This document shows positions 1 to 64,000 of a stretch of 64,000 nt of DNA, piece by piece. A program made the translations under genes and the position numbers. The stretch lies in NCBI GenBank assembly GCA_016926735.1, contig JAFGOA010000014.1, forward strand, positions 1-64,000. The letters are read 5' to 3'. The stretch comes from Promethearchaeota archaeon (lineage in GTDB: Archaea; Asgardarchaeota; Lokiarchaeia; Sigyniarchaeales; SOKP01). The notes below the pieces were generated by a model. It was not told where the DNA came from. It worked only from the letters and a program-made list of their open reading frames with translations, and did not search any database. Numbering within the stretch: the first letter of the stretch is position 1; each line of letters opens with the position of its first letter.

Positions 1-37
<37 letters not shown>

Positions 38-131
38 CTAAAGATCAAACCACTCTGGATAAATTTTTTGACTAAAAAAAAGGAATCAAAATTTAACAAT
101 ATATTATAGGAGACAAAAATTGGAGCAAGAA

Positions 132-1124
132 ATGATAAATATTGGTATAATTGGAGCAGGATCCATAGGAAGTTTATTTGGAGGATACATTGCAAATATT
201 AAATCAAAAAAAAAAAAAATATCTGTTTATATATTTGGGAGAAAAAGTCATATCGAAATAATTAATTTAAAAGGATTGAAATTAATAATCCCACCTTCTA
301 ATAAAATTACAATAAATAATTTAATTTCTTTTATAAATATAAAAGATTATATGGACCAATATTTAAAATACAACATAAAATTTGATTTTTTAATTCTTTC
401 TACTAAAGCATATGACATTGAAAAAACCCTACAAGAATTTTCAGCTCTATTAAAAAAAACGACTTTTCTTGTTCTATTGCAAAATGGCATTGGTAATGAA
501 ATTATAGCAAAGAAATTTATTTCAGAATCAAAAATAATCAGAATGATCACCTCTCATGGCGCAAATTTAATCCATCCTGGTAAAATTGTACATACAGGTA
601 CAGGATTTACAAAGATAGGATATCCTTTTAAAAAAAAAGTATTTGAAAAATTTGGAGAAGGACAAGCTATATTAAACCTAGAGCGATTTAAAAATTTATT
701 AGATTTAGCAGGGATAAATACAACTATTGTCCCAAATATCAATATAGAATGCTGGGAAAAAGCATTTATCAATATAGGAATAAATAGTATTGGCACTTTA
801 TGTCGATTGAAGAATGGAGCGTTATTAGAAAATCAAAATATAAAAAATCTTATGAAAGAAACAATATTAGAAGCAATAAAAGTTGCTAAATTAAAGAAAA
901 TAAATTTAAGCAATAATGATTTCGTTGAATCATGTTTCAATGTTGCTTTAATGACAAAGGATAACATTAATTCTATGTTACAAGATATTCTAAAAGGAAA
1001 AAAAACAGAAATAGATTTTCTAAATGGAAAAGTAGTACAATATGCAAATGAGTTGAATTTTCAAGTACCTATTAATGAATTATTGACATGGTTAATTAAA
1101 GGATTAGAACAGTCTAAAATTTAA
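132..1124 (+). CDS. panE: 2-dehydropantoate 2-reductase (ketopantoate reductase)
   Basis: This enzyme reduces ketopantoate to pantoate with NAD(P)H in the cytosol, an early step of coenzyme A synthesis. The N-terminus has a Rossmann dinucleotide-binding motif (GAGSIGSLFGG). An all-helical C-terminal half follows, with the conserved region around CWEKAFINIGINSIGTL. About 330 residues is normal for the ApbA/PanE family. The track starts at TTG 120, but ATG 132 puts the family-typical MINIGIIGAG at the N-terminus and has GGAG six bases upstream. TTG 120 also has an upstream GGAG, so the start is not settled. The gene converges on the acetyltransferase gene and overlaps its 3' end by four bases. 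A phosphopantoate-beta-alanine ligase of the same pathway lies 600 bases further on. Confidence 0.9.
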   Translation: MINIGIIGAGSIGSLFGGYIANIKSKKKKISVYIFGRKSHIEIINLKGLKLIIPPSNKITINNLISFINIKDYMDQYLKYNIKFDFLILSTKAYDIEKTLQEFSALLKKTTFLVLLQNGIGNEIIAKKFISESKIIRMITSHGANLIHPGKIVHTGTGFTKIGYPFKKKVFEKFGEGQAILNLERFKNLLDLAGINTTIVPNINIECWEKAFINIGINSIGTLCRLKNGALLENQNIKNLMKETILEAIKVAKLKKINLSNNDFVESCFNVALMTKDNINSMLQDILKGKKTEIDFLNGKVVQYANELNFQVPINELLTWLIKGLEQSKI

Positions 1125-1660
1125 ATATTCTTTACTTTTTTTATCATAAAATAAGCATTTTCTCCATCTCTATAATACTTTTTTTTTATAGAATGAACTT
1201 TATAGTTAAATTTCTTATAAAGATTAATCGCTGGATAATTTGATACTCTTACTTCAAGAACATATTCTGAGATATCCTCTTTTAATACTGCGGGCATACT
1301 TTCATTTAAAAGTGCTGTAGATACACCTTTTCGTCTATTATCTTCAGATACAGCAATAGAAACCAGATGTGCTTTATTAATTAATTTTAAATTATTTAAA
1401 GATGGAACTTTTTCTATTCTCCACATTATATATCCTATTATTTTTTTAGGATTATCTTTTTTGCAAGCAACGATAAATGATTCTGGAAAGTTATCTAAAA
1501 TACTTTTATAGAAAAAAAAAGGATAATCTTCTGGTAATTCTCTTTCATTAACCTCAATCACGCCCTCTAAATCCTCCAATGTACATCTTCTTATTAGAAA
1601 ATCAGGTCCTATATCTGATTTCATGTATGTACTTGGTTTTGCTTCTTTATCTGTCCCCAT
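1121..1660 (-). CDS. GNAT N-acetyltransferase, RimI/Ard1-like
   Basis: This is a GNAT-fold acetyltransferase of about 179 residues. The acetyl-CoA-binding segment is seen as VSIAVSEDNRRKGVSTALL (R/Q-x-x-G-x-A type loop). It is followed by LEVRVSNYPAINLYKKFNYK and a C-terminal YYRDGENAYFMIKK, both characteristic of RimI and the archaeal Ard1/NatA catalytic subunit. Archaeal members acetylate protein N-termini. There is an N-terminal extension of about 20 residues before FLIRRCTLEDLEGV, so a later start is possible. The gene is convergent with panE. Substrate choice cannot be read from the sequence. Confidence 0.85.
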   Translation of the reverse strand: MGTDKEAKPSTYMKSDIGPDFLIRRCTLEDLEGVIEVNERELPEDYPFFFYKSILDNFPESFIVACKKDNPKKIIGYIMWRIEKVPSLNNLKLINKAHLVSIAVSEDNRRKGVSTALLNESMPAVLKEDISEYVLEVRVSNYPAINLYKKFNYKVHSIKKKYYRDGENAYFMIKKVKNI

Positions 1661-1745
1661 CGCAATAAGTATCTTTAATTGAAATATAATAGAATAATAA
1701 TAATAAAAACTTTTAATCTTTTTTAAAAGATCCCATTAATAATGA

Positions 1746-2543
1746 TTAACTTTTGTTTAGGAGCTTTATTTTCTCTTTTTTAATATAATCTATTATCAAA
1801 TCTAAAGTTTTGCTTATATTGTCTTTGTTATTAAATTTATTGACAATTTTTTCAAGTTCTTCCATCTTTAAATTCTTAAGTTCTTGATAGAATTTTATCA
1901 TTAATGGAATTGTTCTTATAATATTGTCAACTATAGTAATATCTGCATTTAATGCTGTCCTGCTAATAGGATTAAGATCAATTGTGATAATTTTTTTCCC
2001 TAATTTTTTTAATGCTTCTGTTCTATCTCCATCTTCTAATGGAACCATTACTATATCGCTTATAAAAATTCCCTCAAGATCTACTTTTCTTCTATTACTT
2101 GATAATTCGTTTATCTCTACCATTTTTAAATCATCTTTTCCGAGTATTTTTAAAGCACCTGATTCTTCGAGTATTTTTGTGATAGCTTCAATTCTTCCTT
2201 CTTTTCTATAGAATAAATTAATTTCTAATGGAATATTCATTAAATTAGATAATTTAGATATCTGATGGGGAACAAGTGCAGCAATATTTCCATTTACACT
2301 TATTATTGGATGTTTGGCAATTAATAGCGCTGCAACCGATGCTTTTATTGCTTGGTATGCGACTTCACTTGTCTTTTCTCCAAGTATATAATCAAAACAT
2401 TCTCCTCTACCATGTGCTATAAGTCCAGCTTCCGCTACAACTAAATCTTTCATCCCTTCAATGATTTTATGTCTAAAATTTAGACTTTGGTATCTTGGAT
2501 GATCTCTTGGTATTTCATCATCATTGTTTTTATAATCAACCAA
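1746..2543 (-). CDS. 4-phosphopantoate--beta-alanine ligase
   Basis: This is the archaeal phosphopantothenate synthetase (formerly DUF137), which joins 4-phosphopantoate to beta-alanine using ATP. It replaces the bacterial PanC route in archaeal CoA synthesis. The N-terminal signature IPRDHPRYQSLNFRHKIIEG and the following GLIAHGRGECFDYILGEKT are typical of the family, as is the SVNGNIAAL segment. The length of 265 residues is normal. PanE at the left edge and an MfnA-type decarboxylase at 17.2-18.4 kb would supply the two halves of its substrate set. The gene is divergent from aRF1 with about 95 bases between them. Confidence 0.9.
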   Translation of the reverse strand: MVDYKNNDDEIPRDHPRYQSLNFRHKIIEGMKDLVVAEAGLIAHGRGECFDYILGEKTSEVAYQAIKASVAALLIAKHPIISVNGNIAALVPHQISKLSNLMNIPLEINLFYRKEGRIEAITKILEESGALKILGKDDLKMVEINELSSNRRKVDLEGIFISDIVMVPLEDGDRTEALKKLGKKIITIDLNPISRTALNADITIVDNIIRTIPLMIKFYQELKNLKMEELEKIVNKFNNKDNISKTLDLIIDYIKKEKIKLLNKS

Positions 2544-2639
2544 TCTGTCTCCCTAATTTCATTAGTATTTCAACTATAATTAGCAAAAATTAAGGAAAAA
2601 CTATTAATCTTTGGTATATTACTAATTTTGTAGATTATT

Positions 2640-3914
2640 ATGAGCCAAAATGTTGTAAAGAAAGGTATCGATTTAAAAAGATATAAAACAAAAAAATTAA
2701 TTGAAACACTAAAAGAAAAAAAAGGATTTCACACAGAATTAATTTCACTTTTTATACCACCTACCAGAAAAGTTTCGGATGTTACTGGTTATTTAAAAAA
2801 TGAAATAAGTGAAAGTCAGAACATTAAATCAAAATTAACAAGAAAAAATGTGTTAGATAGTATTTCTACTTTAATTGGACAATTAAAAAACATTAAAACA
2901 CTTCCTGAAAATGGATTAATTATGTTTTCAGGAGCTATTCCTCAAAATAATACTGCCGGTACTGAAAAAAATGAATTATATATCGTTGATCCTCCCGATG
3001 TTGTCAATACTTTTAAATACCATTGCGCTAGTGAATTTTTATTATGGCCTCTTGAAGATATGTTACAACCAAAAGCTTCTTATGGTTTAATAACCATTGG
3101 AAGACAAAATTCTGCTGTTGGTTATGTAAGAGGAAACAAAGTTGAGGTAGTTAGAGAATTTACTTCTGGTGTTCATAGTAAACATAGAGCTGGGGGGCAA
3201 TCTCAAAGAAGATACGAACGTGATATGGAAGAGAAGGAAAAAAATTTTTATAGAAGAATTTCTGAAGATATTAATAAAATTTTCTTAGATATGGATGATC
3301 TAAAAGGAATTTTTATTGGAGGTCCGGGATTTTCAAAAGAAAAATTTGTTAAAGATGATAATCTTGATTATCGTTTAAAAGATAAAATTATGGATACAAT
3401 AGATCTAGGATATGGTGGTGTTGAAGGAATAAGAGCATTACTGGAGCAAGTAAAAGAAAAAATTAAAGATACAAAATATGTTGAAGAAAAGCAAATTATG
3501 CAAAAATTCATGAAAGAAATCACAAATGATACAGGATTAGCAACATATGGTGTTGAAGAAGTGGAAAAAGCTCTAAATTACAGTGCTGTTGATACATTAA
3601 TTATTTCTGAAAAAATTGATCTTTATCGAACAAAATCAGAATGTTCTAATTGTGGCTATACTGAATATAAAATTGTTAAAGAAAATGAAATATCAAAAAC
3701 AGAGGAAATTATTGAAGAACAAAATTGCCCAAAATGTACTTCAAATACATTTGGAATGACGTCAAATAAATCTCTTATTGAAGAATTTGGAGAGATTGCT
3801 GAAAAAACAGGTTCTGATTTTGAGATTATATCAACAGAAACAGAAGAAGGTGAAACATTATTCAGTACTTTTGGAGGAATTGTGGCAATTTTACGATATA
3901 AATCAAATTATTAA
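2640..3914 (+). CDS. prf1: Peptide chain release factor aRF1
   Basis: This class I archaeal/eukaryotic release factor recognises all three stop codons and triggers peptidyl-tRNA hydrolysis on the ribosome. The N domain carries the NIKS stop-codon motif at residues 61-64. The middle domain carries the catalytic GGQ at residues 185-187 (AGGQSQRRYE). The C domain contains a zinc-ribbon-like CSNCGY...CPKC pair. At 424 residues it matches the archaeal family length. The ATG follows an AT-rich leader with no strong Shine-Dalgarno. The Get3-type ATPase gene lies about 80 bases downstream in the same direction. Confidence 0.96.
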   Translation: MSQNVVKKGIDLKRYKTKKLIETLKEKKGFHTELISLFIPPTRKVSDVTGYLKNEISESQNIKSKLTRKNVLDSISTLIGQLKNIKTLPENGLIMFSGAIPQNNTAGTEKNELYIVDPPDVVNTFKYHCASEFLLWPLEDMLQPKASYGLITIGRQNSAVGYVRGNKVEVVREFTSGVHSKHRAGGQSQRRYERDMEEKEKNFYRRISEDINKIFLDMDDLKGIFIGGPGFSKEKFVKDDNLDYRLKDKIMDTIDLGYGGVEGIRALLEQVKEKIKDTKYVEEKQIMQKFMKEITNDTGLATYGVEEVEKALNYSAVDTLIISEKIDLYRTKSECSNCGYTEYKIVKENEISKTEEIIEEQNCPKCTSNTFGMTSNKSLIEEFGEIAEKTGSDFEIISTETEEGETLFSTFGGIVAILRYKSNY

Positions 3915-3994
3915 AAGTAACTAATAAAAAAAATAATTAGTTTTTAAATATTATTTTCGAATATAAAAATAAAAGAATATATGTAGGTTTTTAA

Positions 3995-4975
3995 ATGGAA
4001 CTTAAAGAAGAATTATTGAAACTAAAATTTATTATGTTTGGTGGAAAAGGAGGGGTTGGAAAAACTAGCTGCGCTTCAAGTGCTGCTATCTGGGCCGCAG
4101 AAAATGGTAGAAATACTTTAATAATAAGTACAGACCCTGCACACTCTCTTGGTGATAGTTTAGGATTAGAGCTCCCTCCTGGTATTCCTACACCTGTAGA
4201 TCACATAAAAAATTTAACTGCTTTAGAGATTAATCCTAAAGCGAATATGGCGGATTTTAAAGGATTAACAAATATTAATCCAATGGAAGATCTAGAAATG
4301 GGGGGATTAGATGAAATGGGTATGTTTGGAGAAATTCAAGAATTATCGTCTATGAATCCTCCTGGTATTGATGAAGCTCTAGCATTTGGAAAAATATTAG
4401 AATTTATAGAAACAGAACATAATTTTGATTTAATAGTCTTTGATACAGCCCCTACGGGACATACATTAAGATTTTTATCTCTTCCAGAAACATTATCAGG
4501 ATGGATTGGAAAAATGCTAAAATTAAGAGTTAAATTGGGCAACTTTCTTGGTGTTTTTAAGAATTTTTTTAAGAAAGAAAAATCTGAAAAAGATAACTCA
4601 ATGGAGGTCTTAGAGCGTCTTAATAACTCTATATTAAATGCAAGAGACGATCTTATTAATCCAGAGATCACAAGTTTTGTTATTGTTATGATTCCAGAAG
4701 AAATGGCAATAGCAGAAACTGGGAGATTACTAAATCAGTTGATAAAATATAATATGTCAGTTTCAAATATGGTTATTAATCAAATCTTTCCAAAAAAGGA
4801 AGAATTATGTGATTTTTGTAAAAATCGAAGAAATATGCAAGAAAAACATATCAAAAGAATAATAGAGATATTTAAAGATAAAATGAATAAAAATATTATC
4901 CAAATCCCCTTATTTAATGATGAAGTAAGAAAATATGGAAAATTAAAAGAATTGGCAGATTATTTGATTCAATGA
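3995..4975 (+). CDS. get3: Get3/ArsA-type ATPase (TRC40 family)
   Basis: This is an ATPase of the Get3/ArsA family. Eukaryotic relatives deliver tail-anchored membrane proteins, and archaeal ones are thought to do likewise. The deviant P-loop GKGGVGKT is at residues 17-24 and the switch I region STDPAHSLGDSLG is present. So is the FDTAPTGHTLRFLSLPE signature. A C-terminal CxxC (C272 and C275, LCDFC) matches the zinc-binding dimer motif of Get3 rather than bacterial ArsA. The length of 326 residues is typical of a single-domain Get3. No ars genes are nearby, and the aRF1 neighbour fits a translation or targeting role. Confidence 0.92.
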   Translation: MELKEELLKLKFIMFGGKGGVGKTSCASSAAIWAAENGRNTLIISTDPAHSLGDSLGLELPPGIPTPVDHIKNLTALEINPKANMADFKGLTNINPMEDLEMGGLDEMGMFGEIQELSSMNPPGIDEALAFGKILEFIETEHNFDLIVFDTAPTGHTLRFLSLPETLSGWIGKMLKLRVKLGNFLGVFKNFFKKEKSEKDNSMEVLERLNNSILNARDDLINPEITSFVIVMIPEEMAIAETGRLLNQLIKYNMSVSNMVINQIFPKKEELCDFCKNRRNMQEKHIKRIIEIFKDKMNKNIIQIPLFNDEVRKYGKLKELADYLIQ

Positions 4976-4977
4976 TA

Positions 4978-5934
4978 TTAATCTATCATATCAATGATTT
5001 TACAGTAATTACATTTTTGATTATTATTTGCTGGATATCCACAAGTTTTACATTTTAATTCATTAGTCTTTTTTTTTCTATTTATTATTTCCAATAATTC
5101 TAAAAAACCATTAAGAAGATTGAATTCTATTTCTGGACTTTTTTTTTTTAGATTATTTATAAAATCGTATACTTTTGCCTTTAGTATAGAGGAATTATTT
5201 AGAAATGGACTTTCCGGTTCATAATATTCCAGATTTAATGACTTTAGATAAATTTCAATTTCTTCATGAGGTATTCTCATTAAAGGTAAAATTATTTTAA
5301 TATATTTATCGTTAAATACTTTATTTTGATAAAGATAATAATTTTCATTTAAATTAGGATTATTATATAGAAAATCTGCTAAATAATTAGCAGCCAAATC
5401 AGTTAAATTATGATTTATTGCTAAAACAGTTCCCTCCAATTTTAATGCTACGTAAATGAGTATTCTTTCTCTTAATATGGGATAAAAATCAAAAATTATA
5501 TTTTTAGATTTTATCGAATTCATTTTATCTACAATTTTTTCCATATTTTTACCTAAGACTTCTTTATAATTAACAATTTCATGCCGAATTTTATGATTTC
5601 TACAGAATTCTGCTGTTGCTTGTATTTTTTTATCATTATACGCATCAAATCCTTCTTCTATTGAAAGTGCTATTAGTGGATTAGAGTTATAAGTTCGTTT
5701 TTGTATTTTTACCAAATTGTATAACAATGCAACTGAATTTTTGTCTCCAGAAAATTCAACAATTATTTTATCTTTTGGATTTAACATATTAAACTTAGAA
5801 ATGGTATTATATATTATTTTCTCTAAGCTATTCTTCAAACAATTATAACATAAAAAATGACCAGAATGTCTTCTTAAATATATAGATATTTCATTTTTAC
5901 ATTGAGTACATTTTTTTTTTTCTATCAGATCCAT
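4978..5934 (-). CDS. TtuA/Ncs6-like PP-loop protein with degenerate PP-loop
   Basis: This resembles the tRNA 2-thiouridine family (TtuA/Ncs6). It has an N-terminal zinc finger (CTQC...CYNC, about residues 9-32), a PP-loop domain and a C-terminal zinc ribbon (CKTCGYPANNNQKCNYC). The nucleotide-binding loop reads FSGDKNS at residues 61-67 instead of the usual SGGKDS, so the second Gly and the Asp are both changed. The catalytic-cysteine neighbourhood also differs from typical members. It may be a diverged paralogue, possibly without ATP pyrophosphatase activity. The gene is convergent with get3, with only two bases between their ends. Confidence 0.75.
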   Translation of the reverse strand: MDLIEKKKCTQCKNEISIYLRRHSGHFLCYNCLKNSLEKIIYNTISKFNMLNPKDKIIVEFSGDKNSVALLYNLVKIQKRTYNSNPLIALSIEEGFDAYNDKKIQATAEFCRNHKIRHEIVNYKEVLGKNMEKIVDKMNSIKSKNIIFDFYPILRERILIYVALKLEGTVLAINHNLTDLAANYLADFLYNNPNLNENYYLYQNKVFNDKYIKIILPLMRIPHEEIEIYLKSLNLEYYEPESPFLNNSSILKAKVYDFINNLKKKSPEIEFNLLNGFLELLEIINRKKKTNELKCKTCGYPANNNQKCNYCKIIDMID

Positions 5935-5963
5935 AATAAAATTTATATTTCCTCGATTTTCTA

Positions 5964-7748
5964 TTAAATTGAAATTCCAAATAGTTTAAATCCATATTGT
6001 CCAAATAAAAATCCAAAATTTATAACAAAAAGTATTAACGTTATTAACCGTATCGTATTTAGTATCATTAACTTTTTTCTTTTCTTGTTATCATATATAT
6101 ATTCATAATTTATCTCTATCATTGTACCTTCTTTAAGTTGAGATTTTTCAAATATTTTTAATCTAACCGTAGATTTAAAACCATCTCCAATTCTATCGAA
6201 CAAATTATAATTATTTTCTCCTAAAATTATCTCATTTTTCAAATTTGGATTATTAATATCTATTGTCGTTAATTTAATTGAATTTATTTTTTCAATACGA
6301 TATTCTGATAGATCAATATCTTTTTCATCCTTTTTAAGATAAAATTTTTCAATTTTTTCTTTTTTATTCTTATAATCATAGCCTATTTTCGAATTAACAA
6401 GTTCTTTAACCATTCTATCTCCATCTGTAATAAATAGAGGCAAAAGATTAAACATTATTAGACCAATCGTTAGAATAAAAAACCAAGACAATTGTTTAGT
6501 AATTATTTCCGGAAATTCATTAGTAAAAAACATTCCTATGTTATTCTTATACATAAAAGAACCAATACTTTGAATTCCAATAAAAACACCCTCAAGTTTT
6601 AGATTTAAGGTGTAGTTAATTCCATTATTTGACATTAATTGTATTGATTCCAAATTATATTCTGTTAGTTTTTTTTCTAAAGTAATTCCCGCTGATTTAT
6701 TTATACTCAATCCTTCTATTTCAGTTATAATAATATTAATATATTGATTTGATGTATAATTATAAAAAATACTAATAGCAGTATCATTCAAATAACGATA
6801 TTCCACTCCAATATCATATCTTGGTCCTAATGTAATATTTTTTTTTGAATGAGTATTTGAATTTGAATTATATACTTTTAGATTAATTATATCCCCAACA
6901 GAACAATTAATTCCCTCAGTTTTATTTGAGAGAATAGAATTGATTGTTATTCCTTTATATTCATCTATACTGATATACTCATAACTACCTTCCTTTTTTA
7001 TAGCGTAAATATTATCATTATTTGTTAAATTTCCAAAATTAAAACCACCTTCTTCAAGAGTTAATACCTTTGTAATCTTTGAGGTTTTTGCATAGGACGC
7101 AGATATAATTGAAGGCGTGATTATAATACAAAGAAAAATAATAATTGCTGTAATAATATTAATATAGGCTCCTGCCGAACTAATTCTTAATCGAGTATTT
7201 CTAGAATATTTTTCAGAATATAATTCCTTCTCATCAACTTCAACAAAAGCTCCAAAACCAATTAAAAAAATAAATCCAAGTCCTACAACTCCTGTAGATT
7301 TTAAATCTACATTTTCTGCAGTTGCTGCTATTCCATGTGATAATTCATGAGTTGTATAAAGAAAAATAAGAGGTAAAATCCAATATAAAAATTCCATATT
7401 AAGCTCTTGGTTACTATTTGTTCCAATAGAAGGATTTGTAATATCTATAAAATAGGTAATTATATTACTAAACAACATCCAAAAAGAAAAGATCATAAAA
7501 CAAAATGAAAGAAAAACACCAATAGACCAAAAAACTCGCCAAAATCTTGGTGCTTTTTTTCCGATTCTTTGAATATATTTATTTAATCTCTTTGTTTTAA
7601 ATAAAGCTATTAATGGAAAAAACAAATAATAAGATTTTTTTTTATTTTTGAGTAGAATAATTAAAACACAAACAAGTATCCAAAAAAGGAGGGATACTAT
7701 AAACCAAGGACTTAAAATAAAAGCCTTTAATATCTCTAATAAAATCAT
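5964..7748 (-). CDS. M50 (site-2-protease-like) membrane metalloprotease
   Basis: This is a 594-residue multi-pass protein. The zinc-binding HELSH is at residues 134-138 inside a membrane segment, followed by GVVGLGFIFLIGFGAFVEVDEKEL. A second conserved element, NLLPLFITDGDRM, lies near residue 435 and corresponds to the N/LPxxxxDG motif that provides the third zinc ligand. Between them is a long soluble insert of about 220 residues, placed like the PDZ region of other S2P proteins. S2P proteases cut membrane proteins within the bilayer and often activate transcription factors. The C-terminus ends in another membrane segment. No obvious substrate gene is adjacent. Confidence 0.88.
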   Translation of the reverse strand: MILLEILKAFILSPWFIVSLLFWILVCVLIILLKNKKKSYYLFFPLIALFKTKRLNKYIQRIGKKAPRFWRVFWSIGVFLSFCFMIFSFWMLFSNIITYFIDITNPSIGTNSNQELNMEFLYWILPLIFLYTTHELSHGIAATAENVDLKSTGVVGLGFIFLIGFGAFVEVDEKELYSEKYSRNTRLRISSAGAYINIITAIIIFLCIIITPSIISASYAKTSKITKVLTLEEGGFNFGNLTNNDNIYAIKKEGSYEYISIDEYKGITINSILSNKTEGINCSVGDIINLKVYNSNSNTHSKKNITLGPRYDIGVEYRYLNDTAISIFYNYTSNQYINIIITEIEGLSINKSAGITLEKKLTEYNLESIQLMSNNGINYTLNLKLEGVFIGIQSIGSFMYKNNIGMFFTNEFPEIITKQLSWFFILTIGLIMFNLLPLFITDGDRMVKELVNSKIGYDYKNKKEKIEKFYLKKDEKDIDLSEYRIEKINSIKLTTIDINNPNLKNEIILGENNYNLFDRIGDGFKSTVRLKIFEKSQLKEGTMIEINYEYIYDNKKRKKLMILNTIRLITLILFVINFGFLFGQYGFKLFGISI

Positions 7749-7847
7749 CTATTCTTATTATATCCTAAAATTCTTAACATTCTAAATAAAGAGTAAAAAT
7801 TAAATTTAATTATTTTAGATATAGAATAATCTCATAGAAATTAATTA

Positions 7848-8276
7848 TTATATCTTACTCTTATTTTTTGATGAAATTGTTGAATATTGTATTTTCTCGT
7901 TTAATATGTGCTCTAAAAGTAATTTTAAAATTTCAGCTTCAGCATAGTTAAGTAGCTTTGAATAGTCTCCTATATTAATCCAGATTTTATTGGGTTTATT
8001 TTCATCCCAATTGAGATTGATTTTAGTCTCTAAACCTTTGTAAAAATGACTTGTTTCCCATTTTTTTTTTTTATGATTTAGAATAGAATTAAAAAAAATC
8101 AATTCTTCTAAAGAAAATTTAATTATTCTTCCTTCTCCATTACTTGGTTTTTCCCATCCTCCATCATATTTTCGTTTGATACATTGGAGATAGATAAAAG
8201 GTTCATATTTTGAACTACTGGTAATGATAATTGCAATGTTCTTTCCAAAAAAACTATATTTGTGAGAATTTGCCAT
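7848..8276 (-). CDS. Hypothetical protein, 142 aa
   Basis: I do not recognise this protein. It is soluble, without signal or membrane segments. Beta-strand-like stretches (NIAIIITSSSKYEPFIYLQCIKR, then GRIIKFSLEELIFFNSIL) alternate with a C-terminal helix (AEAEILKLLLEHIL). Conserved-looking Trp residues lie in GGWEKPSNGEGR and WDENKPNKIWINIGDY. The strand-helix pattern is compatible with a small nucleic-acid-binding (PC4/whirly-like) fold, but that is speculation. It sits between the M50 protease and the initiator tRNA, pointing left. Confidence 0.6.
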   Translation of the reverse strand: MANSHKYSFFGKNIAIIITSSSKYEPFIYLQCIKRKYDGGWEKPSNGEGRIIKFSLEELIFFNSILNHKKKKWETSHFYKGLETKINLNWDENKPNKIWINIGDYSKLLNYAEAEILKLLLEHILNEKIQYSTISSKNKSKI

Positions 8277-8390
8277 GTTGTTGAAAAGTATATGATTTCT
8301 GATTCTTGAATATTAATCTATTTCTATGTTAAAAAATATCACTATAATTTGAGAAAAGAATAAAAGAAATGTTTAATATAAGATCTTACA

Positions 8391-8400
8391 TATAAAAAAT
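8391..8400 (+). promoter_or_regulatory. Putative TATA box of initiator tRNA
   Basis: TATAAAAAAT lies about 38 bases before the tRNA 5' end, at a distance that fits an archaeal TATA box with a short leader. The whole region is AT-rich, so the call rests on position only. Confidence 0.4.
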
Positions 8401-8472
8401 AATAGATTTTTGTAGATTATTTTTTAATAGGAAGCGGGGTGGGCTAGCCTGGTTTATGCCGCAGGGCTCATA

Positions 8473-8502
8473 TATTGATAGTCATCCACTATTCTTTAAG
8501 AA
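8473..8502 (+). other. tRNA intron 1 (position 37/38)
   Basis: These 30 nt lie between anticodon-loop bases A37 and A38. The hairpin GATAGT-CATCC-ACTATT folds in the intron interior, as expected for a bulge-helix-bulge substrate of the archaeal splicing endonuclease. Confidence 0.8.
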
Positions 8503-8524
8503 ACCCTGAGAACATTGGTTCAAA

Positions 8525-8555
8525 AGTAGTAGACTGGTCTCCAGCAAACTGAAAA
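8525..8555 (+). other. tRNA intron 2 (T-loop)
   Basis: Thirty-one nucleotides in excess of a seven-base T-loop lie between T-stem halves ATTGG and CCAAT. Runs of A on both sides make the exact ends ambiguous by up to about three bases. The interior CTGG-TCT-CCAG hairpin flanked by AGT/ACT supports a folded intron. Confidence 0.75.
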
Positions 8556-8698
8556 TCCAATCCCCGCTATATTTTTCCTTCTTTTTATATTATTCCAAAT
8601 TAATAAAATTCATAATTTATTTCTAAATTAATAATTATGAATAAAAAATATCTAATAGTATAATATATAAAAAAAAGAAGAATCTAGGAAACGATAGA

Positions 8699-9442
8699 AT
8701 GAATGAATTACAGACTTTTCGAAGGTTACCTTCTATAAAATGTTGGATTACCCATATACTCAATGGAAAATATTCCATTAACAATAGATTTCTCTATACT
8801 ATTTTTGGACAAATTAAGAGAATCAGAATTGTAACAACAATTGTTGATAAGAAAGAGATCCTTAATAATCAACGAATTAATGAAGAAGATTTTCTAGAAG
8901 ATGAAAATCCTTCAAATGTTAGAATTGAATTTTATTTGGATGATGGTACTGGGTTGATCAGAGCAACATTATGGAGCGCAAATCCAGATGATTATAGTGA
9001 ATATAATAAGGGAGATAAAATTGATTTAGTTGGCATGATAAAATATTGGAATGGATTCATATCAATTTCTCCAGAGATTATCAGAAAATTAGAGGATCCG
9101 AATTTCTCTCTATTACATGATCTTGAAATAATTAAAAGAATTAAGAAAGGAGATTTACAAGAAATTCCTGATATTAATGACCTTAATTTTGAATTTGAGA
9201 ATAATATTAATGAAATTGATGTTGATTCTTTATTTAAAGAAGAAAGTTCTGAACACTCAGATTTAAAAGATAAAATATATCTTCTTATTGAAGAGCATAC
9301 ATTGAATGGTGAGGGTATAAGTCTTCAAAATTTACTTGAATTATTAAAAATTTCAGAAAATAATTTAAAAGAGAATTTAAAAAATCTAGAGATCGAATCA
9401 AAGATATATCAATCTGAAGATAATATATATCAATCTTATTGA
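8699..9442 (+). CDS. RPA32-like single-stranded DNA-binding protein
   Basis: This is a replication protein A subunit that coats single-stranded DNA in replication and repair. The single OB-fold spans about residues 20-150 (GQIKRIRIVTTIVD..., FYLDDGTGLIRATLWS, YNKGDKIDLVGMIKYWNGFISISPE). An acidic linker follows, then a C-terminal winged helix (about residues 185-247, GEGISLQNLLELLKISENNLKENLKNLE). The OB plus C-terminal winged-helix layout is that of eukaryotic RPA2/RPA32. The length of 247 residues is close to that family. It leads the run aIF2beta - DUF424 - NMD3 - RIO1 but is separated from it by about 100 bases. Confidence 0.85.
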   Translation: MNELQTFRRLPSIKCWITHILNGKYSINNRFLYTIFGQIKRIRIVTTIVDKKEILNNQRINEEDFLEDENPSNVRIEFYLDDGTGLIRATLWSANPDDYSEYNKGDKIDLVGMIKYWNGFISISPEIIRKLEDPNFSLLHDLEIIKRIKKGDLQEIPDINDLNFEFENNINEIDVDSLFKEESSEHSDLKDKIYLLIEEHTLNGEGISLQNLLELLKISENNLKENLKNLEIESKIYQSEDNIYQSY

Positions 9443-9542
9443 TATATTTTGTTTTATATTATTTTTATTTGGGGAAAATAGCAAAATTATTTTTCAAGAA
9501 TTAATTTATATTTATTAATAATTGTTTTAACCAGGATTAATT

Positions 9543-9956
9543 ATGGATTTAAATAAATATAACGAGCTTTTAGACAAAGCTTATGATAAAATTCCTGATA
9601 ATGTAAAAAAGTCAAGTAGATTTGAGATACCTAAAGTTGAAATACGTTATGAAGGAAAGAATACATATATCTCTAATTTTCAGAAGATCTTAACAACACT
9701 TGATAGAGATAGAAAACATTTTCAAGGTATTTTACAGAAAGCAGCAGGAACAATGGGAGAAATTCGGGGAAATCAACTATTCTTAAAAAGTAGATATACT
9801 GAACAAGTATTAGATAGATTAATAAAACAATATGCTAAGGAATATGTTTTATGTAATATATGCAACAAACCAGATACTACAATACAAAAAGAGGGTAAAA
9901 GACAATTTTTAAAATGTACTGCTTGTGGTGCAAGAATAGAAATTAAAGAAAAATAG
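9543..9956 (+). CDS. eif2b: Translation initiation factor aIF2 subunit beta
   Basis: This is the beta subunit of the heterotrimeric factor that brings initiator tRNA-Met to the small ribosomal subunit. The core IYSN-like helix and alpha/beta domain are present (TYISNFQKILTTLDRDRKHF, then LFLKSRYTEQVLDRLIKQYAKEYVLC). A C-terminal zinc finger follows (CNIC...CTACGARIEIK). At 137 residues it has the normal archaeal length, lacking the lysine-rich eukaryotic N-terminus. It is the first of four closely spaced genes and lies 1 kb from the initiator tRNA that aIF2 binds. Confidence 0.95.
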   Translation: MDLNKYNELLDKAYDKIPDNVKKSSRFEIPKVEIRYEGKNTYISNFQKILTTLDRDRKHFQGILQKAAGTMGEIRGNQLFLKSRYTEQVLDRLIKQYAKEYVLCNICNKPDTTIQKEGKRQFLKCTACGARIEIKEK

Positions 9957-9976
9957 ATAATTAGTAATAATAAAAC

Positions 9977-10273
9977 ATGAATGTATATATAAAAGTTCAT
10001 TATAAAGATGGTATAGAGACAATTGCTATATGTGATGAAAACCTTTTATGCAAAGTTTTTAAAGAAGGTAATCTAAAGATCGAAATATCCAATCGGTTTT
10101 TTGGAGGAGAACTTATAACTGTAGAAAAAGCAATTGAAATTTTAAAAGATGTTTCCTATTTTAATATTGTTGGAGAATCAATTGTTCAAGAAGCAGTTAA
10201 TAATAAAATATTACCAAAAGAAGGAATACGCCGTATAAATGGCGTTCCAATGGCTTTAAAGATGATGTTTTAG
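9977..10273 (+). CDS. DUF424 family protein
   Basis: This 98-residue protein matches the archaeal DUF424 family. The typical core is FGGELITVEKAIEILKDVSYFNIVGESIVQEAV, ending in RINGVPMALKM. Its biochemical function is not established. In many archaea it is encoded beside aIF2-beta and NMD3, as here, which suggests a translation or ribosome role. The stop codon TAG overlaps the GTG start of NMD3 by one base. Confidence 0.88.
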   Translation: MNVYIKVHYKDGIETIAICDENLLCKVFKEGNLKIEISNRFFGGELITVEKAIEILKDVSYFNIVGESIVQEAVNNKILPKEGIRRINGVPMALKMMF

Positions 10274-11190
10274 TGCCTAATCGATTTTGTGCTATTTGTG
10301 GGAGAGAAATTAATACTTATTCACCTCATTTTAGTATGTGTTATAAATGTTATTTAAAGGAGCATCCTTTATTTGAGATACCAGATAAAATTTCAATTAA
10401 AGTATGTTTAGATTGTCTTAAATATACTAAAAAAGAAGACTGGATTGATCCACAAATCAAAGATTTAGATTATATTATCAAAGATGCAATAGAAAGATTT
10501 ATTCTTAAAATTTATCTAAAAAAAGCAACTATAGATTTTAATATGGTTTTAGATGAGAGTAGTGCTATTTATTCTTCTAAGGATCTACTTAAATCAATAA
10601 ATGTAAAGATAACAGGAATTTTAAAAGAAAATATAAGTATTGAATCTTCACAATGGATACAAGTAATTATTGAATATGAATTATGTAAAAATTGTGTAAA
10701 TCTAAGGGGAGGCTCTTATTTTCTTTCCATAATTCAACTGCGTATTATTGATGAAAAATATCTATCTATAATTGAAGAAGCATTAGATAAAATTGAAAAT
10801 TATGTAAAAAGTATATTCATAAAGGAACAAAGACATTATATCTCCAAAATTACCAATGAAAAAAATGGGATTGATTTATTTTTGAGTACTAATGAATTAA
10901 TGAATTATATTATATCCTTTCTAAGAGGAAATTACCATTTTATTCTTAAAAGATCAAAAAAATTAGTAGGAAGAGATATTCAAAGAGGTAAAAATTTATA
11001 TCGATTAAAATCACTCATAAAATTTTTACCTTTTGGAAAAAACGATACAATTATAATAAAAAATAAAAAATATCAAATTGATACAATCATAAAAAATAAA
11101 GTCATCCTAAAGGATGAGAATCATATTAAATATACAAAAGATTTTGATTATTTCTTTAATGAACCGATTAAAATAATAAAAGATAAATAA
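10273..11190 (+). CDS. NMD3 family ribosome-associated protein
   Basis: This is the archaeal homologue of eukaryotic NMD3, which is the 60S subunit export adaptor; the archaeal protein presumably acts in large-subunit maturation. The N-terminus has the zinc-binding CxxC pairs (CAICGREI, CYKCYLKEHPLFEIP, VCLDCLKY). The central region includes CKNCVNLRGGSYFLSIIQLR and the typical FLSTNELMNYIISFL. The GTG start overlaps the DUF424 stop, which implies translational coupling. The length of 305 residues fits archaeal NMD3, without the eukaryotic nuclear-transport tail. Confidence 0.9.
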   Translation: MPNRFCAICGREINTYSPHFSMCYKCYLKEHPLFEIPDKISIKVCLDCLKYTKKEDWIDPQIKDLDYIIKDAIERFILKIYLKKATIDFNMVLDESSAIYSSKDLLKSINVKITGILKENISIESSQWIQVIIEYELCKNCVNLRGGSYFLSIIQLRIIDEKYLSIIEEALDKIENYVKSIFIKEQRHYISKITNEKNGIDLFLSTNELMNYIISFLRGNYHFILKRSKKLVGRDIQRGKNLYRLKSLIKFLPFGKNDTIIIKNKKYQIDTIIKNKVILKDENHIKYTKDFDYFFNEPIKIIKDK

Positions 11191-11199
11191 GTTGATCAG

Positions 11200-12042
11200 A
11201 TGAATTTTGATGAAGAAGATTTTGAATATGAAAAAAAAGAAATAAATAAGGAATCAGGATTTCTTGAAAAAAATATAGACAATATGATAAAAAAAAAAAT
11301 AGATAATAAAAGAATAAAAAATATTGATAAGACAAAGAAAAGAGCTGTGATTGAAGCAGTTTTTGATGAAAGAACAATCTGGGAATTAGGAAGACTAATA
11401 AAGAATGACATTATTCATCATATTGAAGGAATCATCTCCGCTGGAAAAGAAGCTAATGTATATCTTGGATATGATTGTGATGAGAAAGAAATAGCACTTA
11501 AAATTTATAAAATTGATAATAACATTTCTAAATGGATGAGAAACTATATTATTGGGGATCCCAGATTTAAAAATATTCCTAATAATACATCAAAAATTAT
11601 CTATCTATGGGCAACTAAAGAGTATAAAAACCTTAAAAGGGCATATAAATCAGATCTTAAGGTTCCTAAACCGATATATGTTAAGAAAAATATACTTATT
11701 ATGGAATATATCGGCATTGGACCTAATCCTGCCCCACGATTAAAAGATATTAAGAATCCACCTAATATTGGGAATATTATGGAAAATATTCTTCAATTCA
11801 TAAAAATTCTCTATCAAAAGGCAAATCTAGTTCATGGAGATCTATCTGAATTTAATATTCTTTTTCATAATCAAACTCCAATCATGATTGATATATCTCA
11901 AGGTGTATCTATACATCATCCAAAGGCAGAAATCTTTTTGGTAAGAGATATTAAAAACATTTTTAATTATTTTGAGAAATTTGAGATTGTACTTCCTGAT
12001 CCAGAAACCTTTTACTATGAGATAATTAAGACACAAAAATAA
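11200..12042 (+). CDS. rio1: RIO1-type serine/threonine protein kinase
   Basis: This atypical kinase, conserved between archaea and eukaryotes, is needed for late small-subunit maturation. A charged N-terminal tail of about 50 residues precedes the kinase core. The glycine-loop equivalent SAGKEANVYLG is at about residues 80-90 and the ATP-binding Lys is in ALKIYK (101). The hinge is LIMEYIG, the catalytic loop HGDLSEFN (212-219) and the metal-binding IDISQGV (Asp231). The length of 280 residues is normal. It starts nine bases after NMD3 and ends the operon-like run. Confidence 0.95.
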   Translation: MNFDEEDFEYEKKEINKESGFLEKNIDNMIKKKIDNKRIKNIDKTKKRAVIEAVFDERTIWELGRLIKNDIIHHIEGIISAGKEANVYLGYDCDEKEIALKIYKIDNNISKWMRNYIIGDPRFKNIPNNTSKIIYLWATKEYKNLKRAYKSDLKVPKPIYVKKNILIMEYIGIGPNPAPRLKDIKNPPNIGNIMENILQFIKILYQKANLVHGDLSEFNILFHNQTPIMIDISQGVSIHHPKAEIFLVRDIKNIFNYFEKFEIVLPDPETFYYEIIKTQK

Positions 12043-12130
12043 AATATTTTTATTATAAATTATTCCACTAAACCGTCTAAAATTATCTAATCCATAAAAT
12101 TAAAATTTGATTTAACTTTATAAAATTTGA

Positions 12131-12140
12131 TATAAATTTA
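12131..12140 (+). promoter_or_regulatory. Putative TATA box of tRNA-Cys
   Basis: TATAAATTTA lies about 30 bases before the tRNA-Cys acceptor stem, the expected distance for an archaeal TATA element with a very short leader. The surrounding sequence is AT-rich, so confidence is limited. Confidence 0.4.
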
Positions 12141-12166
12141 TTATCTTCATTTGTATTTTTAAAAAT

Positions 12167-12266
12167 GCCAAGGTCGCTTAGCCCGGTTGGATAATAAACT
12201 TTATATTATACCGAAAGCGTCAGCCTGCAGAGTTGATTTGCGGGGGTTCAAATCCCTCCCTTGGCT
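12167..12266 (+). tRNA. tRNA-Cys (GCA) with D-loop intron
   Basis: The acceptor stem GCCAAGG pairs with CCTTGGC (12259-12265). The anticodon stem TCAGC/GTTGA encloses loop CT-GCA-GA, with anticodon GCA at 12227-12229. The T-arm is GGGGG-TTCAAAT-CCCTC. D-stem halves GCTT (12176-12179) and AAGC (12215-12218) are present, but the D-loop between them is about 25 nt too long. The excess contains CGGT/ACCG and ATAATA/TATTAT complementarity that fits a folded bulge-helix-bulge intron. Removing about 25 nt within 12188-12215 leaves a 74-76 nt tRNA. The exact splice sites are not fixed. Confidence 0.85.
12189..12213 (+). other. tRNA-Cys intron in D-loop (approximate ends)
   Basis: About 25 nt of extra sequence follow G18-G19 and precede the D-stem 3' half. 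ATAATA (12191-12196) pairs with TATTAT around 12205-12210, and CGGT pairs with ACCG outside it. The cut sites could shift by two or three bases. Confidence 0.65.
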
Positions 12267-12309
12267 TTTATTTTGATATTAAGAATTTTTAAAATAAATC
12301 CAGTTTTTT

Positions 12310-13650
12310 CTATTTTTGTTTTTCCCATTTTTTTAAATATGTTACTTCTGAAAGGGTTGATCCTCTCTTTATCTCTTCACGGAATCGATTTTCTTTCTCA
12401 TATACATCAATTGCACGATTTGCGATCTCTTGTGCTTTCTTTTGGGGGATTACTACAACACCGGAAACGTCTCCAATAATCCAATCCCCAGGATCAACTT
12501 TTTGACCTGCACAAATAATACTTGTGTTTATCTCTCCGAATCCTCTGGGTTCTCCTGCTGTTGGTGTAAAATATTTAGCATAAATTGGTAATTTAATTTT
12601 TCTTATATCATCTATATCTCTAACTGCTCCATCAATTACCACACCCGCTATTTCTTTAATTTTACAACTCCAAGAAGCAAGTTCTCCCCATACAGCATCT
12701 TTTCCTTCACAAGCATCAATAACTATTACGTCTCCCTTTTTTGCTATCTCTATAGCCTCAACAGGTTTACACCAATCTCCATTATAAGTTCTGACAGTAA
12801 TAGCAGGACCAACAAACTTAAAAGGATGGTCTTCTGTTCCAATCCATACAGGATTTAACCCCTTCATTTCTCCTGAACGATGCATAGCATCCGAAATATT
12901 AGGTGTAGATACAAGCATTAATGCTTTTCTTATTTCATTTTCATTGTATTTTTTAAAAAGTTCTGATTCGATTGGTTTTGCAGTTTCTATTGCTTTTTTT
13001 ATTTTTGCTGCGGTAATTTCTGGATTTTCTGATTTATAAAATGCTCCTCCTACAACTACAATATCTACCCCAATTTCTTTTGCCTTCGCAGCCGTTTCAC
13101 TATTTATCCCTCCTGCTACTGCAATCCAAGTAGAATGATTCAACTTTTCTTTTAGTTTTTTAGCAATTTCAAGTGTTTTTTCGCCACCATATATTGTCTG
13201 TTGATCAATACCAACATGAGAACAAATCATATTGACTCCTAAATTTTCAAGTTCTAATGCTCTTTCTATTAATTTATCCTTAGGGATATCTATCGTATCA
13301 CAGCCTAATAATACACCATATTTACTCGCTGCTTCCACAGCTTCCTTAATTGATGCATCATCACTTCCTCCTAACATTAATACTATATTTGCCCCTGATT
13401 TTGCTGCCATCTCAATCTCAATAGAACCTCCATCTACAGTTTTCATATCAGCAATTATAACTTTATCTGGAAAAGTCTTTCTTAATTCTCTTATAGCATT
13501 CATTCCTTCAGATTTAATTAATGGTGTTCCTGCTTCTATCCATTCAACACCACCTTTAATAGATTCCTCTGCAATCTCTAAAGCTCTCTTTAAATTAATT
13601 ACATCTAGTGCAATTTGGAGAAATGGTTTATTTTCTCTTTTTCTTATCAA
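12310..13650 (-). CDS. Hexulose-6-phosphate synthase / RraA-like fusion
   Basis: This is a two-domain protein. Residues 1 to about 215 are a 3-hexulose-6-phosphate synthase (OMP-decarboxylase superfamily barrel; QIALDVINL, GVEWIEAGTPLIKSEG, IIADMKTVDGGSIE, AVAGGINSETA). It condenses formaldehyde with ribulose 5-phosphate, or runs in reverse to make pentose phosphates in archaea. Residues about 235-446 are an RraA-like / dimethylmenaquinone-methyltransferase-like domain (VSTPNISDAMHRSG, VIDACEGKDAVWGELASW, VVIDGAVRDIDDI). Fusions of this kind are known in archaea, but the job of the RraA part is uncertain. The upstream region is divergent from the GTPase gene. Confidence 0.9.
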   Translation of the reverse strand: MIRKRENKPFLQIALDVINLKRALEIAEESIKGGVEWIEAGTPLIKSEGMNAIRELRKTFPDKVIIADMKTVDGGSIEIEMAAKSGANIVLMLGGSDDASIKEAVEAASKYGVLLGCDTIDIPKDKLIERALELENLGVNMICSHVGIDQQTIYGGEKTLEIAKKLKEKLNHSTWIAVAGGINSETAAKAKEIGVDIVVVGGAFYKSENPEITAAKIKKAIETAKPIESELFKKYNENEIRKALMLVSTPNISDAMHRSGEMKGLNPVWIGTEDHPFKFVGPAITVRTYNGDWCKPVEAIEIAKKGDVIVIDACEGKDAVWGELASWSCKIKEIAGVVIDGAVRDIDDIRKIKLPIYAKYFTPTAGEPRGFGEINTSIICAGQKVDPGDWIIGDVSGVVVIPQKKAQEIANRAIDVYEKENRFREEIKRGSTLSEVTYLKKWEKQK

Positions 13651-13993
13651 GATTATTTACCTAAATGGTTCTTATTAATAAAATCTTATAGCTCTTTTAT
13701 TATTAATCTTCTAAAAGAAAAAAATTTTACTACTATCACTAAAAAAAATCAAAGTTACTTACAAACAGTAGTTCATTTTTCTCTTTCAATAATTTTTAAT
13801 ACTTAGATTTGTATATTTTAATTAAAAGAATATTGATTTTATAAGAATGATATACTGATCTAAATCGTATTTATCTAAAAATAATAATAAATAATAAACT
13901 TTTAAAAAAGTTATAATATTTATTTAATGGTAATTATAGGATTATATAAAAAAGTAATTTTACATAAGAATAAGTATAAAAGGTTAGCTAAAG
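13651..13993. other. Intergenic region between divergent HPS and GTPase genes
   Basis: This 343-base AT-rich spacer must hold promoters for both divergent genes. TTATATAAAAAA near 13941-13952 is a candidate TATA element for the GTPase gene. No RNA gene, ORF or repeat is evident. Confidence 0.4.
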
Positions 13994-15706
13994 ATGACTG
14001 AGGATTATGATTATTTATTCAAATCTATTGTTGTAGGAGATGGAGGTGTTGGAAAAACTGCTATGACATTAAGATTTAGCAAGGGATTCTTTACAGAAGA
14101 TTATAAGATGACCATTGGAGTTGACTTTCATGTAAGAACAATAAACGTTGAAACAGATGAAGAAACAATAAGAGCAAAATTACAAATATGGGATACGGGA
14201 GGACAAGAACGATTTAGTTCAATTCGTCCGATGTATTATAGAGGCGCTTTAGGAGCATTATTAATGTTTGATTTAACTAATCTACCCAGTTTTGAACATC
14301 TTCCACAATGGATAGAAGAAGTACGTGCAAATGTACAAAATGAAGTTCCTTTACTTTTAGTAGGAAATAAATGCGATTTAATTGATCAAAGAGCAGTAAC
14401 CTTAGAAGAAATAGATACATTCACACGAGATTTTAATTTATATTATATGGAAGCTTCAGCAAAAACTGGGGATAATGTAGGTGATTGTTTTCAAATTTTA
14501 GCATGTTTAATGATTGGTAATGGTGTACCCGAAAAATTAATAGCTGAAGGAAATGTTTGTGCTCCTGGATATGTTTTATCATCACCTGCTATGGGACAAC
14601 AACCATCTATTGCTTCCAATGAAGTCTATGATCAATACAACAGTCCTGAAACAACAATTCCAATTACTTCAGAATATAACTCTTTTGAACCAGAACCTGA
14701 GACAGAGTATTCTCTTCCTCAAGAACCAAAATATATTTCTTCTCAAGATAATTATATGTTCCCTAAAGAAAAAATAACTTATTCTTCTGATACAGTAGAG
14801 AGTCAATCCTCGATTTCTCAAACTTCCTCCTATAAAACTGAAGCAGAAAAGATAAAGGATGATTTAAGATCTCTTATCAGAGAAGAAAAAGAACCCGATG
14901 TTCCAATTCCCGAAATGCCAAAAGAAGAACCAAAAATTATACCTGATTTCGATTTTAAGACTCCAGATGAAATATTAGCAGAACAATCTCAACCATCTGA
15001 AACTTTTAAACCAAAAGCAATACCATTTTCTTCAAATGCACCTATTCCAACAACTGCTCCTAAAGATTTTATATCCGAAAACACAATTGGTATTAGCGAA
15101 TCATCAATAGAAAAAGCACCTCCATTTGTTTTTGATCAACCAAGTGAATCAGCAGAATCTTTAAAAGAACCATCTAATTCATTATTTGATTATATACCCG
15201 AACCAATTGAAAGTCCTAAAAAAGCAAAGAAGAAAGCTAAGAAGAAAAAGAAAGAAGAAGAAAAGGAAAAGGAAAGAAAAGAAAAGGAAAAGGAAAGAAA
15301 AGAAAAGGAAAGAAAAGAAAAGAAGAAAAAGGAGAAAAAAGAAGCTGTAAAAATGAAACCTTCATTAGAAGAACCAATCCCTAAAGAAATCACAAAGAAG
15401 GAAAACCTACCCTCTTTATTTGAAACATTATATCAAAAAACTGCTACTTATCAAGGAGAAGAGAATGCTCAACATGCTGCGTTTATACCCTTTTCAGGAA
15501 CTAGAGTTACAGATATGTCTTCTGATATAGGAATTATTCCAAATATAGAAGATTTTAATAATACCTCGAATAATTATCCTTCTTATACTGATAATTTAAA
15601 TTCAATTCCTTCCTATAATGAAAAAAAAATAACATGTTCTAATTGCGGCTCTCAAGTATCTCCAGAATATGCTTTTTGTAATAAATGTGGTTCTAAATTA
15701 GGGTAA
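13994..15706 (+). CDS. Rab-like small GTPase with long tail and C-terminal zinc ribbon
   Basis: Residues 8-175 are a Ras-superfamily GTPase domain closest in motifs to Rab. G1 is GDGGVGKT (15-22), switch I contains TIGVDF, G3 is WDTGGQERF (66-74), G4 is NKCD (125-128) and G5 is ASAKT (154-158). The catalytic Gln is kept, with Gly replacing the usual Rab Ala before it. A disordered stretch of about 220 residues rich in Pro, Ser and Glu follows. Next comes a highly charged Lys/Glu segment (about residues 408-450) that could be a long helix. The C-terminus is a zinc ribbon (CSNCGSQVSPEYAFCNKCG), not a prenylation CaaX box. Membrane attachment by lipid is therefore not indicated. The convergent neighbour also carries zinc ribbons. 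Confidence 0.92.
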   Translation: MTEDYDYLFKSIVVGDGGVGKTAMTLRFSKGFFTEDYKMTIGVDFHVRTINVETDEETIRAKLQIWDTGGQERFSSIRPMYYRGALGALLMFDLTNLPSFEHLPQWIEEVRANVQNEVPLLLVGNKCDLIDQRAVTLEEIDTFTRDFNLYYMEASAKTGDNVGDCFQILACLMIGNGVPEKLIAEGNVCAPGYVLSSPAMGQQPSIASNEVYDQYNSPETTIPITSEYNSFEPEPETEYSLPQEPKYISSQDNYMFPKEKITYSSDTVESQSSISQTSSYKTEAEKIKDDLRSLIREEKEPDVPIPEMPKEEPKIIPDFDFKTPDEILAEQSQPSETFKPKAIPFSSNAPIPTTAPKDFISENTIGISESSIEKAPPFVFDQPSESAESLKEPSNSLFDYIPEPIESPKKAKKKAKKKKKEEEKEKERKEKEKERKEKERKEKKKKEKKEAVKMKPSLEEPIPKEITKKENLPSLFETLYQKTATYQGEENAQHAAFIPFSGTRVTDMSSDIGIIPNIEDFNNTSNNYPSYTDNLNSIPSYNEKKITCSNCGSQVSPEYAFCNKCGSKLG

Positions 15707-15722
15707 TAGATAAAAAAAATAA

Positions 15723-16487
15723 TTATTCAATCCTATGTCCACAAATAGGGCATATATTCCACATTTTTTTAATTTTTGAATAACAATTAGGACAATCTTT
15801 TAGATCTGGATCTTTTTCTGTCTGAGGTAATCCAAATATAGTAAGATCTTTCATATCTTTAAAAAATTCTTTTGGATTTTCAATATATTCGGGAGCAATT
15901 TCATTTTGATTATTTGTTTGATCATTATAAATCACAGGTTGTTCTGATTTTATTTCATTGCTAGGTTTGAAATATTCTTCAGGTCTTTGTGGTATATTTT
16001 TTTCTGGTTCATTAAGTTCCTGTTTTTGTACGTCCTTAGGATCTTCCACAGTTGTACCTACTTTGTATATAAAATAGTTTTCCTCATTATTTTCAATAAT
16101 AATTTCTCCATTTCTAAGAATTACTTCAATATAATATATAATCTTTGCACCAATTGGTACTTCGATAATTTCTGCTAAATAATAATCAGTTTTATATTCC
16201 ATTTTTATCTTATACCATGATTTTCCTTGATCCCCGCTAAAAATTAAATTAACTGTATCAATTGGTTCCTTAAAATCTTCTTCAGTAATTTTTGCAACTA
16301 TTTTTACATTCTTTTTTGTAAATAATTCCTTCTCATGTGTCTCTTTTCCTTCTTCCATATCCCACGCAGTACCACAACTAGGACAAGAAACGAACCAATT
16401 TGGATATTCTTTATTACAATTAGAGCATGTCTTTGTAAAGAATCTTGCAGTCTTTATTCCAAGCTTAGATTTTTTTTCTTTACCCAT
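15723..16487 (-). CDS. Protein with two zinc ribbons flanking an E-set/CBM48-like domain
   Basis: The N-terminal zinc ribbon (CSNCNKEYPNWFVSCPSCG, about residues 20-38) is followed by a beta-sandwich of about 80 residues. This sandwich (VNLIFSGDQGKSWYKIKME...YYLAEIIEVPIGAKIIYYIEVILRNGE) resembles AMPK-type glycogen-binding or Ig-like E-set domains. A Pro/Glu/Asn-rich linker leads to a C-terminal zinc ribbon (CPNCYSKIKKMWNICPICGHRIE). Function is unknown. It is convergent with the GTPase gene, 16 bases apart, and the shared zinc-ribbon tails suggest the two could belong to one system. No signal peptide is seen. Confidence 0.65.
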   Translation of the reverse strand: MGKEKKSKLGIKTARFFTKTCSNCNKEYPNWFVSCPSCGTAWDMEEGKETHEKELFTKKNVKIVAKITEEDFKEPIDTVNLIFSGDQGKSWYKIKMEYKTDYYLAEIIEVPIGAKIIYYIEVILRNGEIIIENNEENYFIYKVGTTVEDPKDVQKQELNEPEKNIPQRPEEYFKPSNEIKSEQPVIYNDQTNNQNEIAPEYIENPKEFFKDMKDLTIFGLPQTEKDPDLKDCPNCYSKIKKMWNICPICGHRIE

Positions 16488-16631
16488 TATTAATAGCCAT
16501 AAAAAATTTTTAATTAAGATAGAAAATTGATTTATCCATATATATTTTCACAAGATTTTATTAAAATCTTGGGAATTTTAATAAAATTCTTTACATTACT
16601 AATGATAAAGCATTATTGAAATAGATTTATT

Positions 16632-17222
16632 ATGATAATTAAAAAAGAATATATTAAAAATATCTTAGATACGTTTGATGATTTAATTGATATAAAGATT
16701 ATTATAAGAGAAAGTTCACCAGATTATAAGCTGAATGATTTATTACAAAATAAATTTATTTATTCATTAAATTCGATAAAGAATAAGCTTAATCCCATTT
16801 TTTCAACATATTTAAGTAATTTTAATTCAAAAAAATATATAAATAATCAAAGAAACTCACTTGATCAAATAAGAAATATTTTCAAAAAGGGAAATATGGC
16901 TATTATATCCTCAAATTCAGCAAAAAAAATATTGAAAAATTTTGGAATAGATCCAAGACAACTGATTGTAACTGGTGGACCTTTTTTTATGGAAGATTAT
17001 GAAAAAATAAATCCTGGGATTGAAAAAAAATGTAATAGATTGTTAGAAGAAATTAAAAATATAGAATGGTATGATAAAGAACTTTATTTTCTGTGTGAAA
17101 ATCAAAATAAATCTGATAAATTGACTTTGAGAAAATTAGATAAAATTTCTGAGTTAATAAAAAAACCAGTTAAAATAATTGAAATTGAATCATGGAATGA
17201 GTTTAAAGAAGATTTAACCTAA
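16632..17222 (+). CDS. Hypothetical archaeal protein, 196 aa (DUF2100-like?)
   Basis: I cannot place this with certainty. It is a soluble, mostly helical protein with a conserved-looking core (SNSAKKILKNFGIDPRQLIVTGGPFFMEDYEKINP) that recalls the archaeal DUF2100 family. That identification is tentative. The C-terminus has an alpha/beta look (KPVKIIEIESWNEF). The 3' end overlaps the end of the convergent decarboxylase gene by nine bases. Confidence 0.55.
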   Translation: MIIKKEYIKNILDTFDDLIDIKIIIRESSPDYKLNDLLQNKFIYSLNSIKNKLNPIFSTYLSNFNSKKYINNQRNSLDQIRNIFKKGNMAIISSNSAKKILKNFGIDPRQLIVTGGPFFMEDYEKINPGIEKKCNRLLEEIKNIEWYDKELYFLCENQNKSDKLTLRKLDKISELIKKPVKIIEIESWNEFKEDLT

Positions 17223-18377
17223 AACTAATTTTAAATCCTCAATAAATTTAGTTATATGAGGCCTTCTTACATGAGGCATAATAACTGCTCTTATAAGATT
17301 AAAATCATCAAATTTTCCTAGCATCCAATTAAGATTTTTCAATTTCTGATCAATCTCGCATAAATTATAGCCTCTTTCAGGCGTCATTCCAACAACATTC
17401 ATAACAGGATTCACAACTGTCTTAATTCCTTCTATCTCATCAATTTTATCCACTAAATATTGTGTATTCTCCATACATGTTTTAACTATCTTAATAAATC
17501 CATTTCTTCCTAAATTTTTTAATATCGCCCAAAAAGCAATAACAGTACCCCCAGTCCGAGTACCCACAATATGAAGATGTTTAAAATTACCCCCTGCTAA
17601 ATAAGGAATTTCAAATCCAGTTCTATGTAATATTTTTTCATTTCTTATGAATATTCCTCCTGAAGGGATAATACCCATTCCCATTTTATGAGGATCTGCT
17701 GTTATTGAATCAACTTCATTTACTGAAAAATCCCATTTAGGATATGAATATCCTAAATCATCTAAAAAAGGAAGTACAAATCCACCAAAAGCAGCATCTA
17801 CATGAAAGAAAATATTTTTATCCTTTATTAGATCTCCAATTGCTTCTATAGGATCAACCAATCCTAAAGAAGTTGTTCCTGCTATTCCAATAACCCCACA
17901 AGTATTTTTATTTATTAGTGATTCAAAATGTTCTAAATCTAATTGAAAATTTTTATTCAATCTTGCCTTTCTTAATCTTATATTCATTAAATCAGCAGCT
18001 TTATCAAAAGATATATGTGCTGTTATTGGAAGTACGATTTCAGGATTTTTTATATCTGGTCTTAATTTTTTTGCAATCCTAACCGCAATAAGATTTGATT
18101 CAGATCCTCCTGTTGTAAATGACCCTATTATATCTTTACCCTTAAATAAGGCTCCTATTTCAGATACTAGTTCTTTTTCTAATTCAGCTGTTCCTGGGAA
18201 GAGTCCAGGATCACCTAAATTTTTATTTAAATATTTATAATAAATTTCTTTACCAAAATCAAAAGCATTGGTACACATTGACCCTAAGATCGATCCAGAA
18301 TCATATTCAAAATCATTTGACAATTTTTTTTCTAATATATCTATTATTTCTTCCTTACTTATCCCTTTTTTTAACAT
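17214..18377 (-). CDS. mfnA: Group II PLP-dependent decarboxylase, MfnA family
   Basis: This matches the archaeal L-tyrosine/L-aspartate decarboxylase family. The PLP-binding signature is visible as HVDAAFGGFVLPFL and SITADPHKMG, with the Schiff-base lysine in the latter. TTGGSESNLIAVR lies earlier. At 387 residues it fits MfnA. In methanogens the enzyme makes tyramine for methanofuran, while in several other archaea it makes beta-alanine from aspartate for CoA. The window also encodes PanE and phosphopantoate-beta-alanine ligase and no methanofuran genes. Aspartate decarboxylation is therefore the better guess, but the substrate cannot be read directly. Confidence 0.88.
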   Translation of the reverse strand: MLKKGISKEEIIDILEKKLSNDFEYDSGSILGSMCTNAFDFGKEIYYKYLNKNLGDPGLFPGTAELEKELVSEIGALFKGKDIIGSFTTGGSESNLIAVRIAKKLRPDIKNPEIVLPITAHISFDKAADLMNIRLRKARLNKNFQLDLEHFESLINKNTCGVIGIAGTTSLGLVDPIEAIGDLIKDKNIFFHVDAAFGGFVLPFLDDLGYSYPKWDFSVNEVDSITADPHKMGMGIIPSGGIFIRNEKILHRTGFEIPYLAGGNFKHLHIVGTRTGGTVIAFWAILKNLGRNGFIKIVKTCMENTQYLVDKIDEIEGIKTVVNPVMNVVGMTPERGYNLCEIDQKLKNLNWMLGKFDDFNLIRAVIMPHVRRPHITKFIEDLKLVLG

Positions 18378-18557
18378 TTCTGGAGTTCTATAATATTAAC
18401 TATTTTGTAATTTTTATGTAGATTAGAAGATAATCTAATTTAAATAAAGTAATAAGAAAATAATTAAATCTTATTATCTCATCTATTATATTAAAAGATT
18501 TATTTCTTAAATATTATATTTTAATTTATTTTAAAATTATATTTTAATCCTTAGGAT

Positions 18558-18875
18558 TTATTCAAACCTGTAATTATCTCTTCTATCAAATTTTTCAATC
18601 GATTTAAGGATCTCTTGACTCAAATCTACCTTATAATGATTTGCTATACAAATTAAAGCAAATAATGTATCTGCTAATTCTGATGCAATATTATCCTTTA
18701 ATTCACAATTTTTTTTTGGTTTAAAACCCTCTTTTGAGTTTATTTCCCTGCTTAATTCTCCTAATTCTTCTATTAATGCTGCTAACATTGCTAAAGGATG
18801 CCAATAACCTCCATGGTTGGTTATCCAAAGATCAACAAGTTTTTGAATATCAGATAATGTATTATTTTTATTCAT
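18558..18875 (-). CDS. MazG-like nucleotide pyrophosphohydrolase
   Basis: This 105-residue all-alpha NTP pyrophosphohydrolase carries the metal-binding EELGELSREI and ELADTLFALICIAN motifs (ExxE and ExxD). Family members hydrolyse non-canonical or excess nucleoside triphosphates to monophosphates. The size is that of a single-domain MazG/dCTPase-like protein. It sits alone, in the same direction as its neighbours. Confidence 0.85.
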   Translation of the reverse strand: MNKNNTLSDIQKLVDLWITNHGGYWHPLAMLAALIEELGELSREINSKEGFKPKKNCELKDNIASELADTLFALICIANHYKVDLSQEILKSIEKFDRRDNYRFE

Positions 18876-18948
18876 AATTCAAACTAAATATAATTTACAT
18901 ATATTTTTAAACAATTAAATAAGAAATAAAAAAAATATAAATAATAAC

Positions 18949-19308
18949 TTACCAGAGATATACTCCCAACGGAAGAATTGTAAAAAGACCTAATAATAAT
19001 AGTCCTAATAACCAATCATTTACTAATTGTTTCTTTTTTTCTCTGTTATTTTTAATATTCCAAACAACTCCAAATGAAAATGCTGAAGCTGTCCCAGTAA
19101 AAGCAAGATATGTAAGACTATAAACATCTGCTTGGATATCTATATATGGTACATCTAAAATAAAATCAAAAATCAACCAAACACCTAAAAAACCAATTAT
19201 GGCTAATAAATATAACCAACCCATAAAAATAATACTTCTTTCTAATCTTATATCTGTTTCATATGAACCAGGAACATTTTGTAAATTCTTCTTTTTATAT
19301 TTTGACAT
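18949..19308 (-). CDS. Small membrane protein, three TM segments
   Basis: The family is not recognised. The 119-residue protein has a charged N-terminal tail and hydrophobic segments at about residues 26-50, 63-83 and 97-118. A basic loop (KNNREKKKQ) lies between the last two. By the positive-inside rule that loop should be cytoplasmic. It lies upstream of MazG and downstream of NAC, on the same strand. Confidence 0.65.
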   Translation of the reverse strand: MSKYKKKNLQNVPGSYETDIRLERSIIFMGWLYLLAIIGFLGVWLIFDFILDVPYIDIQADVYSLTYLAFTGTASAFSFGVVWNIKNNREKKKQLVNDWLLGLLLLGLFTILPLGVYLW

Positions 19309-19384
19309 CTGAGATCTTGTTTGTATTGATTAATATAATTTTAAATGTATTATCATTCTTAATCTTTTTTTTTATCAGAAAAAT

Positions 19385-19903
19385 TTATCTATTCTTAAGT
19401 TGAACGATCGCTTTTGCAATATCACCATCACAATCCCTTAATACGGCTTCAGCTTCATCTTTTCCTACATTTGCTTGAGCTGCTACTAACATAATATCAT
19501 CTTCTGTGATTTTTGGGCTTACTTCTTCATTATCTATAATTTCATTGGATTCTTCTTCAATTATCTCTAAATTTTGATTAATATTTACCTCACCAGGAGA
19601 AAATTCTTCAGATTCTCCAATAATCTGAAAAATTGATTGTCCCATCTGTTCCATTTGAATCACTTCAGGTTGATTAATTACTATTGTTTTATTAGGCCCC
19701 TCGATAATAACTCTAGTTGCTTCTATTTGATCCATATCAATTCCTTGTTGTTGCATCTTTCTTCGCATTGCTCTTGAGCCATATTGTTGTCCTGGTTTCT
19801 TCTTAACAGGAGTTGGTCTTTTTGGTTTATTATTCTGTTTTTTTTGCATTTCTTTTGGTAATTTCATATTATCACACTTTATTTTTTTTTTTGGTTTTAT
19901 CAT
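19385..19903 (-). CDS. nac: Nascent polypeptide-associated complex protein (NAC alpha)
   Basis: This ribosome-associated factor binds emerging polypeptides. The basic N-terminal region (RRKMQQQGIDM) precedes the NAC beta-barrel domain (ATRVIIEGPNKTIVINQPEVIQMEQMGQSIFQIIGE). After an acidic linker comes a C-terminal UBA domain (DIMLVAAQANVGKDEAEAVLRDCDGDIAKAIVQL). The listed ATG directly follows the stop of the PUA gene. An internal ATG at 19867, preceded by GTGATAAT, would give a 160-residue protein closer to other archaeal NACs. The PUA gene upstream and PAN form a protein-quality neighbourhood with it. Confidence 0.93.
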   Translation of the reverse strand: MIKPKKKIKCDNMKLPKEMQKKQNNKPKRPTPVKKKPGQQYGSRAMRRKMQQQGIDMDQIEATRVIIEGPNKTIVINQPEVIQMEQMGQSIFQIIGESEEFSPGEVNINQNLEIIEEESNEIIDNEEVSPKITEDDIMLVAAQANVGKDEAEAVLRDCDGDIAKAIVQLKNR

Positions 19904-20389
19904 TTAAGTATCTTTAATTCCTTTTCTTACATCAATAGCAATTCCTCTTTTAAAATTCTTTATAGAATAAATAGGTAACTTTACTCTTCCTAACGCTAAT
20001 AAATCTCCTTTCTCATTTACAATAATTACTTCATCTTGAGGTCTTAAATTTTCATCGATATCTAATACATGTTTACAAAAAACATTTCTTCCTTTCTTTA
20101 TAAATTCAGATACATCATTTTCCACTATAGCTCTTAATCTAGGATAAGATGTCTTCTCAAGAATTTTCTGTGCTGAAAGAATTGATAAGCTAAAAAATCC
20201 ATTTGTTGGTCTAAGAGATAATAATAATTCTTTATCAAGATAGATATATCGAATCTTATCAGTATTTTTTGATCGTTTAATTTCAATATTCTTTTCATCC
20301 TCAAATAAAATATCTGTAATTTCTGGAGAAAATTGATAATCAGAAATTGCTTTGATTTTTCTAAATGCTAATAATTGTTCTACATCCAT
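19904..20389 (-). CDS. PUA-domain protein
   Basis: This 161-residue protein ends in a PUA RNA-binding domain (about residues 80-160: RLRAIVENDVSEFIKKGRNVFCKHVLDID, LRPQDEVIIVNEKGDLLALGRVKL). The N-terminal part resembles the pre-PUA module seen in archaeal tRNA-guanine transglycosylases and their stand-alone relatives. No catalytic domain is present. It presumably binds tRNA or rRNA. It abuts the NAC gene (TAA then ATG), which suggests one transcript. Confidence 0.82.
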   Translation of the reverse strand: MDVEQLLAFRKIKAISDYQFSPEITDILFEDEKNIEIKRSKNTDKIRYIYLDKELLLSLRPTNGFFSLSILSAQKILEKTSYPRLRAIVENDVSEFIKKGRNVFCKHVLDIDENLRPQDEVIIVNEKGDLLALGRVKLPIYSIKNFKRGIAIDVRKGIKDT

Positions 20390-20457
20390 TCTTATGTGAA
20401 ATTAAATATAATAATTAATAAAATAAATTATTGAATAAAAAATGTTCAATTTTAAAA

Positions 20458-21669
20458 TTAGGAATATAGTCTTGATTCAATACAATTATTTTTTACTTTA
20501 TTCATAACCTTATCAATTGCATTGAGGAAATCTTCATCCTTTATTATATCAGAATCTCTTCTAATAGCAAACATACCTGCCTCAGTACATATGGCTTTTA
20601 TATCCGCTCCTGTTGTTCCTTCTGTAATTTTAATATATTTATTAAGATTATCTCTATTTTCAATATTTAATTTCCTTATATGAATTTTAAAAATAGATTC
20701 TCTTTCAACTTCATTTGGTATTTGAAATTCTATCATCCGATCAAATCTTCCGGGACGTAGTAAAGCAGGATCTAAAATATCGACTCTATTTGTAGCACCA
20801 ATAATTTTTACATCTCCTCTAGATTCAAAACCATCAAGTTCACTTAATAATTGCATGAGTGTTCTTTGAACCTCTCTATCTCCAGAAGTAGCAATTTTTA
20901 ATCTTTGAGATCCAATAGCATCTAATTCATCAATAAATAAGATAGTTGGTGCTTTTTCTTTTGCCAAATTAAAAATCTCTCTCACTAAACGTGCTCCTTC
21001 TCCAATAAATTTTTGTACCAATTCAGATCCAATTATTCTAATAAATGATGCTTCTGTTTCATGAGCAACTGCTTTTGCTACTAATGTTTTTCCTGTTCCA
21101 GGAGCGCCATGTAATAAAACACCTTTAGGAGGATCTATTCCGATTTTAGCAAATAATTCTGGTTTTTTTAAAGGTAATTCTACAGTTTCTCTCACTTCTA
21201 ATAATTGTTCTTCAAGTCCACCTATATCATTATAAGTTACATCTGGAACTCCATCTATCACTTCCATACCTTTTACAAATGGATCTAATTTTGTTGGTAG
21301 AATTTCCATTATTGCAAATGTTCTCTGATTAAGAGCAACCCTCATACCTGAATATAATTTATCATTCTTTACTTTTCGACTAGCATTTACCACGAAACTT
21401 GGCCCTGTTGAGCTTTTAACTATTGCTCTTCCTTTATTCTCATCTAAAATATCTATTACAGTAGCAGATACTAATGGAGGTTCTCTTAAACGATCGATTT
21501 CATTTCTTAGACTATGTAATTCCTGTTCTAATCTTAATCTTTCAGCATCTAATAATTGCTTTTCTGTTTCTAAATTTCGAAGTCTTTTTTCCAGATGCCT
21601 CGTATAAGTGATTAGATACTCTCCATCTTTTGTTTCTTTTTCCTTTTTTTTGATCTTTGTTGTTGTCAA
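20458..21669 (-). CDS. pan: Proteasome-activating nucleotidase PAN (AAA+)
   Basis: This is the archaeal homologue of the 19S Rpt ATPases, which unfolds substrates for the 20S proteasome. The N-terminal coiled coil (about residues 25-63) is followed by an OB domain. The AAA+ core then has Walker A GAPGTGKT (188-195), Walker [13 protein letters not shown], and arginine-finger region [18 protein letters not shown]. The C-terminus ends LYS, a hydrophobic-Tyr-X motif of the kind that docks into 20S alpha-subunit pockets. At 403 residues it has the usual length. It leads the PAN - PUA - NAC run. Confidence 0.97.
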
Positions 21670-21746
21670 ATAGAATTTACCATATTTATTTTTTATTTTT
21701 TCTCTTATTTTATTAAAGATCCTCTACAAATTTATATTTATTTATA

Positions 21747-21772
21747 TCTCCTTTTGTGTTTAAAAAAGGAGA
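21747..21772. promoter_or_regulatory. Inverted repeat upstream of pan
   Basis: TCTCCTTTT and AAAAAGGAGA are separated by about seven bases, roughly 80 bases before the pan start codon. They could be a hairpin in the pan leader or a palindromic operator. In the opposite direction no gene ends here, so a terminator is unlikely. Confidence 0.45.
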
Positions 21773-21871
21773 GCTATAAAAAATTTTTACTTTATATTAT
21801 ATCAACTGTTTATTAAAAAAACTTATAATTTCCTATATAAATCAAAAATTCTTTCACTCTCTTCTATTTTA

Positions 21872-21914
21872 AATTGCTATTTTTCTCACTGAAAGATAGT
21901 TGATGAAAGCAATT
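21872..21914 (+). ncRNA. Candidate structured RNA element
   Basis: An outer 7-bp stem (AATTGCT/AGCAATT) encloses a 9-bp hairpin with a TCACT loop and one G-U pair. CTGA and TGATGA sequences lie close together, as in the internal D'-C' boxes of archaeal C/D guide RNAs. The outer C and D boxes are not obvious, so this remains a candidate only. Confidence 0.3.
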
Positions 21915-22147
21915 GTTGGGATAACTCTGTAAATTCAAAGAATGCGTTGTTAAAGATGTAAGTCAAGATTATGAATTATATCATTTTATATCAATTATAT
22001 CTGTTTGAAAGAACGGAGAAAAAAAGAAAAGAAACTAGTCTTTTAAAAAAAAATTTCCTTGAAAGAAGGTGTTTTCTTGAGTAATCATGATAAATTATAA
22101 GAGTTACGAATATAATATTTACATAAATAAAATAAAAATTGAAAATC

Positions 22148-22681
22148 ATGTCTCATAATAAAAAACATGATTTAGATAAAGAATGCCCAATATGTGGAGG
22201 AATTATTTGGGGTAGAGGATATCCTACTCTGATCGAAGGAGCTAAAATTGATGTTTGTCAAAATTGTGCTCAACATGGGAAAAAAATCTATTCTCCTCAA
22301 AAAAAAACCTTTAATAAGATCAATTATTCAAATCAAAAGAAAATACCCTCTAAAAAAGTTCAAGGTTTTTCAGAAAGGACAACAAAACCTGAATTAGAGA
22401 TTGTTGATGACTATTTCGAAAAAATCCGTAAAATAAGACAAAAAAATAACCTAACTCAAGAGCAATTTGCTCAAACTATTCACGAAAAAGAATCATTGAT
22501 AAAAAGAATTGAAGCTAATAAAGTAGTCCCCTCTTTAGAATTAGCAAAAAAAATTGAAAATGAATATCAAATCAAATTGATACATCAAGAAGATGTTGCA
22601 GATGTAAAAACAGATAAATATATGAAAAAAAATAAGGGTTCTACGCTTGGAGATCTTGCGTTTATAAAAAAGAAAAAATAA
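22148..22681 (+). CDS. Multiprotein bridging factor 1 (MBF1)
   Basis: This is an archaeal/eukaryotic transcription-associated and ribosome-associated factor. The N-terminal zinc ribbon (CPICGGIIWGRGYPTLIEGAKIDVCQNCAQHGK) is followed by a basic linker. A Cro/C1-type helix-turn-helix then follows (IRKIRQKNNLTQEQFAQTIHEKESLIKRIE). A lysine-rich C-terminal tail ends the protein. The track begins at TTG 22139, but ATG 22148 is the more natural start and gives 177 residues. It is divergent from pan across a long structured spacer and convergent with TFE. Confidence 0.92.
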   Translation: MSHNKKHDLDKECPICGGIIWGRGYPTLIEGAKIDVCQNCAQHGKKIYSPQKKTFNKINYSNQKKIPSKKVQGFSERTTKPELEIVDDYFEKIRKIRQKNNLTQEQFAQTIHEKESLIKRIEANKVVPSLELAKKIENEYQIKLIHQEDVADVKTDKYMKKNKGSTLGDLAFIKKKK

Positions 22682-22690
22682 TAAATAATG

Positions 22691-23278
22691 TTAATCAATA
22701 GATAATTTTATTTTTTTATTTTGTACTATTTTTTCCTTTAAGAATTCTTTTATATCTTGATTTTCCTGAGCTACTAATTTGCCTCCACATTCTGGGCAAC
22801 GAAAATTTAACTCAAATGCTTCACTGAAGGGATATTTTATATTATTATCATCACATTCTTCACAAGCAAAAAAATAATTTTCTCTTTCATATTCTAATCT
22901 ATCTCTTAGTTTTTGTCTTAAGAGATTTTTTTTTTCCAATAAGATTTCCTCAATAAGATCAAATTCATGCCACCAGAAATAAATAAACCACCCTGTTGAT
23001 TTATCTCGTATCCGTCGAAATTGTGCTAATTTTTCTGAATATAATTTATATAAGGTTTTGCGAACAGTATTTAACTTTAAAATTTCTTCATCATTTGGCT
23101 CAAAATCTTTTTGACCTTTAATTCTTTCTTTTATATTTTCAGTAATATCCTCATCAGTAATATCTTCATCTACTGAATTTAATAATTCTTTTCCTACTTC
23201 TATTGCAATTTCTCCACCTATGATATATAAAAAAGATTGCAATAAAGGATCAAGTTCAGTCATATTTGGTTTACTCAT
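22691..23278 (-). CDS. tfe: Transcription factor E alpha subunit (TFE/TFIIE-alpha)
   Basis: This archaeal basal factor helps open the promoter with RNA polymerase. An N-terminal extended winged helix (about residues 8-90, including LNTVRKTLYKLYSEKLAQFRRIRDKSTGWFIYFWW) precedes a coiled linker. A C-terminal zinc ribbon follows (CEEC...CPECGGKL). The length of 195 residues fits the archaeal family. It lies between MBF1 and an unknown gene, about 2 kb from rpoB, giving a transcription-centred neighbourhood. Confidence 0.92.
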   Translation of the reverse strand: MSKPNMTELDPLLQSFLYIIGGEIAIEVGKELLNSVDEDITDEDITENIKERIKGQKDFEPNDEEILKLNTVRKTLYKLYSEKLAQFRRIRDKSTGWFIYFWWHEFDLIEEILLEKKNLLRQKLRDRLEYERENYFFACEECDDNNIKYPFSEAFELNFRCPECGGKLVAQENQDIKEFLKEKIVQNKKIKLSID

Positions 23279-23312
23279 ATAAAGTGATATATTATGTTAA
23301 ATCTTTAATATA

Positions 23313-24101
23313 TTATACTATAATAGAATATTGTTTTTCATAAGATTCATCATCAATTGTTACCGTTCGAATGAGTTTGCCTTTTCTTATTGCCATAATT
23401 CTCAGCATCATAGAATTCTTTTCATTTTTTGGTAATTCAAGATCTTCAATTTTATAATTATTCAATATAGTAATTTTTTTCCAATTTTCATTTAATTCCG
23501 ATTTAAAATCCCTTATTAGATTCTCAATAACTTTTTCAAGATTATTTTTAGTATTTGGAATGTCTCCTTTACAAAAGCCTATTCTTTGAGCTATATCATC
23601 TTCTTCAGGTTTCTTTTTTGATGGTTGAGGCAATCTTTTATTAGTCGTAACTTTGCTTGATTTATCTGCGGCAACACATGATAATAATAAATATCCAGAT
23701 TCTCTAATTATTTCTATTGCTTTTAATAATACTGTTTTATCTACTTCTCCTTTTATATCTGCTTTATAATTTTTTGTTTTTCCTGTTGATGCTTTTAATT
23801 TCCAATGGAGACCTATTTCTTTAAGTGTATCATTAATATCTCTTCCTGTAAAAAGAAGCCCCGTTACTGAAATACTGTCGCCAGGTATTGCTTCTACAAC
23901 AAACTCTTGTATAATATCTTCATACTCTAATGATGCTTTGAATGAAATCTTGGATGATGTTCTGCGAATCTCAATTGCTGGTCCAATAAATATTCCTTTT
24001 GAAAAACGATAAAAATGACGATGAACATCCATATGTTCTTTAGCAGGATTTTTTAATATAGGATTTTCTATAATTTGGTTTAAAAAATGCATATTTATCA
24101 A
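23313..24101 (-). CDS. Hypothetical protein, 262 aa
   Basis: I do not recognise this protein. It looks soluble and alpha/beta, with an N-terminal strand-rich half (HRHFYRFSKGIFIGPAIEIRR..., VEAIPGDSISVTGLLFTGRDI). A basic Pro/Lys-rich linker follows around residue 160 and then a helical C-terminal third. No catalytic motif stands out. It lies upstream of TFE in the same direction, 34 bases away, and could be co-transcribed with it. Confidence 0.6.
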   Translation of the reverse strand: MINMHFLNQIIENPILKNPAKEHMDVHRHFYRFSKGIFIGPAIEIRRTSSKISFKASLEYEDIIQEFVVEAIPGDSISVTGLLFTGRDINDTLKEIGLHWKLKASTGKTKNYKADIKGEVDKTVLLKAIEIIRESGYLLLSCVAADKSSKVTTNKRLPQPSKKKPEEDDIAQRIGFCKGDIPNTKNNLEKVIENLIRDFKSELNENWKKITILNNYKIEDLELPKNEKNSMMLRIMAIRKGKLIRTVTIDDESYEKQYSIIV

Positions 24102-24406
24102 TTCTTTACTATATTCAATATTCTATACTGTTAATATATTAGATAAAGGACTCATAACTTTAAACTTTTATTGTAGTAATTAATTGCTTTTTCCAGTTAA
24201 TATCCTAAAAATCATGATGAAATAGTAGAAGAATTACTCAAGAATTATCTTTTTTTATACTAGTTTCTAGATCTGTTCCAATATTTAACAACAGATAGAT
24301 TATGTTTTTTTTTTATTATAATTATATAACTATTAGTAAATTTAAAATTTAAAAATACATTAATATTGCTGTAAATAATAACTTTAGATTTAGATTGGTT
24401 TTTTAC

Positions 24407-24610
24407 ATGTTAAGTCAAATTACAGATCCTTTACTATGGAGTTTAGCTTGGTTATTCATCATCATGGGGATGATTGTTTTTATACTATTACTTGTATATG
24501 TAAAATATGGAAGAGAGTTATCTATTAAATATTCTATAATATTCATTTTAATAGCTTCTGTACTTTTAGCATTTTCAATTCATTTCTTTCTACTAAGCTT
24601 TGGGATATAA
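24407..24610 (+). CDS. Small membrane protein, two TM segments
   Basis: The 67-residue protein has hydrophobic segments at about residues 10-32 and 44-65 joined by a short basic loop (YVKYGRELS). The family is not recognised. The track uses TTG 24395, but ATG 24407 is preferred. It precedes another small membrane protein on the same strand, and the 290 bases before it are AT-rich without other features. Confidence 0.55.
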   Translation: MLSQITDPLLWSLAWLFIIMGMIVFILLLVYVKYGRELSIKYSIIFILIASVLLAFSIHFFLLSFGI

Positions 24611-24734
24611 TATACTAAATATTACTTTTTCTTCTATTTTTCAAAATATAATTTTTAATGTTAAGGTTTAAAAAAAATGTAATCTGTAACTTTATAATTA
24701 TCTCTAAAAATAATTAACAGGTTAGAAATATAAA

Positions 24735-25187
24735 ATGTTACTTCAAAATAATGATACAATAATTTATGTTCTGGCTATATTAATAGCTACAGTCATTATA
24801 GGACTAATAATATACATTACCGTAATTCTTGTAGAATCAAAACATAAAGCTTCAGATAAAGCTTTATTGATTTTTCTATTAGCTCTTATAATTGTGGTTG
24901 TTATACCGATTCTTTTAGCAGTCATTGCTACAGTTTTAGATGCAATTGGAGACCCTTTAACTCAATTAAGAGATCCCCCCACACATAATTTCTTATTATA
25001 TTTGGTTCCGATTTTTGGATTCTTGTTGATTTTGGTTTGTACCAAATTTTTGATCGATCTTGATTGGAGTTCAGCATTATGGATTGCATTGTTAGCTATA
25101 TTTTTCCTATATATAATATTTACTGTAATTCCTGAATTATATACATTTATATGGGAGTTGGCTGGCCAGGGTCCACCCCCAATATAG
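24735..25187 (+). CDS. Membrane protein, four TM segments
   Basis: This 150-residue protein has four strongly hydrophobic stretches (about residues 9-33, 43-67, 84-106 and 113-135). A short loop containing DAIGDPLTQLRDPPTHN separates the second and third. The C-terminus ends in GQGPPPI. The family is not recognised. It is convergent with rpoB and about 125 bases after the other small membrane protein. Confidence 0.65.
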   Translation: MLLQNNDTIIYVLAILIATVIIGLIIYITVILVESKHKASDKALLIFLLALIIVVVIPILLAVIATVLDAIGDPLTQLRDPPTHNFLLYLVPIFGFLLILVCTKFLIDLDWSSALWIALLAIFFLYIIFTVIPELYTFIWELAGQGPPPI

Positions 25188-25289
25188 TTTAATATTAAAT
25201 TTTTTTTCTTTTTTTCTTAATAAAATTGAATTTACAAATAATTTAAAAAAAGCAAAATAAAAAGATATAAAAAATTTTGACAATTTAAA

Positions 25290-28200
25290 TTATATTTTTT
25301 CTTTTAATTTAAGTCTTGGAGCTAATCCTAATGACATCATTTCTTGAAGAAGTAATTTAAAAGCATAAGAGCAAATTACCTTTGAGATTGTTGTTCCTTC
25401 ACTACACACCGGACAATAGCGTTTATCTCGATTTCGATCATAAACAGCTAAAAGACCACATTTTTCACATACTAATATTATTGTTTTATCTGATTCATCA
25501 AGAAGTCTTTCTTTCAATAATAAAGCAGAACCATGACCAACTAAACAATCTCTTTCCATTTCTCCAAATCTTAACCCTCCTTCTCTGGCTCGACCTTCTG
25601 TTGGTTGTCGAGTTAAAATCTGAACAGGTCCCCTAGCTCTTGCATGGAGTTTATCTGCAACAAGATGATATAACTTTTGATAATAAATTGGAGCGCAATA
25701 AATTCCTGCTTCATATTTTCTTCCTGTAATCCCATTATACATTGTTTCTCTACCATTAAATTCAAACCCTGCTTTAACTAATTGTTCCTGTAATTCTGTT
25801 ATATTTTTCCACTCAAAAGCAGTAGCATCTCCTAATTTACCGGTATTACAAGCTATTTTTCCACTAATACCTTCAAATAATTGTCCTAAGGTCATTCTTG
25901 ATGGCATTGCATGGGGATTAATTATAATATCTGGGATAACTCCTGATGATGTAAAAGGCATATCTGCTTCATCAACCATAAGACCAAGTACTCCTTTTTG
26001 ACCATGTCTTGAGGAAAATTTATCTCCTAATTCAGGAATTCTAAGATCTCTAACTTTTATCTTTACAAGTTTATTTCCATCAACTGTCTCTGATATAAGT
26101 ACTGTATCAACAATTCCTTTTTCATTGTGTCTCATATTTTTCGAAGTTTCACGTCTATTTGGTTGCATTAATTCAAATTCTTCATATGATTTTATGAATC
26201 TAGGTGGTGAAGTTCTTCCAATTAGTACATCTCCTCCATTAACTTTTGTTTCTGGTTCGATTATCCCATCGTTTTCTGATAATAGACGATATGATTCTGC
26301 TGATTTAAATCCTCGAACCCCCCTCTCCGGAATCTCAAATTTATCAACTTCTCCTCCAGGGTATTTTCGTTCTTCTGCATCATACGTTCTGAAAAAATGA
26401 CTTCTAGCAAGCCCTCGCTCTATTGAAGCTTTATTTATTATAATAGCATCTTCAATATTAAAACCTTCAAAACTCATCATAGCGATTAAGAAATTCTGCC
26501 CTGCAGGTCTTTTATTAAATCCTACAATTTCCATTGGACTTGTTTTCACTAATGGTTGTTGTGGATAATGTAATGTGTGCCCCCTTGTATCAAGCCTTAA
26601 ATGCATATTTGCTGCAAATAATCCTAAAGCTTGCTTAACCATACCTGCTTCATAAGTGTTTCTTGGAGATTGATTATGTTCTGGAAAGGGGATAATTGAA
26701 GCGCAAATTCCTAGAATTGCTGCGGGTGATATCTCTAAATGGGTATGTTCTGGTTTTACCTCCTCCTCAAACATTGCTATATATGCATTTTCTTCTTCTT
26801 CAGCATCTAAATACTCTATAATTCCTTTATCAATAAGATCTGACCAACCCAACTTTCCTTGTCCTATTTTTTCAACATAATCGATCGTGATCTGTGATTT
26901 CATATTTCTTAGTATCAATAAAGGTCTTGTAGCTCTCCCAGCATCACAATTAATCTGAATTTCTTTTGAATCACGATAATATCCTATATTAACATATTGT
27001 GCGATTTCTCCTCTTCTACGTTTCTCTCTAATTTCTCTAATAAACGCATTGTATTTCTGGTGGATTCCAACTAATTTTCCATTGAGAAATACTTTAACTT
27101 TTTCTCCCTTTACATTTTTTACTTCATTAATTGGAACTACACCTAAATCAACTAAAATATTTTCAATAATTCTCGCATCAGAACCTACAGAAATAATAGA
27201 TGATAATCCAAGATTTTTTACAAGACCGCAATTTGGACCTTCCGGTGTCTCTGCAGGACAAATTTTACCCCATTGTGTTGGATGAAGATCTCGGGCTTCA
27301 AAATGTGGTTGAGAACGACTTAATGGTGAAATTACTCTTCTGAGGTGACTTAATGTTCCAACATGATTTGTACGATTTAAAAGTTGGCTTACTCCTGCTT
27401 TTCCCCCCACCCAATTTCCTGTTGCTAAAGCATGTCTGATTCTTTCAGTGATAACATCTGCTCTTACTGCAGTTTTTATGTTTGGAGCTCTACCTCTTAC
27501 AGCTGTACGTTCAAGTTGATATTTTATATCTTTTACAAGGTTGAGAAATGCAACCCTAAATAGAGATGTAAATAAATCTCCTGCAAGTTTTAAACGTTTA
27601 TTTGCATAATGATCTTTATCATCTGGTTCTCTAAGGGTTAATGCCAATTCCATTACCTTTTGAGCCATTTGACCTAAATAATAAGATTTCTTAATTCGAT
27701 CTTCTTCATTATTTCCAATATGTGGAAGAAGATATCTATCTAATACTTGTAATGCTCTTCTGATACGATAATCTTTTGTTTGTCCTATAGCTACTCTTTT
27801 TCCAATATAATCAAGAGCGTTTTGTTGAGATTTTTTAGGATCTTTTAAAACCTGTATTTCTGAAGCAACATCTATAACAGGGATTAATTCTTTTTGAATC
27901 TCCTCGTTCTCAGATATGGCTGTAAAGATTTCGCGATCAGAATGAAGTCCTAAAGCTCGCATTAAGATTGCTAATGGAATTTTACCTGGAACAGAGGGAA
28001 ATGAAACCCTTAAATTACCATCTTTTTTTCTTTCAATTGTAACTGGTGCTCTGAAACCACTTCTTGTAGAAAATACCTTAGCTTGATGAGTTGCACTTGA
28101 ACTCCTACTTGCCTCCTCTGCAAGAATCCGATTGGGAGCTAAATCTTCTTGAGTTACTAAAACTCGTTCTGTTCCATTTATTATAAAATATCCACCAGGA

Positions 28201-28517
28201 TCTAAAGGATCTTCTCCTTTATTTATTAATTCTTGTTCTGAAATATGTTCTAATGGACATCGACAACTTTTCAACATTATTGGAATTTTACCAATATATA
28301 TTTCAAGAGTCTCTTCAGGTTCTTCTCTTTGAGTTCTTTCATCGATAGTAATTGGAGTCATTTCTAAAGTTATGTCTGCAGCATAACTTAGTTCTCGAAT
28401 TCTAGCTTCAATTGGAGTTATCTCCATTGTAGCGCCGTCAGCTTCTCGAACTTTTGGTTTTCCTACATTTATTTTACCGAATTTGATTTTAAAGCCGGGT
28501 ATTTCCTGTAAAATCAT
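25290..28517 (-). CDS. rpoB: RNA polymerase subunit B (RpoB), main part
   Basis: This is the second-largest RNA polymerase subunit, which forms half of the active-site cleft. The 1,075 residues run from the protrusion/lobe (IPGFKIKFGKINVGKPKVRE, YFIINGTERVLVTQEDLAPN) to the hybrid-binding core. Visible core blocks include HPTQWGKICPAETPEGPNCGL, GFNIEDAIIINKAS and GDKFSSRHGQKGVLG. A C-terminal zinc-binding clamp follows (CEKCGLLAVYDRNRDKRYCPVC). B'' and B' are fused here, but the extreme N-terminus (KGLVRQHLDSYNDF block) is missing and lies in a separate small ORF upstream. The ATG overlaps that ORF's TGA by four bases. rpoA is not downstream, unlike the usual archaeal order. Confidence 0.97.
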   Translation of the reverse strand: MILQEIPGFKIKFGKINVGKPKVREADGATMEITPIEARIRELSYAADITLEMTPITIDERTQREEPEETLEIYIGKIPIMLKSCRCPLEHISEQELINKGEDPLDPGGYFIINGTERVLVTQEDLAPNRILAEEASRSSSATHQAKVFSTRSGFRAPVTIERKKDGNLRVSFPSVPGKIPLAILMRALGLHSDREIFTAISENEEIQKELIPVIDVASEIQVLKDPKKSQQNALDYIGKRVAIGQTKDYRIRRALQVLDRYLLPHIGNNEEDRIKKSYYLGQMAQKVMELALTLREPDDKDHYANKRLKLAGDLFTSLFRVAFLNLVKDIKYQLERTAVRGRAPNIKTAVRADVITERIRHALATGNWVGGKAGVSQLLNRTNHVGTLSHLRRVISPLSRSQPHFEARDLHPTQWGKICPAETPEGPNCGLVKNLGLSSIISVGSDARIIENILVDLGVVPINEVKNVKGEKVKVFLNGKLVGIHQKYNAFIREIREKRRRGEIAQYVNIGYYRDSKEIQINCDAGRATRPLLILRNMKSQITIDYVEKIGQGKLGWSDLIDKGIIEYLDAEEEENAYIAMFEEEVKPEHTHLEISPAAILGICASIIPFPEHNQSPRNTYEAGMVKQALGLFAANMHLRLDTRGHTLHYPQQPLVKTSPMEIVGFNKRPAGQNFLIAMMSFEGFNIEDAIIINKASIERGLARSHFFRTYDAEERKYPGGEVDKFEIPERGVRGFKSAESYRLLSENDGIIEPETKVNGGDVLIGRTSPPRFIKSYEEFELMQPNRRETSKNMRHNEKGIVDTVLISETVDGNKLVKIKVRDLRIPELGDKFSSRHGQKGVLGLMVDEADMPFTSSGVIPDIIINPHAMPSRMTLGQLFEGISGKIACNTGKLGDATAFEWKNITELQEQLVKAGFEFNGRETMYNGITGRKYEAGIYCAPIYYQKLYHLVADKLHARARGPVQILTRQPTEGRAREGGLRFGEMERDCLVGHGSALLLKERLLDESDKTIILVCEKCGLLAVYDRNRDKRYCPVCSEGTTISKVICSYAFKLLLQEMMSLGLAPRLKLKEKI

Positions 28518-28693
28518 GAAATATGATTTAATATATCAGGTACAACTTCCCCGCTTTCATCAACTATTTGTTGCATTTCATTTTCGATAAAATCATTATA
28601 TGAATCCAAATGTTGTCGAACTAAGCCTTTTTCATCAAATAGACTCTTAAGTACTACCCATTTATCCTCATTAGATAATTTTTCAATGCTCAT
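28514..28693 (-). CDS. RNA polymerase subunit B, N-terminal fragment (59 aa)
   Basis: This ORF is too short for the track. It encodes 59 residues including GLVRQHLDSYNDFIENEMQQIVDESGE, which is the conserved extreme N-terminus of archaeal RpoB (compare KGLVRQHLDSYNDF in other species). It ends with TGA that overlaps the ATG of the main rpoB ORF (ATGA). Either RpoB is made as two chains here, with coupled translation, or one frameshift separates the parts. The junction carries about ten extra residues compared with intact RpoB, which favours a true split over a simple sequencing error. Confidence 0.85.
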   Translation of the reverse strand: MSIEKLSNEDKWVVLKSLFDEKGLVRQHLDSYNDFIENEMQQIVDESGEVVPDILNHIS

Positions 28694-28736
28694 AGTATTA
28701 TCCTAATTAGATTAAATTAATTAAAAAGAAAAGTCT

Positions 28737-28994
28737 TTAAACCTTTTCTTTAATGACAAATCTGTAATAATATATTTGAGAGACTGTTGTATCAGAATCT
28801 CTTATAATTTTAATAACATCTCCTTCTTTTGCTCCAATTGCAATCGCAACTGGATCTTTCTCAAATATTTGGGGAAGATCTGTTAATTGAATTTTATATT
28901 TTGCTAACAGATCTTCAGTCTCAGATTTAGTTAAAAGAATATGCTTCGGTACTAATTTATGAAGAAGCACATCCACTCTTTTTTTCTTAGTCAA
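28737..28994 (-). CDS. rpoH: RNA polymerase subunit H (RpoH, Rpb5 C-terminal domain)
   Basis: This is the archaeal counterpart of the Rpb5 assembly domain, part of the polymerase jaw. The 85 residues contain the family core HKLVPKHILLTKSETEDLLAKYKI and the C-terminal IRDSDTTVSQIYYYRFVI. It lies immediately upstream of the rpoB pieces on the same strand, the standard archaeal rpoH-rpoB order. Confidence 0.96.
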   Translation of the reverse strand: MTKKKRVDVLLHKLVPKHILLTKSETEDLLAKYKIQLTDLPQIFEKDPVAIAIGAKEGDVIKIIRDSDTTVSQIYYYRFVIKEKV

Positions 28995-29296
28995 GGAAAT
29001 ATCCTCATTTTAAAATTAATATTAATAAGAATGTATTTCTAAAAAGTTTTTTTATTTTATTTATTTCGAGGTTTTTTTTTAACTTATTTAATTCTAAAAT
29101 TCTTGGTGGAAAAAATCTTTATTTTCTGTAATTGGTATAAAAATTAAGAAGAGATATATTTTATAATATTAAGCTATACTATTAATCAATTGATTTCAGA
29201 GAATAAATAGATTCCAAATAGTATCGAAATCTTATCAGATATAAAAAAAAAAAAAAATATAAAAAAAAATATACAAATCTAGTTTGTAAAATTACC
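28995..29296. other. AT-rich intergenic region upstream of rpoH
   Basis: About 300 bases with A/T homopolymers (including runs near 29245-29270) separate rpoH from the end of the ABC permease gene, both on the minus strand. The rpoH promoter should lie at its left end. Nothing else is recognised. Confidence 0.5.
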
Positions 29297-30223
29297 TTAG
29301 TTTTGAATATCTCTGTTCTTAAAATATAAAAATCCTGAAAATAGAATGCATAATCCCATTGTAAGCACTATTATAAAAGAGATTATTGGATGGACATAAT
29401 TGGTTTCAACTGGAACTGATCCTGAATATTTCGCTATTCCCATTGTCATAACATGTTGAAGTAGATCAGGTGAAAGATTGAGTACTCCCTTTAACATGGA
29501 GTAAAGGAGATTTACAAAATGATAATGAATATCAACCCAATATAAATAAAATTGTTCATAAGGGGGATTCCCATCGGATGAGACTAAAAGGAACATTTTC
29601 ATAAATGGAAATATGAGAAAAAATACCATTAAAATCATCAATGGGATGAAAAGAGCATTTCTAGGTTTAGACACTAAGCACGAGATACCTATAGTAACAC
29701 TTTGAAATATAAAGAGTACCAGTGTCCAATTCAAAAGATTTATTATATAAAAGAGAAAGATATCTTGGAATGGAAATCTCAAATATATGCTTATACATAT
29801 AATACTTAGAGATGATGATATTATTATTAATCCAAATATAAGACTCGCAAAAAACTTAGATAGAAATATATTCCTTCTTGAAATGGGATAGCTTACTAAG
29901 GTGAGCATTGTACCTTGGTTAACTTCCGCAGAGATTAAAGGAGCACTATTTAAAGATATAATAATCAGTAATGTAGGCATATAGATAAGATAAAAAACGA
30001 GGAAAAATGTTCCTTCCATAATCGAGGAATTAGTAGTCAATCCATTAGTATCGATACTAAAAGCTAATATTATAGGAATAAATAAGAGTACTAGTATTCC
30101 CCCTATTAATCTTGGAAGTGTGCCTATATCCCCAAATAATGTCTTCTTAAAAATTTCAATTGTAGGATTCGATTTTCCCCTATTGGTTAGCTCGAATTGT
30201 TCTGTGTTTGTATTTTCTGTCAT
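29297..30223 (-). CDS. ABC-2 type transporter permease
   Basis: This 308-residue membrane protein has about six hydrophobic segments and the layout of ABC-2 permeases. A cytoplasmic N-terminus (FKKTLFGDIGTLPRLIGG) leads into TM1. A conserved loop SAPLISAEVNQGTMLTLVSYPISRRNIFLSKF lies between TM2 and TM3, and a final TM sits near the C-terminus. It starts two bases after the ATPase gene ends, so the pair forms one operon and one exporter. The substrate is unknown. Confidence 0.88.
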   Translation of the reverse strand: MTENTNTEQFELTNRGKSNPTIEIFKKTLFGDIGTLPRLIGGILVLLFIPIILAFSIDTNGLTTNSSIMEGTFFLVFYLIYMPTLLIIISLNSAPLISAEVNQGTMLTLVSYPISRRNIFLSKFFASLIFGLIIISSSLSIICISIYLRFPFQDIFLFYIINLLNWTLVLFIFQSVTIGISCLVSKPRNALFIPLMILMVFFLIFPFMKMFLLVSSDGNPPYEQFYLYWVDIHYHFVNLLYSMLKGVLNLSPDLLQHVMTMGIAKYSGSVPVETNYVHPIISFIIVLTMGLCILFSGFLYFKNRDIQN

Positions 30224-30225
30224 AA

Positions 30226-31206
30226 TTATATCCCCCTAAAATTATCATTCATCATTTCTAAAAATATATCTTCTAAAGTGAACTCCTCTTGGGAAAATTT
30301 CTCTAATAAGATGTTATTATTAATGAGGATTTTCGGTACTTTTTGCTTTAGTGTATGAGTATCGCTAGGGATAATATGAATATTTAGACCTCGAGCATCA
30401 ATCCATACTTTTTCAATAAACTCCTGATTTTCTAAGAGCTTTAACGCTTCTTTGTTTGAGTTAGTATTTAATATATATACATTATTTGCTTTTGAGTGCG
30501 TTTCTTTAATATTTTCAATTTTATTTGTAAGCACAATTTTCCCTTTATTGATAATCGTGATATAATCGCACATTTGCTCAATCTCAGATAATACATGGCT
30601 TGACACAAAAACACAAATATTTTTTGATAGTGCTCGAATTTCTTTAATAATCTCAGCACGACCTACGGGATCTAGATTTGAAGTAGGCTCATCTAAAATA
30701 AGCACGTGTGGTTCTTTTATTAACGCCGAAGCTAAAGCTATTTTCTGCTTCATCCCTCTGGAATAGGTTTTTATCTTTCTATTTTTTGCTTCTGTTAAAT
30801 TAAACTGCTTTAACAACTCTTTGGTCTTTTCTATTGCTTTTTCTTTACCAAATCCGCTAACTCTCCCAAAATATTGTAGATATTGCTCTCCTGTCATTCT
30901 ACCATAAAGTGCTGGATCTTGAGGGAGAAATCCTATGAACTTTTTTGCATCTTGAGATCCTGCATTATTTCCTTTTATCTTAGCTTGTCCATTTGTAATG
31001 GAAATCGCCCCAACTAGCATATTAATTGTTGATGATTTACCTGCTCCATTAGGTCCTAAAAATCCATGAACACCTTTTTTAACAAATAAATTTATCTCAT
31101 CAACCGCAGTTATTTTTTGTTCTCCTTTACCATATATTTTTGTTAGCTCTTTACTCCAAATTTCCAATGAATTTGGATTAATATTCATACTTTTTACTTT
31201 AAGCAT
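30226..31206 (-). CDS. ABC transporter ATP-binding protein
   Basis: This is the nucleotide-binding subunit of an ABC-2 exporter. Walker A is GPNGAGKSS, the Q-loop is in FLPQDPALYGRMTGEQYLQYFG, the signature is YSRGMKQKIALASAL, Walker B is HVLILDEPTSNLDP and the switch His is in VSSHVLSEIEQMCD. A C-terminal extension of about 100 residues is usual for this class. Starts at residue 1 or Met7 are both possible. The permease gene follows directly. Confidence 0.93.
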   Translation of the reverse strand: MLKVKSMNINPNSLEIWSKELTKIYGKGEQKITAVDEINLFVKKGVHGFLGPNGAGKSSTINMLVGAISITNGQAKIKGNNAGSQDAKKFIGFLPQDPALYGRMTGEQYLQYFGRVSGFGKEKAIEKTKELLKQFNLTEAKNRKIKTYSRGMKQKIALASALIKEPHVLILDEPTSNLDPVGRAEIIKEIRALSKNICVFVSSHVLSEIEQMCDYITIINKGKIVLTNKIENIKETHSKANNVYILNTNSNKEALKLLENQEFIEKVWIDARGLNIHIIPSDTHTLKQKVPKILINNNILLEKFSQEEFTLEDIFLEMMNDNFRGI

Positions 31207-31361
31207 AATCTTATCATGAATTTTTTTCTTTTCTTTATATTTAGTCTACAATATTATTTAAATATATAAAGAACAAAAAGTAATTTCAAATATACTCTTG
31301 TTCTTTTCTAACACACATCATAAATGTATATTACATTACCTATATTGAAATAATTATAGCA

Positions 31362-31655
31362 TTAGACAATCAAATCTTTTATAATTTTACTAAAGATTTT
31401 CCTCTCCTTTTGAGAAATTTCCCTACTATTCGTACTAAAATTACAGTAAATATTATAATCCTCTTCCTTTGAATCCTTTAATATCCATAAGTTATCTTTT
31501 ATAATTTTATTTTGTTTTGCTTCAAGAATATTTAGTAATTGATTTAACGTGTCAGGTATTTTTCTTTCATATTCCTTTTTAAAATATATCTCAGAGAAAA
31601 TACCTTTAATTAATTGTATGTAAATTAATTTTTCATTTGGAATTTTAATATTCAT
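31362..31655 (-). CDS. Hypothetical protein, 97 aa (second of an overlapping pair)
   Basis: Not recognised. It is small, helical and Lys/Glu/Ile-rich, without membrane segments. Its ATG overlaps the stop of the preceding gene by ATGA, so the two are probably translated together. It lies downstream of the 104-residue partner and upstream of the ABC operon on the same strand. Confidence 0.5.
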   Translation of the reverse strand: MNIKIPNEKLIYIQLIKGIFSEIYFKKEYERKIPDTLNQLLNILEAKQNKIIKDNLWILKDSKEEDYNIYCNFSTNSREISQKERKIFSKIIKDLIV

Positions 31656-31966
31656 AAATTCTCATCTATTTTAGTAATATTTTCAGCATTTTTCTTATCT
31701 TCCATTATATTTCTGTAATAAATTAGAAGTTCACCCATGAGACTTAGTTTACCTTCAAGTATTTCAGGACAATGTTTTTCAACGATTCTAAATGTAGTTG
31801 TAAGTGTTCTTAATATAATTTCACTAAGATCAAAAAACTTTTTGATTGTTTGTACACATAATTTTCTAATCTTAACGGGATAACTTTTCTCCTTTATTTG
31901 ATAAATTCGACATCCCTTATCTATTAAATCCAAAGTTATCGCATCTAATTCAATTTTTGCCTTCAT
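31652..31966 (-). CDS. Hypothetical protein, 104 aa (first of an overlapping pair)
   Basis: Not recognised. The sequence is predicted helical, with a basic stretch (KIRKLCVQTIKKFFDLSEIILR) in the middle. The paired arrangement with a four-base overlap resembles toxin-antitoxin modules, but neither protein has a recognisable toxin or antitoxin motif. The pair could equally be accessory to the neighbouring ABC exporter. Confidence 0.5.
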   Translation of the reverse strand: MKAKIELDAITLDLIDKGCRIYQIKEKSYPVKIRKLCVQTIKKFFDLSEIILRTLTTTFRIVEKHCPEILEGKLSLMGELLIYYRNIMEDKKNAENITKIDENL

Positions 31967-32189
31967 AATTTAGTCTTTTGTATTTTGGTATAATATTATG
32001 ATAATTCATAATTCGAAATATCTGATCATATAAATAGAAATACTCCTATTTAAATATTATACTTTCTCATAAATCGTATTATTGGTCTTCATAATACGTA
32101 AATATATTGAAAAGAAAAATAGAGTATTTAAATCATTAAAATTATATATTTTTTGAGAACGAATTTTAAAAATCGAGATTATAACAATA

Positions 32190-32450
32190 ATGAAGATTAA
32201 AAAACTCCTGAAATACATTGATATACTATTATTCCTCTCTAACATCGATAAGGTTGAGCTAAGGATCATTTCTGAGAAGTTCGACATCAGTTATCAAACA
32301 ATCCATAGTTTAATCGAGAAATGGAAAGATGAGGGATATGTTGAGAGGAAAAGAAAGGAAATCTTAATTCTTGGTGGCGATAAGTATGAATATAAAATAA
32401 CTGAGAAAGGAAAAAAGACAATTCAATTATTAAAAAGAAAATTGAACTAA
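32190..32450 (+). CDS. Small winged-helix DNA-binding protein
   Basis: The 86 residues form a single winged helix. ISEKFDISYQTIHSLIEKWKDEGYVERKR is the helix-turn-helix and start of the wing, followed by YKITEKGKKTIQLL, typical of MarR/ArsR-like or PadR-like regulators. It is probably a transcription regulator of nearby genes. The opposite-strand ORF in the same place is a shadow. Confidence 0.75.
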   Translation: MKIKKLLKYIDILLFLSNIDKVELRIISEKFDISYQTIHSLIEKWKDEGYVERKRKEILILGGDKYEYKITEKGKKTIQLLKRKLN

Positions 32451-32594
32451 TCTTTCTTATATCTAATATTTAAAATTAATAAGCAAACCACATTGAAAAA
32501 AAAGCTAATAATGCTTAATTCTCATATAAAGTTATTCTTGTCATGATTGAAAAAAATTAAATCAGCTTCAAAAAAGTTATGAAATTTAAATAGA

Positions 32595-32792
32595 CTACTT
32601 TTTTTCTTCAAATTTTGGAACAAACCATAATTCATATGCTTTTTTTATGCATAAACGTGCAACTTCAGTATTTTGCTTGATTCCCAGATTTTTCTTAATT
32701 TTATGAAAAAAATCATATAATGGTTGATCATCCTTCTCTGAGAGGTTAAGTCTAATCATTATATCTGGACTTTTTTCTTTTTTTTTAGCCAT
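32595..32792 (-). CDS. Ribbon-helix-helix-like small protein
   Basis: Sixty-five residues start with a basic tail (MAKKKEKS). A strand-like DIMIRLNLSEKD is followed by two helices (QPLYDFFHKIKKNLG and NTEVARLCIKKAYEL). This is the order of ribbon-helix-helix DNA-binding proteins (Arc/CopG type). The family match is by pattern only. It stands alone between two winged-helix genes. Confidence 0.55.
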   Translation of the reverse strand: MAKKKEKSPDIMIRLNLSEKDDQPLYDFFHKIKKNLGIKQNTEVARLCIKKAYELWFVPKFEEKK

Positions 32793-33033
32793 AATTATTG
32801 AATTGTTTTTTATTATAATAAATTTTTTGTTAATTTAGGATGGTTTATTCATTTCTGTCCATTTTTATCCATTTTTATCCAAAGACTTATAAATGAAAAA
32901 ATCATAGTAATCTTAGCACGATTTTGTATAAATTATAATAATTATTAGAGAAAAGGACAGAAAGGAATAATCAAAGATTCTAAAAATACAGTATTGCAGT
33001 ATACTCTATTCTCAATCTTAATTCAAGATTAAT

Positions 33034-33039
33034 AGGTGA
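33034..33039 (+). promoter_or_regulatory. Shine-Dalgarno AGGTGA
   Basis: AGGTGA is a strong archaeal ribosome-binding sequence five bases before ATG 33045. It overlaps the GTG that the ORF track took as the start, and so decides the start of the winged-helix gene. Confidence 0.75.
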
Positions 33040-33044
33040 AAAAT

Positions 33045-33563
33045 ATGAATTTGGAATCATTTCTTGTAAAAATTAAAAGAGATTTAGACATACTAAAGAT
33101 AATTAGCTTAATATGTAATTCTAAGCAAATTACTCTTTCAGATTTAAAAAGTCAAGTCAATATTCCATATTCAACAATTTATCGATTTTTAGAATTGATG
33201 GTAAAAAATAATTATCTTGTAAAGACTAAAAGAAGAGACAATGAAAATCCATCTAATATTTATATAATTGATACAAAATTAGAGATTTATAAAGATATAG
33301 TTGCAGAACTATTTCATAAGAACTTATCTGGAAAATCCTCTTTTCTGGGGTATTCAATAATCAAAAAAAAGATTTTCCTTAGCCAAATTTTAGAGGAAAT
33401 AAATAGTTGTCTAAAAGAATGGGTAGATAGAGTAAATAAAGAAATTGAACTTGGTAATTTAAATCATCTTTCAGTTTTAAATCACTATGCTATTATTCCC
33501 TATAATAGACTATGGGACTATTTTGAAGAGATTGAATTCCTGAGAAAAGTAGATGGTCTCTAA
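33045..33563 (+). CDS. Winged-helix transcriptional regulator
   Basis: The N-terminal winged helix (about residues 15-80: ILKIISLICNSKQITLSDLKSQVNIPYSTIYRFLELMVKNNYLVKTKRR) is followed by a helical C-terminal region of about 90 residues that may dimerise or sense a ligand. The track starts at GTG 33036, but that GTG lies inside the Shine-Dalgarno AGGTGA (33034-33039). The ATG at 33045 is the natural start. The next gene downstream on this strand is the giant ORF, about 460 bases away, so it is a candidate regulator of it. Confidence 0.8.
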   Translation: MNLESFLVKIKRDLDILKIISLICNSKQITLSDLKSQVNIPYSTIYRFLELMVKNNYLVKTKRRDNENPSNIYIIDTKLEIYKDIVAELFHKNLSGKSSFLGYSIIKKKIFLSQILEEINSCLKEWVDRVNKEIELGNLNHLSVLNHYAIIPYNRLWDYFEEIEFLRKVDGL

Positions 33564-34023
33564 TAAAAAAAGAGGAATTTTGTGTGATAAATTCGTAAAA
33601 AAATCTCTTTTTTACATAAGCATAACTGATCTTTTACACACTAATAGATTTTTTTTTATAACAGTATTCTCACTAATGGAAATTAAAATTAGTATCATTT
33701 AAATAAAATAATATCAAAGATATATTAAAAACTGACAAAAATATTGAGAATTTCCGTACTCTTATTCTTTATAGTTATTTGAATTATGCTAGCTAATGAT
33801 TATAGGCGTGATAATTGGTACTCTATAAAATTATGTCTAATGGGAATTTATCTTATTTCTCAATGCACCTATCGAAAAAATAACGAAAATAAATTAATTA
33901 ATTCCCTCTCAATTAGTCAGCTTATCTATTTAAAAGTCATAATTATTTTATTTTTTCTTTTAAATACTACGAAATGTTATTTATTAAAAATTTAGACCAA
34001 AAATAAAAAAATAGGTTATTGAC
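33564..34023. other. Region upstream of the giant gene
   Basis: These 460 AT-rich bases contain no convincing gene. The 69-residue ORF at 33786-33995 lacks a good ribosome-binding site, domain or normal composition. The promoter of the giant gene should be here. A weak AGGTT lies eight bases before its ATG. No clear repeat or RNA is seen. Confidence 0.5.
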
Positions 34024-37000
34024 ATGGAAAAATATAGTGATAAATCAATTGTCTATAATAGGGTATCCTATCTATTTGAAAAAGAAGATAAGAAAAATTT
34101 AGAAGATCTTTCAATAGATCTAAGATTTAAAAACTCTCATCTCTCAATATATATGAATGAATTAAAGGATTCTGAAATTGATCTTAGACCATTTACAAAT
34201 AAACGTCAAATTAAGAATAATCCTATAACAATTTCCTTAGATATTAATCCTCATAAAATAAAGGAATTGCACTCAATTAAAGTTGAATTATTCGATCTTT
34301 ATGATATTATCTCAGGTTATTCAATAACTATCCCTGCAACAGAATTCGCACCCTTTAAAAAATCAATTGAAATCAATATTCCAAGTATCCAACAATATCT
34401 CGACAAAATAAAATTAATTCCTATTTTTAAAAATCCAAATCCAAAGTATAAATTATATTATGATGGATATTATGGTTCTTCTCAATCTAAAAAACAAAAA
34501 CAAAAACAAAAACAAGATCAAACATCTGATATAAGTAGTGATTCTTCTAATGTTTATACTTGGTCTTCAATTTTCTTATTATTAATTCTGAGTGTTATTT
34601 TATTATTTATCAATACACCATATTATCCAATTCCCATTTTATCCATGATTTTACCAATAATTCTATTTTCAAAGAGAGACAACCATCGTAAGTATTTTAT
34701 AACTGCTGTACTTATTTTACTATTTTTAGTCTGCTTTCCAGTAATTTTTACAATAACCCCTCTAACAAATGTAAATTCCCAGAAACCTCATTTTGCAAAA
34801 GTATCATATTCATCAGGACAAAATACTGATGATTTGAATTTTGATACATTACAATATTATAATGAACTTGAGGATCTGGGAAAAATAACGATTAATGATA
34901 TAATCATTTTAAAATCTGAAACCTCCTTATCTCTTGCTCAGAGTTCCCAACAGATAGTAATTCTAATAGCACAAAATAATACAATTATTAATCCAAAATA
35001 TTATGAAAAATCATTTAATTTTAGATCTAATTACATTCAAGGTCCTAAAAAAAAAACAGATATATTAACTATAATAGATCTTAAGGATTATGATTTATTA
35101 CCTGGGGAATATAGACTTACAACATTTCTTTCTGTAAATAATTTCTACGGAGTTCAAAGGTCTGAACTTCTAACCTATAATATCTCCCTTGGAAGAGACG
35201 TATTACATATTGTTGGATCTGATCGATATAAAGAATTAGGGAAATATGGCTCTGTATATACAATTGATAATCAAGATTCTTTTACTACTTTCTATGAAGG
35301 AAGAATCTTAAATTCAGCTGGAATTGGTGTTCAATTAGATAATATGGAATTATATTTAGAAAAGAACAATAGATATCAGAAAATTGCAACAATATCAACT
35401 AATAATCAAGGATATTTTATTTATAATTACACTACAAAAGGATACTTTGAAGTTAATTCTCTTGCGAAAATAGAATTTGGGGGAAATGAGCTATATAATT
35501 CGTTAACACAAGAAGAATATGCTGGTCTTGAACAAAGTATTAGAGGGAAAAGGATCTTCTCTGATTTAAATGGAGATGGATATCCTGAATTTCCATATAC
35601 ATTAGAGGAATTAATAAATGCATTAAACAATGCAAATCCCATAGAAATTCTATCCTTTTTCACAGAATTCAACGAGATGAGTGGAGCTTATGTGTATGAT
35701 TCAATATTAAATTATCAAGGAGAAGTATTTGGAAATGTTAATTTAAATATAGAGGGAATTCGAGATAGTGGAGCACGATTTGATGGTCTAGGAGATAAGA
35801 TCTATACAAATTCAGAATTTAAAATGGGTGATGTTAATCATGATGGGAAAATTGATATTCTCGACGCTCTTATTACCGCCCAAAATTATGTGGGGCTAAA
35901 TCCAGAACCATTTTATCCAGAACAAGCAGATGTAAACGGAGATAATAATATAGATATTCTTGATTCATTGCAAATTGCTCAATATTATGTAGGACTAATA
36001 ACTGAATTTCCTAATTCAGATCCTTCAGAAATTACCTATGATAATTATGATTATATTAATTTCGGTGATATTCTCAGTAGTGATTTAGCTTATAATGATG
36101 AATTTGGACTCTCATTATGGATAAATCCAAGCAAATTTTCTTCTAATTTAAGCGAACATGGGGTAAAGAATTGTTTCTTCTCCAAAGGTGAAAATCTAGA
36201 GATTGGATTTAACGAAAGTGGGTATTTAATGGTCTATTTGAATACAAATAATATCGAAACCATTACATATTTTGGTCAGGAAAACTCAATTCAAAAGAAT
36301 TTATGGAATTATATAGCAATTCGCTTTGAAATGGGAGATGTTGATGCTCTTATCCAAGATTCTTGGTATTTAACTGATATATACGATTCTGAGCCTTGGA
36401 TAAATTATGTATCATTAGATTTGAGTGGGGATCTTATTATAGGGGCAGAAATCAATACTTTCAGCTGTTTTGGAGGAATTATAGATGAGCTAAAGATTTA
36501 TCGAGAAGCACCTTTACATTCAGAATTAGAGGAGACCATTTATTCTATATTGAGAATTGATAGTGCGACAGCATATAACTTTCAAGATAACAATTGGCAA
36601 GATATAACTAATGGTGAAATAATTGATGAATATATTCTATTTGAATGTAATAAAAGCAGAGATTCACTTGCTATTATAGAAAAAGTAGAATTCTATCTTT
36701 CAAATACTCCTTTAGATTATAATAATATCATAATTGATCAATGGAAACTCATAAAAGAATTTCATTATGACGCAAATAACTATAAATATATGTTGGATAT
36801 AAGAGATATTCCTGATGGTGACTGGTATTTTATAATAAAAGCAATAGATAATAGAAATAATGAGATTTTTAAAACATGTGAAGTATTAGAAAATGATATT
36901 TATTTTACAATTAGCAATTTTCAAGATAATATAAATTTCATATATCTAGGATATAATGACAAGATTAATTATAATTCACAAATAGGTTTAACAATAGATC

Positions 37001-40000
37001 CTTTATTTGAAAATTATGTTGAATCACTTGATTTATTTATCAATTTTTCTGGATCTGTAGAAAAAATAAATCTAAATCCAATATCCTTTGATAAAATTAT
37101 ACAAAATAATTATCTAATTAGTTTAAATGATATTTCAGATTGGATTGAACAGATGAGCTTACTTCCTAATGAATATGATGTGTCATTTATCGTTAAAGGG
37201 TATTTTGATTTCAACCAATTTGGAGAATATGAATATACATATAACCTCAGCTCAACGATATTAGATATAAAATCCCCTGTAATATCAATTATAGAGAGTG
37301 GGTATAGTCTTGAGTTTGGAAAGACCTATACTGCTACAGACAATAATCAAATTACATTTGGAATCACATCTCTTGAGGATGATTTTAAAAAAGTAGAAAT
37401 TTATTATCGTTATGATAAAACGTCTCAGCAGGATGAGTGGATATTTTATAAAACAATTATTCCTCAGCAAATCCCTTTTGATATATCCTTTAATATAGCT
37501 AATCTCAAGGATGATAAAATATATCTACGCTTTAAAATTATCGATAACTTGGGAAATTCAAGAGATCTAATCAATGAAAATAATTGGATAGAGAAAGATC
37601 AAAACAACCATGATTTTATAGTGAATGGATTAGATGAAAATGCAATATATTCACTTGATTCAGGTAATATGATAGATATTGCTCCAGTAATACATCCCTA
37701 CGATAATGATATAACAAAAGTAATTATTACAACAGAATATGAATCATTTAGCTTAAACAATGTGTATATTGATCATAATAGCATCTATTTTTCAGACATT
37801 AATGAAGATATTAAACTAAATGCTGTTTTCTATACAATTTTTGGAAATAAAATCACTTCAATTCCAATAAAAGTACAACTTTTCCAAAATAATAATCTTA
37901 TTTCGTCAAAAATATTTTCCATAATCGCTACAGGAATGTATTTTTCAGAAATTATATCGATTTCAGATGTGATTATTAATCCTGAAGTCAATATTCCCAA
38001 TAATAATATAAATATGAGATTTACTACTTCAAAGAAGACATATAATAATTCATATGGAATTCCCTATATTGTAGGTTCTACTTCTCCCAATTTGCAGATA
38101 TATAATGATAATAATGAATTAGTTGATATTATAGATTTAAATCCAAATATTGATGGATATAGAAGTGCTTCCTACTCAAATATTAATATTAGAAATAATT
38201 ATTTTGAAATTTCATACCCAACAAATCTATTATATGAAGAGGACATATGTTCAATAGATAAGCTAATTATTGGTGGTATTGAATATGACTTCTCGCAATA
38301 CTTTAATAATGAAAATATCATTATAAAATTAGAGTCTCAAACTATATTAGATGGATTTTATGATAATGCTAATCCAATAAAGATTATATATAGTTATGTA
38401 TCATCTAATAAATTGAATCAATATGATGGTAGCTATGATTTTAAGACGATACCACAAGGAAACTACACATTCATTGGAGAGTTTTTAGATTTATCAGGAA
38501 AGCGCTCATATTATAAAATTGATAATTATAAGATTGATTTCCAAGAACCTCAAATCTATAGACAATTTAGAAACGGAATCTCAATAAATCCAAAATCACA
38601 TCCAAGTTTATCATTTATAATTTTGGATGCCTCAGAGATTATTAATTATTCATTTAACCAATCTCTAGAAGGATATTGGATAAAAGAAGGTAGTCTCTAT
38701 ACTTTTTATATAGATGAAAATATAAATCTCCCTGATGGGTATTATAATATTGAACTGAGTTTCGAAGATGCTAATAATTTCCTAAGTTCAATTGTATTTA
38801 GCATATTTATCGATACTCAAGCTCCTAAACCTAAGATTATAAAAAATGATTATGAGTACTTCAAGGGGCTCTATCACGTATATCTTGAGATTGAAGATGA
38901 TTCTATTTGTGAGCTTTATTTAGATAAAGTAGTTGATTCTCAAGGAATAATATTTGATAAGATTATACAATCAGTAATAAAGAAAAATGATACTGCTTGG
39001 GATTTAGTATTTGATACTTCACAACTCCCTGATGGCGTTTACAATCTAACATTTATCGTAATTGATCAAGCTGGAAATATGCTGAATTTTAATATAAACG
39101 ACAGAGTTTTTGATAACACTTCCCCTCAAGTTGAATCTATCTATAGAGAATGTGAAATCGAAAATCTACTTTATTTCTCAGAAGAATTAAGTGATACTAA
39201 TTACTTAAGTGAGCAAGAATATATTTTCATAAAGTCAGTGGATAAAATCTTCGGAAAAACTAATATTGTGGAACTATATTATACGGACCCTCTAGAAGAG
39301 CATAATTTAACAATAGCGGAAGATCTTAATCTTGAAACATTACTATATAAGGTAATAGGATATTCAAATCCAATTATCTATGATGTAGGAGATATATATA
39401 ACATCCAGAAAATAACGATTGGAGGGATAGAAGTTAATGATTTTTCAATTATACAAAAAGAGGGAGAGCTATTTTTAAAAATAGGAGAAGAATATCGCTA
39501 CTTATTAACATCAAGTAATGCAAATAAAATAACAGCTCAATTATACACTATAAATTCCAATAAATTAGAGCTTGTTTATAATAATTTAGACCAAATTTGG
39601 CAATTAAAATCACCTAATTCTGATTATTTTAATATATCTTCACATATTTTAATATCAGAAGGACAGACCTTTCTTTTCTGGTTTGAATTACAAGATAATT
39701 TAACAAACACTTTTATCACTAAAAAATATAAAGGTATTTTAGATAATGAATTAGAATTAACAGAAGAAAAGAGCCTTTTTGAATGGAATTTCAGAACTAA
39801 TCCTGATAATCAGGGAATAATGATCTTAGGTTCACCAGATCCAATGTATAGTATAATTAATATCAATCACACACTAATAGAACATGATGTATTTAAAGTC
39901 TATATCTATGGATCTGAAAATAATATAGACTTTTCCTTATTAGGAAGAGCATATTTTAACGGAGATAATATTTGGACTCTTTACTGGGATTATACACATA

Positions 40001-43000
40001 ATTCCATTATCCATACATTACCAAAAGATTATTATATTCAAGTAGTTGTACTTGATAGAGCGTATAATTCAATATCTCAAATAGAGTCTATAAAAATCTT
40101 AGATTATCAAAAGCTTGAACTTGTCGCAGAAATGACTTTTGGAGATATTTTAGAGTATAATCCGTCTATTCCACATAGTATTGAAGAATTTTCGACTAAA
40201 ATAAAGGAATTTTTTGGAACAGCTGATTTATGGACTATTATATCTGAGTATTATGATACTGAATATGAAGAATGGATACCATTAGCAACAGAGACAACCC
40301 AAATTAATATTCAAGGAGAGTATGCGGATTATTCTATAACATGGGATATCTCTGAGGACATAAAATTCCTTGATTCAATGGGATCACTAAACTATGAGTA
40401 TCTACCCATGCAAATAACAGACATCAAAGCAACAGAAATTTGGGGCTCTTGGGGTGTATTTAATTCATTTAACCAATGGCAACCATTATTATTGAAAAAT
40501 AACAGTGATTACTTAGATATCAATATTTATAGTTTTGATAAATCCTTGGGATGGATATTAAATACATCGTTAAGCACAGAGATCCAAATTCCTTATGTTG
40601 ATAATTCTACATTCAAGCTATTTGATATTGATAATGATGGTATTTGGGAAATAATTCGATTTACAAAGACAAGTTTAGATATTATCTACTTAAATAATAG
40701 TGTCTGGAATATAAAAGAAAATGTCCTAGACAATCAAAATAATGTTTATTTAACATTTGATATAATATATGATAAGATATGTCAAAGCTCTACTCTTTTA
40801 TTAGTTCAACAGGAAGGATCTTTCTATACTTTATATAAATATAATCTCAACTCATCTTTCTCAATAATAAGTCAATCAACTACTCAAATAATTGGAAATT
40901 TTATCCCAACATCCATAAATATTGTTGAAAATTTTGTCTTTACAGACAGAAAAGAAATAATTGTAGGGGGATTTTACTCTCATAATTTCAGTTCAAATCT
41001 TTATATTTATAACAATGAGAACTTAGAGTTCAAAAACTGTATTTTTGAAAATATCTTAGGAGTAATTGATATCATTGAGTATATGATGATAAATGGAATT
41101 CCTACTATAATTCTAGGGATTAATCAAATATCAATTGGTAATAAAGATTTAGTAATTTCACTACAATATAATTATCAATTAGATGATTGGATCAAATATG
41201 AGCTGTCCGAAATTGATGAAATCTCATTTAAAATATTTGATCTAATGTCAATAAATAATAATATTATTATTTCTGCTAATTCAGGAATTTTTAAGGCAAA
41301 AATCGAGAATAATATTGATAATAAGATTGTTTACAATCCAAGTCTGATAGCTACAGAGACTTTTACTAAAAGTGATCTTGCTCCTGAATTTAATCCAATA
41401 ATTGAGGTTAATCATTCTCCAATATCAGAAATAACAAAAGTATTGTATAAAATAAATGATACATGGAATATCCTTGAAAAAGAAAAATATTATTATTCAC
41501 CTTTTGAAGTAAAATTGCTCTTATCTGATATTTGGGAGTTTTTAGGAGAAATAAAGATTATATATAAGTATGATTCAAAATCTGATGAACAAAAGCAAAA
41601 GCTTGATACTACCTTTGAAATATTACATGGATCTTCCAATAAAGAGCAAATATCTGCGTCAAGCACTTTTATAAATGAGTATCCTCAACCCTTACTCTAT
41701 TTAAATCCTACTACAGATTATAGTTCTGATAATGCTGATTGGATAGAATTAAGACACGAGTGGAATGAAAGGGGAATAAATTATAGATATACCCCTATTC
41801 AATCAGAGTACAATGTAGCTAATTTTGCTCAGGTATATACCCCATTTTCAAAAAATACAATTCTTAGTATTGATGAGAATTTTCAAATAGATCTTAGTTC
41901 AAATGATGATATTGGAGAAATTATTGCTGTAAAAGGTATATATTATGGAGGTGAAAATCAAGCATATCACTATCCAATATTTGATTATGAACTCTTAGGT
42001 AATGATATATTATCACTTAAAAAGTGTAATACACGATCATTATATAAAAAAATATCAATAGACTATATTCCTCAAATAGAGTTAGTACAATTACCTCAAT
42101 TTAATGAATTTTGGTTTTTACCAAACACTTCTAGAAGTCTTGAAGAGCCTTACTATGTATGTAATGTTATGGATGATGTAAATGTTTATAAAGACTTTAT
42201 TCATCAAAAAGGAGATAATGATTATATAATTGGATATAATGAATATGGAATGTATATTAATTTTACAAATGAGATTAATCCTATAGGAATCCCAAAGGGA
42301 TCAGTATATTATGCAAAAAATAATACTAATTATTCAACAAAAATCTCAATGAAAGATTATGCGATTTATCCATATGAAATTATAGACAAGAAGGATGAGT
42401 TAATTGGAGGAAAATTAATTATAACCCTTAAAGCAGGATTAAATGATATTTTATATGCTGAATTATCCCAGATGATACATGATTCATTTGATATAACAAT
42501 TAGTCTTTATCTATTGGACTCTAATAAACAAAGAACCTTTATTCATTCAATTAAAAAGACTTTAGGCTCTAATATTGGATTCTTATTGCGAAATATAGAA
42601 ATATCTCTCAATGAAAATACCCTTTCAAATGGAGAATTAGAGTTATTAAAACAGTCTGTAGCTATTGATTCTGAAAATGATCTATTAGTCTCTTTTGAAA
42701 CTTCATTGGATAATCTAAAGGTTAATGCTGAAATAATCAAAGGTCATTATGCACAGGAAATAATTGATATTTCCTTTGAACCAAAAATACTTAGCTCTGC
42801 TCAGATTTATAATGGAATACCAATCAATCAAACTTATGTAAACGTACCTCAAGACAATATACAATTAGAATTGATAAATAGATCTCTATACCAATTTAAT
42901 TCTGAAAGTCTAAATTATGATTATGAAATTACCATTCAATCATTAAAGGCTGAAAATCTTAAAATTGATGAAAATGATTACGAATTTAATGAAGATGAGA

Positions 43001-46000
43001 AGACTATAAGACTTCAGAATGAGTGGACGGGATATAGTGGATTAATAACCGCAAATATTACATATAAAGCGTTTAATTGGGATAGAAATAAGATATCAAC
43101 AGAACCAATTATATTTAATTTTAATGGAAATTTCATCAATAAAACTACGCAATTTTTAGAACTTGAGGTATCATTTGATAATAAGGGAGTACCTGGATTT
43201 GAATCATATGCTTTTGATTCAGAAGGTAGATTGTCTTTAAATGCTGAGTCAAAAGATCCAAATCTCATAAAAAGTTATTTTTATAATTTTAGATTGAAAA
43301 AGTGGGAGAAAACTGAATTTATTGTATATACAAAAATTTCAGGTAAAGAAGGTAATAGCTTACCAATATATTCTTATGTCTTTGATAGGACTGCTATAAC
43401 ATTTGAGGATTATTTCAATCAAGTTAATGAAAATAATTTTGAATTACAAGTAATATTTATTGTAGAATGTGAAATAGAAGCGTTCTATCTATCGAGAATT
43501 TCATATAATATTCAATCTATAAATCCAAAAGTATATTATAGCCCTCCTCAGAATGAAGTAGAAAATACACTTGAAGTTCAATTTGATGTAGATTTAACTA
43601 ATTATTTTAATAATCCAGATATTTATATCAATCAAATAAAGATCACTTTAGATTATTTAGCATCGCTAAATTTGGATAATTCAGAAGACTTTATTCAAAA
43701 TGCATTAGTTCAAGAAACACATGGAGTATATGTTCTAAATAAATATCTTGAGTATCAAGAGACTAATCTTGAACAAAATCATCTCTTTCTCTCTAAAGAT
43801 GATCTAAAAGATATAATTATCTATAATTCAGAAGCAAACCTTTATTATCTTAGAATAAAAGTTAGCTATAGTTATTCTCTACTTCTTTATATGAATTTAG
43901 GAGATATTTTAGGAGAAATTAGATCTTCTCTTCAATTATTGAAATATGACTTGTCTCTTTCATTTACTCATTTCAAAATGGAAAGAATCTCAGCATTTAA
44001 TAATAATATACCTTTTGAATTACAAGAAATTATTATTCCAGATTATATCCAATCAGGCAGTCAAATATTCACTCAAAATAATTATCTTAATAATTGTATT
44101 GGAATTTTTAACGGTTTTCTCAAGAAAAGTAAAACAAAACAACGATTAATGCTTAGACAAAATCTTTATTATAGAGTAAAGGATTTTGGTATCGATCACC
44201 AAATACTATTAGATCAAAGATATAATGATTTTCAATTCCAAATCACAAAACCAGTTGGAGCTTTATTGTCACCCTCAGAGATATATATTTCAAATGAAGA
44301 ATTATTTAGAGTAATAACATCCTCAGACATATCAAAAGCAGAATTATATGTTATAAATGATCAAGAACAGGATGAATATATTGGAGAATTGACTCCTTCT
44401 GAATCGGAAGAAAATATCTATGAATATAATTGGCAATCAATACAGCAAGATACTAATTCCCAAACAGGAGATAATATCAAAATAAAGATAATTCTTACAG
44501 ATCTTTTGCAAAATACAAATAGCTATGGATATAGTCTTCTTGCAAAATATGAACTTGATAAGCCTGAAATATTAATTTGTAATGGGACTGAGAATTATGA
44601 ATACACATTAACAAATCCATTTACAGAAATTCGATTCAAAAATTCAGAAAATAAGCTTTTAGCTTATTGGAATTTTGAGGAAGGGTGGGGAAATATGGTA
44701 TATGATGCTCTTGAAGGCACAGACGGAACTTTAATTAATATGGAAAATGTTAATTGGGCTACAGGTATAATCGGTAATTATAGTTTATATTTTGATGGAA
44801 TTAATGATTACATTAGAACAAATGTAAATCCAAATATCAATTTTAGAACTAGCGATTTCTCGATTAGTCTATGGGTAAATCCTGAAAACGTTCAATCCTC
44901 AACATTATTCTCGAGTATGGGAGATGTAAATATCTCGCTTCAATTAATAAACAATCAACCTTATTTCGAAATTATAGATAATGATGGAGACTTCCTTTCC
45001 AGAAGTATAGATATTCAATTAGAAATTAATCAGTGGTATCATCTTATTTTTACTTGGAATGGAGAGGAAATAACAGCATACATAGATAGAGCAATAAATC
45101 AAACAGCTCAATTAGGAGATGGTAATTTAATAGGCGATCTAAGTACCAATGCTCCTATTTATATTGGAGGTAATGAGAATCCAATAAATCAATATCAAGG
45201 ACTTATGGATGAAATAATGCTGTTTGATTTTGAGCTAAATACAGATGAAATTGATTACTTATTTTATAGGAATGAATTTCAGGAGGTTATTTCTGAATCT
45301 AAATGGTGGGAAATAGAAAATGATAATATAGAAGGTGGAGTAATTACAGGAGAGAATTGGCAAGAGGGAAAAGTAGGAGAACAATCATTTCAGTTTAATT
45401 CCCATTCAAATTCTCCTGAAATCAACGATTTTAATATATTTGATGGACAATCAACTCAAACAGGAAACTTAGAGAGCACTAAAGATAATAAAGGTATAGA
45501 TTTAACATCTACAGAAACATCATTTAATTATGATTTCTCAGATAATAGAAGAATTTGGGAATATGATCAAATACTATGGGATGAGGACTTTACAGTATTT
45601 GACTCCTCTTATATGAATTATATCTCAAATCCTAATTATGGAAGCTTATTTGAAATAACCAACAACTTAAATATGTTTAATAGATTTCCAACAGCTTCAA
45701 CTAATATAAACTGGAATGATTGGACCGATTTTAACTATAATAATTATTATACAACTTCAAATTGGGATCAAAATGGAGCTTTATCTTCTGAATTAAGACA
45801 ATTTAATTATGATTCAGCACAAGGAAATGATTTAATATTTACTCAGAATAAGGGTATGTGGGATAATCAATGTGGTCTAGAAGATGTTGGAGGAGATAAA
45901 GCAACCTTTTCCTCAACAGACTTAGATTTACAGGATGTAGAACGGTTTTCTCAAGATTTTGAGAATGGGGATTTTACAAATATTTCATATCCAGATTTTT

Positions 46001-49000
46001 ACAATAAAAATTTTGCTTATGATACTAATAGAATTTATTTAGAAAATCAATATCCTGAAATTCATTCTCAAGAGGATTGGATAGATTGGAGTCTAGATAG
46101 TAATTCACAATTTTCAACTTCCTCATGGAATCCAAGCACCCAAAAATTAAATTCTGATTTAAGATTACGACCAAGTCTAAGTAATCCTATTTATGCATCA
46201 TCAACTAATATCAATAAAGCAACAGATGCATTTGTACATTGGGATTTTGCTCATCAACCTGGTACTGGATGGTGGCAAAATGGATTTCTTTTTTATAATC
46301 AAATTGCTAAAGGACTCCATCCTAAAGCAAATTATGATGCTCTAGCTGTATATCCAGATCAACCGAATTTAGAAGAGCCAAAACATGGTTATACAAGGAA
46401 ATTTGAGTATAGTTTAGAATTTGAAGGGGATCTTTATGATGACCATGTAAAAACGGGAATGTCGATAAAGGATTTTGCAATAGGTCCTTTTTCTATATGT
46501 TCTTGGGTATATTCTAATGTACCTTATAACGATCATCGTTGGAATACTATTATTGGTGAAGATTCTGGAGGAGATTTCAATTTGGCTCAAATAGATCGTG
46601 AAGGAGATGGAACTTTCCGTGTACATATAGATGGTATTATTGAATCTACTGAGATTCCATGTCCACGACTTCCAGGATGGCATTTGATCAGTTTAGTTTT
46701 TGATGGGAATAATATAAAACTTTATACAAATAATGTACTTCGAGGAACACTTCCAACCTCATTCTCTCCTGAGAATTTATCAAAAGGGAAAATAAGAATA
46801 GGTGGAAGAAGTGTCTTGGGTGAGAGCTGGGACGGGTATATTGATGAGGTAATGATTTTCAGACACGCTCTTTCTGATTATGATATTAATTGGTTATATA
46901 CATATCCAACGTGGGAATCCATCATTTATCAAGATAAATCTAAAATAAATGAAAAAGATGGAATTGGTCTGATCTTAGAAAAGACCTTGGATGTTCAAAA
47001 ACTTATTCCAAATGGATCAAGAGTATTTGAATATCAAGGAGAATCAGGTCATACCTATGATACTCAAGCAGACAATTGGTGGGAAGATGTAGATGCTTTA
47101 TATAATCAATATGGAACATGGGCGGGTTCATCAGGACCTGCAACAGTTTGGACAAATGAATATGTGACTGCTCAAATAGAATCTGGAAATATTAATCAAT
47201 ATTGGGAAAGAACAGATATTCTATTAGATATAAGTGCTCTATTAACACCCGCAGATGAAGTGGGCTATTTTGCGATTTATGATTATAGTGATTCAACTTA
47301 TAAACAGATTTTTCGAATTACAAGTAATGATGGTTATGATATCTATTGGGACAAGTTTAACAGAATTCAAATAAATTCCCATGATAATTCTGTTATTGAT
47401 CCAATAAATTCGAATGGAGATATGGAATTTTATTTCCATAATAAAGCTTGGGATTTTTGGAGTTTAGATTCAACTGTAAGAGTCCTAATGAATCAATTTC
47501 TCATTTTTAACTATGTTCGACAAATTGAAAGTGAGATTAATTTTAATTTTGGAGATGCTTTAGATGGCGAAAACGATTATTTCTTATCTTTTGCTGGAAA
47601 ATGTGATGCAGGAACAGCCTCTTTACAAGTTAATGATAATAATGTACTAAATATAGGTTCTGGGAGTTGGACCGAAGAGACAGATATTTACTTAGAGAAT
47701 CCAACCTCCATATCTATCAATTTGGATTCATATGAAACAAATAATATAGAAATAGATTACATTTTTCTTAAGAAAGCTGTCCCTACTGATGATTATTTTG
47801 CAGAATTAAAAAAAGAAACTGATTTTAAAGGATTCTTAAATAGATATGATGATTATGATATTTATGATAAAAATTTTGAAATGAATGTTGAATTTGAATA
47901 TAGATTTAATGTTAATGATGAATTATGGTCAGAAGCAAGTATAGCCGAATTTTATCTATATGATAATTATTATAATATTTTTATAAATGATAATCAATGG
48001 CACACCTTAAATGATCATATTATATTTAATTCTGATTCCCAACCATATCTTAACATGACTTTTATTATTGCTAACGGATTGTTAGAACTTAGAAATATGA
48101 AATATCATGTAAGATTTCTATGTAAAGAATCATTTCAAGAAAATTGTATCCTACAACAATCATATATTATATCTGAACAAGTTTCAGACTATTTGCCCCC
48201 AGACACTTATGCAACGTATCGTCAGGATTATGGTTATTTTTTTATAGAAATAGATTATGATTTCAAAACACTCGATGATGGAAATAATTATAGACTCTAT
48301 AATACATCTAATATATACAAGTTTGGAATTGGAATTGATATCCTCAGTGATGGTGTCTGGTTAGATACACAATGGAAGCATCTTAGTAATAACAATTATA
48401 CAGGAATGCTCTCCTTTGATGTAAGGTCATTTTTGAATAATAATTCTTATCTTACTTTTGAAGCATTTAATATTACAATTGCTTTAGCAGGTCTGAGTTC
48501 TTGCGAGATAAACAGAATTTCTCTAATAGAAAGAGCAGATGAAGTGCATCAAAAATCAGAAGTTGATTATTATATGACTCTCTCTCTTTTTGAACATAAT
48601 TATAATAATATATATGATACTTTAGAGCATTTAAATATTACATTTAATGCATATTCTAATGTAACCTTTTCTGATGGCTATTCAGATGCATTTAAGTTTG
48701 ACTTATTGGTTTACAATGTCAGACATTCTCAATGGGAATCAATAGTAGATGTGGTAAAATTACTTCCTAAAGACGGATTCTGGGAAGCAATAGATGCTGA
48801 AGAATATATTAACTCAACAGGACATATCTCGTTTCAAATAAAAGCTCATATATTATATTATTTTGAATATGAGATTTATTTAGATCAATTCCGTATTGAA
48901 TGTGAATGGATAAGAAATGGAGGGTTCAATTACTCAACTCTTTCATGTGAATTTACGGATACTTTTCTGAATATTTTTGATAATGAAGAAGGATTTGATA

Positions 49001-52000
49001 AATTATACAATATTTCAATTAATTTTGATTATAATTTCTCAATTCTTAATACTCAATATGATGCATATGCGAAAGTAATCATAGATGGAAATGAAATAAT
49101 GTTATCCAGCACCGAAGAATTAAATAAACAATTTATGTATTCATTTATATTTGATTCAACAAATCATAATTCTTTTGATATTATATTTAATATCTCAAAT
49201 GGAAGATTATCTATACCTCTTCTTACAGATGGTGGTGATTTTAATTTTGACATAAATATGAGATTTGAATGCATTCAAGAGACCTCAGGAAATAGAAAAT
49301 TACAACAGATCTTTGATATTTCCCTTCCAGATCAATTAAATAATTTTAAAGAATTTATAAGAGAAAATGGTTACCTCAACGTCTCATTAGATTATGATTT
49401 GATTATACTTGAAGATGGGATTCAATTTTACAATTTATATGGTAGAATAAATAATTTAGAAATTATTTTCTGGGTAAAAGCTGATGGTGTTTGGCATAAT
49501 GATACTGTAATTCAAGCAGACTCTAATATAACAAATGATTTAATAAATTACGATATTAGAGCATTTTTAAATGCGAATAATTTACAGAAATTTGAAGATT
49601 TAAATATAACAATCGTCTCAAGTGGACAGAATAACCTAACTATTCATGATATAAAATTCTTTGATCATAGACACAGATTACCAGCAAATATAGTGACTAC
49701 TATAGAATTTCCAGTAGAATTACTATATGTAGATTATGAATTTGAATTGATCTATGAATATGATATATCAAATGGTTTAGATGGTGTCTTTACAAAAGAA
49801 GAAATCTCAATATATAATTTTATAACAACCCAATATGAGATATTGACTTCTACTGATGATTTTACACCTCTTTCCTTTAAATTAGACAATAATTACATTG
49901 ATCCCATATATAATGCTATTAGGATAAATATAAGCTACGAATATTATGGAAATGAGCAAGAACAATTTAATTTAGACTTAGATGTTTTACAAGCAGTTCA
50001 ATATAATCATATCACTTTTGATATTCCTACTGTCTTTGAAAATCCTATGGGAGATGTGTCATTTGCAGGATGGGTAAAATTAGATTCACTTTCTGAATTA
50101 TCTACTCTCTATGGAGAATTCAAAGAAAATGGAGATGTCATGAATTATTTTGGAATTACTGGAAATGGTGAATTATTTTTTGATAAAATAGGGCTTTATG
50201 ATAATAATAATGTTACTAGTGTTCCAAATATTATAAATTTAGGAGAATGGACTCATATTGCTATAATCCAACAGGGAGATTATATCTCTTTCTATAAAAA
50301 TGGTCTTAAAATGGGAGATACACAAATCTATATGAAGACATACTCTAATTTTATTCCTGAGATAATAAGTATAGGATCAGGGTATCAATTGAATTCTTAT
50401 TTCCATAATAGATTTCATGGTTGTATTGATGATATTAGATTATATAATTTTCCACTTACATCTACAGAGATAAACTTCTTATATAATATGGGAAATGGTC
50501 AATTTGGATCTCTTTCAAGGAGGGTTGCACAACCTCGGAATTTTATTCCTTCTGAACAATATAGAATAATAGATCTAAAAACAGGGGACGAATCTGAATG
50601 GATTGATTTTCATTCTCAATCAATTAGGAATTTGCATGATCTAGGCTCCTTACCAAATGAATTTCAAATCGAGTATATGCTTATAGATTATGCTGGAAAT
50701 ACTGCAATTACGGATGTATATAATAGAAATTATAAGACAATACATCATTCAAGAAATTCGTCTATAACTTGGATTGATGAGACTCTTGATCTTAATAGTG
50801 GGAATCCAGATGAAAGGGAGTTGATATTTGAAGGATCATTTGGAGGAGCTAATTTAGACGTTTTAATTAATGGTTTTAGATATGGAACAGCAAGTTATAA
50901 TCCTATATTGGATCAATATTCAATAACTTTTGGTATAGAAAATGATAAATCTACTTTAGTTGCTTATTCAGATCCGATAATGAGTCCAAGCATCTATTCA
51001 AATGTAAATCCCCTTAATAGAATATCTTGGAATGTTAATAGAGAAGATCTATTTGGAGTAATAAAACATATTTTAGTCGATCAAGATGTTAAGATTACAA
51101 ATCCCTTAACTACTAAGGCTACTCAAAAACTATATTTAGCTCATTTATATGATAGAGGGGTTATCTTAGATGATTATATGAGAATACGGGATGTATATTA
51201 TATCAATAGTACTACGAATGTCTCTGAACATCTCTTATATGGAGAATATCTAATTAATGATCTGGGAGTTGTATCTTTTCCAGAATATTCTAAAGTTTAT
51301 GATCTTTATAATAAAATTGATGAAATTAAAGGAAAAGTACTATATTTTGAATATGATACATCTCAATTTTCCAACATGCTTCATCAAGATAATGCAGATG
51401 GTTTTTATATTGAATTATCTATACCAGATCTTTATTATAGACATACAACAATCGAGCAACTAAATATAAAATTCAATGATGCTTTAGGCAAATGTTTTGC
51501 TAAGACTTACTATGATCTTGATTTAAGGAAATATTTCATTGGACCAGATAAGGATAACTATGAAGAAGTAATATTTGGATTTGGGAAAATGCGTACAATT
51601 CCTCTTTATATTGACTTGCAAGAAATCTCATTTTCCAATCCTTATGCTAAATTTGATTTGAGTATGCTTGAATCCATTTCAATAGAAATTATTGATAATA
51701 AGCAATTTCCAAGTTCTTTAATGCAATATGAAGAAGGAATTTCCCTTCTAAATCTTCCATATCAAAAAATTGCCATAAAAACTATTAAGCTTTATAATTC
51801 AATTTCAGATGACTTAATTGAAGATGATCAAGGATTTATCCACTCACAAATAAGATTACAAGCTCCGAATTATTTCAATGTATTTGTAGATGATGACTTT
51901 AAAATTAAACGAGAAGAGATTAATCTTACAGACATAAGTATTTATGCTAACCAAGAAAAGATTGTAGATTTTGTTGATATCGAATATTCAGATAATATTG

Positions 52001-55000
52001 AGGTGTATTTAAGGTATAACAAGTCGCTATCTCCAATTCCCTTAGAAGATATTTATTATATCCCCTTATCTTTATGTAATGCCTCATCTAATGAAATTTT
52101 GAGATTTTCAACTATACGTTGGATCTCCTCAGTAGATTATTTACCTGCATCTGAATTTGCATCTAAATATTATTATACGAGTTTTAAAGTGCCAGATTGT
52201 CTGGGGACGCATAATATTAGCTTCATCTCCTCTGGAACATCATTATATAAGATAAATATTGATAATGCTCCAATAATAGCACTCAATGTTACTCAAGAAG
52301 GACTTTCTGAGTCTGAACCTCTATATCTAGAAGAAGATCAATATGAAGTAAAATATAGAGAGGACTTCATGCTTAAGGGGTGCATTTTAGATAATGATGA
52401 TGTTATTGTAAAAGATGAGGTATATGATTATTGGTATCAGACGGCATACGATGGAGAAACCACTCATAAGCTAGATATTATATCTCCTTATGGAGATAAA
52501 AATTTTATCGATACAACACAGGTTGCTGTGTATTATATAAATGAGGATTCTGAAAAAGCTCCACTTTATATTAATATGGATAATATATATTATTTAGATA
52601 ATACAATAATCAATTCAGATAAAGTTCCTGAAATTCGATACAGTAATAATCAATTTAATCTAAATATATACTGGAATACCTCTTCCATTAATTTTATAGA
52701 TTATGATACTACTTTACTCGTCTCATATAAAATAATAAAAGGACAACCAATATCTCCCCTTTCTTACAGTAAAATAGATGATTTAGGACACAATATGTAT
52801 TCAAATTTAATCGAAATACCTTTTGTAGAATATGATCTTATAAATAAAGAGTGGATCACCAAAAAGTCTATAACAGACAGATTCTCAATTGATAAGAACT
52901 TGCTGTATTATGAGACCTATCAAAAAAATACCAATATTGAAGGACCAAGTTATTTAGTAAATGGAGAGAGAATTAATCTAGATATTCTTTCTTTTGAACA
53001 TGCTTATGTAAATAAATCCAATACCCTAATTCCAATAGAATTGTTACCTGAAAATTATACATATTCCATTATAGATGGAACACTTCATTTTGAATATTTA
53101 GATTTTAAACAAGGAGATATTGTTACAATTGGATACTATGCATATCATCCAATTATGTTGGATTATTCCCTAGAAGAGCAAAATCTCGAATATATTCGTC
53201 TTATCTCTCAATCAAATTACTCTAACTATTATGAATTTACCCAATCTAAATATAAAATTTCTGAAGATGGATTCACTTTATTTTTACAAAGTTTAGGAGA
53301 TATCGATTTTGAGACATCTGAATTTGATATTTATGATCTTATTGAAGTAAAATATCATGCATCCTTAACAAGAAGAGTTGATCTATCTAGTAGTATTCTA
53401 CTATTGGTTCAAGATGAGACGGGTAATTACCTACCAGTTGATACAATTCCTATTGATAGTTTAGGATTATTTGAATATCAAAAGACATTTTCAATTGATA
53501 GTCTTCCATTACCTATGAATTATGGAAAGACTCTTGTAAATATGAGAATAGATTATTTACCAATTAATATTTATGACAAAACTAAAGAATCCATCCAACA
53601 AATTGATTATGAATTTGAGGGTAAGAAAAGATATTCAATAAAAGAATCTAATGATTGGAATAAGGAATTTCGAATCTATACTATTCCAAGAAAAGTTAAG
53701 CTGGAAATGATAGAAGATCCAACTCAACAAATGGTGGTAAGTCAGACATTTAAGGAAAATAGAGAATATCAATTAAATCAAAATCCATTAGAGACAATTG
53801 AACAAGGAGAAGAATATTCATCTCTGCAAATTGATGCTTTAGTAAAGCAAGATTATGATTTTACCTTTAAACTTACAGATTTTAGTGAGAACAATCCTAT
53901 TGAAAATTCAATTGTTTGGGCTCATATCGGATTAATACCAAAAAGCGAGACGCAATTTCTAAATCCTAAAGCTATAACTGACAGTGGATTACCGATTTAT
54001 TATGAATCTTTAGGAACTGAGCTATTTAGCTCAAGAGGTCCAGGCGAAGGACCGAATAAGATGTATGGATGCCCTCTTATCTATGATAATGATAATACAT
54101 TTTTCTCATATGGACCATATTATTGGGATTATCGAATCACTAATGAACTGGGAGAGGTATCATTCAATATCTCTTTAGATCAAGATTATCTTGAAGATTT
54201 CAAACAGAATTTTGGGGATTCAGAAGATATTACTTCAATTGAAGATGTTGTCCTTTATATTAGAGTCTTTTCCTCATATTTTAATTGGCAGGATATGAGT
54301 ATTGATCATCCAGAACATTATATATGCTCAAAGCAGGGAGATATATTTGATGGTCAATCCATTCTTGAAAATTATGATTTCACTGATTTATCCCTTCAAG
54401 ATTCTACTTATGCTGAAGGGATTATAAGATTACATAAAAAAGATATTGCATTGGGGATTGTTGATAGACTATCATATCAATTAAGAGAAAATATTCCTGA
54501 ATATGATGATTTTTCATTTAATATATATTGTACTGAAGCAGAACCCATTCCAAGTTCTTCTTCTCTCTCTCTGTCCTCTCTTCTTCAAGTCTATGAATCA
54601 AAAGATTTAGAAGCTACAATGACGAGTATTCTAAATGAAAATCATTCATATATTTTAAAAGCGAAATTCATTGATCCTCAAGGGAATGCTGTAAGGAATC
54701 CTTATATCACAGAAGAAAAATCCTATGACTTTTTCTTTTCAATAAAAAATGGATTTAATAGTGGAAAGATCACAATTCCAAATGATACAATAGCATACAT
54801 CATAAATGCTTTAGGTCTTGGAATGTCCACTATTCAAATTCAAGTATTAGAATCAGCATATTATAAATTTTCTCCAATTATCACAGTACCTTTTGATATC
54901 CAATCTGAAAATTATCTAAGGTTCGGAGAAAAAAATCTAAAATTAGATTTGATTGAGCCATATATCTCAGCATGGGGAAATGCCTATAGTAATAATGAGG

Positions 55001-58000
55001 AAATGCCATTTGAATCTAATTACCCCTATTTAATTGGAACTCTATGGGTAGAACCTGAAATTGATGGAGGAAATGATCTATCGATTCAGGACTATATTGA
55101 AATGAACATAGATTGTACTATTTACAATGATGATGGTACAACAAGCACATTTCCTCTACGAGAGGGAGTAATGATACGCCCCGGTAATCATGATGGAATC
55201 ATGACATTTTCCATTGGATTAGGACCTGAAGATGCTTTCCTAATGGGACTGGAATGTGATATAAATTTACGTTTCAATATAGATTATACTAAAGATCAAA
55301 TTTATCAAGATCAAAGGGATATAGAGATCTATTTACTTGATCTTAGACTTGAATCCAATCCAACAAGTAATAATCCAACTATTTATTGGTCTATTTACAA
55401 TGATAAATTTAGTTCAGAGAATATAGACATTGATATAACAAATGGAATTAGCGAGGCATCAGGATTATTAACATTACGAGATCAAGAAATCTTTTTTATA
55501 TATTCAAATGATACTAAAAGATATGGATTACCTTCTGAAAATGAATTACTTTCCTTAAAATCTCAAGAGAATATAATCCCTATTACTGTGAAAGGCGTAA
55601 AAGACGGATCTGAATATGAATTTAGAAGAGATATTGATTATATTATACCCTATATTCATTCGGAAAATCTTGAAAATGCATCTATCATAGAGTTTATAGA
55701 ATATCCAGATGAAGAAACAGAATTTAGTATAACCTATATGTTTGATTTTAATTATGATTCTAATTATTATGGTCTTATTTCACTAGGATACTCAAATACC
55801 CTTAATCAAAGCTCAATAAATTTAAAAATACCCAAATCTCTTCTTCCAGAATCTAGTAAGGCTAAATCACCAATGTTTACAAGATTTACTGATAGGTTTA
55901 TTGGAACAGGAATACAAAGTGAATTTATTTTAGATTATTCGCTTGATGACACCCCTATTTGGAATGATGATAATTTTATTATTTATAATTCCCGAGAAAT
56001 TGAAAGTCAAAATGGAAATTTCAATGTAGATTTATATCAAGGGTATCCAAGATTAATCTTCGAAAATGCTCCACCTTCTGATTTAGAATTTAAAGTTATG
56101 TATGGTATTAAATCTGGATATAATCTTGGTTATGGATTTCAAAAAATAGATAAATCATACAGTGATTCCATTAGGTTACTATATTATGGTGAGACTCCTT
56201 CTTCTCAAATAATAGATGAGATGAGAAAGCCTCTCACTTCTTACAATCCTAATAATAATTCCCTTTATATTGCTTTAGATAATTCAGAAAAGACAAGATT
56301 AGAATTACTGAGTTTACCATTGTTATATGCACCTGAGATCAGCCTATATTTTGTGTTTGATGAGATTATATTGGATTTAATAGAAAAGTATAATGAATTG
56401 GATAAAAACAACTTAAAAATCGAATTTAAATATACAACTAATGATGGATTTTATGAATTTTACTCTGATCCTATTTTTATAGATTTGGATTATAATGAGC
56501 TATATTTTGATATAGAAAACAATGCTTATACCTTTAGTTATCAAAAAGATTTGCAACCAATTTATGATATGGTTGGAACAAATAATCTTGATATAGAAAT
56601 TAAAATTTCCGAATTGGGCGATAATGTTCATATTCCATATCTTATTTTAGATTCCTTTGAATATCTAACGGATGAAAGAATCATTGAGACTTATAATAAT
56701 ATACCTCTAGACAACAAAGGAGATATGGATATAGATTCAATTATTAATACTAATCACTATTATCAAATATTTAGTACAGATTTAATCACAGAATATAATC
56801 TATTGAGCAATTCTGAAGTTACAGTAGGACTTAAAGACCTTCAAGACACAGAATTAGTATCCCTTCAAAAAACTGAGAATGAAGAATTTAATTTCCTATA
56901 TTATGGAGATGAGAGGACAATATCGCTTGATGATTCAAGCTATATTCCAAATTTAGGGATGTTCATTAATACTTATGAATCTAATGAAATTGGGTATCAA
57001 GATGGCTTTCTCGATCTCTATTATGGTTCTGGGACTGAAATAGATGGGGAAAAGTATTACGATAAGGATATTTATATGGAATATGGTACTTATGCGGTTG
57101 CTGATTATTATTCTAGAGTTGTTGATTATACCTCTATTTCGTGGGAAGATTGTTACGAGTTTACTGATAAATTCCTAACAACAGACAATATAGACGTATC
57201 AGGGGAAGTTTTCTATCATCAATTATTTAGTTTAAATTCTGATATAAACAATTCTGCTGTAATGAATTCTATTTTCCCAGAATATGATAACATTTATTTT
57301 GGTATTGAACTAGCAAGGGATCTTGATATCTCAAGGATAGGAGCTGTTGGGAAGCCCTATTATTACGCTATAGGGGCACAAGGATTTCCAATTGGGGAAT
57401 ATCGAGAATTATACTGTAATGTTATAGCAAATGGAGATCAGATATATAATCCTACTCCTTCACAATTTGTCATAGAAAAAGAGAGTGAGTATCGGTTAGC
57501 GTATGATGAAAATAATACGGCATACCTACTTTTCTTCATTCCTTTATATGAATTAAGCACATTTACAGATATAAATGATTATATTATGGTGGATTTCTGG
57601 GCAAATGCAGAATTTACTTATGGAAAAGATTATTATATACATGAAAATCCAGAAAACTCATATATCTCGGAATTAGAATTCGATTTTAGTTATAGTAGTG
57701 TATATTCATATAATGTACATCCAGATTTTAAAAACAATAATCATTTCAATATTAAATATTATGCCTTGGAGTGGGAAAATGCTAATGAACATTATATTAT
57801 GGATTCTTCAGATTCATTTACATTCCAAGAAAAAGAAAAATATAATATCTCCATTTTATATTCAAATGCTAAAAATTCAGATAAATTCAGTGTTCAATAT
57901 CTTGTTCCAGAAGGACAATACATGAAAGGTTCAGAGCTTTTTACAACTATATATACTTTAATGCAAAATAGCAACAATGAAGAAAAATTAATACAAATTA

Positions 58001-61000
58001 ATATAGGCGACAATAATAATCTAATTTTACAGGAAGCACCAAATTCATATAATTATACAATTAATATTGATGAGATTGAAAGTTATGTGAACCTTATATA
58101 TGGAATTCCTTATAGAATTATAGAAGATTCCTATGTGTATGTTCTAGCAGAATTTAATTCAACTATGCTAAAATATAGTATGAGTCATACACCATTTAAT
58201 TATAAATATGTAGATCCATCAAAAGGAGATTATCATATTGAATTAATTATTGATGGTGAGTCTATTGCATTTTCAAATCAGATCCTTTTCCATGAGTATA
58301 TAAAAGAAATTAAAGAAAATTATATTTATTTTAATAATAAAGAAAGAGGACAAATAGGATATATTTCTCCTCAGAGTGAGATTACTTTAAAATACAAATT
58401 CAAACTTCAACCAGGTATTCTGGAAAGAAAGCATTTTTTGATACTTAGCTATCCCTATTCAAATATATTTAATACGGAAATGGGACTAACCACTTCAAGT
58501 GATACTAAATATAGAGAGACGTATAGAAAATTATCGGGAGGCTCAATTATATCTCCATTTGATTATAGTATCTCTATAGATGATACCTATAGTCTTTATT
58601 TGAGTTATAGATTAAATCAAAGGGATTATTATGAGCAAAAATTTACGATTCAGGCTCAAAATTATGTATCATGGGAAAATGGCTATATTTACAAATTTAT
58701 CCCTGATGACTTAAGAGAAAATGGATATATTGAAGTTTTAAAGACTGATGATAATATAAATTCTGTTAATGTGTATTATTTTGATAATTTTGGACATATG
58801 AAATTCCTCGATAAGACACATTATAATCTTGATTTTAGCACAGGTAGAATCTTAATTGAAAATGATGGAAATGAACTTGTAGGACCTAGTTTATTGAAAA
58901 AAGAATTTTATGTATCTTTCCTTTCTAATCCCAATGATAAGGAACTAGCAAGTTATCAATTCTCCTATGATTCTACAAAAGATATAGTGGAGACCTTAGA
59001 TGTTAATTATTGGGATATAATTGGAATAGACGATATTGATATAATCCCAAATTTAGATGCATATTATTATATCAATGAACAAAAATCAACCTTAACCAAT
59101 ACTGTATGTCTTGCATCCCAAATATCTACTTATTTAAAGGATGGAACTGAATTAGAATTTGATATTTCAGCTGAATTGGAGCAATCTAATAGTGAACTAC
59201 TTAGTGCGATTCATGAAGGCAAATATTCAGTTCTACACGTAGATGCACATATTGATAATTTAGAAAGTGTTAAGAAATTAATAATCGAATTGTATGATAA
59301 TTTTGGTAGTGTAATTCATACTCATTCTATAGTAAAAGAAGAAATTGAAATGTATGATAATGATCTTAGAATAGAATTACCAGACGGTCCTAATTCCCTT
59401 CAGACCATTAGAATAATACCCATATTTAGAGATGATAATGAATATTCTAGTAATAATGATATTGGAATTTCTCAAATTCAAGCAACAAAATGGGATAATG
59501 CGTTAGTCTCTATTAATGAAGATGGAATTGAATATATGGATGTTACATTACAATATGATCTAAAGACAGACCTATCTACATCTGGATATGAACTTGCCTA
59601 TATTTTCAATGATAAACTAGAATACCTAGAGCTTCCTGAAAATATATCTATTGCTTATGACACTTTAACTGATGAGAATGGAAATATATTATCATATCAT
59701 TTAAAAATCCCAAGTGTCTATATTCATCCCAAAACTAAAGAAACAACTAAGTTTCATCATGATGATATAATTGTAATTCGTTATAATTCTCCAATTAAGC
59801 GTGGAATTACTCTAACTGTTGGGAAAATGTACTTTGAAAATAATATCCATCAAGATTTAGAGAAAGCAGAGATTATGTTTGTGAATGCTGATTCCCAAAA
59901 TTCCTATTCTCAATTTACAGAAGATTATTATTATTCAGTTCCTCTTCAGGTAACTCCCTTTGAAACTGAATATTCTGGTAGATTTAAAGCTATAAAGATA
60001 GAATTAAATTTCTCTGATTTATTTAAACAACAAAATGCAAATACATTAGATTTTAGTGATATTGTGGTATCTGTGCCTCATCCAAATTACGAGCTGACTA
60101 TAAACGAAATTGTACTTTTGAAAGACTCCCAAATAACCGCCGAAAGTGGAGATGTCGATAGTAGGGTATGGCAATATTGTGAAATTGAGATGTTTGAGGC
60201 AAGTGAGACGCCTGAAAATGACGTTTACCAATTACAATTAGATGAGTTACCTCTGTTCTATCCTAATACTGAGTGGATTGAATATTTAAGTATTTATGAT
60301 GAGAACGGTAATTATTATACAGCAGGATTAACAGGAGATCAATATCAGCTTCATTATGATGGAACTTCAAATGAATTTAGGTGGAATCCTTCATTTAATC
60401 AATACCCTTCCTACTTTGGAATGGAATTTGAAGAAACTCTGATAATTGAGCCTAATACAACTCTTTATTTCCAATATTGTACTAATGATTCTTGGAATAC
60501 ACCTATTAGAATAGAACAGGAAAATATTGCTCTCAATTCTATTCGAGTTGTGTATGATTATAACTATTTGTTAAAACCTGAATATTACGAGTGGTATAGA
60601 GATTATTTTAATCCAACTCATTCATATGAAAATATTGCATATTCATTTCAAGATTCAGTAGAATATGAGGTAGTACAGTATTATCATGAGTCATTTACTA
60701 TCTATGAGGGTGTTAATCAATATGAATATCAATTTGATACAGATGATTATAATTTTCAGGATGATTTTATTGATTGTAATTTATATCAAGTAATTGGATT
60801 AACCCCTACTTTTGAATCAGAAGTACTAACTGATAATCCAGATTATCTTATTGAATTTTATCCCTCTAACAATTCAGTCTTAATCTTAAATATCAATAAT
60901 GAAAATTTAAATAAATTTGATTTAATTACAATAGTTTTAAATTACAAATATGGACCTATTTCTTCCTATACAGAAATACATCTATTAGATGTCTTTAATC

Positions 61001-64000
61001 AGACATATTTAGAAAATCCGAGAGATAGTTTTGATAATCATTTAAGCATAGATTTTAGTTTTATAAGTACTTCTGGAAATATTATATTTACCCAAAGTGC
61101 CAATGTAATTACAAGTGATATAACTTCATTTATTCCTATATCTTACACTACTAATTTAGATATATGTGACGATAATAATCATCTTCTTAACTATAATTCT
61201 GAATTATATGATCATTTTGAATTGTACACTGATCAAAGCTCTATTATTTATGAAGCAGATGTAGATCTCAATGGTGAACCTGAATACAAGCATATAATAG
61301 ATATTGATAAAGATGGTATAATAGATGTTATAAAATATGGAATACAAGATGCTGAAAATGCAGGACAGATACTTTGGCATACTGTAATTCAAAATTATAA
61401 TGGATTTGAGACGAAAATCACCAGAGAAAAAGGAGATGATCTAGAGACTAAATGGTTTGATGTAGATGACAAAGCATTTTCTCATTATGATTTTAATATA
61501 TGGAAACTAGTTGGGATGGTTTTATTTATGCCTCTATTACTCCAAGGATTGTTTAGTATGATCTCTCCTTCAAGTGATTATTGGGCTCAGAAAAAAGAGC
61601 AAACGATGATTACAAAGGAAGAGGCTGTAAATCATAAATTTTATAGTATAACCTTAGATAAAGATTATGATGGTTTAGCCGATCAGCAGATTGTATATGA
61701 AAGAAATGAAGCAATACTATCCTATAAAGTCGAGACGTTTGAGAAAACCTTACTTGTAGCAAAAAACAAAGGCAATGGTCTTATCCATCAACCATTAGAG
61801 AATATTTCTATTAATAAATATAATGATTTAGTATTTAATGATGAGCTAACCGAAGATTTACTTGATTCTGGTGATTTTACAAATTCTAATCATTATATTT
61901 TAGCAAATGAAGATATTCTTAGAGCTTCTTATAGGAAATTTACAGAAAATAGTTCTACATTTTATCAAGATAGTTATTCACAGGAAAAGATCACAATTAC
62001 AGATTACAGAGACGGTGAGATTTCCGAGCAGAGAATTTATCTTGATGATTTTAGAAGTAATGAAATTGATGAAATTGAACCTTATTTTACTTCCTTTATT
62101 CAAAGTCAACAAATAACTAACATCGAGACTGGAGAGCAGACAACGATAAGCTTTGATCCTCAACTTCCATTCACAGATCCTATAGATATCTCTTGGGAAG
62201 GTGAGACATGGGGGATTGATAATGTTCCTATTAAATTGGATTCTCTTCAGGTATTAGGAGAGAATTCCTACTCTTCAAATAGATTTGAAAAAGATATTTA
62301 TCTTACGATACCAAATCGATTTTCTTTATATAATGATTATGGTAAAATATCTAAGGATAGTGTTGTAAATAATGGCTATGCTCAATTTAAAGCTAGTGGT
62401 GTATTAATAACTACAACTGATGATAAAGTCTATTATACAGGAGATATTGATTCCTTCATTGATGGAAGTGCTAAGACCGAAGGCAAGTATTTTTATCATG
62501 ATAGTAATCAAGATGGATTTTATGAAACAGTCTATATCTTAAGTGCTAATCCAACAGAAGCAGAAGATGGACTTCCTATATATGATGTTATTTCAATTGC
62601 GTTTAATTATGATGGAGTCCATGATGTAGCTCCATACGGACAGATATATAAAAGTGAAATTACAAAGACAGATCTTAATGATTTAAGCTCAGATAAATTA
62701 AAAATGGGAGACTGGATTTATAGCTATGGTAATATTAGATCTGAAAAATTGTTATTCCCAGAAGAAAATGAGATTTGGGAGAAATATAAACCGAAGGATC
62801 ATATTTTTGAACTATATAAACTTGTAGATATTTCACAAAATCCAAAATTCTCAGAGCTTTTCTATGAAATTCGACATAAGACATATTCAGATGCATGGGA
62901 AATTTATAAAGACCAATTGTCAGCAGATATAATAGAACAGGTATTTACAACCACAACAGCTTCTGTTATTGCTGGAATTGTAGAAGCAATAATGACCGCA
63001 AGTATTATTTTAGCCCCTTTTGCACATGGGGCTGGAATCCTCACCTATTTTGGTGTATATACATTAATGACAAAGTATTTTATCGATCTAAAAGTTCATC
63101 GGTCAAATTCAATTTTGAAATCTCAGACGTTCTATCCCACAGATAAAGACAAGAAGACTCCTACATCTCTAAATGAGAGGATGTGGATGGATCGAATTCT
63201 AAAAGATTCTATGGCATCTGCTCTGATAGGTCATCCTGGGGGGTATTATAGAACTCTATCAGGGGGTATCTCAGGAGAAAAATATACAGCAGAGATTTTA
63301 GTTTCACCGCCAAATGGCGATAGGATCTTTAACTCTATGTCAGGATTTCTTGATTTGTTATGGGAGAATTTTTGGGATATGGGAGAATCTAATCCAGATG
63401 TCTATACTGCTCTTGATTTTGATGATCTTAATTTAGATTATTTCTTGCTAACAAACGATTTATTTGCTCTTAATGGAAGGACTGATAAAAAAGAATATTC
63501 ATTTAGCCTTCAAAATTATAATAATGGAATCTATAATGAATATCGGCAGACTACGCTTGGAGCTCTTCAAAATATGGTATCTATTGAATCTCAGAATGGT
63601 TTAAACACGATAAGAGCAACTTGTGTTAATGGAAGACCTGAATATGAGTTTATAAATAAAGATTCCATTCAATTTAATTCTATTTTACCGTTATCTGCAT
63701 TATCTAAGCCAATAATTCTAAGTAAGGAACGCTACTTACAAATTAATCCATTAAAAGGACATTTAACAATTGATGTTCAATGTGTAGGTGATCCGAATAC
63801 ATTAGGAATTTGTGCTTATGATATGAATTCAATAGAAAATCAATTCTATAAATCTAAAATATGCATTAATGAAGAGAGTTTCGATTATCCAATTTCAACC
63901 ATCTATATTGATATTATTCAGGAAGATGTGGAAAATGGAGTTCAATATCTTGCTCAAGGAATTGATATTAATAGCTCTGAATTTCTATTAGATGATGGAA
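34024..64000 (+). CDS. Giant membrane-anchored surface protein (partial, at least 9,992 residues)
   Basis: One frame stays open from ATG 34024 to the window end. The track omits it because no stop is reached, and all track ORFs inside are in other frames. Residues 1 to about 180 are soluble and end in a Lys/Gln/Ser-rich linker. Three hydrophobic segments lie at about 181-198, 203-216 and 225-246. The rest reads as an extracellular beta-rich chain with many N-x-S/T sequons. It has a dockerin-like calcium pair (about 602-660), LamG-like domains (about 673-836, 3544-3753, 4070-4296, 5343-5490) and Ig-like modules (IDQAGN type, about 1600-1700). A repeat-strand region near 2160-2430 may be a propeller. 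Late Asp-rich loops (DIDKDGIID, DSNQDGFYE) and hydrophobic segments (about 9160 and 9640-9687) follow. It is probably an adhesin or cell-surface polymer-binding protein. The upstream in-frame TAG at 34012 supports the start. Confidence 0.92.
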   Translation, partial: MEKYSDKSIVYNRVSYLFEKEDKKNLEDLSIDLRFKNSHLSIYMNELKDSEIDLRPFTNKRQIKNNPITISLDINPHKIKELHSIKVELFDLYDIISGYSITIPATEFAPFKKSIEINIPSIQQYLDKIKLIPIFKNPNPKYKLYYDGYYGSSQSKKQKQKQKQDQTSDISSDSSNVYTWSSIFLLLILSVILLFINTPYYPIPILSMILPIILFSKRDNHRKYFITAVLILLFLVCFPVIFTITPLTNVNSQKPHFAKVSYSSGQNTDDLNFDTLQYYNELEDLGKITINDIIILKSETSLSLAQSSQQIVILIAQNNTIINPKYYEKSFNFRSNYIQGPKKKTDILTIIDLKDYDLLPGEYRLTTFLSVNNFYGVQRSELLTYNISLGRDVLHIVGSDRYKELGKYGSVYTIDNQDSFTTFYEGRILNSAGIGVQLDNMELYLEKNNRYQKIATISTNNQGYFIYNYTTKGYFEVNSLAKIEFGGNELYNSLTQEEYAGLEQSIRGKRIFSDLNGDGYPEFPYTLEELINALNNANPIEILSFFTEFNEMSGAYVYDSILNYQGEVFGNVNLNIEGIRDSGARFDGLGDKIYTNSEFKMGDVNHDGKIDILDALITAQNYVGLNPEPFYPEQADVNGDNNIDILDSLQIAQYYVGLITEFPNSDPSEITYDNYDYINFGDILSSDLAYNDEFGLSLWINPSKFSSNLSEHGVKNCFFSKGENLEIGFNESGYLMVYLNTNNIETITYFGQENSIQKNLWNYIAIRFEMGDVDALIQDSWYLTDIYDSEPWINYVSLDLSGDLIIGAEINTFSCFGGIIDELKIYREAPLHSELEETIYSILRIDSATAYNFQDNNWQDITNGEIIDEYILFECNKSRDSLAIIEKVEFYLSNTPLDYNNIIIDQWKLIKEFHYDANNYKYMLDIRDIPDGDWYFIIKAIDNRNNEIFKTCEVLENDIYFTISNFQDNINFIYLGYNDKINYNSQIGLTIDPLFENYVESLDLFINFSGSVEKINLNPISFDKIIQNNYLISLNDISDWIEQMSLLPNEYDVSFIVKGYFDFNQFGEYEYTYNLSSTILDIKSPVISIIESGYSLEFGKTYTATDNNQITFGITSLEDDFKKVEIYYRYDKTSQQDEWIFYKTIIPQQIPFDISFNIANLKDDKIYLRFKIIDNLGNSRDLINENNWIEKDQNNHDFIVNGLDENAIYSLDSGNMIDIAPVIHPYDNDITKVIITTEYESFSLNNVYIDHNSIYFSDINEDIKLNAVFYTIFGNKITSIPIKVQLFQNNNLISSKIFSIIATGMYFSEIISISDVIINPEVNIPNNNINMRFTTSKKTYNNSYGIPYIVGSTSPNLQIYNDNNELVDIIDLNPNIDGYRSASYSNINIRNNYFEISYPTNLLYEEDICSIDKLIIGGIEYDFSQYFNNENIIIKLESQTILDGFYDNANPIKIIYSYVSSNKLNQYDGSYDFKTIPQGNYTFIGEFLDLSGKRSYYKIDNYKIDFQEPQIYRQFRNGISINPKSHPSLSFIILDASEIINYSFNQSLEGYWIKEGSLYTFYIDENINLPDGYYNIELSFEDANNFLSSIVFSIFIDTQAPKPKIIKNDYEYFKGLYHVYLEIEDDSICELYLDKVVDSQGIIFDKIIQSVIKKNDTAWDLVFDTSQLPDGVYNLTFIVIDQAGNMLNFNINDRVFDNTSPQVESIYRECEIENLLYFSEELSDTNYLSEQEYIFIKSVDKIFGKTNIVELYYTDPLEEHNLTIAEDLNLETLLYKVIGYSNPIIYDVGDIYNIQKITIGGIEVNDFSIIQKEGELFLKIGEEYRYLLTSSNANKITAQLYTINSNKLELVYNNLDQIWQLKSPNSDYFNISSHILISEGQTFLFWFELQDNLTNTFITKKYKGILDNELELTEEKSLFEWNFRTNPDNQGIMILGSPDPMYSIININHTLIEHDVFKVYIYGSENNIDFSLLGRAYFNGDNIWTLYWDYTHNSIIHTLPKDYYIQVVVLDRAYNSISQIESIKILDYQKLELVAEMTFGDILEYNPSIPHSIEEFSTKIKEFFGTADLWTIISEYYDTEYEEWIPLATETTQINIQGEYADYSITWDISEDIKFLDSMGSLNYEYLPMQITDIKATEIWGSWGVFNSFNQWQPLLLKNNSDYLDINIYSFDKSLGWILNTSLSTEIQIPYVDNSTFKLFDIDNDGIWEIIRFTKTSLDIIYLNNSVWNIKENVLDNQNNVYLTFDIIYDKICQSSTLLLVQQEGSFYTLYKYNLNSSFSIISQSTTQIIGNFIPTSINIVENFVFTDRKEIIVGGFYSHNFSSNLYIYNNENLEFKNCIFENILGVIDIIEYMMINGIPTIILGINQISIGNKDLVISLQYNYQLDDWIKYELSEIDEISFKIFDLMSINNNIIISANSGIFKAKIENNIDNKIVYNPSLIATETFTKSDLAPEFNPIIEVNHSPISEITKVLYKINDTWNILEKEKYYYSPFEVKLLLSDIWEFLGEIKIIYKYDSKSDEQKQKLDTTFEILHGSSNKEQISASSTFINEYPQPLLYLNPTTDYSSDNADWIELRHEWNERGINYRYTPIQSEYNVANFAQVYTPFSKNTILSIDENFQIDLSSNDDIGEIIAVKGIYYGGENQAYHYPIFDYELLGNDILSLKKCNTRSLYKKISIDYIPQIELVQLPQFNEFWFLPNTSRSLEEPYYVCNVMDDVNVYKDFIHQKGDNDYIIGYNEYGMYINFTNEINPIGIPKGSVYYAKNNTNYSTKISMKDYAIYPYEIIDKKDELIGGKLIITLKAGLNDILYAELSQMIHDSFDITISLYLLDSNKQRTFIHSIKKTLGSNIGFLLRNIEISLNENTLSNGELELLKQSVAIDSENDLLVSFETSLDNLKVNAEIIKGHYAQEIIDISFEPKILSSAQIYNGIPINQTYVNVPQDNIQLELINRSLYQFNSESLNYDYEITIQSLKAENLKIDENDYEFNEDEKTIRLQNEWTGYSGLITANITYKAFNWDRNKISTEPIIFNFNGNFINKTTQFLELEVSFDNKGVPGFESYAFDSEGRLSLNAESKDPNLIKSYFYNFRLKKWEKTEFIVYTKISGKEGNSLPIYSYVFDRTAITFEDYFNQVNENNFELQVIFIVECEIEAFYLSRISYNIQSINPKVYYSPPQNEVENTLEVQFDVDLTNYFNNPDIYINQIKITLDYLASLNLDNSEDFIQNALVQETHGVYVLNKYLEYQETNLEQNHLFLSKDDLKDIIIYNSEANLYYLRIKVSYSYSLLLYMNLGDILGEIRSSLQLLKYDLSLSFTHFKMERISAFNNNIPFELQEIIIPDYIQSGSQIFTQNNYLNNCIGIFNGFLKKSKTKQRLMLRQNLYYRVKDFGIDHQILLDQRYNDFQFQITKPVGALLSPSEIYISNEELFRVITSSDISKAELYVINDQEQDEYIGELTPSESEENIYEYNWQSIQQDTNSQTGDNIKIKIILTDLLQNTNSYGYSLLAKYELDKPEILICNGTENYEYTLTNPFTEIRFKNSENKLLAYWNFEEGWGNMVYDALEGTDGTLINMENVNWATGIIGNYSLYFDGINDYIRTNVNPNINFRTSDFSISLWVNPENVQSSTLFSSMGDVNISLQLINNQPYFEIIDNDGDFLSRSIDIQLEINQWYHLIFTWNGEEITAYIDRAINQTAQLGDGNLIGDLSTNAPIYIGGNENPINQYQGLMDEIMLFDFELNTDEIDYLFYRNEFQEVISESKWWEIENDNIEGGVITGENWQEGKVGEQSFQFNSHSNSPEINDFNIFDGQSTQTGNLESTKDNKGIDLTSTETSFNYDFSDNRRIWEYDQILWDEDFTVFDSSYMNYISNPNYGSLFEITNNLNMFNRFPTASTNINWNDWTDFNYNNYYTTSNWDQNGALSSELRQFNYDSAQGNDLIFTQNKGMWDNQCGLEDVGGDKATFSSTDLDLQDVERFSQDFENGDFTNISYPDFYNKNFAYDTNRIYLENQYPEIHSQEDWIDWSLDSNSQFSTSSWNPSTQKLNSDLRLRPSLSNPIYASSTNINKATDAFVHWDFAHQPGTGWWQNGFLFYNQIAKGLHPKANYDALAVYPDQPNLEEPKHGYTRKFEYSLEFEGDLYDDHVKTGMSIKDFAIGPFSICSWVYSNVPYNDHRWNTIIGEDSGGDFNLAQIDREGDGTFRVHIDGIIESTEIPCPRLPGWHLISLVFDGNNIKLYTNNVLRGTLPTSFSPENLSKGKIRIGGRSVLGESWDGYIDEVMIFRHALSDYDINWLYTYPTWESIIYQDKSKINEKDGIGLILEKTLDVQKLIPNGSRVFEYQGESGHTYDTQADNWWEDVDALYNQYGTWAGSSGPATVWTNEYVTAQIESGNINQYWERTDILLDISALLTPADEVGYFAIYDYSDSTYKQIFRITSNDGYDIYWDKFNRIQINSHDNSVIDPINSNGDMEFYFHNKAWDFWSLDSTVRVLMNQFLIFNYVRQIESEINFNFGDALDGENDYFLSFAGKCDAGTASLQVNDNNVLNIGSGSWTEETDIYLENPTSISINLDSYETNNIEIDYIFLKKAVPTDDYFAELKKETDFKGFLNRYDDYDIYDKNFEMNVEFEYRFNVNDELWSEASIAEFYLYDNYYNIFINDNQWHTLNDHIIFNSDSQPYLNMTFIIANGLLELRNMKYHVRFLCKESFQENCILQQSYIISEQVSDYLPPDTYATYRQDYGYFFIEIDYDFKTLDDGNNYRLYNTSNIYKFGIGIDILSDGVWLDTQWKHLSNNNYTGMLSFDVRSFLNNNSYLTFEAFNITIALAGLSSCEINRISLIERADEVHQKSEVDYYMTLSLFEHNYNNIYDTLEHLNITFNAYSNVTFSDGYSDAFKFDLLVYNVRHSQWESIVDVVKLLPKDGFWEAIDAEEYINSTGHISFQIKAHILYYFEYEIYLDQFRIECEWIRNGGFNYSTLSCEFTDTFLNIFDNEEGFDKLYNISINFDYNFSILNTQYDAYAKVIIDGNEIMLSSTEELNKQFMYSFIFDSTNHNSFDIIFNISNGRLSIPLLTDGGDFNFDINMRFECIQETSGNRKLQQIFDISLPDQLNNFKEFIRENGYLNVSLDYDLIILEDGIQFYNLYGRINNLEIIFWVKADGVWHNDTVIQADSNITNDLINYDIRAFLNANNLQKFEDLNITIVSSGQNNLTIHDIKFFDHRHRLPANIVTTIEFPVELLYVDYEFELIYEYDISNGLDGVFTKEEISIYNFITTQYEILTSTDDFTPLSFKLDNNYIDPIYNAIRINISYEYYGNEQEQFNLDLDVLQAVQYNHITFDIPTVFENPMGDVSFAGWVKLDSLSELSTLYGEFKENGDVMNYFGITGNGELFFDKIGLYDNNNVTSVPNIINLGEWTHIAIIQQGDYISFYKNGLKMGDTQIYMKTYSNFIPEIISIGSGYQLNSYFHNRFHGCIDDIRLYNFPLTSTEINFLYNMGNGQFGSLSRRVAQPRNFIPSEQYRIIDLKTGDESEWIDFHSQSIRNLHDLGSLPNEFQIEYMLIDYAGNTAITDVYNRNYKTIHHSRNSSITWIDETLDLNSGNPDERELIFEGSFGGANLDVLINGFRYGTASYNPILDQYSITFGIENDKSTLVAYSDPIMSPSIYSNVNPLNRISWNVNREDLFGVIKHILVDQDVKITNPLTTKATQKLYLAHLYDRGVILDDYMRIRDVYYINSTTNVSEHLLYGEYLINDLGVVSFPEYSKVYDLYNKIDEIKGKVLYFEYDTSQFSNMLHQDNADGFYIELSIPDLYYRHTTIEQLNIKFNDALGKCFAKTYYDLDLRKYFIGPDKDNYEEVIFGFGKMRTIPLYIDLQEISFSNPYAKFDLSMLESISIEIIDNKQFPSSLMQYEEGISLLNLPYQKIAIKTIKLYNSISDDLIEDDQGFIHSQIRLQAPNYFNVFVDDDFKIKREEINLTDISIYANQEKIVDFVDIEYSDNIEVYLRYNKSLSPIPLEDIYYIPLSLCNASSNEILRFSTIRWISSVDYLPASEFASKYYYTSFKVPDCLGTHNISFISSGTSLYKINIDNAPIIALNVTQEGLSESEPLYLEEDQYEVKYREDFMLKGCILDNDDVIVKDEVYDYWYQTAYDGETTHKLDIISPYGDKNFIDTTQVAVYYINEDSEKAPLYINMDNIYYLDNTIINSDKVPEIRYSNNQFNLNIYWNTSSINFIDYDTTLLVSYKIIKGQPISPLSYSKIDDLGHNMYSNLIEIPFVEYDLINKEWITKKSITDRFSIDKNLLYYETYQKNTNIEGPSYLVNGERINLDILSFEHAYVNKSNTLIPIELLPENYTYSIIDGTLHFEYLDFKQGDIVTIGYYAYHPIMLDYSLEEQNLEYIRLISQSNYSNYYEFTQSKYKISEDGFTLFLQSLGDIDFETSEFDIYDLIEVKYHASLTRRVDLSSSILLLVQDETGNYLPVDTIPIDSLGLFEYQKTFSIDSLPLPMNYGKTLVNMRIDYLPINIYDKTKESIQQIDYEFEGKKRYSIKESNDWNKEFRIYTIPRKVKLEMIEDPTQQMVVSQTFKENREYQLNQNPLETIEQGEEYSSLQIDALVKQDYDFTFKLTDFSENNPIENSIVWAHIGLIPKSETQFLNPKAITDSGLPIYYESLGTELFSSRGPGEGPNKMYGCPLIYDNDNTFFSYGPYYWDYRITNELGEVSFNISLDQDYLEDFKQNFGDSEDITSIEDVVLYIRVFSSYFNWQDMSIDHPEHYICSKQGDIFDGQSILENYDFTDLSLQDSTYAEGIIRLHKKDIALGIVDRLSYQLRENIPEYDDFSFNIYCTEAEPIPSSSSLSLSSLLQVYESKDLEATMTSILNENHSYILKAKFIDPQGNAVRNPYITEEKSYDFFFSIKNGFNSGKITIPNDTIAYIINALGLGMSTIQIQVLESAYYKFSPIITVPFDIQSENYLRFGEKNLKLDLIEPYISAWGNAYSNNEEMPFESNYPYLIGTLWVEPEIDGGNDLSIQDYIEMNIDCTIYNDDGTTSTFPLREGVMIRPGNHDGIMTFSIGLGPEDAFLMGLECDINLRFNIDYTKDQIYQDQRDIEIYLLDLRLESNPTSNNPTIYWSIYNDKFSSENIDIDITNGISEASGLLTLRDQEIFFIYSNDTKRYGLPSENELLSLKSQENIIPITVKGVKDGSEYEFRRDIDYIIPYIHSENLENASIIEFIEYPDEETEFSITYMFDFNYDSNYYGLISLGYSNTLNQSSINLKIPKSLLPESSKAKSPMFTRFTDRFIGTGIQSEFILDYSLDDTPIWNDDNFIIYNSREIESQNGNFNVDLYQGYPRLIFENAPPSDLEFKVMYGIKSGYNLGYGFQKIDKSYSDSIRLLYYGETPSSQIIDEMRKPLTSYNPNNNSLYIALDNSEKTRLELLSLPLLYAPEISLYFVFDEIILDLIEKYNELDKNNLKIEFKYTTNDGFYEFYSDPIFIDLDYNELYFDIENNAYTFSYQKDLQPIYDMVGTNNLDIEIKISELGDNVHIPYLILDSFEYLTDERIIETYNNIPLDNKGDMDIDSIINTNHYYQIFSTDLITEYNLLSNSEVTVGLKDLQDTELVSLQKTENEEFNFLYYGDERTISLDDSSYIPNLGMFINTYESNEIGYQDGFLDLYYGSGTEIDGEKYYDKDIYMEYGTYAVADYYSRVVDYTSISWEDCYEFTDKFLTTDNIDVSGEVFYHQLFSLNSDINNSAVMNSIFPEYDNIYFGIELARDLDISRIGAVGKPYYYAIGAQGFPIGEYRELYCNVIANGDQIYNPTPSQFVIEKESEYRLAYDENNTAYLLFFIPLYELSTFTDINDYIMVDFWANAEFTYGKDYYIHENPENSYISELEFDFSYSSVYSYNVHPDFKNNNHFNIKYYALEWENANEHYIMDSSDSFTFQEKEKYNISILYSNAKNSDKFSVQYLVPEGQYMKGSELFTTIYTLMQNSNNEEKLIQINIGDNNNLILQEAPNSYNYTINIDEIESYVNLIYGIPYRIIEDSYVYVLAEFNSTMLKYSMSHTPFNYKYVDPSKGDYHIELIIDGESIAFSNQILFHEYIKEIKENYIYFNNKERGQIGYISPQSEITLKYKFKLQPGILERKHFLILSYPYSNIFNTEMGLTTSSDTKYRETYRKLSGGSIISPFDYSISIDDTYSLYLSYRLNQRDYYEQKFTIQAQNYVSWENGYIYKFIPDDLRENGYIEVLKTDDNINSVNVYYFDNFGHMKFLDKTHYNLDFSTGRILIENDGNELVGPSLLKKEFYVSFLSNPNDKELASYQFSYDSTKDIVETLDVNYWDIIGIDDIDIIPNLDAYYYINEQKSTLTNTVCLASQISTYLKDGTELEFDISAELEQSNSELLSAIHEGKYSVLHVDAHIDNLESVKKLIIELYDNFGSVIHTHSIVKEEIEMYDNDLRIELPDGPNSLQTIRIIPIFRDDNEYSSNNDIGISQIQATKWDNALVSINEDGIEYMDVTLQYDLKTDLSTSGYELAYIFNDKLEYLELPENISIAYDTLTDENGNILSYHLKIPSVYIHPKTKETTKFHHDDIIVIRYNSPIKRGITLTVGKMYFENNIHQDLEKAEIMFVNADSQNSYSQFTEDYYYSVPLQVTPFETEYSGRFKAIKIELNFSDLFKQQNANTLDFSDIVVSVPHPNYELTINEIVLLKDSQITAESGDVDSRVWQYCEIEMFEASETPENDVYQLQLDELPLFYPNTEWIEYLSIYDENGNYYTAGLTGDQYQLHYDGTSNEFRWNPSFNQYPSYFGMEFEETLIIEPNTTLYFQYCTNDSWNTPIRIEQENIALNSIRVVYDYNYLLKPEYYEWYRDYFNPTHSYENIAYSFQDSVEYEVVQYYHESFTIYEGVNQYEYQFDTDDYNFQDDFIDCNLYQVIGLTPTFESEVLTDNPDYLIEFYPSNNSVLILNINNENLNKFDLITIVLNYKYGPISSYTEIHLLDVFNQTYLENPRDSFDNHLSIDFSFISTSGNIIFTQSANVITSDITSFIPISYTTNLDICDDNNHLLNYNSELYDHFELYTDQSSIIYEADVDLNGEPEYKHIIDIDKDGIIDVIKYGIQDAENAGQILWHTVIQNYNGFETKITREKGDDLETKWFDVDDKAFSHYDFNIWKLVGMVLFMPLLLQGLFSMISPSSDYWAQKKEQTMITKEEAVNHKFYSITLDKDYDGLADQQIVYERNEAILSYKVETFEKTLLVAKNKGNGLIHQPLENISINKYNDLVFNDELTEDLLDSGDFTNSNHYILANEDILRASYRKFTENSSTFYQDSYSQEKITITDYRDGEISEQRIYLDDFRSNEIDEIEPYFTSFIQSQQITNIETGEQTTISFDPQLPFTDPIDISWEGETWGIDNVPIKLDSLQVLGENSYSSNRFEKDIYLTIPNRFSLYNDYGKISKDSVVNNGYAQFKASGVLITTTDDKVYYTGDIDSFIDGSAKTEGKYFYHDSNQDGFYETVYILSANPTEAEDGLPIYDVISIAFNYDGVHDVAPYGQIYKSEITKTDLNDLSSDKLKMGDWIYSYGNIRSEKLLFPEENEIWEKYKPKDHIFELYKLVDISQNPKFSELFYEIRHKTYSDAWEIYKDQLSADIIEQVFTTTTASVIAGIVEAIMTASIILAPFAHGAGILTYFGVYTLMTKYFIDLKVHRSNSILKSQTFYPTDKDKKTPTSLNERMWMDRILKDSMASALIGHPGGYYRTLSGGISGEKYTAEILVSPPNGDRIFNSMSGFLDLLWENFWDMGESNPDVYTALDFDDLNLDYFLLTNDLFALNGRTDKKEYSFSLQNYNNGIYNEYRQTTLGALQNMVSIESQNGLNTIRATCVNGRPEYEFINKDSIQFNSILPLSALSKPIILSKERYLQINPLKGHLTIDVQCVGDPNTLGICAYDMNSIENQFYKSKICINEESFDYPISTIYIDIIQEDVENGVQYLAQGIDINSSEFLLDDG
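34561..34758 (+). other. N-terminal membrane segments of the giant protein
   Basis: Three hydrophobic stretches are seen: WSSIFLLLILSVILLFIN, then IPILSMILPIILF, then FITAVLILLFLVCFPVIFTI. The basic KRDNHRK lies between the second and third. An odd number of passes would put the first 180 residues in the cytoplasm and the remaining ~9,700 outside. No cleavable signal peptide is present. Confidence 0.8.
35824..36003 (+). other. Dockerin-like duplicated calcium-binding domain
   Basis: Two copies of a loop-helix motif are seen, GDVNHDGKIDILDALITAQNYVG and ADVNGDNNIDILDSLQIAQYYVG, separated by about 12 residues. This duplicated F-hand arrangement is diagnostic of type I-like dockerins, which bind cohesin domains with calcium. 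A further Asp loop (SDLNGDGYPEF) lies about 80 residues earlier. Confidence 0.85.
36040..36530 (+). other. LamG-like domain 1
   Basis: A concanavalin/LamG-type jelly roll follows the dockerin. It is marked by FGLSLWINPSKFS, then NLWNYIAIRFEMGD, then FGGIIDELKIYREAPL. The pattern (SLWINP, W-Y-x-A, G-x-I-D-E-L-x-I-Y) is typical of LamG_3 sugar- or protein-binding modules. Confidence 0.8.
37261..37620 (+). other. Ig-like module
   Basis: DIKSPVISII... through KIYLRFKIIDNLGNSRDL shows the D-x-x-x-P start and the D-x-x-G-N end of bacterial Ig-like domains of about 100 residues. A similar module ends in FIVIDQAGN near 39060. Confidence 0.6.
38800..39150 (+). other. Ig-like module
   Basis: DTQAPKPKIIKNDYEYFKG through YNLTFIVIDQAGNMLNF has the classic start and end of an Ig-like domain with a terminal D-x-A-G-N. 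It is followed at once by DNTSPQV, the start of another such module. Confidence 0.65.
40490..41310 (+). other. Possible beta-propeller region
   Basis: An Asp-rich loop FDIDNDGIWEIIRF begins a stretch of repeated four-strand-like units (LLLVQQEG..., RKEIIVGGFY..., PTIILGINQ..., NIIISANSGIF). This resembles FG-GAP/VCBS or WD-like blades. The assignment is by pattern only. Confidence 0.4.
44653..45280 (+). other. LamG-like domain 2
   Basis: This is a clear LamG: LLAYWNFEEGWGNMVYD, then SLYFDGINDYIRT, then FSISLWVNPENVQ, then NQWYHLIFTWNGEEITAYID, then YQGLMDEIMLFDFELNTDEI. It is the best-preserved LamG in the window. Confidence 0.9.
46231..46910 (+). other. LamG-like domain 3
   Basis: AFVHWDFAHQPGTGWW opens the module. 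SLEFEGDLYDDH, FSICSWVYSN, GWHLISLVFDGNNIKLYTN and WDGYIDEVMIFRHALSDYDI follow in the LamG order. It is about 220 residues and lies some 320 residues after LamG 2. Confidence 0.85.
47821..49680 (+). repeat. Degenerate tandem beta-sandwich modules
   Basis: About five units of 105-130 residues recur. Each has a strand start like EIDYDFKTLDDGNNYRLYN, a middle like GIDILSDGVWLDT, and an end like LSFDVRSFLNNNSYLTFEAFNITI. Units near 48211-48530 and 49360-49670 are the most alike (SFDVRSFLNNN versus NYDIRAFLNAN; FEAFNITI versus FEDLNITI). The repeat is seen at protein level and is too diverged to show in DNA. Confidence 0.6.
50035..50505 (+). other. LamG-like domain 4
   Basis: GDVSFAGWVKLDSLSEL, GEWTHIAIIQQGDYISFYKNGLKMG and FHGCIDDIRLYNFPLTSTEI give the LamG signature in about 150 residues. 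It follows the degenerate sandwich repeats. Confidence 0.85.
61306..61560 (+). other. Calcium-loop and hydrophobic segment in late giant protein
   Basis: DIDKDGIIDVIKYG is an EF-hand-like or thrombospondin-3-like Asp loop. About 50 residues later, KLVGMVLFMPLLLQGLFSM is a hydrophobic stretch of about 19 residues that could span or enter a membrane. Another loop, DKDYDGLADQQIVYE, follows. Confidence 0.6.
62938..63090 (+). other. Hydrophobic pair near the window end
   Basis: ASVIAGIVEAIMTASIILAPFAHG and GILTYFGVYTLMTKYFI form two adjacent hydrophobic segments, a possible membrane hairpin, about 300 residues before the window edge. The frame continues in soluble-looking sequence to base 64000. 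Confidence 0.6.

Follow-up and report, generated by a model that had tools for sequence, protein, structure and literature searches.

Crenarchaeota are well documented to carry tRNA introns at positions 37/38, 45/46 and 59/60 and to have more than one intron in a gene (PMC4090602), and multiple non-canonical tRNA introns occur in Thaumarchaeota (PMC8450103). Among Asgard archaea, the main text of a 2024 study describes non-canonical multiple tRNA introns in Atabeyarchaeia and Freyarchaeia (PMC11291895). The locus considered here is a further example of this known archaeal habit: in Lokiarchaeia, introns come and go at the initiator tRNA gene while the finished tRNA remains unchanged.

The initiator tRNA-Met gene and its surroundings

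The 64,000-nucleotide stretch of DNA that was analysed (the window) is part of contig C69 of a Lokiarchaeal MAG of 3.88 Mb (238 contigs; 99.3% complete, 4.8% contaminated). On its forward strand, positions 8433-8569 hold an initiator tRNA-Met(CAU) gene carrying two inserts, as read directly from the sequence. The initiator hallmarks named in an earlier, sequence-only reading of this DNA are plainly legible: the acceptor ends AGCGGGG and CCCCGCT form an A1-U72 pair, and the anticodon stem CAGGG/CCCTG places GGG at 29-31 opposite CCC at 39-41, i.e. the GGG/CCC pairing typical of initiators. The discriminator base is an A (A73), and the gene does not encode CCA.

That reading had also seen two separate insertions of 30 and 31 nt, one of them in the T-loop, and both could be placed. 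Intron 1 (8473..8502, 30 nt) follows A37, thus occupying position 37/38, and has a relaxed bulge-helix-bulge (BHB); it was delimited by ortholog comparison and forms a hairpin in folds. Intron 2 (8525..8555, 31 nt) follows A59 in the T-loop (position 59/60), has a BHB and lies within a match to our RNA model R1 (8514-8561, 59.2 bits). Exon 1 (8433..8472), corresponding to residues 1-40 of the spliced query, comprises the acceptor 5′ strand, the D arm, the 5′ strand of the anticodon stem and the loop up to A37. Exon 2 (8503..8524), assigned by comparison and by its match to the spliced query, runs from A38 through the 3′ strand of the anticodon stem, the variable loop and the T-stem 5′ strand ATTGG to TTCAAA (T-loop 54-59), and exon 3 (8556..8569), identified from the sequence and the spliced-query match, consists of T60, the T-stem 3′ strand CCAAT, the acceptor 3′ strand CCCCGCT and A73; all five segments lie on the forward strand. 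Removal of both introns restores a normal tRNA, a 75-mer that ARAGORN calls as tRNA-Met(CAT) with a complete cloverleaf, and intron-free orthologs are nearly identical to it in sequence.

As expected for a gene interrupted twice, the unspliced form was missed by ARAGORN and by the Rfam search. Its folding energy is unremarkable (z-score −1.03; the pre-tRNA fold is no more stable than shuffles), and the case for the gene is therefore made by ortholog comparison: genes at the same locus encode a near-identical mature tRNA whether they have these introns, lack them or carry introns at other sites, so the resemblance is not due to chance. Directly 3′ of the gene, a T-rich stretch with two T5 runs (8572..8586, forward strand) likely marks the end of transcription; a T5 run occurs within 25 nt downstream of the tRNA gene in 28 of 53 orthologs.

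The surrounding genes are archaeal and encode eRF1, an RPA-like protein, aIF2-β, NMD3, RIO kinase and RNA polymerase B. When the conserved 5′ portion of the tRNA was searched for exact matches, 50 records came back, each carrying the label Candidatus Lokiarchaeota or Lokiarchaeia. Two conserved neighbours, both on the forward strand, were of particular use: the gene for the RPA-like single-strand DNA-binding protein (8699..9442; Pfam RPA_C) as a synteny marker, and that for aIF2-β (9543..9956; Pfam eIF-5_eIF-2B domain) as a guide to orthologous tRNA genes. In most family genomes read, the initiator tRNA gene is situated ~1 kb upstream of the aIF2-β gene with the RPA-like gene in between. Elsewhere on the contig, a single open reading frame with 11,373 codons extends from window position 34024 to position 68145 of C69 (L237); matches to Laminin_G_3, dockerin and Ig-like domains within its first 3000 residues suggest a giant surface or secreted protein.

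Intron structure and turnover in Lokiarchaeia

Searching via the aIF2-β neighbour reached the locus in 52 of 61 family genomes, and the tRNA was found upstream in most of those read. In total, 53 distinct Lokiarchaeal tRNA genes, including named records, were parsed (one row, L088, came through the parser incomplete, and L075 was kept separately, outside the 53). Across these genes the exons are nearly invariant and the introns variable: a single mature 75-mer is common to 37 of the 53, and the remainder differ mainly in the T-stem and the bases adjacent to it. Introns sit in the anticodon loop in 36 genes, in the T-loop in 26 and in the variable loop in nine, and two further sites lie in the D arm; the number of introns per gene is zero in five, one in 23 and two in 25. 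For instance, the same-genus relative L035 has both introns of the window, diverged in sequence but with their pairing kept. Even close relatives differ, one pair consisting of L054, with the T-loop intron, and L062, with no intron at all, and another of L052, with introns in the anticodon and variable loops, and L058, with introns in the anticodon loop and T-loop.

In the T-loop intron, exon UUCA pairs with intron UGAA to give a 4-bp central helix flanked by 3-nt bulges (AA·A and AA·U, the dot marking the cut), and cleavage behind the second base in both bulges restores UUCAAAU; the inner hairpin reads CUGG-UCU-CCAG. In an alignment of 21 such introns, 94.4% of cells in the BHB were paired and nine of 17 pairs had changed on both sides, and as the structure was drawn from the same 21 sequences, the paired percentage is biased in its favour and more weight attaches to the double changes. 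The covariation score was reached by none of 500 shuffles, and shifted control structures had at most 46% of cells paired. Covariation is found in the helices flanking the central helix; the central helix itself changes on one side only, because its exon side is fixed. The T-stem likewise covaries across the intron, being ATTGG/CCAAT in the window and GTTCG/CGAAC or ACTGG/CCAGT elsewhere. The inner helix of the window's intron consists of two pairs followed by a mismatch, and the minimum-energy structure of the T arm in the window lacks the UUCA/UGAA helix.

All 21 T-loop introns keep UG, U and CA of a hairpin motif UG-N3-U-M-CA (columns 26-34 of alignment A1); the anticodon-loop introns, in contrast, have no common loop. 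The central helix of intron 1 is CUCA/UAAG, in which a C34-A mismatch leaves three of four pairs in the window, with bulges UA·U and AA·A. The same mismatch is present in nine relatives (L035, L040, L053, L072, L074, L077, L080, L081 and L083), and many others have CUCA/UGAG with four of four pairs. It is thus the intron at the canonical position, 37/38, that has the more relaxed motif, whereas the 59/60 intron is a near-strict BHB.

Of the 65 family genomes, 26 gave a match to RNA model R1 at the T-loop intron, and 18 other genomes of the class gave none. Given this frequency, and since the main text of PMC11291895 reports intron-rich Asgard tRNAs with non-canonical positions, the sequence-only reading overstated the rarity of T-loop introns outside Thermoproteota. 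Within the window genome R1 found no other convincing site (next best, 17.5 bits). In another species, inspection of an R1 match revealed the same BHB motif in the T-loop of a tRNA-Thr gene (L202); two of three weak family matches (L203, L204) were discarded, as the sequence around them contained no tRNA. One ortholog (L074, genome G013) has a T-loop insert of 64 nt, roughly double the common size; a hairpin of the usual type lies towards its end, and the insert may represent one intron nested within another.

How the T-loop intron came to be distributed in this way is a matter of history rather than of mechanism, and we consider the chances evenly divided between an intron inherited from the ancestor of the family and then lost on many occasions and one that was inserted time and again or copied from one tRNA gene to another. 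The shared hairpin motif, a position that is identical everywhere and two intron-bearing sisters within the window's genus all speak for an ancestral intron. Weighing against it is the number of changes that would be needed. On a tree of 45 genomes built from three neighbouring proteins (RPA-like, aIF2-β and DUF424), the T-loop intron requires at least 12 changes of state, the anticodon-loop intron nine and the variable-loop intron seven, counts that are approximate because about one third of the branches are weak. The related BHB in the tRNA-Thr T-loop would fit transposition as well.

Splicing machinery and the status of the gene

The assembly contains exactly two PF01974 proteins, encoded at separate loci. 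One (L032), the α subunit, can be aligned almost end to end with Aeropyrum pernix EndA (3P1Z), retains Tyr, His and Lys as catalytic residues, and has a KPR sequence aligned to K44-P45-R46 of that enzyme. The other (L033), the β subunit, has Phe and Ser in place of the catalytic Tyr and His of M. jannaschii EndA. The lysine of the crenarchaea-specific loop (CSL), which has been tied to broad endonuclease specificity (PMC6379350, PMC12397907), is invariant in 25 Lokiarchaeal α subunits, i.e. those of 24 relatives and the window's own. The splicing endonuclease is thus predicted to be of the (αβ)2 type with a crenarchaea-like specificity loop, and such a pair is what the earlier expectation of an endonuclease of relaxed specificity called for.

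No match to RtcB (PF01139) was found in this 99.3%-complete assembly with its tRNA introns, the control archaea being positive; one recent wetland study reported both EndA and RtcB from every archaeal genome that was circular or near-complete (PMC12918454). An assembly gap, for which a MAG in 238 contigs leaves room, is the likeliest explanation. It appears unlikely that splicing in this lineage, which would extend to many tRNAs and among them its one clear initiator, dispenses with RtcB and uses another ligase.

As we envisage processing, the pre-tRNA would fold with both introns paired to exon strands, the loop strand CUCA with UAAG at intron 1 and the T-loop UUCA with UGAA at intron 2, the latter leaving two 3-nt bulges. 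An (αβ)2 endonuclease with the crenarchaea-like loop would cut after the second base of each bulge, a ligase would join the three exons into the normal 75-nt tRNA plus A73, and CCA would then be added to the joined tRNA.

On these comparisons, 8433-8569 is very probably a working initiator tRNA-Met gene with two protein-spliced archaeal introns. Were the interrupted gene dead, initiation would fall to another CAT tRNA, e.g. the tRNA-Met(CAT) of a tRNA array on contig C157, which is intron-free and does have A1-U72. However, the anticodon stem of that tRNA is TCGGT/GCCGG and not GGG/CCC, no second initiator with a GGG/CCC stem and no intron-free copy of the spliced initiator were found in the assembly, and GGGCTCATAACCC has no other copy there, even allowing one mismatch. 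Moreover, across many species the exons are near-invariant, with T-stem changes compensated across the intron. A pseudogene is accordingly very improbable, and the pseudogene check proposed alongside the sequence-only reading comes out in favour of a working gene. Its description of the initiator as single holds in so far as the assembly has one tRNA with the GGG/CCC stem, and needs qualifying in view of the A1-U72 CAT tRNA in the array. We give even less credence to the idea that the inserts are kept in the mature RNA as expanded anticodon and T loops: both lie at known splice positions with BHB bulges, close relatives such as L062 have the same tRNA without them, and an insert left in place at 37/38 would break the anticodon loop. 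If the gene does work as proposed, an essential tRNA that is the single clear initiator needs splicing at two sites, and the start of translation in this lineage would require a broad-specificity endonuclease.

The array on C157 belongs to a near-complete second set of tRNAs, almost intron-free and organized in compact arrays of conserved order. In the window genome (G000) the arrays span C157:7086-8394 and C157:12331-13605 (L154, L155) as well as C42:7266-7742 (L156). The second set was detected also in the sister species and in at least three genomes of another genus (arrays in relatives include L230, L231 and L232, the last with 27 genes covering all 20 amino acids). A 2019 survey found archaeal tRNA gene clusters only in Halobacteria and Methanobacteria (PMC6333295). 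The window genome additionally carries dispersed intron-bearing tRNAs; an automatic search for intron positions in its other tRNAs gave many ties and was excluded from the counts.

Relation to known archaeal tRNA introns

The closest counterparts of the T-loop intron are the 59/60 BHB introns of Crenarchaeota, Thermoproteales and Thaumarchaeota (PMC4090602, PMC8450103), which resemble it in position, short length, exon pairing, the presence of several introns per gene and the (αβ)2 endonuclease, predicted in our case. The present intron differs in occurring in Lokiarchaeia and in the initiator tRNA, and in having a hairpin conserved family-wide. The Atabeyarchaeia and Freyarchaeia tRNAs share with it the Asgard setting, non-canonical positions and multiple introns per gene, but those are other Asgard classes, and the main text of that report makes no mention of the endonuclease (PMC11291895). 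In Thermofilum pendens, as cited in PMC4090602, the T arm of the initiator tRNA-Met gene is likewise interrupted, and RNA processing makes the tRNA whole again; there, however, the gene is permuted, with new termini in the T arm, whereas here the order is ordinary and an intron intervenes.

With regard to the enzyme, the model is the A. pernix (αβ)2 endonuclease with its crenarchaea-specific loop (3P1Z; PMC6379350, PMC12397907), likened to ours by the near-full alignment of the α subunit, the KPR motif (K44, R46) and the catalytic residues. The homologue predicted here, known from its sequence, belongs to Lokiarchaeia, outside Crenarchaea, and would extend the crenarchaeal-type specificity loop well beyond that group. 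The syntenic locus, in turn, cleanly documents how tRNA introns have been gained and lost at five sites in relatives of the eukaryotic ancestor. While 59/60 introns and intron-rich Asgard tRNAs had already been published, the present analysis adds the Lokiarchaeal initiator case, intron turnover followed at the level of a single locus and the assignment of the endonuclease.
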